A program made the position numbers and the translations under genes. A stretch of 33,891 bases of DNA from Acidobacteriota bacterium (lineage in GTDB: Bacteria > Acidobacteriota > Vicinamibacteria > Vicinamibacterales > Fen-181). Positions 1 through 33,891 of the stretch are shown piece after piece. Below the pieces are notes generated by a model that was not told where the DNA came from, did not search any database, and worked only from the letters and a program-made list of their open reading frames with translations. How positions within the stretch are numbered: position 1 is the first letter of the stretch; the number at the start of each line of letters is the position of its first letter. The stretch spans positions 1 through 33,891 of the forward strand of contig JANYLG010000179.1 of the NCBI GenBank assembly GCA_025363775.1, written 5' to 3'.

Positions 1-15
1 GACCTTCGCTGTAGC

Positions 16-39
16 GCGCGGCCGGTCGACCGGCCGCGC
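16..39. repeat. 24-bp perfect GC-rich palindrome downstream of pal
   Basis: The two 12-base arms are exact reverse complements centred between positions 27 and 28 (core ggtcgacc). It lies about 95 bases past the pal stop on the minus strand, so it could form a very stable hairpin at the end of the pal transcript. No T-run follows on either strand, so it is not a textbook intrinsic terminator. The rest of 1-131 shows no gene I can support. Confidence 0.5.
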
Positions 40-131
40 CCAAGACAGATTCCAGGGGCCCTACGGACACTTGCTTCAACCGTGACGATCGCAGCCCTGG
101 AAGATGTCGATCGTCCCCAGGTGTCTCGTCG

Positions 132-710
132 CTACTTCGCGGTGATGATGAAGTGGCCCCGCCGGTTCTGTGACCAGCAGCCTTCGTTTTCATCGGAGCA
201 GAACGGCTGCTCCTTGCCCTTGCTGACGACCAGCAAACGGTCGGCGCCCACGCCGAGGCTCACCAGGTAGCTCTTCACGCCGGTCCCCCGCCGTTCACCG
301 AGCGCCAGGTTGTACTCGGCTGTGCCACGCGAGTCGCAGTGGCCTTCGACGGTGACCTTGACCGTCGCCCACTTCTTGAGCCAGTCCGCGTTCTTCTGCA
401 TCGCGGCCCGACCCTCCTCCTTCAGGTCTGACTTGTCGTACTCGAAGAACGCGTCGGTCAACGGCTTCTCGGCGTTCAGTTGGTCGAGCGTCTTGCCCGC
501 GAACAGTTGATCCTCGGTCAGGGGTGCCGGGGCTGGCGGTGCCGGAGGTGGAGGTGGTGGCGGTGGTGGCGGCGGTGGCGCCGGCGTGGCCGCTGGCGGC
601 GGTGCTGGCGGCGGAGCCGTCTGTGGCGGCGCTTTGTGGCAGCCGGCCGCGGCGATGCCAATAGCGGCTGCAACGCTTGCAGCTACCAGGATCCGAGCTA
701 GACGTGTCAT
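132..710 (-). CDS. pal: Peptidoglycan-associated lipoprotein Pal (OmpA-like)
   Basis: 192 aa. Pal is an outer-membrane lipoprotein that binds peptidoglycan and works with the Tol system in envelope constriction. The N-terminus is a lipoprotein-type signal with the candidate lipidated Cys at residue 24 (AAAGC), followed by a linker dominated by Pro and Ala (about residues 28-67, including an unbroken run of 12 Pro). The C-terminal OmpA/Pal domain (about 85-192) carries the peptidoglycan-binding signature around GHCDSRGTAEYN and LGERR. The start is ATG with a GAGGAG ribosome site just upstream (716-721). No tolB, tolA or ybgF lies within reach inside the window. A divergent methyltransferase gene lies upstream. 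The proline linker is encoded by a low-complexity GGC/GGT tract that produces long spurious antisense ORFs. Confidence 0.93.
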   Translation of the reverse strand: MTRLARILVAASVAAAIGIAAAGCHKAPPQTAPPPAPPPAATPAPPPPPPPPPPPPAPPAPAPLTEDQLFAGKTLDQLNAEKPLTDAFFEYDKSDLKEEGRAAMQKNADWLKKWATVKVTVEGHCDSRGTAEYNLALGERRGTGVKSYLVSLGVGADRLLVVSKGKEQPFCSDENEGCWSQNRRGHFIITAK

Positions 711-909
711 CGTGACTCTCCTCGAGCAGCCAATCTCGAGCGCGGCCGTGTTGTGGGGCAGGTCCTCCGTGAAAGGAAATCGACTGGCCGTTGGCCGCGA
801 TCAGACAGCAGGACGCCAGCTTATCGGTTTTGTTCACGGTGTGTCAAACGCCGTGCGTGGCTCGCGGCATCAGCGAAGGTCGTGCGTGCGCTCGCGCGGC
901 GGCTTCCGG

Positions 910-915
910 TAGAAT
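910..915 (+). promoter_or_regulatory. -10 element placed for a leaderless transcript
   Basis: TAGAAT lies exactly 6 bases before the GTG start at 922, and no Shine-Dalgarno sequence is visible. That geometry would put the transcription start at the first base of the start codon. No convincing -35 is seen. Confidence 0.4.
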
Positions 916-921
916 CTCGCC

Positions 922-1674
922 GTGGACCGACTCCTCGAAGCGACCTTCCGGGCCGAAACCCGACACTTCTGGTTCCGGGGGCTGCGCCGATTCGCGCGCC
1001 CCCTGCTGGCGGCCGCCGTCGCGGGGCGACCGCGGCCGCGGGTGCTCGACGCGGGATGCGGCACGGGCTGTAACCTGCGGCTCCTCCCGGAACTCGCCGG
1101 AGGCTACGGCTTCGACCTCAACCGGGTGGGCCTCCGCCATGCCCGTGAATCGGGGAACGCCCGCGTGGCGCGTGCGAGCGTGACCGCGATCCCGTTCGCC
1201 GACGCCGCGTTCGACGTGGTCACGTCGTTCGACGTGCTCTACGCGCTGACGGAGGACGATGCACGGCGGGCGATGTCGGAGATGGCGCGCGTGCTGAAGC
1301 CAGGAGGGACGCTGATCGTCAACGTCGCGGCGCTCGACATCCTCCGCGGCGGACACGCCGTGCTCGCCGAGGAGTTACGGCGATACGATCGGCGCATGCT
1401 GACGGACGCCGTGGCGGAGGCCGGCCTGCGGACGATCCGGCTGACGTATACGAACGCCTCGCTGTTCCCGGTGATCCTGGCCGCACGGGTCCTGCAGCGG
1501 GTGGCCGGCATGAACACGCCGGAAGAAACCGGGCGCGAGATCTCGGTGCCGCCAGCCCCCGTCAACGCCGTGCTCGATGCCATCCTCACCTTCGAGGCCT
1601 GCGCCCTGCGCGCCATCGACATGCCCTTTGGCAGTTCGCTCCTGTGCGCCGCCAGGAAGCCAGGCCACGACTGA
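922..1674 (+). CDS. Class I SAM-dependent methyltransferase
   Basis: 250 aa, GTG start. The glycine-rich SAM-binding motif I is VLDAGCGTGCN (about residues 40-50), followed by an acidic residue at the end of the next strand (GFDLN) and a motif around FDVVTSFDVLYAL. The fold is of the Methyltransf_11/UbiE type. Upstream of it, residues 1-35 (ETRHFWFRG) resemble the N-terminus of small-molecule methyltransferases acting on lipid or polyketide-like substrates, but the substrate cannot be read from sequence. The gene stands alone, convergent with larE. The upstream sequence lacks a ribosome-binding site, which together with the -10 element suggests a leaderless mRNA. Confidence 0.8.
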   Translation: MDRLLEATFRAETRHFWFRGLRRFARPLLAAAVAGRPRPRVLDAGCGTGCNLRLLPELAGGYGFDLNRVGLRHARESGNARVARASVTAIPFADAAFDVVTSFDVLYALTEDDARRAMSEMARVLKPGGTLIVNVAALDILRGGHAVLAEELRRYDRRMLTDAVAEAGLRTIRLTYTNASLFPVILAARVLQRVAGMNTPEETGREISVPPAPVNAVLDAILTFEACALRAIDMPFGSSLLCAARKPGHD

Positions 1675-1775
1675 ATTGGGGAACCGCGATTCTCGGCCGT
1701 GAAGGTCGGGGGCGCTGCCGGCGCTGGTCGGAAGTCGACATCGTGCCCGGCCGCGTACGGCGTGGCGCGCCGGGG

Positions 1776-2639
1776 CTACGACACCGCGCGCATCGGCAGC
1801 ACTTCGTTCAGGCTGCCTGTGCGGTAGCCCTGGAGGTCGAGACTGACGTAGCGATACCCGATCGTCTTCAGGTCCTTCACGATCGTGTCTCGCACGTCGT
1901 CTTCCAGAATACGGCGCATGTCGTCCGCGCTGACTTCCAGCCGGGCGACGTCGCCGTGATGCCGGACGCGGCAGTGGCGGAAGCCGAGCGAGTGCAGGAC
2001 GTCCTCCGCCTGCTCGATCATCTTCAGTTTCTCGACGGTGACTTCGGCGCCATAGGGAATTCGCGATGACAGGCAGGCCGAAGCCGGCTCATCCCACGTC
2101 GGCAGTTCGAGTCGCCGCGACAACTGGCGGATCTCCGCCTTGGTGAGACCGGCTTCGTCGAGCGGGCTGCGAACGCCGTACTCCCGTGCGGCCTCCCGGC
2201 CCGGTCGATAGTCGCCCCGGTCGTCGGCGTTGTTGCCGTCCACGACCGCAGCAAGCCCGCGATCGCGGGCGAGCGACGTGAGACGGCCAAACAACTCCTG
2301 CTTGCAGTAGTAGCAGCGGTTGGACGGGTTGGCGCGGTACTCCGGCCGCTCCATCTCCGAGGTCGCCAGGAACTCGTGGTGAAGCTTGAAGTCGCGGGCG
2401 ATCCTGAGCGCAAGCTCGCGGTGCCTGGTCGGATAGCTCGGGCTGTCGGCGGTCACGCAGAGCGCGCGGTCGCCGAGCACCTCGGTCGCCATGGCGGCCA
2501 GGTAGGCGCTGTCCACGCCTCCACTGAACGCCACGACCACCGACCCGATCTGCTGGAGGAGGTGCCGAAGCGCCTGGTCTTTCAGGTCCAGCGAATCGCC
2601 ACCGTCGTTTGTCGTGCCCCGTGTCGCTTGGTCAGTCAC
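1776..2639 (-). CDS. larE: LarE-type ATP-dependent sacrificial sulfur transferase (PP-loop)
   Basis: 287 aa from a GTG start whose GTGA overlaps the TGA of the upstream LysW-like gene; the much longer upstream reading frame is low-complexity and not credible. In lactate racemase maturation, LarE adenylates a pyridinium carboxylate and donates sulfur to build the nickel-pincer cofactor. The PP-loop SGGVDS is at residues 39-44. Three cysteines stand out: C109 and C112 in NRCYYCK, and C189 in SACLSSR. A CxxC plus a third Cys suggests the class of LarE thought to hold a 4Fe-4S cluster and recycle sulfur, rather than the single-Cys sacrificial type (family knowledge recalled, not checked). larB, larC and larA are not in the window, so the acceptor is unknown. 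Translational coupling implies a shared process with the zinc-ribbon protein. Confidence 0.85.
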   Translation of the reverse strand: MTDQATRGTTNDGGDSLDLKDQALRHLLQQIGSVVVAFSGGVDSAYLAAMATEVLGDRALCVTADSPSYPTRHRELALRIARDFKLHHEFLATSEMERPEYRANPSNRCYYCKQELFGRLTSLARDRGLAAVVDGNNADDRGDYRPGREAAREYGVRSPLDEAGLTKAEIRQLSRRLELPTWDEPASACLSSRIPYGAEVTVEKLKMIEQAEDVLHSLGFRHCRVRHHGDVARLEVSADDMRRILEDDVRDTIVKDLKTIGYRYVSLDLQGYRTGSLNEVLPMRAVS

Positions 2640-2845
2640 TCGTCCTCGTCCTCGTCGAGTTCGTCCTCGTCCTCGTCTTCGTCGAGTTCGTCCTCGTTCT
2701 CTTCCGGCGCGACATCGAGTTCGACCGGGACGACGCTGGTCACCTCGAGATGGCTGCCGCATTCAGAACAGCTGATCAGGTCGCCCTTCTCGATGTCGTC
2801 TTCATCTACTTCGACATCGGCTTCGCACTCTGGGCACATGGCCAT
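2636..2845 (-). CDS. LysW-like zinc-ribbon amino-group carrier protein with acidic tail
   Basis: 69 aa. Two CPxC/CxxC knuckles (MCPECE and SCSECG) form a zinc ribbon like that of LysW, the carrier protein that holds the amino group of aminoadipate or glutamate during AAA-pathway lysine/arginine synthesis. After the ribbon (LEVTSVVPVELD) comes a purely acidic tail made of E, D and two L residues and ending in DEDEDE, instead of the usual EDWGE terminus; a C-terminal Glu is kept. I chose the ATG at 2845 because it sits 6 bases from a strong AGGAGG (2852-2857); the ATG at 2851 touches that site directly. The tail is encoded by a GTCCTC-like hexamer tract. No lysX/argX ligase is nearby. The stop overlaps the larE start. 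Confidence 0.75.
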   Translation of the reverse strand: MAMCPECEADVEVDEDDIEKGDLISCSECGSHLEVTSVVPVELDVAPEENEDELDEDEDEDELDEDEDE

Positions 2846-2943
2846 ACCCATCCTCCTGGGGTGGTTGCCCGCGTCAAGACCGGCTCGCCCCCGGACTCGA
2901 CAACGACCGTCCCGACGAAACGTTGCGGCGAGAGTGGGGTCGG

Positions 2944-2973
2944 ATTATAGCGAGATCGAATCAGATCCTGCAA
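2944..2973 (-). promoter_or_regulatory. Sigma-70-type promoter of the LysW-like/larE operon
   Basis: On the minus strand TTGCAG (2973-2968), an 18-base spacer and a perfect TATAAT (2949-2944). Transcription would begin near 2937, leaving a leader of about 90 bases before the ATG at 2845. It lies in the divergent gap shared with the receiver-PilZ gene. Confidence 0.55.
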
Positions 2974-3034
2974 TCTGCCCACCCACGCCCGTCGGTCTAA
3001 CGTCCCATGCTGGCTCTCCCGATAAGGAAGATCG

Positions 3035-3751
3035 ATGACGTCCGGGAGGGCTCCGACGAAGACCGTCCTGATTGCCGATGACGCAGAGTTCGTGCGCGAG
3101 CGGTTCCAAACTGCCATCCAGGAAGCCGGCCACCGGGCGGTCACCGCCAGGAGCGGCGTGGAGCTCCTCGGCCGCGTGCGTGCCGACCTCGAGGAACTCG
3201 ACCTGCTCGTCCTCGATCTGCGGCTGCCCTTTGCGTCCGGGGTCGAACTCGTTCGCGCGGTTCGCAAGCTGGACGGCGGTCGCATCCCGATCCTCGTCTT
3301 CAGCGGGACGATCACCAGCGCGGAAGAAGTCCGTGAACTCGCGGCCCTCGGCGTGGCAGGCTATATCAACGAGTATAGCGCGGTGCAGCACATCCTGCCG
3401 TCACTCGCGCCGCACCTTTTCCCCGACAACTTCAACCGCCGCTCCAGCCCGCGCGTCGTGCTCAGCGTCCCGGTGGCGTACCGCTTCGGCGATACCATCA
3501 CCGCCGTGCTCATGCTGACCCTCGGGAAGGGAGGTCTGAGCATCAGGACGATGAGCCCGCTGCAGGTCGGATCGAAGACGCGGGTCCGGTTCCGCATGCC
3601 CGGCGCCCGCCGGGAAGTCGAAGCCGATGCGAAGGTGACGTGGAGCGACGGTCGGATAGGCATGGGCCTGGAGTTCGAGCGACTCGACGCGATCGACCAG
3701 GACGCGATCGACGAGTTCGTGGACGGCCACTTCTTCACCGCTCAGGGATAG
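3035..3751 (+). CDS. Response-regulator receiver domain fused to PilZ domain
   Basis: 238 aa, ATG preceded by AAGGAAG. The receiver domain (about 8-125) has the acidic pair D15/D16, phospho-acceptor D61 in LVLDLRLP and S90 in VFSGT. The normally invariant Lys of the YLxK motif is E113 (GYINEY), so phosphorylation-driven switching may be altered. The PilZ domain (about 133-235) has the first c-di-GMP motif, RRSSPR at 135-140, but the second motif, usually (D/N)xSxxG, reads TLGKGG at 162-167. Binding of c-di-GMP is therefore doubtful. No histidine kinase is adjacent. It is divergent from the LysW-like/larE operon. A cytoplasmic signalling protein, possibly for motility or surface traits, but the output is unknown. 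Confidence 0.88.
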   Translation: MTSGRAPTKTVLIADDAEFVRERFQTAIQEAGHRAVTARSGVELLGRVRADLEELDLLVLDLRLPFASGVELVRAVRKLDGGRIPILVFSGTITSAEEVRELAALGVAGYINEYSAVQHILPSLAPHLFPDNFNRRSSPRVVLSVPVAYRFGDTITAVLMLTLGKGGLSIRTMSPLQVGSKTRVRFRMPGARREVEADAKVTWSDGRIGMGLEFERLDAIDQDAIDEFVDGHFFTAQG

Positions 3752-3768
3752 CCGGCAGCGCCTGGCGT

Positions 3769-3797
3769 TTGCATCCGACCCTTTCCCCCGCTACAGT
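3769..3797 (+). promoter_or_regulatory. Promoter for the CorC-like gene, leaderless geometry
   Basis: TTGCAT (3769-3774), a 17-base spacer and TACAGT (3792-3797), which ends 6 bases before the ATG at 3804. No Shine-Dalgarno sequence is present, so transcription may start at the start codon itself. Confidence 0.4.
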
Positions 3798-3803
3798 TCT
3801 GGC

Positions 3804-5132
3804 ATGAATCAGGCGTCGATCGACATCGCCGGACGGTTCGCTGCCGTGCTCCTGCTGGTGTGCGCCAACGGCTTTTTCGTCGCGGCCGAATTTGCGCTCG
3901 TCACGGTGCGAAAGACGCGAATCAACCAGTTGATTGCAGAAGGGAATCGACGCGCGATCGGGGTGCGCGACGCGATTGCCGAGCCGGATCGCTTCATCGC
4001 CGCCACCCAGGTCGGCATCACCATGGCGAGCCTGGCGCTCGGCTGGGTCGGTGAGCCCGCTGTGGCGAGATCGATCGAGCCGCTCCTGGCGTACCTGCCG
4101 ACCGAGTGGGCGCGGGTCGGCGCCCATTCCATCGGGATCGGCATCTCCTTCGCCTTCATCACCTCGCTGCACGTCGTCGTGGGCGAACTGGCGCCGAAGA
4201 CGATTGCGCTCCAGTACGCCGAGAAGACCGCGCTGCTGGTGACAGCGCCCACCCGCCTCTTCATGACGGCGCTGTGGCCGTTCATCGCGTTGCTCAACGG
4301 TCTCGGCACGCGGCTGGTCAGGATGCTCGGCCTCCGGGCGCCGAGCCGCCACTCGATGGTCCACTCCGAAGAGGAACTGAAGATGCTCGTGACCGCCAGC
4401 CAGGAAGCGGGCGTGCTCGAGGAAGACGAAGAGCAGATGCTCCATCGCGTCTTCGGCTTCGGCGACCTGACCGCGGGCCAGGTGATGGTGCCGCGCACCG
4501 AGATGAACGGCATCTGGGCGGACGCCACGCTGACGCAACTGATCGAACTGGTGTCGCGCCAGCCGCATCCGTGGCTCCCGGTGTACGGCAATGGCCTGGA
4601 CGACATCCTCGGGTTCCTCCACGTGGAGGATGTCTTCCCTGCGCTCAGTCAGCCGCCCGCGCAGTTTCGCGTCACCGATTACCTGCGCGAGGCCATGACC
4701 GTGCCCGAGACACTCAACGCTGACGACGTGCTCGAGGAGATGAGGCGCCACGGGACGCACCACGCGGTGGTCATCGACGAGTACGGCGGGACGGCCGGCC
4801 TGGTCACGTTCGAAGGGCTGATGGAGCGAATCGTCGGCGAGGTGGGCAGCGAGTTCAACCCGGGTCGCACGAGGATCTCGGTGCTGCCTGACGGGTCGGC
4901 CCTGATCGATGGCCTGGCGCTGACCACCGACGTGAACGTCCAGTTCGGCCTGCACATCGACGAAGACGTGTATACGACCGTCGGGGGATTCGTGCTCGGC
5001 CAACTCGGTCGCCGCGCACGCCTGGGCGACCGGGTTGAGGTCGAAGGACGCACGCTGCGCGTCGAAGCGCTCGACCGCCTCCGGGTGGCGCGCGCCTACC
5101 TCTCCGGCCCCAGACGGGGTCGGGAGGAGTAG
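3804..5132 (+). CDS. CNNM/CBS/CorC-HlyC family membrane protein
   Basis: 442 aa. The order is a CNNM (DUF21) transmembrane domain (about 1-195) opening with the family signature around NGFFVAAEFALVTVRKTR, a paired CBS module (about 215-340; DEYGGTAGLVTFEG is typical of the second CBS), and a C-terminal CorC_HlyC domain (about 350-435). Family members are often annotated as hemolysins, but the better-supported roles are magnesium/cobalt efflux or ion homeostasis in the inner membrane, with CBS domains sensing nucleotides. The gene is full length for the family. It converges on the P-type ATPase gene with only 21 bases between stops, and has its own likely promoter. Confidence 0.9.
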   Translation: MNQASIDIAGRFAAVLLLVCANGFFVAAEFALVTVRKTRINQLIAEGNRRAIGVRDAIAEPDRFIAATQVGITMASLALGWVGEPAVARSIEPLLAYLPTEWARVGAHSIGIGISFAFITSLHVVVGELAPKTIALQYAEKTALLVTAPTRLFMTALWPFIALLNGLGTRLVRMLGLRAPSRHSMVHSEEELKMLVTASQEAGVLEEDEEQMLHRVFGFGDLTAGQVMVPRTEMNGIWADATLTQLIELVSRQPHPWLPVYGNGLDDILGFLHVEDVFPALSQPPAQFRVTDYLREAMTVPETLNADDVLEEMRRHGTHHAVVIDEYGGTAGLVTFEGLMERIVGEVGSEFNPGRTRISVLPDGSALIDGLALTTDVNVQFGLHIDEDVYTTVGGFVLGQLGRRARLGDRVEVEGRTLRVEALDRLRVARAYLSGPRRGREE

Positions 5133-5153
5133 AAGCGGTGGCCACTGGTTCTG

Positions 5154-7301
5154 TCAGTCGCTTTCCAGCAGCCGCAGGCCGTTGGCAATCACGAGGAGGG
5201 ACGCCCCCATGTCGGCGGCGACCGCCATCCACAACGTCGCCGCACCGGCGATCGCCAAGCCAAGGAACAAGGCCTTCAGGCCCAGGGCAACGGCGATGTT
5301 CGTCCGGATGTTGCGGACGGTCGCCCGGCCGAGGCGCAGGAAGTAGGGGACGGCCAGCAGTTCGTCCGCCATCAGCGCGACGTCTGCGGTCTCCAGCGCC
5401 GCGTCGGTCCCGGCGGCACCCATCGCGATGCCGACGTCGGCAGCGGCCAGCGCGGGCGCGTCGTTGACGCCGTCACCCACCATCGCCACCGCGCCGTACC
5501 GCCGCTTGAGGTCTTCGATTGCCGCCACCTTGTCGGCGGGCAGCAGTTCGGCGCGCCATTCGTCCAGGCCAAGCGCCGAGCCGATGGCAGCAGCCGTCTG
5601 CGCGTTGTCGCCGGTCAGCATCACCACGCGTTCAATCCCGCCCTGGCGCAGACGGCTGACGGCCGCGCGGCCCGAGTCGCGGATCGCGTCCGCGACACCG
5701 ATGATCCCGACGATCCGTCTGCCGCGCGCGACGAGAACAGCCGTGCGGCCGGCGCGGCCCAGATCGTCGAGCTGCCGGTCGATCGCGGGCGAGCACAGCG
5801 CCCGCTCTTCGAAGAGTCGATGGTTCCCGACGAGGACGTGCTCGCCCCCGACGCTGGCTTCCGCACCAAGACCAGGCAGCGCGCGGAACCCCTCGCCAGC
5901 CGGGAGCCGAGAGTCGTCGTGCCGGGCACGACGGAGAATGGCGCGGGCAACGGGATGCTCGGACCGCGCTTCGACCGCGGCCGCGAGGCGCAGGATCTCG
6001 GTGGGCACCACGCCGTTCACGGAAATCACGTCCACCACCTCGGGATGCCCCCGCGTCAGGGTGCCTGTCTTGTCGAACGCCACCACGCGCACCTCCGCCG
6101 TGCGCTCGAGGTGAGCCCCTCCCTTGATCAGCACACCGCGCCGGGCGGCGCCGGCCAGTGCCGACACGATCGAGACGGGCGTGGAGATCACCAGGGCGCA
6201 CGGGCACGAGATGACGAGGAGCACCAGCGCGCGGTAGAACCACGATCCCCACGGCTGACCGAAGAGCGCTGGCGCTATCAGGGCGACCATCGCGGCGGCG
6301 ACGATCACGGCTGGCGTGTAGTACCGCGCGAAGCGCTCGACGAAGCCCTGTGATGGAGCCCGCTGGGCCTGCGCCACCTCGACCAGGTTGATGATGCGGG
6401 CCATCGTCGTGTCGCGGCCCAGTCGCGTCACGCGAATCTCCAGGGCGCCATGGCCGTTGATCGTCCCGGCGAACAGGTCGTCGCCCACGCGCTTGTCGAC
6501 CGGCAGGGATTCGCCGGTGATGGGCGCCTGGTTCACATCGCTCCCACCGTCGGTGATCCGCCCGTCGATCGGGATCTTCTCGCCGGGCTTCACGATGATC
6601 GTGTCGCCGACGATCAGTTCGTCCACGGGGACACGCTGCTCGCGGCCGTCGCGACGGACCAGCGCGTCGGCGGGCGCCAGTTCCATCAGCGCGCGAATCG
6701 CGTGGCGAGCGCGGTCCATGCTGCGCGTTTCGAGCCACTGGGCCAGGGCGAACAGGAAGATCACCGCGGCCGCTTCCGACCATTCGCCGATGATCATCGC
6801 GCCGGCCACGGCGACGAGCATCAGCACGTTGATGTCGAGCGAGAACGCGCGCGCCGACGACCAGGCGCGCCGGACCGTGTTGACGCCTCCGGCGCCGATG
6901 GCGAACAGGTACGCGGGGATGACCAGGCCGGGCCCCACCCCCCCGACGTGCATGAGGAAACCGGCCGCGAAAGCGATGCCCGATAGCGCGACCAGGCGCA
7001 CCCGGCTGGACGAGCCCAGGCTGATCGGGGTGGACAAGGATTCGTGTTCGAGCCAGGCGCGCATGCCGGTGGCGTTCACCGCATCGGCAACCGCCGCGGC
7101 TGAGAGGCGGGAGGCATCGTGCGTCACCCGCAGTCGCTGGTTGAGGATGTCCGCCGTAAACCGCTCGAGTCCCGGGAGGTGAGACAGGCGCCGTTCGAGG
7201 AGCTGCACTTCATCGTGGCAGTCCATCCCCTCGATTCGGTAGGTCGACTCGGTGTGCACCTCGCACACCGTGCAGGCGACCGTGTCGGCGCGAGCCGTCA
7301 T
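5154..7301 (-). CDS. P1B-type heavy-metal-translocating ATPase (Zn/Cd/Pb/Co class)
   Basis: 715 aa. An inner-membrane pump exporting divalent soft metals at the cost of ATP. Features in order: a short CTVC motif at residues 10-13; one HMA-like domain with GMDCHDE at 25-31 (CxxE in place of CxxC, as in many ZntA-type pumps); transmembrane segments; TGES actuator loop; CPC metal-site motif in SCPCAL near 365; phosphorylation motif DKTGTLT near 409; and hinge GDGVNDAP near 608. The CPC motif and pairing with an SmtB-like regulator favour Zn(II)/Cd(II)/Pb(II) over Cu(I). The ATG overlaps the arsR stop (ATGA), so the two are co-translated, with the regulator first. Confidence 0.93.
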   Translation of the reverse strand: MTARADTVACTVCEVHTESTYRIEGMDCHDEVQLLERRLSHLPGLERFTADILNQRLRVTHDASRLSAAAVADAVNATGMRAWLEHESLSTPISLGSSSRVRLVALSGIAFAAGFLMHVGGVGPGLVIPAYLFAIGAGGVNTVRRAWSSARAFSLDINVLMLVAVAGAMIIGEWSEAAAVIFLFALAQWLETRSMDRARHAIRALMELAPADALVRRDGREQRVPVDELIVGDTIIVKPGEKIPIDGRITDGGSDVNQAPITGESLPVDKRVGDDLFAGTINGHGALEIRVTRLGRDTTMARIINLVEVAQAQRAPSQGFVERFARYYTPAVIVAAAMVALIAPALFGQPWGSWFYRALVLLVISCPCALVISTPVSIVSALAGAARRGVLIKGGAHLERTAEVRVVAFDKTGTLTRGHPEVVDVISVNGVVPTEILRLAAAVEARSEHPVARAILRRARHDDSRLPAGEGFRALPGLGAEASVGGEHVLVGNHRLFEERALCSPAIDRQLDDLGRAGRTAVLVARGRRIVGIIGVADAIRDSGRAAVSRLRQGGIERVVMLTGDNAQTAAAIGSALGLDEWRAELLPADKVAAIEDLKRRYGAVAMVGDGVNDAPALAAADVGIAMGAAGTDAALETADVALMADELLAVPYFLRLGRATVRNIRTNIAVALGLKALFLGLAIAGAATLWMAVAADMGASLLVIANGLRLLESD

Positions 7302-7732
7302 CGGGGCGTCCTCCCGGTGGCGGCTGGCGACCCGCCGCTGGCTTCATCCACGTGGCGGAGCCCCTCGTCAAAGAGCGTGATGATGTGGCCATCGTCGAGC
7401 GCATAGAACATCATCCGGCCATCGCGGCGCGACCGCACGAGACGCAGGTTGCGGAGCAGCCGGAGCTGGTGGGACACGGCCGACTCGGTCAGGCCAAGCA
7501 GCGTGGCCAGGTCGCACACGCAGAGTTCGTCGCGCGACAGCGCATCGAGGATGCGCACGCGGGTCGGATCGCCGAGCAGACGGAACGTCTCGGAGAGCGC
7601 GCTGACCTGTCGCGAGCCGATGAGTGCCGCGCGGACGCGCTCGACCCGGGCGGCGTCGGCGATGAAGACCTCACAGGCGTCGGGGTCGCGGGTCTCGGCA
7701 TGCGGGTCCTGGACGGCGGGGTCTCTTATCAT
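7298..7732 (-). CDS. ArsR/SmtB-family metal-sensing repressor
   Basis: 144 aa, winged-helix repressor expected to leave DNA on binding Zn, Cd or Pb. The DNA-reading helix is around TESAVSHQLRLLR. Two metal sites are visible. The alpha3-type site has C71 and C73 in ELCVCDL with C20 in the N-terminal arm. The alpha5 site follows the D-x-H-x10-H-x2-E spacing exactly: D114, H116, H127, E130. SmtB and CadC are the classic relatives carrying both types. The ATG has AGGAGG 5 bases upstream (7738-7743). It is the first gene of the efflux operon and lies next to a 16-bp palindrome likely to be its operator. Confidence 0.93.
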   Translation of the reverse strand: MIRDPAVQDPHAETRDPDACEVFIADAARVERVRAALIGSRQVSALSETFRLLGDPTRVRILDALSRDELCVCDLATLLGLTESAVSHQLRLLRNLRLVRSRRDGRMMFYALDDGHIITLFDEGLRHVDEASGGSPAATGRTPR

Positions 7733-7751
7733 TGGCCCCTCCTGCTAATGA

Positions 7752-7767
7752 ATGAACATATGTTCAT
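7752..7767. promoter_or_regulatory. 16-bp palindromic operator for the ArsR/SmtB repressor
   Basis: A perfect palindrome (ATGAACAT/ATGTTCAT) 20 bases upstream of the arsR start, in an AT-rich patch unlike the surroundings. SmtB/ZiaR/CadC operators contain TGAA...TTCA inverted repeats of this kind. On the minus strand a TTGAAC (possible -35) lies just outside, so bound repressor would sit across the promoter spacer; the -10 is weak. Confidence 0.7.
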
Positions 7768-7838
7768 GCGTTCAATAATAACATCAGAGGACGGCCGTCA
7801 CAAGCGATTCGACGTCAGACAGACGGAAGGCGTGAGGC

Positions 7839-7879
7839 GGGGTCAGACCTGAAAAAATGAAGTTTCAAGACCTGACCCC
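7839..7879. repeat. REP-like imperfect inverted repeat
   Basis: GGGGTCAG (7839-7846) and CTGACCCC (7872-7879) are exact reverse complements, with a second inner pair TGAAA/TTTCA around an A-rich loop. It lies between the peroxiredoxin stop and the ArsR operator. The sequence resembles GGGGTCAGACC-type intergenic repeats that I recall as widespread in bacteria and associated with REP-type transposases; this comes from memory. It could also act as a 3' hairpin for the peroxiredoxin mRNA. Confidence 0.6.
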
Positions 7880-7890
7880 CAAGCGAGCGG

Positions 7891-8358
7891 CTACAGGGCG
7901 GCGATGGCGGCGTTCAGTTTCTGGTAATCGGGCTCGTTCCCGGGGGTGGCGGTCACTTCGGCGTGCCGTACGACGCCCTGCTTGTCGATGAGGAAAACGG
8001 CCCGCTTCGACACGCCCTTCAGTCCCACCATGTCGTCGAGATAGACCCCGTAAGCCCTGATGACGTCCTTGTTGAAGTCGCTGAGCAACGGGAAGGTGAG
8101 GCCATTCTGCTGGCCGAACGCCTTCAGGGTGAACGGCGTATCCACGCTGAGGCCATACACCTGCGCGTTCGCCTTGTTGAGCTGCGCCAGCTGGTCGCGG
8201 AACGTGCACAGTTCCTTGGTACAGACTGACGTGAATGCGGCCGGGAAGAAGGCCAGCACGGTGTTGTGCTGCCCGAACCCGGCACTCAGGGTCACGTCCT
8301 GCATGTCCTGGTTCTTGAGCGTGAAGTCGGGAGCTTTCGTTCCTACGTCTGCGGACAT
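7891..8358 (-). CDS. Peroxiredoxin, Bcp/AhpE-like
   Basis: 155 aa, thioredoxin-fold thiol peroxidase reducing H2O2 and organic peroxides in the cytoplasm. The peroxidatic Cys is C46 in PAAFTSVC and a second Cys, C51, lies five residues later (TKELC), the same spacing as in Bcp/PrxQ proteins with an intramolecular resolving Cys. The FFP and TFRDQ segments around the active site are typical. I chose the ATG at 8358 (MSADVGTKAPDF) because AGGAGG ends 4 bases before it; a longer frame starting at 8373 would include the ribosome site. It stands alone, about 160 bases upstream of the metal-efflux operon on the same strand. Confidence 0.9.
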   Translation of the reverse strand: MSADVGTKAPDFTLKNQDMQDVTLSAGFGQHNTVLAFFPAAFTSVCTKELCTFRDQLAQLNKANAQVYGLSVDTPFTLKAFGQQNGLTFPLLSDFNKDVIRAYGVYLDDMVGLKGVSKRAVFLIDKQGVVRHAEVTATPGNEPDYQKLNAAIAAL

Positions 8359-8517
8359 CTCGCCTCCTCTCACTGTTTGCGTGCAACCGGGAGCGCCTTC
8401 GGTTATCGTAACCTACCCACGGTTTCGGCGGAACCCGTCGGCGCCAGGGCGCGCTTGTCGCCCATCGAGGACTTCGACTACCATGAACGGTTGGGTTCGC
8501 TTCAACGGAGCATCAGA

Positions 8518-9474
8518 GTGATCGAGGTTCAACATCTGACGAAACGCTACGGCCGGGTGACGGCCGTGGATGACGTGACCTTCCGGGTCGAGCGGGGAGA
8601 AATCCTCGGCTTCCTCGGCCCGAATGGTGCCGGCAAGACGACGACCATGCGCGTCCTCACCGGCTACATGCCCGCCACGTCCGGCCGGGCGATCGTGGCC
8701 GGCTTCGACGTCTTCGATCAGCCGCTCGAGGCCAAGCGACGCACGGGCTATCTGCCCGAAACGCCGCCGCTCTACCCTGAGATGACCGTCCGCGAGTACC
8801 TGGAGTTTGTCGCCCGGATCAAGGGCGTCTCGTCGGGCGAGCGCTCGGCCCGGGTGAACACCGCGATGGAGAAGACGCGCATCACCGACATGGCGGCCCG
8901 CCGCTGCGGCCAGCTCTCCAAGGGCTACCGCCAGCGCGTGGGCCTGGCGCAGGCGCTCATCCACAACCCCGATGTGCTGATTCTCGACGAGCCGACCGCC
9001 GGCCTCGACCCGAAGCAAATCATCGAGACCCGCGAGCTGATCAAGCAACTGGCGGGCGATCACACGGTCATCCTCAGCACGCACATCCTGCCGGAGGTGT
9101 CGCAGACCTGCCAGCGCGTGGTCATCATCAACCGCGGCCGGGTGGTCGCCGTCGATTCACCGGCGAACCTCACCCGCCGACTGGGCGGCGCCCAGACGAT
9201 GTACGTCCAGGTGGACGGCGCCTCGGACGGCGCGCCGGCGGCGCTCGAGCGCCTCACCGGCATCACGCGGGTAGCCGAGGTCGATCGCCAGGACGGCATC
9301 GTGGGCTACGAGGTGGACAGTGAGCCGGGCCACGACCTGCGCCGCGACATCGCGCGCGCCGTGGTCACGTCCGGGTGGGGCCTGCTCGAGCTGCGCCCCG
9401 TCCGCATGAGCCTGGAGGACATCTTCCTCCAGTTGACGACGGAGGAGCAGCCCGGGGAGGCGACGATCCAATGA
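8518..9474 (+). CDS. ABC-2 type transporter ATP-binding subunit
   Basis: 318 aa from a GTG at 8518, placed by the family N-terminus IEVQHLTKRYG; the reading frame remains open upstream but that part is unlike any ATPase. Walker A GPNGAGKT at 34-41, signature LSKGYRQRVGLAQAL, Walker B LILDEPTAGLDP and the H-loop STH are all intact. The C-terminal extension (about 220-318) is typical of GldA/NosF/CcmA-like ATPases working with ABC-2 permeases. First gene of a four-gene operon; its stop overlaps the permease start (ATGA). Confidence 0.92.
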   Translation: MIEVQHLTKRYGRVTAVDDVTFRVERGEILGFLGPNGAGKTTTMRVLTGYMPATSGRAIVAGFDVFDQPLEAKRRTGYLPETPPLYPEMTVREYLEFVARIKGVSSGERSARVNTAMEKTRITDMAARRCGQLSKGYRQRVGLAQALIHNPDVLILDEPTAGLDPKQIIETRELIKQLAGDHTVILSTHILPEVSQTCQRVVIINRGRVVAVDSPANLTRRLGGAQTMYVQVDGASDGAPAALERLTGITRVAEVDRQDGIVGYEVDSEPGHDLRRDIARAVVTSGWGLLELRPVRMSLEDIFLQLTTEEQPGEATIQ

Positions 9475-10238
9475 CGAACATCCTCGCAATCGTACGCAAG
9501 GAGTGGAAGGGCTACTTCGCGTCGCCGATCGGCTATGTCGTCATCGGGATGTACGCGATCGTGTTCGGCTACTTCTACACGGTGGGACTCAGCTGGTTCA
9601 TCCGCCAGAGCATGCAGGCGCCGCAGATGGGCGGCGGCGGCGCGATGAACATCAACCAGCAGATGATCCGCTACGTCTTCCTGAACTCGACGGTGATCTT
9701 CCTGTTCGTGGTGCCGCTCATTACGATGCGGACCTACGCCGAGGAAAAGCGCTCGGGCACCATCGAGCTGCTGATGACCTCGCCGATCACCGACTTCCAG
9801 ATCGTCATGGGCAAGTTCCTCGGCGCCATGTCGCTCTACGTCGCGATGCTCGGCATTACGCTGATCCACATGGCGATGCTGTTCGTCTACGGCAACCCCG
9901 AGTGGAAGCCGATTCTCAGCGGCTACCTCGGCCTGTTGCTGCTGGGCGGCTGCTTCGTGTCGGTCGGCCTGTTTTTCTCGAGCCTGACGAAGAACCAGAT
10001 TGTCGCCGGGATGTTCACGTTTGCCGTGCTGTTGCTCCTCTGGATCATCGACTGGGTCGGCGGATTCACGGGCCCGACCGTCGAGCGCATCACCAGTTAC
10101 CTGTCGCTGACCGGGCACATGGAGGACTTCCTCCGCGGCATCGTGGACAGCCAGCACATCGTCTATTACCTGAGCTTCATCACCTTCGGTCTGTTCCTGA
10201 CGGCCAAGGCGGTCGACAGCGAGCGGTGGCGGGGGTAG
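9471..10238 (+). CDS. ABC-2 type permease (GldF-like)
   Basis: 255 aa with six predicted hydrophobic segments. The start at 9471 (MTNILAIVRKEWKGYFASP) overlaps the ATPase stop by four bases. The N-terminal RKEWKGYFASPIGYV motif and the downstream EEKRSGTIELLMTSPI segment are characteristic of the ABC-2 permease family that includes GldF and NosY. It forms the membrane channel with the ATPase. The pairing with a GldG-like protein immediately downstream supports the Gld-type assignment, although gliding motility itself is not implied. Confidence 0.9.
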   Translation: MTNILAIVRKEWKGYFASPIGYVVIGMYAIVFGYFYTVGLSWFIRQSMQAPQMGGGGAMNINQQMIRYVFLNSTVIFLFVVPLITMRTYAEEKRSGTIELLMTSPITDFQIVMGKFLGAMSLYVAMLGITLIHMAMLFVYGNPEWKPILSGYLGLLLLGGCFVSVGLFFSSLTKNQIVAGMFTFAVLLLLWIIDWVGGFTGPTVERITSYLSLTGHMEDFLRGIVDSQHIVYYLSFITFGLFLTAKAVDSERWRG

Positions 10239-10244
10239 CACGCG

Positions 10245-11825
10245 ATGCTGAAACGAGCTTTCGATACCATCGGGTGGCTCGGCACCGCTCTGGTGCTGGC
10301 CGCCGTCGCCGTGTTCTTCCTGAAGGCCGAGTGGCAGCCCTACTCACGCTGGCTGGCGTGGGGCGGCCTGGTCTGCATCCTCCTGTACACCCTCGGGCAG
10401 TGGCGCGATGTGGTGCGGGTCTTCGCCGGCCGGCAGGCGCGCCTCGGCACCATCTCGGCCGCCAGCGTACTGGTCGTGCTCGGCATCCTCTCGGCGATCA
10501 ACTACATCTCGTCGCGGGAACACAAACGCTGGGACCTCACTTCGTCCAGCCAGTTCACGCTGTCCCCGCAGTCGATCAAGATCCTTAAGAGCCTCGACTC
10601 GCCCCTGAAGATCACCGTGTTCTCCAAGGAGAACGACTTCCCGGCGTACCGCGACCGGATTGCTGAATACGAATACGTGACCAAGCGGCTGTCGGCCGAC
10701 TACGTCGATCCCGACAAGAAGCCGGCGCTCGCGCGCCAGTTGCAGGTCCAGTCCTACGGCACAGTGGCCCTGCAGTACAAGGACCGCACCGAGCGCGTGG
10801 CTGGCAACTCCGAGCAGGACCTGACCAACGGCATCATCAAGATCGTCACCGGCAGGGAGCGGAAGGTCTATTTCACACAGGGCCACGGCGAGAAAGACAC
10901 GACGGGCGCCGAGCGGACGGGCTACAACGGGATCGCGACGCAATTGACCCGCGACAACTACAAGATCGAGAAACTGCCGCTCGCCCAGCAGAGCGAGGTG
11001 CCCGGCGATGCATCGGTGGTCGTGGTGGCGGGGCCGAAGACGGACCTGCTGCCCGGGGAAATTGACGGCCTCGAGCGGTACCTCGACAAGGGCGGCAAAC
11101 TGATGCTGCTGCTGGATCCGCCGGAGAAGGCCGACAGCGCGCCGCTCGCGAACCTGATCGCGCTGGCGCACGCGTGGGCGATGGACGTCGGGAACAACGT
11201 GGTCGTGGACATCAGCGGGATGGGCCGCCTGCTCGGCACCGATGAAACGGTTCCGGTGGTGGTGAACTACCCGACGCATCCGATCGTGCAGGGGATGGAT
11301 CTGCTGACGGCCTTCCCGCTGGCGCGATCGGTCACCCCGGTCACCGGCGGCGTGAACAGCCGCTTTGCCCAAACGTTCGTCGAGACCGGCCCGAAGAGCT
11401 GGGCAGAGACGGACATAAAGACGATGCTGACGGGCGGGAAGATCACGTTCGACGGGGACAAGGGAGACAAGCGCGGACCGATTCCGATCGCCGCCGCCGC
11501 CTCTGCGCCGGTCGCCGCTGCTCCTGGCGCCAGCATGCCGGCCGGCGAGTCGGCCAGGCCCGAATCCCGCGTCGTCGTGTTCGGCGACTCCGATTTCGCG
11601 TCGAACCTTGCGCTGGGCATCAGCGGAAACCGCGACCTGTTCATGAACGCGGTCAACTGGCTGGCGCAGCAGGAGAACCTCATCGCGATCCGGCCGAAGG
11701 AAGCGGATGACCGCCGCGTGACGATGACCGCCAACCAGCAACTGCGCGTGATGATCCTGGCGTTGTTCCTGGTCCCGCTCGTCGTCTTCGGCAGCGGTGT
11801 TTTCGCGTGGTGGCGGAGGCGGTAA
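10245..11825 (+). CDS. GldG-family ABC transporter auxiliary protein
   Basis: 526 aa, membrane-anchored. Two hydrophobic segments near the N-terminus (about 10-60) and one more near 75-90, then a large non-cytoplasmic domain with family hallmarks (WDLTSSSQFTLSPQS, VYFTQGHGEKD, LDKGGKLMLLLDPPE), ending in a C-terminal transmembrane helix followed by WWRRR. This is the ABC_transp_aux/GldG family found next to GldA/GldF-type ATPase-permease pairs. A low-complexity Ala/Pro stretch (about 405-435) interrupts the domain before the conserved VVFGDSDFASN segment. Six bases separate it from the permease and none from the next gene. Confidence 0.88.
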   Translation: MLKRAFDTIGWLGTALVLAAVAVFFLKAEWQPYSRWLAWGGLVCILLYTLGQWRDVVRVFAGRQARLGTISAASVLVVLGILSAINYISSREHKRWDLTSSSQFTLSPQSIKILKSLDSPLKITVFSKENDFPAYRDRIAEYEYVTKRLSADYVDPDKKPALARQLQVQSYGTVALQYKDRTERVAGNSEQDLTNGIIKIVTGRERKVYFTQGHGEKDTTGAERTGYNGIATQLTRDNYKIEKLPLAQQSEVPGDASVVVVAGPKTDLLPGEIDGLERYLDKGGKLMLLLDPPEKADSAPLANLIALAHAWAMDVGNNVVVDISGMGRLLGTDETVPVVVNYPTHPIVQGMDLLTAFPLARSVTPVTGGVNSRFAQTFVETGPKSWAETDIKTMLTGGKITFDGDKGDKRGPIPIAAAASAPVAAAPGASMPAGESARPESRVVVFGDSDFASNLALGISGNRDLFMNAVNWLAQQENLIAIRPKEADDRRVTMTANQQLRVMILALFLVPLVVFGSGVFAWWRRR

Positions 11826-13169
11826 ATGCGCGGAGTCAACACACTGCTCGTCCTCGTGGTCATGCTGACCGGACTCGGCGCCTACGTCTACTTCGTGGAG
11901 TCGAAGAAGCCGCAAAGCGCCGACGCCAACCTCGGGCCGAAGATCTTCTCCGTCAAGGCGGACGCGATCGAGGAGATCACGGTCAAGTCGGGCGCCGGTG
12001 ACCGGACCACGCTGAAGAAGGTGAACGGCGCGTGGCAGATCACCGGGCCGGTGGCGGCGCCCGCCGACCAAGCCGAGGTGTCGGGCCTCGTGTCGAACAT
12101 CGCGACCGTGGACAACGTGCGCACGGTGGATGAGAACCCGGGCGACCTGAAGCCATTCGGGCTGGCCGAACCGCGCGTGGAGGTCACCTTCCGATCGGCG
12201 GGCAGCGCACAGGCGCAGCAGTTGCTGATCGGGGACAAGACCGTCACGCTCGGCGACCTCTACGCGAAGCTCCCGAACCAGAAAAAGGTGTTCCTGATCT
12301 CGGGGTCGTTCGACACCACCTTCAACCGCGGCACGTTCGACCTCCGCCTCAAGACGGTGCTCTCCTTCGAGCGTGACAAGGTGGACCAGGTCGAGCTCCA
12401 GTCGCCGGGCAGCACCGTGGAACTGGCGCGCAAGGGCGGCGAATGGACGTTGAGCAAGCCGATCCAGGCGCCGGCGGACTACGGGACGGTCGAAGGGCTG
12501 ATCGGCCGAGTCCAGACGGCGCAGATGAAGGGAATCACCGCCCAGGAGGCGGCCGACCTGAAGCCGTACGGCCTCGACAAGCCCGAGGCGTCGGTGACGT
12601 TCGGTCTCGGCAGCTCGCGGGCCACGCTGCTGCTCGGCGCCAAGGCCGACGCCAGCCTCGTCTACGCCAGGGACGCCTCGCGCCCGATGGTCTTCACCGT
12701 CGACTCGTCGCTGCTCGACGACGTGAAGAAGCCGGTGGACCAGTGGCGGCGCAAGGACATCTTCGAGTTCCGCGCGTTCAACGCGACCTCGATCCAGATT
12801 ACGCGCGGCGCCGACTCTCTGGCCTTCGAGAAGACCAGGGGACAGGGGAAAGACGCGACCGAGAAGTGGCGGGAGACGAAGCCGGCGACCAAGGACGTGG
12901 ATGCGGCCGCCGTGGACACGTTCCTGACGAAGCTGGCGAACCAGCGTGCGCAGTCGTTCGTGGAGACCAGCGGCACGCTGAAGACCGGGCTCGACTCGCC
13001 AGTGCTGATCGCGGTCGTTCGCTTCGACGACGGCAAGAAGGAAGAGAAAGTGACCTTCGGTCGCGTCGGCGCGGACGTGTACGCGGCCATTGCGGGCCAG
13101 CCTGGCGCCGCCAAGGTGGACACCACCGAGTTCGAGGACGCGATCAAGGCGCTGGAGGCGATCAAGTAG
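11826..13169 (+). CDS. DUF4340 domain protein of the GldG-type ABC cluster
   Basis: 447 aa. The ATG follows the stop codon of the GldG-like gene directly. One N-terminal transmembrane segment (about 5-22) anchors a periplasmic portion built of repeated units of the form 'W.I..P...PAD...V..L...', with FGLAEP and YGLDKP motifs that are typical of DUF4340. The family co-occurs with GldG-like auxiliary proteins. Its biochemical role is not known to me. It probably completes the exporter as a periplasmic partner. Confidence 0.85.
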   Translation: MRGVNTLLVLVVMLTGLGAYVYFVESKKPQSADANLGPKIFSVKADAIEEITVKSGAGDRTTLKKVNGAWQITGPVAAPADQAEVSGLVSNIATVDNVRTVDENPGDLKPFGLAEPRVEVTFRSAGSAQAQQLLIGDKTVTLGDLYAKLPNQKKVFLISGSFDTTFNRGTFDLRLKTVLSFERDKVDQVELQSPGSTVELARKGGEWTLSKPIQAPADYGTVEGLIGRVQTAQMKGITAQEAADLKPYGLDKPEASVTFGLGSSRATLLLGAKADASLVYARDASRPMVFTVDSSLLDDVKKPVDQWRRKDIFEFRAFNATSIQITRGADSLAFEKTRGQGKDATEKWRETKPATKDVDAAAVDTFLTKLANQRAQSFVETSGTLKTGLDSPVLIAVVRFDDGKKEEKVTFGRVGADVYAAIAGQPGAAKVDTTEFEDAIKALEAIK

Positions 13170-13181
13170 GAACCGAGGAGT

Positions 13182-13272
13182 CACGGCGCACGGGTCGCGG
13201 ATCACGGGTCGCGGATCACGGGGCACGGATCACGGGTCACGGGGCACGGGGCACGGGTCGCGGGTCACGGGG
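13182..13272. repeat. Heptanucleotide tandem repeat, 13 units
   Basis: Thirteen uninterrupted 7-base units with consensus CACGGGK; variants are CACGGGT, CACGGGG, CGCGGAT, CACGGAT, CGCGGGT and CACGGCG. It starts 12 bases after the DUF4340 stop and fills most of the gap before the carboxypeptidase gene. Heptamer short tandem repeats like this are known in some cyanobacteria; it is non-coding here. Confidence 0.85.
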
Positions 13273-13285
13273 CCAGACACCGTAG

Positions 13286-13305
13286 GGGCGACCGGCCGGT
13301 CGCCC
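13286..13305. repeat. 20-bp perfect palindrome, REP-like
   Basis: GGGCGACCGG followed directly by its reverse complement, ending 5 bases before the annotated carboxypeptidase start. The GTAGGGGCGACC context resembles a common intergenic REP family (recalled, not searched). It would form a strong hairpin over the translation start region. Confidence 0.6.
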
Positions 13306-13309
13306 GTTC

Positions 13310-14920
13310 ATGGATTCATCAATGCGGAATGGCAGCCGCGCCGGCGTGACCCGGCCACTCGCTGGACTTCTACTCGCCGCCCTGCTCTTGGGCGGCACGG
13401 CCTGCGGCACGAAAGCGCCGCCATCATCCGCACCGGCGCAGCCTCCTCCTGTCACCGGGGCAGCCTCCGCGCCTCTCCCGCCGGCAGCTCCAACGGGAGC
13501 GCCTCCAGCCGGAACACCAGCTGTCAACCGAGTCGACGGGCTCCGTGCCGAACTGGCCCGGATCTTCGACGCGCCCGTCTTCGCCCGGATGCAGTGGGCC
13601 GTCGTGGTGCAATCGCTCGCCAGCGGGGAGGTCATCTACAGCGGGAACGCCTCGAAGCTCATGATGCCGGCGTCGAACATGAAAATCGTGACGCTGGCCA
13701 CCTCCGCCGAACGTCTCGGCTGGGACTTCACCTACGAGACGACGCTGGTCACGTCTGCACCGGTGGCCGACGGCGTCCTCGGCGGCGACCTCATCGTCGC
13801 CGGCAGCGGGGATCCGACGATCGGCGGCCGCGGAGGCGCCGCGACCAGGGTGTTCGAGGCATGGGCGGATCGGCTCCGCGCCGACGGGATCAGCACCATC
13901 GACGGGCGGATCGTCGCGGACGCGCGGGCGTTCGACCGCGAGAGCCTCGGGGCTGGATGGGCGTGGGACTACCTGGCGTCCGGGTACGCCGCTGGCGTCT
14001 CCGCCCTCCAGTTCAACGAGAGCGTGGCCGACGTGGCCATCCTTCCCGGGCCGTCTGCCGGCACTCCCGCCGAGATCGAAGTGCGGCCGATCGAAAGCGG
14101 CCTCATCCTCGACCCGCACGTCACCACGGTGGCCGCGGGCGAAGCGGATGTCGAGTTCCACCGGCTGCCTGGCTCCAACCGGCTGATCGTCAGCGGCACG
14201 ATCCCGGTCGGGTCGAAAGAGGTGGTGCGGACGGCGACGGTGGACAAGCCGGCGCTCTACTTCGCCCGGATGCTGCGCGCGACACTGGTGGCCAGGGGCA
14301 TTCGGGTCACGGGTGACGCCGGCGAGTACGGAGATGTCTATCCCGTCCCTCCGATGGCCCCGACACGCGTCCTCCTCTCGCACCGGTCGCCCCCGCTGAA
14401 GGAGATCGCGCGCGTGCTGATGAAGGTGAGCCAGAACCAGTACGCCGAAACGCTGTTGCGAACGCTGGGTGCCCAACTGGGTGATGGCACAGCCGCGGCC
14501 GGCCAGAAGGTTGTTCGCGAAGTGCTGGACGACTGGGGCGTGCCGCCGGACGCTTACGTGTTGTCAGACGGCTCCGGGCTGTCGCGCTACAACTACGTGA
14601 GCGCCGAGATGCTCGTGAAGATTCTCCGGCAGATGTACCGCGACCCGCGCCATCGCGATCCGTTCATCGCCACGCTGCCCATCGGGGGGCAGGACGGCAC
14701 GATCGGACGCCGTTTCATCGGCACGCGTGCCGCGGGCAACGTCCGGGCAAAAACCGGGTCGATCGCCAACGTGCGCGCGCTGTCTGGCTATGTCACCACG
14801 CTCGACAACGAGGTCCTCGTCTTCTCGATCCTCGCGAACAGCTTCACCGTCCCGCAGGCGGCGATCGACAGCACGATTGATCTGGCGGTGGAGCGCCTGG
14901 CCACCTTCACCCGACAATGA
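13310..14920 (+). CDS. dacB: D-alanyl-D-alanine carboxypeptidase/endopeptidase, PBP4 type (family S13)
   Basis: 536 aa. A periplasmic serine peptidase trimming or cleaving peptidoglycan cross-links. The three penicillin-binding motifs are intact: SxxK as S122-N-M-K125, the SGLSRYN motif around 423-428, and KTG at 481-483. The insert between motifs 1 and 2 has the long extra domain usual for PBP4. The N-terminus is an export signal with a possible lipidated Cys at 32 (LGGTAC) followed by a Pro/Ala-rich linker. The start is uncertain: neither the ATG at 13310 nor that at 13322 has a clear ribosome site, and the shorter form has the better signal peptide. Confidence 0.92.
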   Translation: MDSSMRNGSRAGVTRPLAGLLLAALLLGGTACGTKAPPSSAPAQPPPVTGAASAPLPPAAPTGAPPAGTPAVNRVDGLRAELARIFDAPVFARMQWAVVVQSLASGEVIYSGNASKLMMPASNMKIVTLATSAERLGWDFTYETTLVTSAPVADGVLGGDLIVAGSGDPTIGGRGGAATRVFEAWADRLRADGISTIDGRIVADARAFDRESLGAGWAWDYLASGYAAGVSALQFNESVADVAILPGPSAGTPAEIEVRPIESGLILDPHVTTVAAGEADVEFHRLPGSNRLIVSGTIPVGSKEVVRTATVDKPALYFARMLRATLVARGIRVTGDAGEYGDVYPVPPMAPTRVLLSHRSPPLKEIARVLMKVSQNQYAETLLRTLGAQLGDGTAAAGQKVVREVLDDWGVPPDAYVLSDGSGLSRYNYVSAEMLVKILRQMYRDPRHRDPFIATLPIGGQDGTIGRRFIGTRAAGNVRAKTGSIANVRALSGYVTTLDNEVLVFSILANSFTVPQAAIDSTIDLAVERLATFTRQ

Positions 14921-14974
14921 CGCGGATGCGAACCTGACGCGCCTGTCTCCCGTCTAACTGGAAACGGAGGGACC

Positions 14975-17239
14975 ATGGGATTGGTGTGCGTGCGCGCAGT
15001 CGCCTCGGCTCTCATCCTGCCGCTGTCCGCGGTCGTGGCACTCGCGCGGCCCCAGCAGGTGGAGGCCCCTCCCAAGCGGCCCACGACGTTTGCGGTGTCG
15101 AAGGCCAGGTCGGCGATCAAAGTGGATGGGGTGCTGGACGAAGCCGCGTGGGCCAGCGCCGCAGTCGTTCAGATCGCGTACGAGTGGGCGCCCGGCGACA
15201 ACATACCCGCCCCAGTGACGACGCAGTGCCTCGTGACCTTCGACACGAACAACCTCTACGTCGCCTTCCGCGCAGCCGACCCGCGTCCCGCCGAGATCCG
15301 CGCGCACCTCATGGACCGCGACGATGTGAACACGCTGATCCAGGACGATCATGTCGGGCTGATGATCGACACGTTCAACGACGAGCGGCGCGCGTTTCAG
15401 TTCCGCGTGAACCCGCTCGGGGTCCAGGCCGACGCGATCTTCAGCGAGCAGGACGGCGTCGAGGACTTCTCGTGGGACATGATCTGGTCGTCGGCGGGGC
15501 GCGTCACCGGGGACGGCTACGTCGTCGAGATCTCTCTGCCGCTGAAGCAGCTGCGCTTCCAGGCGGGCCAGGGCCCGCAGACCTGGGGCTTCGAGGCATT
15601 CAGGTCGTGGCCGCGAAACGTGCGCCACCGCCTGTCGTCGCAGCCCCGCGATCGGAACAAGGGCTGCCTGCTGTGCCAGGAGAACAAGATCAGCGGCTTC
15701 GAGGCGCTCTCGCAGGGACGCAACATCGAGTTCGACCCGACGGCGACGTTCAGACGAACCGACCGACGCGACACACCATCCGCACCGGCGTTGGCGACTG
15801 GCAGCCCCGGGGCGGACATCGGCGGCACTATTCGATGGAGCGTCACGCCGAACATGACGGTGGGCGGCGCGATCAACCCGGACTTCTCCCAGATCGAAGC
15901 GGACGTGGCGCAACTCGACGTCAACCAGCGCTTCGCCCTGTTCTACCCCGAGAAGCGCCCCTTCTTCCTCGAAGGCGTTGACTTCTTCACGACGCCCATC
16001 CAGGCGGTCTTCACGCGGACCGTCGCGGACCCCTACTTCGGCGCCAAGCTCACCGGCAAGCAGGGCGCGAACGCCGTGGGCGTGTTCGTCACCCGCGATC
16101 GCGTGAACACGCTGCTGCTTCCCTCGAACCAGGGATCGGACACGGCGTCGCTCGACGACGACGTCACGACCATCGTCGGTCGCTACCGGCGGGACATCGG
16201 CACCACGTCCACCGTCGGCGCGCTGTTCGCCTCGCGGGAAGGCGACGGGTATCACAACCGCCAGGCCGGCGTGGACGCGTTCTGGCGGGCGACGCCATCC
16301 GATTCGATTCGGGTGCAGATGATCCGAAGCGACACCGAGTACCCGACCGCGGTCGCCGACGAACACGGACAACCGACCCAGCCCTTCGGCGGCAATGGCA
16401 TCTGGGCCGAATACCAGCGGATCACGCGGAACTATCAACTGTTTGGCAGTTTCGAATCGTACGACAAGGGTTTCCGAAGCGACACCGGCTTCGTGCCGAG
16501 AGTGGACTATCGAAACGTGTCCGGGCAGGGACAGCGGCGCTGGTGGAGGGGAGCGGGCGCGTGGTTCAACACGCTGGATCTGGGCGTGCGGGGATGGCGG
16601 TCCACGACGGGCGACTGGACCATGACCGACCGGACCGTAGCGGCCTTCGTCAACTACACGGGCCCGTTCCAGACCCAGGCGCAGTTCAACATGCCGCAGG
16701 ACATCGTGGAGTACGCGGGAACGCGCTACGAGTACTACCGGCCGAACTTCGCCTTCGGCATCAAGCCGACCGGCGCCACCAGCCTGCTGATGACCGGTCG
16801 TTTTGGCGGCGGGGTGGACTTTGCCAATGCCAGAAAGGCGGCACAGGCGCTGCAGTTCGGACCGGCCGTGGAATACCGCCCCGTCCCGCGCGTCAGCCTC
16901 TCGCTGCGGTACGACCTGGATCAGCTCTCTGTGGAAGGCGGACGGCTCTACCGGGCGCATCTCGCCCAGGTGAAGGGCATCTACCACCTGAACGTGAGGA
17001 CGTTCGTGCGCGTGACCATCCAGTACACCGACATTTCCCGCGATCCGGCGCTCTACAGGTTCCAGGTCGAACCGCGCACGCGGCGGCTGTTCTCCCAATT
17101 CCTCTTCTCGTTCAAGGTCAACCCGCAGACGGTCTTGTTCCTCGGGTACTCTGACAACGCCGCGAATGCGACACAGATCGATCTGCAGCGGCAGGACCGG
17201 ACGTTCTTCATCAAGCTGGGATACGCGTGGGTGCTGTGA
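14975..17239 (+). CDS. DUF5916 protein: CBM9-like domain plus outer-membrane barrel
   Basis: 754 aa, ATG with CGGAGGG 5 bases upstream. A signal peptide (about 1-25) precedes a CBM9-like beta-sandwich (about 35-230; IKVDGVLDEAAW and the LYVAFRA strand are typical). Then comes the DUF5916 region (about 240-754), with NPDFSQIEADVAQLDVNQR and FYPEKRPFFLEG as hallmarks and many amphipathic strands, ending in the aromatic-rich FFIKLGYAWVL. This layout suggests an outer-membrane beta-barrel with a periplasmic carbohydrate-binding-like domain. The ligand is unknown. It lies 54 bases after dacB on the same strand and may be co-transcribed, but has its own good ribosome site. Confidence 0.88.
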   Translation: MGLVCVRAVASALILPLSAVVALARPQQVEAPPKRPTTFAVSKARSAIKVDGVLDEAAWASAAVVQIAYEWAPGDNIPAPVTTQCLVTFDTNNLYVAFRAADPRPAEIRAHLMDRDDVNTLIQDDHVGLMIDTFNDERRAFQFRVNPLGVQADAIFSEQDGVEDFSWDMIWSSAGRVTGDGYVVEISLPLKQLRFQAGQGPQTWGFEAFRSWPRNVRHRLSSQPRDRNKGCLLCQENKISGFEALSQGRNIEFDPTATFRRTDRRDTPSAPALATGSPGADIGGTIRWSVTPNMTVGGAINPDFSQIEADVAQLDVNQRFALFYPEKRPFFLEGVDFFTTPIQAVFTRTVADPYFGAKLTGKQGANAVGVFVTRDRVNTLLLPSNQGSDTASLDDDVTTIVGRYRRDIGTTSTVGALFASREGDGYHNRQAGVDAFWRATPSDSIRVQMIRSDTEYPTAVADEHGQPTQPFGGNGIWAEYQRITRNYQLFGSFESYDKGFRSDTGFVPRVDYRNVSGQGQRRWWRGAGAWFNTLDLGVRGWRSTTGDWTMTDRTVAAFVNYTGPFQTQAQFNMPQDIVEYAGTRYEYYRPNFAFGIKPTGATSLLMTGRFGGGVDFANARKAAQALQFGPAVEYRPVPRVSLSLRYDLDQLSVEGGRLYRAHLAQVKGIYHLNVRTFVRVTIQYTDISRDPALYRFQVEPRTRRLFSQFLFSFKVNPQTVLFLGYSDNAANATQIDLQRQDRTFFIKLGYAWVL

Positions 17240-17290
17240 ATCGGCGTCGGTGACGCCTGTCGAAGAGAGCGCCCGGCCGTGCGCCAGCCC

Positions 17291-18484
17291 CTATCGCGGT
17301 TGTGACAGCCCGAACCGCGCGGCCTCCAGGATCTCGGCAAGAGAACCCGTCAGGCCGCCGCCCTGAGCGAGGTCCGGCTTGCCGCCGCCGCGGCCGCCGA
17401 ACGTCGCCATCAGCGCCTTCAGGACGGACGAGCAATCGACCGAACGGTCCTTCGACCGGGCGAGGACGGCGACGTAGGGAGCCGTCGTCGAGAAGAGCGC
17501 GACCTCGAATCCCGGGCTGCCGCAGATCGCCAGCGCCATCGACTTGAGGCCGTTCTGATCGCGTCCGTCGATCGCCTGCACGATCTGGCGAACCCCGTTC
17601 ACCTCTTCAGCCGCCGAGGCGAGGGCCGTCGCCTCGTAGCCCGCAAGCCGCTCCTGCAGACCCTTCATCGCCTTGCCCTGGTCCTTCACCTCGGCTTGCA
17701 GCCGCTCGATGGCGCCAGGCAGTTCCTCCGGCGCCACCGAGACCTGGCGAATGCAGCCAGCCACCGCGTCGCGGAACGTGCGAAGCGACCGGAGCGCGCG
17801 CCCTCCGCACACGAATTCCAGGCGCGTGCCGCCCCGCAGGCGCTCGGCCGACAACAGCGCGATCAGGCCCACGGCGCCCGTCCGCGAGACGTGGGTCCCG
17901 CCGCAGGCCGACAGGTCATAGCCCTCGACGTCGATGACGCGCAGCGTGCCGCCCCGCGCCGGCTCCTTGCGCAATGGGAGCGCGGCGGCTTCCGCCTCGG
18001 TGACGAACCGGATGCCGACGGGCCGGTCTTCCCACACGACCCGGTTCGCCTCCGATTCCGCGGCGGCCATCGCCTGCGCCGACACGTCGATCGCGAGGTC
18101 CACGCTGGAGACCACGGCGCCCAGGTGGAAGCCAACCGTGCGCGCGTGGTGGAGGCGGTCGAATGCCGCCGACAGGAGGTGTTGACCGGTATGTTGCTGC
18201 ATGTGATCGAACCGCCGCTCGCGGTCCACGATCGCGTGCAGGCGCTGCCCGGCCTCGACGTCGCGGTCGAGGACATGCCATACCTCGCCCGCTTCGGACT
18301 CGATCACCTCGACCACCCGCGCATCGCCGAGCATCCCGGTGTCGTGCGGCTGCCCGCCCGACGTCGGGTAGAACGCGGTGGTATCGAGCGCCACCGCCGG
18401 GCGGTCTCCCTGGCGGGTCGTCCCGGTCACGACGGCGTCGAACTCAGTGCACTGAGGGTCGGTGTAATAGATACGGTTGGACAT
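17291..18484 (-). CDS. Alanyl-tRNA editing protein, AlaX-L type with DHHA1 domain
   Basis: 397 aa. A free-standing editing protein that hydrolyses mischarged Ser-tRNA(Ala) or Gly-tRNA(Ala). The second-additional-domain zinc motifs are complete: H98 and H102 in HTGQH, C194 and H198 in CGGTH. YPTSGGQPHDTG near the N-terminus is also conserved. The C-terminal DHHA1 domain (about 300-397) ends in the glycine-rich GGRGGGKPDLAQGGG, which identifies the long AlaX class. No aminoacylation domain is present. I used the ATG at 18484 (MSNRIYYTDPQ); the upstream extension is shadow sequence. It follows queC by 44 bases on the same strand. Confidence 0.9.
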   Translation of the reverse strand: MSNRIYYTDPQCTEFDAVVTGTTRQGDRPAVALDTTAFYPTSGGQPHDTGMLGDARVVEVIESEAGEVWHVLDRDVEAGQRLHAIVDRERRFDHMQQHTGQHLLSAAFDRLHHARTVGFHLGAVVSSVDLAIDVSAQAMAAAESEANRVVWEDRPVGIRFVTEAEAAALPLRKEPARGGTLRVIDVEGYDLSACGGTHVSRTGAVGLIALLSAERLRGGTRLEFVCGGRALRSLRTFRDAVAGCIRQVSVAPEELPGAIERLQAEVKDQGKAMKGLQERLAGYEATALASAAEEVNGVRQIVQAIDGRDQNGLKSMALAICGSPGFEVALFSTTAPYVAVLARSKDRSVDCSSVLKALMATFGGRGGGKPDLAQGGGLTGSLAEILEAARFGLSQPR

Positions 18485-18528
18485 CGCGATCTCTCCCCTG
18501 ACGCCAGAACCCAGACTCCCGAATCCCG

Positions 18529-19206
18529 CTAGAACACGGGGTCTCTCACGCCCGCCTCCGCGAACCCCTTCGCTCTCAGCAGGCAACTGTCGCAGTGGCC
18601 GCACCCCCGCCCCGATGCGTCCGGGTCGTAGCAGCTGTGCGTCAGGCCGTAATCAACGCCCAACGCCAGGCCGCGTCGAATGATCTCGGCCTTCGTCATC
18701 CTCATGAGCGGCGCGTGGATCCGCAACCGCACCCCCTCGACGCCGGCCTTCGTCGCCAGTCCGGCCAACCGCTCGAACGCCTCCACGAACTCGGACCGGC
18801 AATCGGGATACCCCGAGTAGTCGAGGGCGTTGACGCCAATGTAGATGTCCTGCGCGCCGAGCGTCTCGGCCCACGCCAGCGCCAGCGCGAGGAACACCGT
18901 ATTGCGCGCCGGCACGTACGTCGCCGGGATGTCTGACGCCTCGAGATCCCGATCCTTCGGCACCTCGATCGCGTCGGTGAGCGCGGACCCGCCGAACGCC
19001 GACAGGTCCACCTGCAGTTCCACGTGGCGGACGACGCCGAGGGCGCGGGCGACGGCGCGGGCCGACTCGATCTCGCAGCGGTGACGTTGACCGTAGGCCA
19101 CGGTCAGGGCGTAGAGATCGAAGCCCTCGCTCCTGCCGATGGCCGCCGCGGTGGCGGAATCAAGGCCGCCGCTCAGCAAGACGACGGCACGTGGTGGCGT
19201 GGGCAT
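18529..19206 (-). CDS. queC: 7-cyano-7-deazaguanine synthase QueC
   Basis: 225 aa. Converts 7-carboxy-7-deazaguanine to preQ0 with ammonia and ATP in queuosine synthesis. The PP-loop SGGLDS is at 12-17, and the C-terminal zinc site is C192 with C202, C205 and C208 in CGHCDSC. The [20 protein letters not shown] region (about 90-110) is typical. An in-frame start 27 bases earlier (19233) exists, but the ATG at 19206 matches the family N-terminus and has GAGGGA upstream. Paired with queE on the same strand, separated by a repeat-rich gap of 134 bases. Confidence 0.94.
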
Positions 19207-19248
19207 GGGTCCCTCGTCCCCCGACGTCAACATCGTCGGGGAAATCGT

Positions 19249-19319
19249 GACGACTCAGACAGACAGAATCTACCTGACTCCTGAATTCTGAATTCTGACT
19301 CCTCGCTACCTGAGTCGTC
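19249..19319. repeat. Long inverted repeat with internal GAATTC repeats between queE and queC
   Basis: GACGACTCAG (19249-19258) and CTGAGTCGTC (19310-19319) are perfect 10-bp arms. Between them, at 19281-19296, GAATTCT occurs twice in tandem (CTGAATTCTGAATTCT), flanked by GACTCC/GACTCCT. A smaller hairpin (CCGAC, 9 bases, GTCGG) lies at 19221-19239. The queE mRNA would fold strongly here, before queC. No T-run, so not a canonical terminator. Confidence 0.6.
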
Positions 19320-19340
19320 GCGGGAGAAGATTCGTGCTCG

Positions 19341-19982
19341 TCACACGCCGCGCGTCGCCGGGCCCCAGATGTACTTGTGAACCTGGAGCTGCACGCGCAC
19401 GGCGAGCCGGTCGGCGAGCACCCACGCGGCCAGGTCTGACGCCGGCAACTGACCGTGCGCGGGCGAGAACAGGATGCTCGCGACCCGCGGCGGCAGGTCG
19501 TAGCGGACGATGACATCCTTCGCATAGTCGTAGTCGGCGCGGTCCGCGATCACAAACTTCACCTCGTCGCGTGGACCGAGGCGGGCGAGGTTGCCCCAGT
19601 CCATCCGCCCCGATTCGCCGCTGCCCGGGCACTTGACATCCATGATGCGCACGACGCCCGTCGGCACCCGCTCGAGCGAAATGTGACCCCCTGTCTCGAG
19701 GAGGACCTCGTGGCCCTCATCGAGCAGGCGCTGCATCAGCGGGTAGACCTCTGGCTGCAGCAGCGGCTCTCCGCCTGTCACCTCGACCAGCCGGCATCCG
19801 TACGACGCCACGTCCTTCAGGACGTCTTCCAGGTCCCACTTGCGCCCCTCGTGAAACGCGTAGGCCGTGTCGCACCACGAACAGCGGAGATCGCACGCCG
19901 TCAGCCGGACGAAGATGCACGGCAACCCGGCGTAGCTCGACTCTCCCTGGATCGAATGAAAGATCTCGTTCACCGTCAGCAT
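19341..19982 (-). CDS. queE: 7-carboxy-7-deazaguanine synthase QueE (radical SAM)
   Basis: 213 aa. Radical SAM enzyme contracting 6-carboxytetrahydropterin to 7-carboxy-7-deazaguanine. The cluster motif is C30-x3-C34-x2-C37 (CDLRCSWC), just after the family N-terminus EIFHSIQGES and FVRLTACDLR; the SAM-binding TGGEPLLQP follows near 94. The small size is normal for QueE. The ATG at 19982 has GGGAG close upstream, and a TACAAT (-10-like, 19996-19991) lies 8 bases before it, so the mRNA leader is very short or absent. queD and queF are not in the window. Confidence 0.94.
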   Translation of the reverse strand: MLTVNEIFHSIQGESSYAGLPCIFVRLTACDLRCSWCDTAYAFHEGRKWDLEDVLKDVASYGCRLVEVTGGEPLLQPEVYPLMQRLLDEGHEVLLETGGHISLERVPTGVVRIMDVKCPGSGESGRMDWGNLARLGPRDEVKFVIADRADYDYAKDVIVRYDLPPRVASILFSPAHGQLPASDLAAWVLADRLAVRVQLQVHKYIWGPATRGV

Positions 19983-20138
19983 GCTCCCGTATTGTAGTCC
20001 AGCGCCACGAGGGCAGGTGGCGCGGAACGATGGGGCGGTCCCGCGCTGGGGTGTACTATGGGTCCCGACTGCGCGAAGTTTCCGACGTCCTGAAAGAGAA
20101 ATCATGATGACGCGGTTGACTGTCCTCGGAGGAGACGC

Positions 20139-20480
20139 ATGATCAAACCGGTGTTCTACTGCAAGCCCACGTGAACGACCTGCCGCAACGCCAGAAGTTA
20201 TCTGGACGAGAACGGCATCGACGTCGAGTTCAAGGATATCGTCAAGGATCCACCACCGCACGCGTTCCTCGAGAAGCAGGTCGACGAAGAGCGGTTCGTC
20301 GAGTTCCTCAGCAGGCGCAGCCCGGTCTGGAAGGAGCGGCCGCTTCCGACATCGAAGAGGCAGGCCATCGACCTGATGCTCGAACAGCCAAACCTGATCA
20401 AGCGCCCGGTCCTCATCAAGGGCTCTCGGGTCGTCTTCGGGTTCGATAAGGCCCAGTACGAGGCACTGCTGAGAAGCTGA
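20139..20480 (+). CDS. ArsC/Spx-family selenoprotein with Sec at the catalytic cysteine (UGA codon 12)
   Basis: 113 aa counting selenocysteine. ATG follows GGAGGA (20128-20133). Codon 12 is TGA (20172-20174); reading through gives KPT-U-TTC-RNA, a U-x-x-C motif at the position where ArsC has its catalytic Cys12 and Spx-type proteins have CxxC. The remaining 100 codons run without interruption to TGA at 20478-20480. They match the ArsC/Spx/YffB family: RSYLDENGI after the active site, and near the C-terminus LIKRPVLIKG with GFDKAQYEALL. A SECIS-like hairpin begins straight after the TGA. Likely role: thiol/selenol oxidoreductase or arsenate-reductase-like enzyme; the substrate is unknown. Ordinary gene callers would miss it or call it a pseudogene. 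C8 is a second cysteine before the motif. The selA/B/C/D machinery is not in the window. Confidence 0.87.
20176..20220 (+). promoter_or_regulatory. Bacterial SECIS element (bSECIS)
   Basis: The apical stem CCAGA/TCTGG (20191-20195 with 20201-20205) closes a five-base loop AGTTA, with G at loop position 2. The loop starts 21 bases after the TGA, inside the usual 16-37 base window. A second stem TGCCG/CGGCA (20181-20185 with 20213-20217) and a short CGA/TCG pair (20176-20178 with 20218-20220) lie below. The whole element is also coding sequence. Expected to recruit SelB with Sec-tRNA. Confidence 0.8.
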
Positions 20481-20575
20481 CATACCGCGCTCCGGGTATC
20501 CTGGTGTCTGGACCGCAAGGTCGCGGGATGATAGTCCGTCAGGCGCTACGCCTTCGACGGCGGGGAAAGGGAATC

Positions 20576-21529
20576 ATGGTGCGTGTGGGCACCTCTGGCT
20601 GGAGCTACCCGTCCGGCCGCGGGACCTGGAACGGGATCTTCTATCCGCCGGCGGGGGCGGGGGGATTCCGGGCAGGGGACGAGCTGGCCTACTACGCCGA
20701 ACACTTCGACACGGTGGAGGTGAACTCGACGTTCTATCGGCCGCCGACGGCGGCCACCACGGCCCGATGGGTCGCGCAGACACCGGCGGGCTTCGAGTTC
20801 TCCGTCAAGCTCCACCAGAAGTTCTCGCATGTCATGGCGGTCGGCCGGGGTGCACCACCGCTGCCACTCGCGGAGGCGCGAAGAGGATCGGCGCTGCCCC
20901 GGCCGACACAGGCCGACGCGGACGAGTTCCGGGCGGGCCTGGACCCGATGGCCGCAAGCGGCAAGCTGGGCGCGGTTCTGGTTCAGTTTCCGGCCGGCTT
21001 CCATCACGATGGGGAGACGCTGGCCTACCTGAGAGGGCTGCTCGGCGCCTTCAAGGACTACCCGATGGCGGTGGAACTGCGCCACCGATCCTGGAGCGAC
21101 GCGGCTGCGGCCACGCTCGGCCTCTTCGACGAGTTCCAGGCCGCGTGGGTGCAGATCGACGAACCAAAGTTCCGTCTGTCGATTCGGCAGGATCTTGCGC
21201 CGAACATCGAGCGCTTCTACTACATGCGCCTGCACGGCCGGAACGCCGCCCAGTGGTGGTCTCCGGAGGCCCCGGAGGACCGCTACAACTACCTCTATTC
21301 GACGGAGGAGTTGCGGCCGTTTGCCGAGGTCGCGTCCGCCGCCGGCTCGAAGGTGCGGAAGGCGTACCTCTACTTGAACAACCACTTCGCGGCGAAATCG
21401 GTGGTGAATGCCACCGTGCTCAAGCACCAGCTCGGACAACCGGTGACCGGCGAGTACCGACCCGAGCTTCTCGAGACCTACCCGGTTCTTCAGGAGATCG
21501 TCCCGCCACAGTCCCGCCATCTCATCTGA
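20576..21529 (+). CDS. DUF72 family protein (TIM-barrel, YecE-like)
   Basis: 317 aa from the ATG at 20576 (MVRVGTSGWSYP), preceded by GGGGAAAGGG. DUF72 hallmarks are GTSGWSY near the start, FDTVEVNSTFYRPP, FEFSVKLHQKFSH, VLVQFPAGF, AVELRHRSW and YLYLNNHF near the end. These are spread along a TIM-barrel of normal family length. Function is not established; a nuclease or DNA-repair link has been suggested for some members. It follows the selenoprotein gene by 95 bases on the same strand. A short insert rich in Ala/Pro/Arg (about 93-120) is larger than in many homologs. Confidence 0.88.
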   Translation: MVRVGTSGWSYPSGRGTWNGIFYPPAGAGGFRAGDELAYYAEHFDTVEVNSTFYRPPTAATTARWVAQTPAGFEFSVKLHQKFSHVMAVGRGAPPLPLAEARRGSALPRPTQADADEFRAGLDPMAASGKLGAVLVQFPAGFHHDGETLAYLRGLLGAFKDYPMAVELRHRSWSDAAAATLGLFDEFQAAWVQIDEPKFRLSIRQDLAPNIERFYYMRLHGRNAAQWWSPEAPEDRYNYLYSTEELRPFAEVASAAGSKVRKAYLYLNNHFAAKSVVNATVLKHQLGQPVTGEYRPELLETYPVLQEIVPPQSRHLI

Positions 21530-21567
21530 AGGGAAGGCCGCGATTCGGAGGCGGCTCGTCTGCCGAA

Positions 21568-21748
21568 GTCGGAACTGACGACGAAGGGTCGGAACTGACG
21601 ACGAAGGGTCGGAACTGACGACGAAGGGTCGGAACTGACGATGAAGGAGTCGGGGCGGACGACGAAGGGTCGGAACTGACGATGAAGGGTCGGGGCGGAC
21701 GACGAAGGGTCGGAACTGACGATGAAGGGTCGGGGCGGACGAGGAAGA
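21568..21748. repeat. 20-bp minisatellite, nine units
   Basis: Nine head-to-tail units of 20 bases (one of 21). Units 1-3 are identical (GTCGGAACTGACGACGAAGG); then type A (GTCGGAACTGACGATGAAGG, one with an extra A) alternates with type B (GTCGGGGCGGACGACGAAGG). There are no unique spacers, so it is not CRISPR. It fills the first half of a 433-base gap between the DUF72 and radical SAM genes; the remainder (21749-21962) holds an AT-rich patch and a promoter. Confidence 0.95.
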
Positions 21749-21816
21749 GTTCCCGCTCCCGGCTCGCGGTTTCGCATATGGATTAGGCTGACCGCCCTAT
21801 TATCTGGCCGTTCCAA

Positions 21817-21845
21817 TTGCTCCCCCCCTGAGCGTGGGCTATTAT
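21817..21845 (+). promoter_or_regulatory. Candidate promoter of the radical SAM/aminotransferase operon
   Basis: TTGCTC (21817-21822), exactly 17 bases, then TATTAT (21840-21845), within the most AT-rich stretch of the gap. Transcription would start near 21852, about 110 bases ahead of the radical SAM ATG. The -35 matches consensus only in TTG. Confidence 0.45.
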
Positions 21846-21962
21846 TTAAAGATCACGACCTGGCTTTGCAGCCGGATCCTGCCTGGCGGGCATGCCCCCT
21901 GTTGTTGATCGCTGCCTGCTCCTGGCTGTGCTACGCCCCCTGACACGCCGACTGAGGGTCCA

Positions 21963-23351
21963 ATGCGAATCGTTCTGGCGGACTTGAAGGGTCGCAAAGG
22001 ATTTGTTTCGAAAGATACAGTCGCTGGCGGATACGGGTCGCGCTTCAAGCCGTTTTCGAAGACGACCGCCTGGGTGCATCTCTTCAAGCGGCAATACCAC
22101 GACACGCCCAGCGTGCATCTGGCCTATATCGCCGCGATTTTTGCGCAGTCGGGACACGACGTCGTGTTCACCGGCGGCGGACTGGTGGACGGCGACCTGG
22201 CCATCGTCCTGTCGTCGCTGGTTGACTATCGCCACGAGACCGAATGGGCCGACGCCATGAGGACGCGAGGCGTTCGTGTCGGCTTCGCGGGCCTGGCGGC
22301 CTCCAAGATGCCGCACCTGTTTGCCGATCACGCGGATTTCGTCCTGGACGGCGAACCCGAGGCGGCAATCGGCCGGCTCGCCAGGGGCGAGCGACTCGAC
22401 GGCATCTGCAAGAGCGAGGCGATCATGGACCTCGACTCGCTGCCGTTCCCCCGCTGGGACCTGATCACGAAGCCGCGGCCGCTGGGCATCCAACTCTCGA
22501 CGCGGCCGGTCGGCGGCGGGTTCCCGCTGCTGGCCAGCCGGGGGTGCCCGGAGTTCTGCACGTATTGCCCGCATCGCATCCTCGCCGGCTACCGCGCGCG
22601 GTCGGTCCGCAATGTGGTGGATGAAATCGAACAGATGTGCCAGCGGGCGCGCCGGCCGTACATCATCTTCCGTGACTCCCTCTTCTCCGAGAATCGCGAG
22701 CGCATCGTCGAGCTCTGTGACCAGATCCTGGCGCGCGGTTTGAGCGTGAGCTTCGAGTGCGAAACGCGCCTGGATCGCGTCGATGATGAGCTGCTCCGGC
22801 TGATGCAGGCGGCCGGGTTGCGGACCATGAGCTTCGGTGTCGAGTCGGTCTCGCCGGAGGTACTGAAGAGGGTGGGGCGGCGTCCAATCCCGCCCAACCA
22901 CCAGCGGCAGGTCATCGAGCACTGCCGCGAGCTGAAGATCGTGACGTCGGCGTTCTTCGTGCTCGGCTTCCCCACCGACGACTGGCAGTCGATCGCGGCC
23001 ACCATCGACTTCGCGACCGACCTCAGCCCGACCTTCGCGCAGTTCAAGCTCCTGACGCCGTACCCGGGGACCCCCCTGTGGAAGCAGATGGAGCCGCTCG
23101 TCTTCGAGAAGGACTGGGAGAAGTTCGACGGCTTCACGCCGACGTTCGAGCACCCGAACCTGACGTCCAGGGAACTGATGTTCCTGCTCGGCGCCGCCTA
23201 CACCCATTTCTATATGCGCCCGTCGTACCTGGCGAACATGTTCAGGCTGCACAACACGGTCGTGCGTGGCTGGGTGGATCGAATGGACCGACGCGTCTCG
23301 GCGCGGATCACCAGGCGCGAAACCGAGATCATGGGACCTGTCACATGCTGA
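21963..23351 (+). CDS. B12-binding-type radical SAM protein
   Basis: 462 aa. An N-terminal cobalamin-binding-like region (about 1-150) with IAAIFAQSGHDVVF and the FVLDGEPEAAI segment precedes a radical SAM core (about 180-390). The cluster motif is C195-x3-C199-x2-C202 (CPEFCTYC) followed by PHRILAGYRARS. The GVESVSPEVLKRVGR and FFVLGFP segments are typical of class B12-radical SAM enzymes (methyltransferases and HpnJ-like ring-contraction enzymes). The canonical DxHxxG cobalamin motif is not obvious, so B12 may be bound loosely or not at all. Start ATG has GAGGG upstream. It overlaps the next gene by 7 bases, so it acts with the aminotransferase. Substrate unknown. Confidence 0.85.
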   Translation: MRIVLADLKGRKGFVSKDTVAGGYGSRFKPFSKTTAWVHLFKRQYHDTPSVHLAYIAAIFAQSGHDVVFTGGGLVDGDLAIVLSSLVDYRHETEWADAMRTRGVRVGFAGLAASKMPHLFADHADFVLDGEPEAAIGRLARGERLDGICKSEAIMDLDSLPFPRWDLITKPRPLGIQLSTRPVGGGFPLLASRGCPEFCTYCPHRILAGYRARSVRNVVDEIEQMCQRARRPYIIFRDSLFSENRERIVELCDQILARGLSVSFECETRLDRVDDELLRLMQAAGLRTMSFGVESVSPEVLKRVGRRPIPPNHQRQVIEHCRELKIVTSAFFVLGFPTDDWQSIAATIDFATDLSPTFAQFKLLTPYPGTPLWKQMEPLVFEKDWEKFDGFTPTFEHPNLTSRELMFLLGAAYTHFYMRPSYLANMFRLHNTVVRGWVDRMDRRVSARITRRETEIMGPVTC

Positions 23352-24625
23352 CCGCCATCTCCCGTTATGGCGCGCGGGTGCACCCGGCGACACAGCAGAT
23401 CGTCGCAGCGTGCCGGGAGCGCGGCGAGTTCATCCAGGGGCCGCAAATCGCGGCATTCGAACAGGCGTTCGCGGCCCGGCTGGGTGCACACCATGCGATC
23501 ACGGCGTCCTACGGGCGCATAGCGTTCTACTTCATCCTCAAGGCGCTGCAGATCCCGGCGGGGTCGGAGATCATCCTGCCGGCGCTCACGTTCTGGGGCG
23601 TCCCGGAGCTGGCGCGGGTGGCGGGCCTGACGGTGCGCTTCGCGGACGTGGACCCGGCCACGTTCTGCATGGACCCGGCGGCACTCGAGCGGACGATCAC
23701 GGAGAAGACGCGGGCGGTGGTGCCGACGCATCTCTACGGCCTTCCGTGCGACATGGACGCCATTCTCGACATTGCCGGACGGCACAACCTGGCGGTCGTC
23801 GAGGACTGCGCGCACGCCCTTGGCGCGACCTACCGTGGCCGCCCGGTGGGGACATTCGGCGACGGCGCGCTCTTCAGCTTCCAGACGTTGAAACCGCTGA
23901 ATTGCTATGGCGGCGGGATGGCGGTGGTCCGGGAGGCGACGGTCGCGGAGCGCGTGCGGCAGCAGGTGGAAGCGCTCCCGTGGCCGGACGAGAAGAGGAT
24001 CGCGAACAAGCTGCTCGTCGGGCGGCTGCAGCGGATCTTCACCCGGCCCCGGGTGTTCACCTTCACGGGGTTCCCGATTCTCTGGGTGTCGAGCTATACC
24101 GGCTCGCAGCCGGACGTGTACCTCTGGGAGAAGATCCGCTCGCTCAATCCGCTGCCCGAGGACTACCTCGAACGGTGCAGCAATGTGCAGGCGACGCTGG
24201 GCCTGGCCGGGCTCGATCTGCTCGACGGCTGGACGGCCGCCACGCGGTCTCACGCGCACGCGATGAACGCGGCGCTCGGCGACCTGCCAGGCGTGCAAGT
24301 GCCCAGCGAGCAACCGGAGCGCACGCACGTCTACTACCAGTACTGCCTCTCCGGACCCGACCGCGATGGGCTGGTGCGCGATTGCATCCGGCGTGGCGTG
24401 GACACCGAGACGCTGCACGTAGACGTGTGCACGCGTCTCGACCTGTTCGGCGGGGAGCGCTCGGAGGCCCCGGGGGCGGATCGCGCCGCGCAGGCCATCC
24501 AGGTCCCGGTCTACGCGTCGCTCACCGACCAGCAGTCGCGGCGGGTCGTGAGGGTCGTCCGGGAGGCCATCGCCCGGCGCCTTCCGGCCGCTGCGACGCC
24601 TCCTTCCCAGGGTGTCAGCGTGTGA
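23345..24625 (+). CDS. DegT/DnrJ/EryC1/StrS-family PLP aminotransferase (copy 1)
   Basis: 426 aa. PLP enzyme of the sugar-aminotransferase superfamily. The PLP-binding Lys is K183 in FSFQTLKPLN, followed by GGGM; EDCAHALGATY holds the Asp that contacts the pyridine nitrogen; PTHLYGLPCD and ILPALTF are also conserved. The C-terminal part (HVDVCTRLDLFGG) is shared with the second copy at 25398 but is not a motif I know from classical StrS enzymes, so this is a distinct subfamily. Starts 7 bases inside the radical SAM gene, and its stop overlaps the DedA start (GTGA). Family members aminate keto-sugars, but some act on other carbonyls. Confidence 0.87.
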   Translation: MLTAISRYGARVHPATQQIVAACRERGEFIQGPQIAAFEQAFAARLGAHHAITASYGRIAFYFILKALQIPAGSEIILPALTFWGVPELARVAGLTVRFADVDPATFCMDPAALERTITEKTRAVVPTHLYGLPCDMDAILDIAGRHNLAVVEDCAHALGATYRGRPVGTFGDGALFSFQTLKPLNCYGGGMAVVREATVAERVRQQVEALPWPDEKRIANKLLVGRLQRIFTRPRVFTFTGFPILWVSSYTGSQPDVYLWEKIRSLNPLPEDYLERCSNVQATLGLAGLDLLDGWTAATRSHAHAMNAALGDLPGVQVPSEQPERTHVYYQYCLSGPDRDGLVRDCIRRGVDTETLHVDVCTRLDLFGGERSEAPGADRAAQAIQVPVYASLTDQQSRRVVRVVREAIARRLPAAATPPSQGVSV

Positions 24626-25215
24626 ACCCCGCACACTGGCCGGGCGGCCTCGCCTACATCGTCGTGTTCATCGCCGCGGCGCTCGAAGGCGAGGTCGTGT
24701 TCGTGACGGCTAGCGTGCTGGTGGGCCGGGGCGAACTGCACCCGCTCGGCGTCCTGATGGCCGGGGCGCTCGGCGGATCGACGGGCGACCAGTTCTGCTA
24801 CTACGCGTTGCGCGGGCGATTGCACCGATGGCTCGAACGGTTCCCGGGCATCGCGCGCCACCAGCGCGCGGTGGTCGCACGGGTTGAGCGCCACTCGACC
24901 ATCATGGTGCTGGCCTGCCGATTCCTGCCGGGTCTGCGAGTGGCGATTCCCGCCGCCTGCGCCTACGGCGGGGTCCCGGCCCTGAAGTTCAGCGGCCTGA
25001 ACATGGTCAGCGCGCTCGCGTGGGCGTCGACGATCATGTCGGTCGTCGCCTGGGGCGGTCCGGCGGCAATGGCGTGGATCGGCTTCAAGGGCTGGTGGGC
25101 GATTGCCGTCCCCGCGGTGATGATCGTGCTGTTCTTCCGGTGGCTGGGAAAGGCGTCCACCACGCTCGAGGACGAGCCGTCGGAGAGGAGAAAAGGGCGT
25201 TCGCGCGATGGTTGA
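24622..25215 (+). CDS. DedA/SNARE-associated-type inner-membrane protein
   Basis: 197 aa, GTG start overlapping the aminotransferase stop. Membrane segments with re-entrant-loop character: an acidic LEGEVVF segment near the start and the family signature around ACRFLPGLRVAIPAACAYGG (about 95-115), with GDQFCYYALRGR. DedA proteins are lipid transporters or scramblases; some recycle undecaprenyl phosphate or phosphatidylethanolamine. The C-terminus is a basic tail (RRKGRSRDG). Its position inside a biosynthetic operon suggests that it moves a lipid-linked product or carrier. Confidence 0.87.
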   Translation: MNPAHWPGGLAYIVVFIAAALEGEVVFVTASVLVGRGELHPLGVLMAGALGGSTGDQFCYYALRGRLHRWLERFPGIARHQRAVVARVERHSTIMVLACRFLPGLRVAIPAACAYGGVPALKFSGLNMVSALAWASTIMSVVAWGGPAAMAWIGFKGWWAIAVPAVMIVLFFRWLGKASTTLEDEPSERRKGRSRDG

Positions 25216-25234
25216 CCGACCGCGGCGCTGCTCG

Positions 25235-25264
25235 GGCGGGGCGAATTCAGGCGGGGCGAATTCA
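25235..25264. repeat. Tandem 15-bp duplication just upstream of a promoter
   Basis: GGCGGGGCGAATTCA occurs twice back to back (25235-25249 and 25250-25264), ending one base before the -35 of the promoter at 25266. This is where an activator would bind on the same face as polymerase, but a simple duplication is equally possible. GAATTC recurs in the spacer. Confidence 0.6.
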
Positions 25265-25265
25265 C

Positions 25266-25293
25266 TTGACGCGCGAATTCCCGCAGCGATAAT
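25266..25293 (+). promoter_or_regulatory. Strong sigma-70 promoter for aminotransferase copy 2
   Basis: TTGACG (25266-25271), 16-base spacer, GATAAT (25288-25293): five of six consensus matches in each box, the best promoter in the window. Predicted start near 25300, giving a leader of about 98 bases before the ATG at 25398. Confidence 0.7.
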
Positions 25294-25397
25294 CAGCGCT
25301 CGTATGACAGGCCATCGACCAGCCCGCCCTCAGGGATGTGGCTGGCTGGATGGACACGGGATTGTTGGCAGCACACAGCCGGAAGGAAGGCGACATC

Positions 25398-26681
25398 ATG
25401 GCCGCTATCGCGAGATATGGCATGCGGATGGTGCCGGACGCAGAGCAAATCGTCCGGCAATGCCGCCAGCGCGGACAACTCGTTCAGGGACCGCACATCG
25501 CGGCCTTCGAAGAGGAGTTCGCTCGCTTCCTTGGCCAGGGGCACGTACGTGCGGTCTCCCTGGAATATGGACGCATGGCTCTCCTTGACATCCTGAAGTC
25601 CATGAAGTTCCCTCCGGGTTCGGAGATCATCGTGCCGGCGCTGACGTTCTGGGTGGTCCCGGAGATCACCAGAGTGGCGGGCCTGAAGCCCGTGTTCGCC
25701 GACATCGACCCGGCCACGTTCACCTTGAGTCCAGCAGCGATGGAGCGCGCGATTACACCCAATACTCGCGCGGTGCTGCCGACACACCTCTACGGACTTT
25801 CCTGCGATCTCGATCCGATCCTGGCGCTCGCCCGCCGTCATGATCTGAAGGTGATCGAGGATTGTGCACATTCGCTGGGAGCCACCTATCGTGGCCAGAT
25901 GGTGGGCACGTTCGGCGATGCCAGCTTCTTCAGCTTTCAAGCCTTCAAGCCGCTGAACACCTTTGGGGGCGGCATGGCATGGATGCGGGACGCCGAACTG
26001 GCGCGGCGGGTTGGCGAGTATGCCGATGCAGAACCCTGGCCCAGTGAAGAGCGGGTGAAGAGCATCTTGCGCGCTGGCTGGTGGCAGCGAACGTTCATTC
26101 GGCCCACCGTGTTCACGTATTCCGGGTTCCCGATCTGGTGGGCCGCTTCCTGGCTGAACACGAAACCGGACCGGTTCCTCTGGGAGAAGGTCCAGCGCCT
26201 CGATCCGCTGCCTGCCCACTACGGGGGCAGGTTCTCCAATGTCCAGGCGGCGCTCGGACGGGCCGGACTGGCACGGCTACCCGAATTCATCGAGCGAACC
26301 AGACGGCATGCGCGGATGCTGGATGCACTTCTTGGAGATATTCCTGGTGTGAGCGTGCCTCGCACACCGCCAGATCGCACCCACGTCTACTATCAGTACT
26401 GCGCCTATGTCCCGGATCATGAAGAACTCGTTCGGAGTTGTATCCGAAGAGGCGTGGATGTGGCGCCAATGCACGTGGATGTATGCACCCGCATGGAACT
26501 GTTCGGTGGGCACGGTCCGGAAGCCAAAGGCGCCGAGAAGGCTGCGACGGCTGTTCAAGTTCCAGTGTACGAATCGCTTGCGGACCACGAAATCGAGCGG
26601 ATCGGCCGGAGGGTGAGAACGCAGGTACTGAGACAGACCCGCCGCCCGAGGGCTGCCGGTGGCAGCGAGCCCGGACACTGA
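25398..26681 (+). CDS. DegT/DnrJ/EryC1/StrS-family PLP aminotransferase (copy 2)
   Basis: 427 aa. Paralog of the 23345 gene along its whole length: both begin with an AIxRYG motif and share EDCAH.LGATYRG, VGTFGD, FSFQ..KPLN..GGGMA and HVDVCTR. The PLP Lys is K184. I chose the ATG at 25398 because AAGGAAGG precedes it and it matches the start of copy 1. Copy 2 looks slightly less GC-rich at third positions and has its own strong promoter, unlike copy 1. The copies could act on different keto substrates, in sequence or as a heterodimer. It ends 92 bases before the convergent nth gene. Confidence 0.87.
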   Translation: MAAIARYGMRMVPDAEQIVRQCRQRGQLVQGPHIAAFEEEFARFLGQGHVRAVSLEYGRMALLDILKSMKFPPGSEIIVPALTFWVVPEITRVAGLKPVFADIDPATFTLSPAAMERAITPNTRAVLPTHLYGLSCDLDPILALARRHDLKVIEDCAHSLGATYRGQMVGTFGDASFFSFQAFKPLNTFGGGMAWMRDAELARRVGEYADAEPWPSEERVKSILRAGWWQRTFIRPTVFTYSGFPIWWAASWLNTKPDRFLWEKVQRLDPLPAHYGGRFSNVQAALGRAGLARLPEFIERTRRHARMLDALLGDIPGVSVPRTPPDRTHVYYQYCAYVPDHEELVRSCIRRGVDVAPMHVDVCTRMELFGGHGPEAKGAEKAATAVQVPVYESLADHEIERIGRRVRTQVLRQTRRPRAAGGSEPGH

Positions 26682-26716
26682 ACCCACGGATTGAGGGTGG
26701 CGGCGGCTCGCGACCC

Positions 26717-26774
26717 GTCATCGTCAGGTTCCGACTGACACCGTGAGTTCCGACTGACAAGCGTCAGAACCGAC
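26717..26774. repeat. Degenerate 20-bp repeat, inverted relative to the 21.6-kb minisatellite
   Basis: Three copies with period exactly 20, starting at 26723 (GTCAGGTTCCGAC), 26743 (GTGAGTTCCGAC) and 26763 (GTCAGAACCGAC). Each is a near match to GTCAGTTCCGAC, the reverse complement of the 21.6-kb unit core. The TCATC before the first copy extends the match. It fills the gap between copy 2 and nth and touches the nth stop codon. Confidence 0.7.
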
Positions 26775-27433
26775 TATGTGACTCCCACCCGCGGACACCA
26801 CCGGCTGATCACGCAGGCGGAGCAGCGCGGGCGGATTGGCCGGCACACGTTCTGCCCCCACGTTACCAGGTACAGGTTGATGTCGGCCCACCACCGGCGA
26901 TCGGCCACGAGGTAGAGCGCCTGCTCGGTCTGCTCGGGCGTCCTGGTCGTCACCCAGCCAAGGCGGTTCGAGATGCGGTGAACGTGCGTGTCCACGCAGA
27001 TGTTGTCCCGGCTCGCAAAGGCGAGGATCAGCACCAGGTTCGCGGTCTTCCTGCCGACGCCCGGCAACGTCAGCAGGTCCTCCATGGTTTCCGGCACACT
27101 CCCGCCAAAACGCTCGATCAGAACCCGGCAGGTCGCCCGTACGTGTCGTGCTTTGTTCCGGTAGAAGCTCACCGGGTAGATGAGTGTCTCGACCTGGCGC
27201 GTGGTGAGCAGGGCCATCTTCGCCGGCGTAGCCGCCACCCGGAACAAGCGCTCGGAGGCGGCGTGGGTCGTGGCGTCCTGCGTCCTGGCCGAGAGCAGCG
27301 TGCCGATGAGGATGTGGAACGCGTGGCGGTGGCGCGACTCGGCGATCTTCTCGATGGCGGGGAGTTCGTGGTCCCTGATGGCGCGGGCCAGCGCGCGCAT
27401 CACCTGGGGAATCGGTAGCAACCGGGGGGGCAT
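26774..27433 (-). CDS. nth: Endonuclease III (HhH-GPD DNA glycosylase/AP lyase)
   Basis: 219 aa. Removes oxidised pyrimidines and cuts AP sites. Helix-hairpin-helix LPGVGRKTANLVL with catalytic K129, general acid D148 in VDTHVHR, and a C-terminal 4Fe-4S motif with C-x6-C-x2-C-x5-C spacing (CRPIRPRCSACVISRWC). All key residues are present. I used the ATG at 27433; the frame also contains an upstream TTG at 27439, which is less likely. A GGAG lies 9 bases upstream. Last gene of the minus-strand run. Confidence 0.94.
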   Translation of the reverse strand: MPPRLLPIPQVMRALARAIRDHELPAIEKIAESRHRHAFHILIGTLLSARTQDATTHAASERLFRVAATPAKMALLTTRQVETLIYPVSFYRNKARHVRATCRVLIERFGGSVPETMEDLLTLPGVGRKTANLVLILAFASRDNICVDTHVHRISNRLGWVTTRTPEQTEQALYLVADRRWWADINLYLVTWGQNVCRPIRPRCSACVISRWCPRVGVT

Positions 27434-27509
27434 GGACAAGGTCTCCAGCGAGAGCGGGGCTATCCGAGCACGGGCGAGGGGATGCGACGGGTCAGGAGAA
27501 CTGTCGGCT

Positions 27510-27782
27510 TCACGCGCGCGCCTTGTAAGCCTCGCGGCATTTCTCTGAGCAGAAGTAACGAACCCCGCCGCTGCGCTCGGTGAGGCTGACGGCGTTGGAC
27601 GGAGGAAGGAACGTCCCGCAGACGGGATCGCGGACCATCTGGACGCCGCGCTCCAGAGGCCTGCCTCGCCGGCCCTCGTGCTGGGTTGCGCCGTCGATGA
27701 CGCCGGCCACCACCCGCCACAGCGCCCTGAGCACGAGCATCACGAGCAGGAGCAGCAGGACGAAGCGGAGCAGGATTCCCAT
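27510..27782 (-). CDS. Membrane-anchored small YHS-domain protein
   Basis: 90 aa. A single N-terminal transmembrane helix (about 4-28, rich in Leu/Val), a short Arg-rich linker, then a YHS/TRASH-like module (about 48-88) with DPVCGTFLPP and YFCSEKCREAY. The three cysteines (C55, C79, C83 approximately) suit a metal site, such as those in YHS domains of copper-handling proteins. It resembles PP0621-type small proteins often found near DNA repair or histidine kinase genes. Role unknown. 17 bases from the upstream TPR gene. Confidence 0.8.
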   Translation of the reverse strand: MGILLRFVLLLLLVMLVLRALWRVVAGVIDGATQHEGRRGRPLERGVQMVRDPVCGTFLPPSNAVSLTERSGGVRYFCSEKCREAYKARA

Positions 27783-27799
27783 GTCAGCTCTCGGAGACG

Positions 27800-28450
27800 C
27801 TACCTCTTGGACGCGGCCCCCGTGCCGGGCGTCTTCCCGCCGACTTCGGGATGAGCCGACTTCAGGCTCTCGATCGCACGCTTCGCTGTCTGGGCTTCCG
27901 CGGACGTGGGGGCCACCTGGATCAGCTTCTCCCAGGCCGCAACCGCGCCCGGCAGGTCCTGCTTTCCGAACGCGCGTACGATGCCCTGGTTGAGCAGGGT
28001 CTTGGCGTGTCCGGGATCAAGGCGCAGCGACTGCTCGAACTGCTGGAGAGCGCGGTCGGGCTGGTTCAGGTAGTAGAAGCTCACGCCGAGATCGGTGCTG
28101 ACATCCGGGTCTTTCGAGTTGAGCTTCAACGCCTCCTCGTACCAGTTCACCGCGTCGCTGTACCGTTCGGCGTCGAAATACAGATTCCCCAGGGCGCTAC
28201 GGACCTTCGGATCCAACGGATTCTTCTCCGCGGCGGCGCGCAGCGTGCGGACTTGCGCTTCGTCCAGAGGACGAGGCGCCTGCGCAGGAGGCATTGAGCC
28301 CTGCCCCTGGGCTCCCTGCGCCGGCTGGCTGACAGCAGCAGGCGCGGCGGTCACGTGCGGCGGGCGGATCTGCTGGCTGCCGAGCACCCAGCCGACGATC
28401 AGTCCGAAGAAAGCCCCTGCGACGGCGAGTACAATCGATTCTGGTTTCAT
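27800..28450 (-). CDS. TPR-repeat protein with N-terminal membrane anchor
   Basis: 216 aa. A hydrophobic segment (about 7-24) and a Pro/Gln/Ala linker precede three TPR-like units (about 75-185): LRAAAEKNPLDPKVRSALGNLYF, then units with NWYEEALKLNSKDPDV and QFEQSLRLDPGHAK. It is probably a periplasmic or membrane-surface scaffold for protein contacts. It sits in the minus-strand run between the hydrolase and YHS genes, which gives no specific partner. Confidence 0.82.
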   Translation of the reverse strand: MKPESIVLAVAGAFFGLIVGWVLGSQQIRPPHVTAAPAAVSQPAQGAQGQGSMPPAQAPRPLDEAQVRTLRAAAEKNPLDPKVRSALGNLYFDAERYSDAVNWYEEALKLNSKDPDVSTDLGVSFYYLNQPDRALQQFEQSLRLDPGHAKTLLNQGIVRAFGKQDLPGAVAAWEKLIQVAPTSAEAQTAKRAIESLKSAHPEVGGKTPGTGAASKR

Positions 28451-28477
28451 GGCCAGTCCAAGTGGGGAACCACCTGA

Positions 28478-29191
28478 TCATAACAGCGTGCGACGGAACC
28501 AGTCCACCAGCGACGCTGCAAGGTCGGGTTGACGGCTGATCATGGCGGTGCCATGCCCCGCGCCGGTCAGGAGGCGAAGGTCCCGGACTCCAGGTCCCGA
28601 ACGGGCGAGCTGTCGCGCCGAGTTCGCCGAGTAGTTGTCTTCCAGGCTGGCGATGAGCAGGGCGGGCCGGTCGGCGTACTTCTTGAACGCGGCTTCGGGC
28701 CGCAGGCCCCGGTAGTCGAGGCCGGGCGACAACAGAACCAGCGAACGGACGGTCGGATCGTTTGCGGCAAACAGGATAGCCAGGTTGGCACCGATCGAGG
28801 CGCCCGCGAAGCCGATGCGGTTGGGCTCCACCTCGCGGCGCGACGCCAGGAATGCGCGCGCCGCCTTCACGTCGGCCGTCATCTTCGTCAGTTCCTGGAG
28901 ATCGGTGCCCGCGGGGGGCGGCCCGGACGCCCCGTGGCCGCGCAAGTCAATCGCCAGCGCCACGAACCCGGCATCGGCCAGCCGGGTCGCCACCGCGTGC
29001 CAGTCCTCCCGGGTCCGGCTGAGCGCGTGCAGCAGGATGACGCCCGGCCCGGACCTCGCCGGCAGATATAGCGTCCCCGCGATCGTCACGCCATCGTCGG
29101 TCCGGAACGACACGTCCTGCGGCGTCGCGGCCAGCAGGCAGCCGGCCGAGAGCACGAGCAGCGTGGCCAGCACCAGCATTCGGCGCGTCAC
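28478..29191 (-). CDS. Exported alpha/beta hydrolase (dienelactone-hydrolase-like)
   Basis: 237 aa. Signal peptide about 1-22, with a Cys at 18 that could be lipidated but whose lipobox (LSAGC) is imperfect. The catalytic triad candidates are S132 in GASIG, Asp in SLEDNY (about 185) and His in GAGHGT (about 214). RGHGASGP and LLHALSRTREDW, the oxyanion-side strand, are typical of this fold. The substrate is unknown; an esterase or peptidase role is possible. Separated by two bases from the pdxJ stop, so co-transcribed with it. Confidence 0.85.
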   Translation of the reverse strand: MTRRMLVLATLLVLSAGCLLAATPQDVSFRTDDGVTIAGTLYLPARSGPGVILLHALSRTREDWHAVATRLADAGFVALAIDLRGHGASGPPPAGTDLQELTKMTADVKAARAFLASRREVEPNRIGFAGASIGANLAILFAANDPTVRSLVLLSPGLDYRGLRPEAAFKKYADRPALLIASLEDNYSANSARQLARSGPGVRDLRLLTGAGHGTAMISRQPDLAASLVDWFRRTLL

Positions 29192-29193
29192 AT

Positions 29194-29901
29194 CTACTCC
29201 AGCAGCGCGACCATCTCGCGCACCGCGCGCTCGAGGCCGACGAGGGCCGCGCGGGCGACGATGCTGTGGCCGATATTGAGCTCCACGATCTCGCGGATCG
29301 CGGCAACCTGATGGATGTTGACGTAGGTGAGCCCGTGGCCGGCCAGCACCTCGAGGCCCTGCGCCGCGGCCGCGGTCGCGGTCCTCTGGACCTCTTCGAG
29401 ACGCGCCGGGCGGTCTGCCGGGGAGGCATCTGAGTACCCTCCGGTGTTGATTTCGATCGCGTCGGCGCCCACATCCCGCGACGCCGCCACCTGGGCGGAA
29501 TCGGCATCGATGAAGATGCTGACGCGGATGCCGGCCGCGCGGAGCGCGGCAGCCGCCTCGGATACGGCCGCACGGTTCGCGATGACATCGAGACCGCCCT
29601 GGGTGGTCAGCTCGTGCGGTTGCTCCGGGACGAGCGTGATCTGGTCCGGCCGGACACGAGCCGCGATGACCGTCATCTCCGCCGTCGCTGCCATCTCCAT
29701 GTTCAGCTTCGTCGAGACGACCTGCCGCAGCAGTTCGACGTCGCGTTCCTTGATGTGCCGGCGGTCGCCCCGCAGATGGACCGTGATCCCATGCGCACCG
29801 GCCAGCTCGGCCAGGATGGCCGCCGCCACCGGCTCCGGCTCACGAGCCTTGCGGGCCTCGCGGATCGTCGCAATGTGATCGATGTTGACGGCTAGTCGCA
29901 T
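29194..29901 (-). CDS. pdxJ: Pyridoxine 5'-phosphate synthase PdxJ
   Basis: 235 aa, TIM-barrel enzyme closing the ring of vitamin B6 from 3-amino-2-oxopropyl phosphate and 1-deoxyxylulose 5-phosphate. NIDHIATIR at the start, HLRGDRRHI, LVPE and TQGGLDV are the family motifs, and INTGGYSD and GHGLTYVN line the phosphate site. Full length. In many genomes pdxJ precedes acpS; here it is followed by a hydrolase. Nine bases after the aldolase-SDR stop. Confidence 0.95.
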   Translation of the reverse strand: MRLAVNIDHIATIREARKAREPEPVAAAILAELAGAHGITVHLRGDRRHIKERDVELLRQVVSTKLNMEMAATAEMTVIAARVRPDQITLVPEQPHELTTQGGLDVIANRAAVSEAAAALRAAGIRVSIFIDADSAQVAASRDVGADAIEINTGGYSDASPADRPARLEEVQRTATAAAAQGLEVLAGHGLTYVNIHQVAAIREIVELNIGHSIVARAALVGLERAVREMVALLE

Positions 29902-29910
29902 ACTCTCTCC

Positions 29911-32040
29911 CTATCTCGGCGTCGCGTCGGGCAGGCCGCCATCCACCGGGATCGTGGATCCGGTGGTGGGGGTCTGACGTGTCGCGAAGAACATGACGGC
30001 ATTGGCCACGTGCTTCGCGGTGACCCCGGCCTTCAGCAGGTTGCGGCTGCGGTAGTACGCCTCGAGCCCGGCCTCGTCCAACCCGCGAGCGCGCATGCGA
30101 TCGGGGCCGACTTCGGCCCACAGACCGGACTTGCGCCCGCCGGCCGAGAAGACGGCGTCTGGCGACACCATGTTGACCCGGACGTCGAGGTCTGCCATCT
30201 CCAGGCTGGCGATGCGCCCCAACTGGTGCGCCGCGGCCTTCGTGGCGCTGTACGCCCCGAACTTCGCCCCGGGCGCGAAGACGTTCTTGGTGGAAACGAG
30301 CACAATATCGCCGCCGGTCCCCTGGATCTTGAAGTGACGCGCCGACTCGGCCAGCACCAGGAGCGTTCCCTCGATGTTCACGCGCTCGAGCCGCCTGAAC
30401 GCCTCGAGTTCCATCTCGTCCAGCGAGGCGACATGGGCGATGCCGGCGTTGACGATCACCAGATCCACACCGCCCCACGTCGCGGCGATCGCGCGGAACG
30501 CGGAGGTCACCGAGTGGCTGTCGGTCACGTCCAGCGGGACCCCGACGACGCGCGGGCCGAACTGCGCGGCCAGCTCAAAGACCAGGCCGTCGAGCGCGGC
30601 GCCCGGAAGATCCGTGGCGGCCACCAGGCAGCCGTGTTCCAGCAACTCCCGGCACACGCCCGATCCAATCGCCCCGGCCGCGCCGGTGACGAGCGCGATC
30701 TCGCCGGCCAGCTCGCCCGCGCCGCGGCCTTCGAGCTTCGCGTGCTGGAACGGCCGGTACTCCATCTTGAACAGGTCGGCCTCGGCCAGGCCGTCATACC
30801 TGCCGAACGCCGCCACGCGCGCCTTGACGTCGATCGTCTGCGCCGTGATGTCGCGCGCGATGGTCGAGGCCTCGAGGTCGTGGCCCGCGCAGAGCGCCCC
30901 GAGACCAGGCAGCAACACGACCCGCGGCAGCGGGTCGAAGGGCTCCATCCCGGCGGGCATGAGGCTGGCGTGACGCGCGACGTACGCCTCGTACTGCTTC
31001 GCGAACTCGTGGACCGCGGCGGCGAGCTGCTCTTCGAGACGGATCGGGTTCTCGTAGTCCGGCGCCTCGACCCATGCCGGCCACGCCTTGGTGCGGATGA
31101 GGTGGTCCGCGGTGAGCGGTGGCGTCAGCGCGATGTCGCGCGCAAGGTCGGCGTCCACGAAGGCCAAGGCCTCGGGCGTGACCAGCGGCTGAATGACGAC
31201 CCGGCGATACGGCCGGTCGGCATCACCTGTCTTCGCGGCCAGCAGGCCGCGAAGGAGCGGTGCCACAAGACCGACGCGTTCGGAGGCCGTCGCCGTCTGG
31301 GTTGGCGCCGCGACGTGGCGCACGCTCGCGTATCGCGATTCCACGGAGCGTTCGGCCTTCGACACCAGGTCGATCATCGCCTCGTAGGACGCTCTCGCCG
31401 TCCCGCCCCAGGTCACGATGCCGTGGCGCGACCAGACGAAGGCGCGTGCCCCGGGGGTCCGTTCGAAGGCGTCGATGGCGGCCCTGGCCAGCGCGAACCC
31501 CGGGGCGATGTACGAGATGACGATGACATCGTCGCCGAGCGCCTCCCGAACCAGGCGGTCACCATCCGGCTGGTTCGTCAGCGCGAGGACCGCGTCGGCG
31601 TGGGTGTGGTCGATGAACCGGCCGGGCAGGAAGGCGTGGACGAGGGTCTCGATTGAGGGGGTCCGGGACGGCGCCGCACCAGAGCCCGTTGCGATCGGGA
31701 ACACCCGCGCCCGCAGCTCCCGCGCCATCGTCACGTCGTCGAGATCGTCCAGCACGCGCAACGTGCGGAGCGCGGCCAGATCCAGGGGCAGGTGCGCCGC
31801 GGGATCGATGGTGGCCATGTCGGCGCCGGAGGCCTTCATGTACAGCGCCGGACGATGCTCGCCGACGATCGTGGTGTAGGTGCCCTTGACTGAGGTGTTG
31901 CCGCCGCCGTGGAGTACCAGCGCCCGATCTGCGCCGAGCAGGCGTGCAGAGTACGTCCGCAAGGCGACATCCTCGCCCCACGCGCCCGCGTACTGTTCAA
32001 CGAACCTGTCGGCTTCTGCCTGGACCCATCGAGAACGCAT
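29911..32040 (-). CDS. Bifunctional class II aldolase/short-chain dehydrogenase (RhaD-SDR fusion)
   Basis: 709 aa fusion. The N-terminal class II aldolase part (about 1-425) has HGGGNTSVK and the metal-binding HTHADA; the C-terminal SDR (about 445-709) has TGAAGAIG (from T452), NAGIA and the catalytic YSATK (Y597, K601). This arrangement is known for rhamnulose-1-phosphate aldolase/lactaldehyde dehydrogenase fusions, which split a deoxyketose phosphate into dihydroxyacetone phosphate plus lactaldehyde and then oxidise or reduce the aldehyde. No rhamnose isomerase, kinase or transporter lies in the window, so the physiological sugar is uncertain. Nine bases from rpe, so likely one transcript. 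Confidence 0.9.
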   Translation of the reverse strand: MRSRWVQAEADRFVEQYAGAWGEDVALRTYSARLLGADRALVLHGGGNTSVKGTYTTIVGEHRPALYMKASGADMATIDPAAHLPLDLAALRTLRVLDDLDDVTMARELRARVFPIATGSGAAPSRTPSIETLVHAFLPGRFIDHTHADAVLALTNQPDGDRLVREALGDDVIVISYIAPGFALARAAIDAFERTPGARAFVWSRHGIVTWGGTARASYEAMIDLVSKAERSVESRYASVRHVAAPTQTATASERVGLVAPLLRGLLAAKTGDADRPYRRVVIQPLVTPEALAFVDADLARDIALTPPLTADHLIRTKAWPAWVEAPDYENPIRLEEQLAAAVHEFAKQYEAYVARHASLMPAGMEPFDPLPRVVLLPGLGALCAGHDLEASTIARDITAQTIDVKARVAAFGRYDGLAEADLFKMEYRPFQHAKLEGRGAGELAGEIALVTGAAGAIGSGVCRELLEHGCLVAATDLPGAALDGLVFELAAQFGPRVVGVPLDVTDSHSVTSAFRAIAATWGGVDLVIVNAGIAHVASLDEMELEAFRRLERVNIEGTLLVLAESARHFKIQGTGGDIVLVSTKNVFAPGAKFGAYSATKAAAHQLGRIASLEMADLDVRVNMVSPDAVFSAGGRKSGLWAEVGPDRMRARGLDEAGLEAYYRSRNLLKAGVTAKHVANAVMFFATRQTPTTGSTIPVDGGLPDATPR

Positions 32041-32049
32041 GTTGTCCCC

Positions 32050-32760
32050 TTACACGCCTCCGACGGCCTCGAGCACGTAGGCCGCGTTGGCCGCCGCCGC
32101 CCTGCCGTCGAACACGGCGCTTCCCGTGACGATCAGTTCCGCGCCGGCCGCCGCGATCGCGGCGATGTTGTCCTTCGTCACGCCGCCGTCCACGCCGAGG
32201 AGGATCTCGCGGCCGGACGCCGCGATCATCGCCTTCGCCCTGGCCAGGCGGTCGAACGTGCCCGGGATGAACGTCTGGCCGCCCCAGCCCGGGTTCACCG
32301 CGAGCAGGAGGAGCATGTCCATCTCCGGCAGCAGCGGATCGAGCACGTCGAGCGGCGTGCCGGGGTTCAGCGCGACGCCGCGCACGAGGCCGCGAGCCGG
32401 TTCGACCGCGTGCGTCATGCCGCCGAGCGCCTGGAGCACGCGGTGAATGTGGGTGCACGACTCCTGGTGGACGGTGATGATGTCCGCGCCCGCGGCCACG
32501 TAGTCCGCCAGCGTCGCAAGCGGCTCGCGGATCATCAGGTGGACGTCCTTGAGGAGCGGCGTCTTCAGCGCCTTGACGAACGGCGGGCCCACGGTCATGA
32601 CGGGCGTGAAGCACCCGTCCATGACGTCCACGTGCACCACGCCGATGCCCGCCCGCTCCAACATCGCCAGCTCGGTCCCGAGCGAGAGCAGGTCCGCCGT
32701 CAGCAGGCCGACGCTGACGGCTGGACGCAGGGAGCGCAGGCGATCGAGATTCGAGAGCAT
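32050..32760 (-). CDS. Ribulose-phosphate 3-epimerase-like protein
   Basis: 236 aa. TIM-barrel metal enzyme interconverting ribulose and xylulose 5-phosphates. Family motifs are present: VVHVDVMDG (metal His/Asp), DVHLMI, NPGWGGQTF and VDGGV. The first 15 residues differ from canonical Rpe, and CFTP replaces the usual FVPN. Starting at ATG 32760 leaves no clear ribosome site; an upstream TTG at 32775 has AAGG before it and would overlap the LsrF-like stop, so the start is unsure. Its place between an LsrF-like and an aldolase-SDR gene hints at a specialised sugar-phosphate epimerase. Confidence 0.85.
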   Translation of the reverse strand: MLSNLDRLRSLRPAVSVGLLTADLLSLGTELAMLERAGIGVVHVDVMDGCFTPVMTVGPPFVKALKTPLLKDVHLMIREPLATLADYVAAGADIITVHQESCTHIHRVLQALGGMTHAVEPARGLVRGVALNPGTPLDVLDPLLPEMDMLLLLAVNPGWGGQTFIPGTFDRLARAKAMIAASGREILLGVDGGVTKDNIAAIAAAGAELIVTGSAVFDGRAAAANAAYVLEAVGGV

Positions 32761-32764
32761 CGCG

Positions 32765-33664
32765 TTATGCGACAACGGTGGCCTTCTGCTCTGCCTCGAG
32801 CGTCCGGTACATCTCGAAGGCGTGCTCGGGCTTCATCAGCTCGTGGACCACCTTCTGGACGGCCTGGATCATCGCCACCGGCGCGGCCGACTGGAAGATG
32901 TTCCGGCCCATGTCCACGCCGGCCGCGCCCTCGCTCACCGCGCGGTAGGCCATCGTGAGCGCGTCGATCTCCGGCAGCTTCTTCCCTCCCGCCATGACGA
33001 TGGGCACCGGGCAGGACGCGGTGACCGTCTCGAAGCCTTCGGCCACGTGGTAGGTCTTGACGAACTGCGCGCCAAGCTCCGCGCAGATCCGTGTCGCGAG
33101 GCGGAAATACTGCGCGTCGCGCACCATGTCCTTGCCAACCGCCGTCACGCCGAGCGTCGGCATGCCGTAGCGGTTGCCCATGTCCACCATGCGGGTCATG
33201 TTGTTCACGGTCTGCGTCTCGTACTCGCCGCCGACGTAGACCTGCACCGCCATGGCCGACACGTTCATGCGGAGGGCGTCTTCCATGCCCACCGCGAGCA
33301 GTTCGTTGGACAGCTCCTTGTGGATGCTCGGCCCGCCGGTGGCGCGCATCACCACCCCGTGCTTGAACGCCGGCGGAACCGTCGTCCGCAGGATGCCGCG
33401 AGTCAGCATCAGGGCATCGCAGTAGGGCAGCAGCGGCACGATGTTCACGTCGATCCGTTCGAGACCGGACGTCGGCCCGAGGAAGTACCCGTGGTCGATG
33501 GCCAGCATCACCGTGCGACCGGAGCGCGGGTTGAAGATACGGGCAAGCCGGTTCTGCATGCCCCAGTCGAGCGCGCCGGCACCCTTGAGAAAAAAGGCCT
33601 CGTTGCGGGCCGGGATGTCGAAATGATAGTCCTTGGTGTCTTTCAGGTTGTCGAGGTCTGCCAT
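32765..33664 (-). CDS. LsrF-like class I aldolase/thiolase (DhnA family)
   Basis: 299 aa. Resembles LsrF, which processes phosphorylated autoinducer-2, in the DeoC/FbaB class I aldolase superfamily. The Schiff-base Lys falls at K203 in [14 protein letters not shown], the same number as the catalytic Lys of E. coli Lsr[20 protein letters not shown] and [14 protein letters not shown] are typical. I used ATG 33664 ([15 protein letters not shown]), with GGAG 10-12 bases upstream. No other lsr genes are visible, so an aldolase or transketolase-like role in sugar breakdown fits better than quorum-signal processing. Confidence 0.88.
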
Positions 33665-33715
33665 GAAAACGCTTCTCCTTCGACGGTCAGCGACCGCCAC
33701 TCACGAACCACACTC

Positions 33716-33891
33716 TCACGCGAGTTGCGTCCGCACCTCGGATGCAATCTCCTCCGCCCACGCGCGAATCTGATCCTGGTCCTGCCCCTCCAGCATGATC
33801 CGCAGCAGCGGCTCGGTCCCGGAATAGCGGACGAGCAGGCGGCCCGTGTCGCCCAGCCGGCGTTCGACGCCGCTGACGACCGCCGCGATCT
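33716..33891 (-). CDS. glmM: Phosphoglucosamine mutase GlmM, 3' end (partial)
   Basis: The last 58 codons of a gene running off the window edge. Translation of the minus strand gives [19 protein letters not shown], the phosphate-binding C-terminal domain signature of the GlmM branch of the phosphohexomutase family, then a terminal helix ending RTQLA and TGA at 33718-33716. GlmM makes glucosamine 1-phosphate for peptidoglycan. It lies 51 bases upstream of the LsrF-like gene on the same strand. Confidence 0.88.

Follow-up and report, generated by a model that had tools for sequence, protein, structure and literature searches.

Introduction

Selenocysteine (Sec) in proteins of the ArsC/Spx type is not without precedent. 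"Arsenate reductase 2" selenoproteins, with an ArsC_Spx domain (cd03032) and a UxxC motif, were described in 2008 from the Global Ocean Sampling (GOS) metagenomes (PMC2398784), and a 2026 review places this selenoprotein class under the curated model NF041106 (PMC13188914). The first-pass annotation of the locus reported here had mentioned Sec forms of several thioredoxin-fold families from metagenomic surveys and had doubted how well the present one was described; for UxxC proteins of the ArsC/Spx type this doubt is answered by the 2008 report and NF041106. In the prokaryotic selenoproteome papers that were compared, no description of this family from Acidobacteriota appears. Literature searches at the title and abstract level, for selenoprotein with ArsC/Spx and for Vicinamibacter with selenocysteine, returned nothing relevant; the neighbourhood paper of Haft and Tolstoy (2025) lay outside the comparison.

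The locus lies in a window (the whole stretch of DNA that was analysed) of 33,891 nucleotides, contig 113 of an assembly of 3.79 Mb that is 83% complete. The source is a bacterium of soil or groundwater, placed in the order Vicinamibacterales of the Acidobacteriota. The features discussed below are the following:

20128..20132, + strand: GGAGG, ribosome-binding site seen in the sequence, with the ATG 6 nt further on
20139..20480, + strand: gene for a predicted Sec-containing ArsC/Spx-fold protein of 113 residues including Sec (profile matches, relatives in the order, predicted fold)
20172..20174, + strand: UGA codon 12, putative Sec codon of a U-T-T-C motif (TGA in 30 of 30 aligned relatives of the order, Cys in other relatives)
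20191..20205, + strand: putative bacterial SECIS core hairpin CCAGA-AGTTA-TCTGG, its loop beginning 21 nt past the UGA (covariation, break in codon bias, loss in the Cys form)
20576..21529, + strand: DUF72 (PF01904) gene, conserved neighbour and possible partner (Pfam, 191.8 bits; the start at 20576 is a guess in a frame open from 20504)

Results

Reading frame and position of the UGA codon

With TGA read as U, the conceptual translation of 20139-20480 is MIKPVFYCKPT-U-TTCRNARSYLDENG...LIKRPVLIKGSRVVFGFDKAQYEALLRS, and the N-terminus of the product reads MIKPVFYCKPTUTTCRNAR. The TGA of codon 12 is the sole internal stop of the frame, and the terminal stop is also TGA. In the alignment, U12 and C15 take the places of the two Cys in the CxxC of Spx-type members, and relatives with Cys at the first of these positions exist. 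The first-pass annotation had claimed that this TGA is the only interruption of an ArsC/Spx frame, that it stands at the catalytic Cys of the family (UTTC) and that the gene has a good ribosome site, and in all three respects its description was accurate.

Conservation of TGA and exchange with Cys

Homologues were searched for in 162 Vicinamibacterales genomes (E <= 1e-10). They were found in 48, and 42 of these carry an in-frame TGA. The position of the TGA could be read in 40 of the 42 genomes (G027 and G050, being fragments, were left out), and it was codon 12 in every case, in the 30 aligned sequences as well as in 10 more. The motif KPTUTTC is present in 29 of the 30 aligned relatives and KxTUTTC in all 30. 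The presence of the gene is patchy: three of the four genus-mates of the window's genome (G040, G041 and G042) gave no homologue at E <= 1e-10. SelB and tRNA-Sec are nevertheless present in G041 and G042.

An alternative is that an ordinary Cys protein underlies the TGA, which would then stem from a sequencing error or a nonsense mutation; metagenome-assembled genomes may contain errors, and a Cys form does exist within the order. However, the same TGA is common to about 40 genomes from independent assemblies, which excludes a sequencing error, and the frame beyond it is intact and the stem that follows it is conserved; the probability of this explanation is close to nil.

The residue at codon 12 is TGA-encoded or Cys, as expected for Sec, and not an unrelated residue. 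The single full-length close relative without TGA (L075/L083) has Cys there, and its genome (G038) is placed in the same genus as the Sec-bearing G037. Relatives from Neomarinimicrobiota and Bacteroidota also have Cys at the Sec position. In the rest of the phylum, Sec forms occur in four more family-level groups (f33, f39, f51 and f78) and Cys forms in others. The tree requires at least five Sec/Cys changes, with many of its forks poorly resolved, and the exchange seems to have occurred several times.

Two divergent relatives deserve mention. One homologue with TGA (L084, G122:C2:19793-20119) carries a TAG 12 codons further on, and a pair of its stem is broken; in its genome, which is 97% complete, SelB was not found over the cut-off and tRNA-Sec is present. 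It is possibly a decaying selenoprotein gene. An ArsC-like relative in the Bacteroidetes MAG DBS2-1.bin144 (L079) has CGT and then TGA at about 3989-4000, that is, Cys first and TGA at the second Cys position, and could be either a CxxU form or a pseudogene.

The SECIS hairpin

The first-pass annotation had also placed a SECIS hairpin after the TGA. In the window sequence alone the hairpin signal is weak. The fold of the single sequence has an MFE of -18.8 kcal/mol over 61 nt (z = -1.8), and a perfect-stem hairpin equal or better was obtained in 93 of 2000 synonymous randomisations. As single-sequence folding is weak, the proof of a SECIS element rests on comparison across relatives, and there the claim was decisively upheld by perfect covariation. 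Among 36 non-redundant sequences, codons 19 and 21 end in A and T in 25, in G and C in 11 and never in a mixed pair (Fisher p 1.7e-9, a value that ignores relatedness). These third positions are largely synonymous, so the link is not explained by the protein. Of 1081 third-base pairs examined, none comes near this one save codons 22/58; that perfect correlation was discarded, as it reflects one divergent sequence that differs at both codons.

Codon usage is disturbed at the same place. Third-position GC at codons 19-21 is 0.31, 0.17 and 0.31, against 0.67-1.0 in neighbouring codons, and the Arg of codon 19 is AGA or AGG in all 36 sequences as compared to 18 of 189 other Arg codons. RNAalifold found only the codon 19-21 helix. 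In a count of structure pairs, 99.3% of the cells were paired, and slid versions reached no more than 55%. The helix CCAGR-loop-YCTGG is kept in the intact Sec forms of the order, one of which has a single broken pair; the loop begins 21 nt past the UGA and has G at position 1 or 2. In the Cys form (L075/L083) the corresponding codons are CGG-GCG-TTT-CTC and the stem is lost. In distant Sec relatives the hairpin stands at a similar spacing and differs in sequence, for example AGCAAAA-GGTC-TTTTGCT and, in a sister, AGCAAGA-GGTC-TCTTGCT. Hairpins of different sequence were likewise seen in the Sec forms of other Acidobacteriota families (L111-L113, L117-L123).

The published model of the bacterial SECIS (bSECIS) specifies 4-16 bp, a loop of 3-9 nt with G among its first two nucleotides, a spacing of 16-37 nt and an energy limit of -7.5 kcal/mol (PMC13188914). 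The window hairpin, with 5 bp, the loop AGUUA and a spacing of 21 nt, fits this geometry. Its perfect stem reaches -4.5 kcal/mol, which falls short of the energy limit unless flanking pairs are counted; the perfect stems of most relatives lie between -4.9 and -11.2.

Selenocysteine machinery

It was found by profile search that the assembly encodes SelB (369 bits, cut-off 242), SelA (540 bits) and SelD (345 bits), along with a tRNA-Sec (62 bits) with the anticodon UCA, so that every component proposed for checking (selA, selB, selC and selD) is present. The tRNA-Sec gene is on another contig; in the window itself ARAGORN found no tRNA and the Rfam scan no Rfam family. SelD of this genome (L081, G000:C214:299-1225) is a selenoprotein too, with an in-frame TGA in SCSGU. 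Of the 42 genomes with the TGA, 7 gave no SelB over the cut-off; most of these 7 are fragmented or incomplete, and four of them clearly have tRNA-Sec. It should be noted here that SelB occurs in 113 of the 162 genomes of the order, and its co-occurrence with the gene is therefore weak evidence.

The UGA might in principle be read as another amino acid, either through readthrough by a near-cognate Trp or Cys tRNA or through a changed code. However, TGA terminates 7 of the 20 window genes, and thus there is no genome-wide recoding. The full Sec machinery in the genome, Cys as the alternative residue at codon 12 and a stem that fits SelB-dependent recoding also argue against such a reading, which is highly improbable. 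The complete machinery, the conserved TGA, the exchange with Cys and the covariation of the SECIS are together in agreement with the selenoprotein proposed at first pass, and insertion of Sec at UGA codon 12 is, as judged from the genomic sequences, almost certain.

Family, fold and function

When Cys is put in for the TGA, Pfam ArsC (PF03960) recognises the protein with 56.2 bits (cut-off 24). Against TIGR01617 (Spx/MgsR/ArsC-related) it scores 74.8, with the cut-off at 75.05 and the best relative at E 4e-26. The predicted fold (pLDDT 92.8) matches the ArsC-related 3gkx, YffB (1rw1) and Spx.

These matches raise two functional alternatives. The selenoprotein could be an Spx-type regulator that binds the C-terminal domain of the RNA polymerase alpha subunit and senses oxidants through U12/C15. 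The best PDB matches by sequence are Spx (3l78), TIGR01617 is approached within a fraction of a bit (as given above), and Spx R60 is conserved. In contrast, G52 of Spx is required for the alpha-CTD contact (PMC2801614), and its column here holds R, N, H, D or T and never Gly; the contact residue Y263 of alpha is said to be absent from Gram-negatives (PMC2801614); and the Spx models NF002459 and NF009210 score far under their cut-offs. A role of this kind is unlikely.

A Sec-dependent arsenate reductase would be in line with the ArsC family fold and with Arg60 and Arg89, which are invariant in 30 sequences. However, the arsenate reductase model TIGR00014 gives 40 bits where 106 are needed, and the genes adjoining the selenoprotein gene code for DUF72, QueC and radical-SAM proteins, with no ars genes. 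In E. coli, ArsC has a third catalytic Arg, which seems to be absent here and was also counted against this activity; the activity is distinctly unlikely. Probably, then, the protein does not act as an arsenate reductase, nor as an Spx that binds RNA polymerase.

The DUF72 neighbour

Enough sequence to look for a DUF72 motif was present at 25 related loci. The motif lies downstream in 23 of them, the Cys form included, and in 22 it is within about 230 nt. No DUF72 motif was found near the gene in the other Acidobacteriota branches examined. The conserved downstream gene suggests a partner.

Discussion

The observations at this locus are best explained by a genuine bacterial selenoprotein, and we regard this explanation as very probable. 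SelA and SelD would load tRNA-Sec(UCA) with selenocysteine, and SelB would bind the hairpin just past UGA codon 12, so that Sec is inserted and translation does not terminate. The product, presumably translated in the cell in this way, would be a thioredoxin-fold protein (ArsC/Spx/YffB) with a Sec-Thr-Thr-Cys redox pair, in which the selenolate is most likely the attacking nucleophile and Cys15 the resolving residue. Its likeliest role would be that of a small reductase of the glutaredoxin/thioredoxin type, and the DUF72 protein encoded downstream may be its partner. The inferred reductase role is slightly favoured. That this unnamed Acidobacteriota subfamily forms a Sec-dependent redox system with DUF72, the ArsC-like selenoprotein acting on DUF72 or its product by reduction or regulation, is a tentative and rather speculative proposal.

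The finding adds a conserved selenoprotein branch that escapes the curated NF041106 and is common among Acidobacteriota of soil and groundwater. Where TGA is taken as a stop, gene callers would cut the gene short or overlook it. The gene pair offers a handle on DUF72, a protein family of unknown function. A single order has both Sec and Cys forms, and the latter has lost the SECIS, which makes the exchange of Sec and Cys directly testable.

Among known systems, the closest curated family is TIGR01617, a Cys family with CxxC at the same position; the window protein differs from it in having Sec in place of the first Cys, and Spx G52 is not kept. The best fold matches are the YffB/ArsC-related structures 1rw1 and 3gkx (TM-score 0.80-0.84), which were deposited as ordinary ArsC-family proteins and share about 30% identity with the window protein. 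The GOS "Arsenate reductase 2" selenoproteins share, by their description, the ArsC/Spx-type domain and UxxC with it. NF041106 (ArsC_rel_Se_1) is likewise ArsC-like with Sec first in UxxC (UTSC). In the order it is found only in six genomes of family f14 (L098-L103), none of which has the gene of the window, and in the tree its sequences lie on a very long branch. A UxxC Sec protein of the ArsC/Spx type had been reported in 2008 and is curated as NF041106, yet the window protein scores 20.1 bits against that model, below its cut-off of 85; the kind is therefore known, and the branch of the window lies outside NF041106.

Follow-up and report, generated by a model that had tools for sequence, protein, structure and literature searches.

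The window (the whole stretch of 33,891 nucleotides that was analysed) carries a small ArsC/Spx-like gene that contains an in-frame TGA at its twelfth codon (Table 1). The gene order, i.e. queC-queE on the minus strand followed by the ArsC/Spx-like gene on the plus strand, a DUF72 gene and nth, was compared across related loci by tblastn of the window proteins and was found to be kept in most of the related loci that were fetched with flanks. When the TGA is read as U, the open-frame translation begins MIKPVFYCKPTUTTCRNARSYLDENG, in which the redox residue of a UxxC motif corresponds to the in-frame TGA. Elsewhere in the window, a radical-SAM gene is followed by two similar aminotransferase-like genes (23078-24625 and 25338-26681), apparently a pair that arose by duplication within a surface or secondary-metabolite cluster. 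The region 2580-2760, where the N-terminal end of a minus-strand LarE-like gene is encoded, is of low complexity and highly repetitive.

Table 1. Features of the ArsC/Spx-like locus, with positions in the window
Feature	Position	Strand	Remarks
Shine-Dalgarno-like GGAGGA	20128..20133	+	5 nt upstream of ATG; sequence
ArsC/Spx-like gene, probable selenoprotein	20139..20480	+	113 codons, TGA codon 12 read as Sec
Probable UGA codon for Sec12, which opens the UxxC motif	20172..20174	+	column is TGA/Cys in homologs
Cys15 codon, inferred resolving thiol of UxxC	20181..20183	+	invariant in alignments A1 and A3
Outer-stem 5' arm TGCCG	20181..20185	+	present here, not a conserved element
Apical stem 5' arm CCAGA of probable SECIS	20191..20195	+	end of Ala18 codon and Arg19 AGA; pairing/compensation in relatives
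Apical loop AGTTA of probable SECIS	20196..20200	+	G in position 2, then U; all 39 relatives have this G
Apical stem 3' arm TCTGG of probable SECIS	20201..20205	+	Tyr21 third base, Leu22 CTG, next G
Outer-stem 3' arm CGGCA	20213..20217	+	present here, not a conserved element
True stop codon TGA of the gene	20478..20480	+	homology ends there

The product matches the Pfam ArsC model PF03960 (E 4e-15; 56.2 bits against a cut-off of 24), while it scores below the cut-offs of the models for the ArsC family (seleno)protein (NF041106; 20 against 85 bits, the other subgroups giving at most 38.6), glutaredoxin-type arsenate reductase (TIGR00014; 39.9 against 106 bits) and the Spx transcription regulator (NF002459; 43.8 against 123 bits). 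An AlphaFold model built from 26 relatives (pLDDT 93.5, compared to 50 without an alignment) displays a thioredoxin-like ArsC fold, and the closest folds to this model are those of the ArsC-related protein 3gkx (Z 16.1, rmsd 1.9, 110 residues aligned), YffB (1rw1, Z 15.5) and Spx (3gfk, Z 14.2). A helix comprising residues 13-24 starts directly after Sec12 in the model, so that the hairpin bases described below also encode the active-site helix, in agreement with the original prediction. In an alignment of 13 relatives Arg60 is invariant and Arg89 nearly so; we equate these residues with Arg60 and Arg94 in the ArsC protein of E. coli. The protein shares its fold, a similar length and the location of the redox residue with YffB and the Spx/MgsR-related ArsC proteins (TIGR01617), but would carry Sec where these carry Cys, and scores 74.7 bits against a TIGR01617 cut-off of 75.05 (75.5 bits in a congener). 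The UXX-star glutaredoxin-like selenoproteins (NF041212 and others) similarly possess Sec in the redox motif of a thioredoxin fold; however, these are glutaredoxin-like proteins of about 70 residues, on whose model the ArsC/Spx-like protein scores 26 against 66 bits.

It could be argued that the protein is not an enzyme but regulates RNA polymerase in the manner of Spx, by way of a selenium-based redox switch: among proteins of solved structure, Spx gives the best sequence matches (3l78, 2e-17), and TIGR01617 is named Spx/MgsR. The score just below the TIGR01617 cut-off and far below the Spx models speaks against this, as does the ranking of the ArsC-related and YffB folds ahead of Spx. Furthermore, the alignment column of Spx Gly52, which is presumably the contact for the alpha-CTD, holds Arg in this protein, for which reason an Spx-like role is considered possible but less likely; overall, we deem it improbable. 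The specific proposal that the Sec form is a selenium-dependent regulator of the Spx kind rather than a housekeeping reductase, in which a Sec12-Cys15 selenenylsulfide would switch RNA polymerase or a partner protein more rapidly, is a little more doubtful still; if it were true, selenium status would feed into transcription in Acidobacteriota.

Downstream of the TGA, the original prediction had described two nested stems around an AGTTA loop with G in its second position, and every one of these letters and positions was confirmed, including a distance from TGA to loop of exactly 21 nt. Both stems are present in the minimum free energy (MFE) structure of the window. The 46 nt following the TGA fold at -16.5 kcal/mol, as compared to -8.6 (sd 2.2) for shuffled sequences (z -3.6; 1 of 200 shuffles as good), while the MFE ranges from -16.5 to -17.1 kcal/mol for 46-53 nt past the UGA and amounts to -4.5 for the inner stem-loop by itself. 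The bacterial SECIS (bSECIS) model specifies an apical loop of 3-9 nt with a G at its first or second position (often followed by G or U), an upper stem of 4-16 bp, 16-37 nt from UGA to apical loop, and an MFE of -7.5 kcal/mol or lower (PMC13188914). The hairpin lies within these limits with respect to size (a 5-nt loop and a 5-bp stem), loop sequence, spacing and the energy of the 46-53 nt after the UGA. It thus shares with bacterial SECIS elements the small loop with an early G and then U, the stem, the spacing, the MFE and the tie to a UGA, and nothing essential differs, although the stem is short and the outer stem unconserved. Applying a stricter null, in which the peptide is kept and the codon usage is that of the window, a complete inner stem (5/5) is obtained with P about 0.033 and a complete outer stem with P about 0.61 (p 0.03-0.05 for the hairpin overall), and consequently the window by itself is only suggestive; proof of the hairpin comes from its relatives. 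Rfam scans under default and permissive settings returned no match, although Rfam may not cover bSECIS, and no viral contig with the motif was found.

The prediction had also presented the element as a two-tier SECIS, in which the outer stem TGCCG/CGGCA matters as well. This part of it stands only in so far as both stems exist and are included in the predicted fold. In the set of 39 TGA genes of Vicinamibacteria type, 61.5% of the outer-stem cells are paired, but pairs 20184-20214 and 20185-20213, the two innermost of this stem, are broken in 24 and 30 of the 39, respectively, and a double change was observed at no outer pair. Moreover, the peptide and codon usage would lead one to expect a complete outer stem about 61% of the time. 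Being unconserved, uncompensated and expected by chance, the second tier is unsupported, and we judge a true two-tier element to be very unlikely; the outer stem is part of the predicted fold of the source sequence and, judging from these comparisons, not a conserved element.

The column of the putative Sec residue was examined in 119 non-redundant homologs, in which TGA occurs in 75, TGC in 34 and TGT in 10 (44 Cys codons in total). Because the hairpin bases are also codons, a position-specific hairpin score (that of the best hairpin, with G required in the first two loop positions) was compared with a null that keeps peptide and codon usage. Downstream of 74 TGA codons the best hairpin averaged -6.5 kcal/mol against a null of -2.1, and downstream of 44 Cys codons -1.5 kcal/mol against -2.1, the synonymous nulls being equal in both groups (-2.08 versus -2.09). 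A score of -3 was reached in 72 of the 74 scorable TGA homologs versus 8 of the 44 Cys homologs (Mann-Whitney p 3e-15; the hairpin p-values are too small, since related sequences were counted as independent), and in the two TGA genes that fell short of it (L011 and L089) the hairpin is present with one mismatch. Retention of the hairpin at this distance in TGA homologs, as the original prediction had anticipated, is thereby borne out. As genes switch between Sec and Cys about 11 times across the tree, the contrast is not one of clade versus clade. A Cys gene within the Vicinamibacteria-type clade (L048) reads CCCGG..TCTCG and has lost the stem. The whole-region MFE with a synonymous null had been assessed as a SECIS test, but it failed to tell the Sec genes from the Cys genes (p 0.067), as coding sequence rich in GC folds in any case, and was replaced by the position-specific score.

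Two Cys homologs, L094 (TGC) and L153 (TGT), retain the hairpin letters in a partly broken form (GCCAGAAGTTTCCTGC; GCAAGAAGTTTTCTTA), apparently left over from a change of Sec to Cys. The hairpin of four ArsC-type TGA homologs (L172-L175; e.g. GCTGTTC-CGTGA-GAACGGC) is shifted downstream by about 7-9 nt but stays within bSECIS spacing: the position of the element varies within the family. A further homolog (L049, genome G153) possesses, besides the Sec TGA, a TAG soon after the hairpin (RSFLK-TAG), which is a broken copy or a sequencing error.

The inner stem is paired in 99.5% of cases among the 39 Vicinamibacteria-type TGA genes, and the predicted compensatory change at synonymous positions was found at its pair 20195-20201. 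This pair is A-U in 26 genes and G-C in 13, with no mixed state in any of the 39 (Fisher p 1e-10), both sides being synonymous third positions (Arg AGA/AGG on one side; Phe, Tyr and others ending in T/C on the other), and the tree requires three separate switches between A-U and G-C. The letters might instead be kept for protein or codon reasons alone, as part of the NARSFL stretch of the active-site helix, with no RNA role; three of the five inner pairs are indeed invariant in close relatives and lie within conserved codons, and the evidence for covariation consequently rests on one pair and on distant relatives. Such constraint, however, does not account for the joint switching of two synonymous third positions, nor for the choice of codons, since Arg19 is AGA/AGG in 39 of 39 genes (against 11% for the other Arg codons of these genes) and codon 20 is AGT in 31 of 39 (5% of Ser codons elsewhere in those genes). 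In addition, the stem is mostly missing from Cys homologs, and more distant groups spell the same stem differently. Binatota-type genes have CGCAAGA/TCTTGCG, family f35 has AGCAAA/TTTGCT and family f26 has GGTCAAG/CTTGACC, in each case at roughly the same location, while certain other Acidobacteria have CGCGCGG/CTGCGCG. A purely protein-level explanation is therefore, in our estimation, even slightly less probable than a true second tier. The hairpin at 20191-20205 is very probably a bacterial SECIS element, and the original prediction of a bSECIS-type hairpin following a Sec UGA is upheld by the relatives as well as by the limits of the model.

The source assembly (3.8 Mb, 83% complete) encodes the components expected of a bSECIS host, namely SelA (540 bits), SelB (369 bits), SelD (345 bits) and a tRNA-Sec with anticodon tca. 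Outside the class, SelB was detected above the cut-off in 17 of 17 TGA genomes versus 4 of 20 Cys genomes, while within the class it was not above the cut-off in 7 of 41 TGA genomes, several of the seven being incomplete. SelD of the source assembly (L060, G000:C214, about 329-331) apparently contains Sec as well, since its reading frame is interrupted close to the N-terminus by a TGA (EMVSCSG-TGA-ASKL) with GC-rich hairpins behind it. Three congeners (G071, G072 and G073) carry no copy of the ArsC/Spx-like gene, and since G072 and G073 do have SelB and tRNA-Sec, the gene is patchily present or has been lost.

Within the class, the ArsC/Spx-like gene has TGA in 41 of 44 homologs (source genome included) and TGC in one, while two fragments stop short. 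The protein is conserved past the TGA, with an excess of third-position differences (1666 versus 938 and 846), and TGA 20172-20174 very probably encodes Sec, the evidence being of the usual comparative kind for selenocysteine. The contrary notion, that the TGA is an ordinary stop, a mutation or a sequencing error which truncates the gene and that the hairpin is a chance product of GC-rich coding sequence, may appeal to the only mildly improbable hairpin of the window alone (P about 0.033) and to the fragmented MAG from which the sequence derives, but it is already contradicted and almost certainly wrong in view of the same TGA in 75 homologs, the conservation and third-position excess beyond it, a hairpin that goes with TGA and not with Cys, and the Sec machinery encoded in the same assembly.

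Taken together, it is highly probable, indeed close to certain, that positions 20191-20205 constitute a bacterial SECIS in the coding region, directing Sec at UGA 20172-20174 of a UxxC oxidoreductase. The comparison of sequences shows the column that holds TGA or Cys, the hairpin with its compensatory changes, the disappearance of the hairpin where Cys is used, and the co-occurrence with SelB; SelB binding, Sec insertion and redox chemistry are inferred. During translation, SelB-GTP-Sec-tRNA(UCA) would bind the 5-bp AGTTA hairpin 21 nt downstream of the UGA, and SelB would deliver selenocysteine at this codon. The product would be a UxxC thioredoxin-fold oxidoreductase on an ArsC/YffB-like scaffold, with Sec12 as the nucleophile and Cys15 as the resolving thiol. 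The same bases would have two duties, forming the RNA stem and encoding A18-L22 in the active-site helix, and selection would keep rare codons (AGA/AGG, AGT) in the hairpin while both sides of the stem change together.

UxxC ArsC-like selenoproteins have been reported from marine metagenomes in the GOS survey as 'Arsenate reductase 2' (PMC2398784) and appear in reviews (PMC9312934; PMC13188914, as NF041106). The protein described here shares with these the ArsC/Spx-type thioredoxin fold and, in all probability, Sec as the first residue of UxxC, but scores only 20 against 85 bits on the NF041106 model and derives from soil/groundwater Acidobacteriota rather than marine samples. Our literature search, which covered mainly openly accessible journals, retrieved no description of such proteins in Vicinamibacteria. 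While UxxC ArsC-like selenoproteins are thus known, the Vicinamibacteria-type subgroup is outside the curated selenoprotein models tested, and automatic annotation may well stop such genes at the TGA or miss them for this reason. The hairpin is a clear, otherwise ordinary new case of a known mechanism. Genomes of the Vicinamibacteria and Binatota types widely carry the TGA-interrupted oxidoreductase, which offers a clean natural experiment in how an RNA code and a protein code overlap, since a single family allows Sec and Cys forms to be compared, with a hairpin that accompanies UGA, is mostly gone with Cys and is repaired by paired silent changes.
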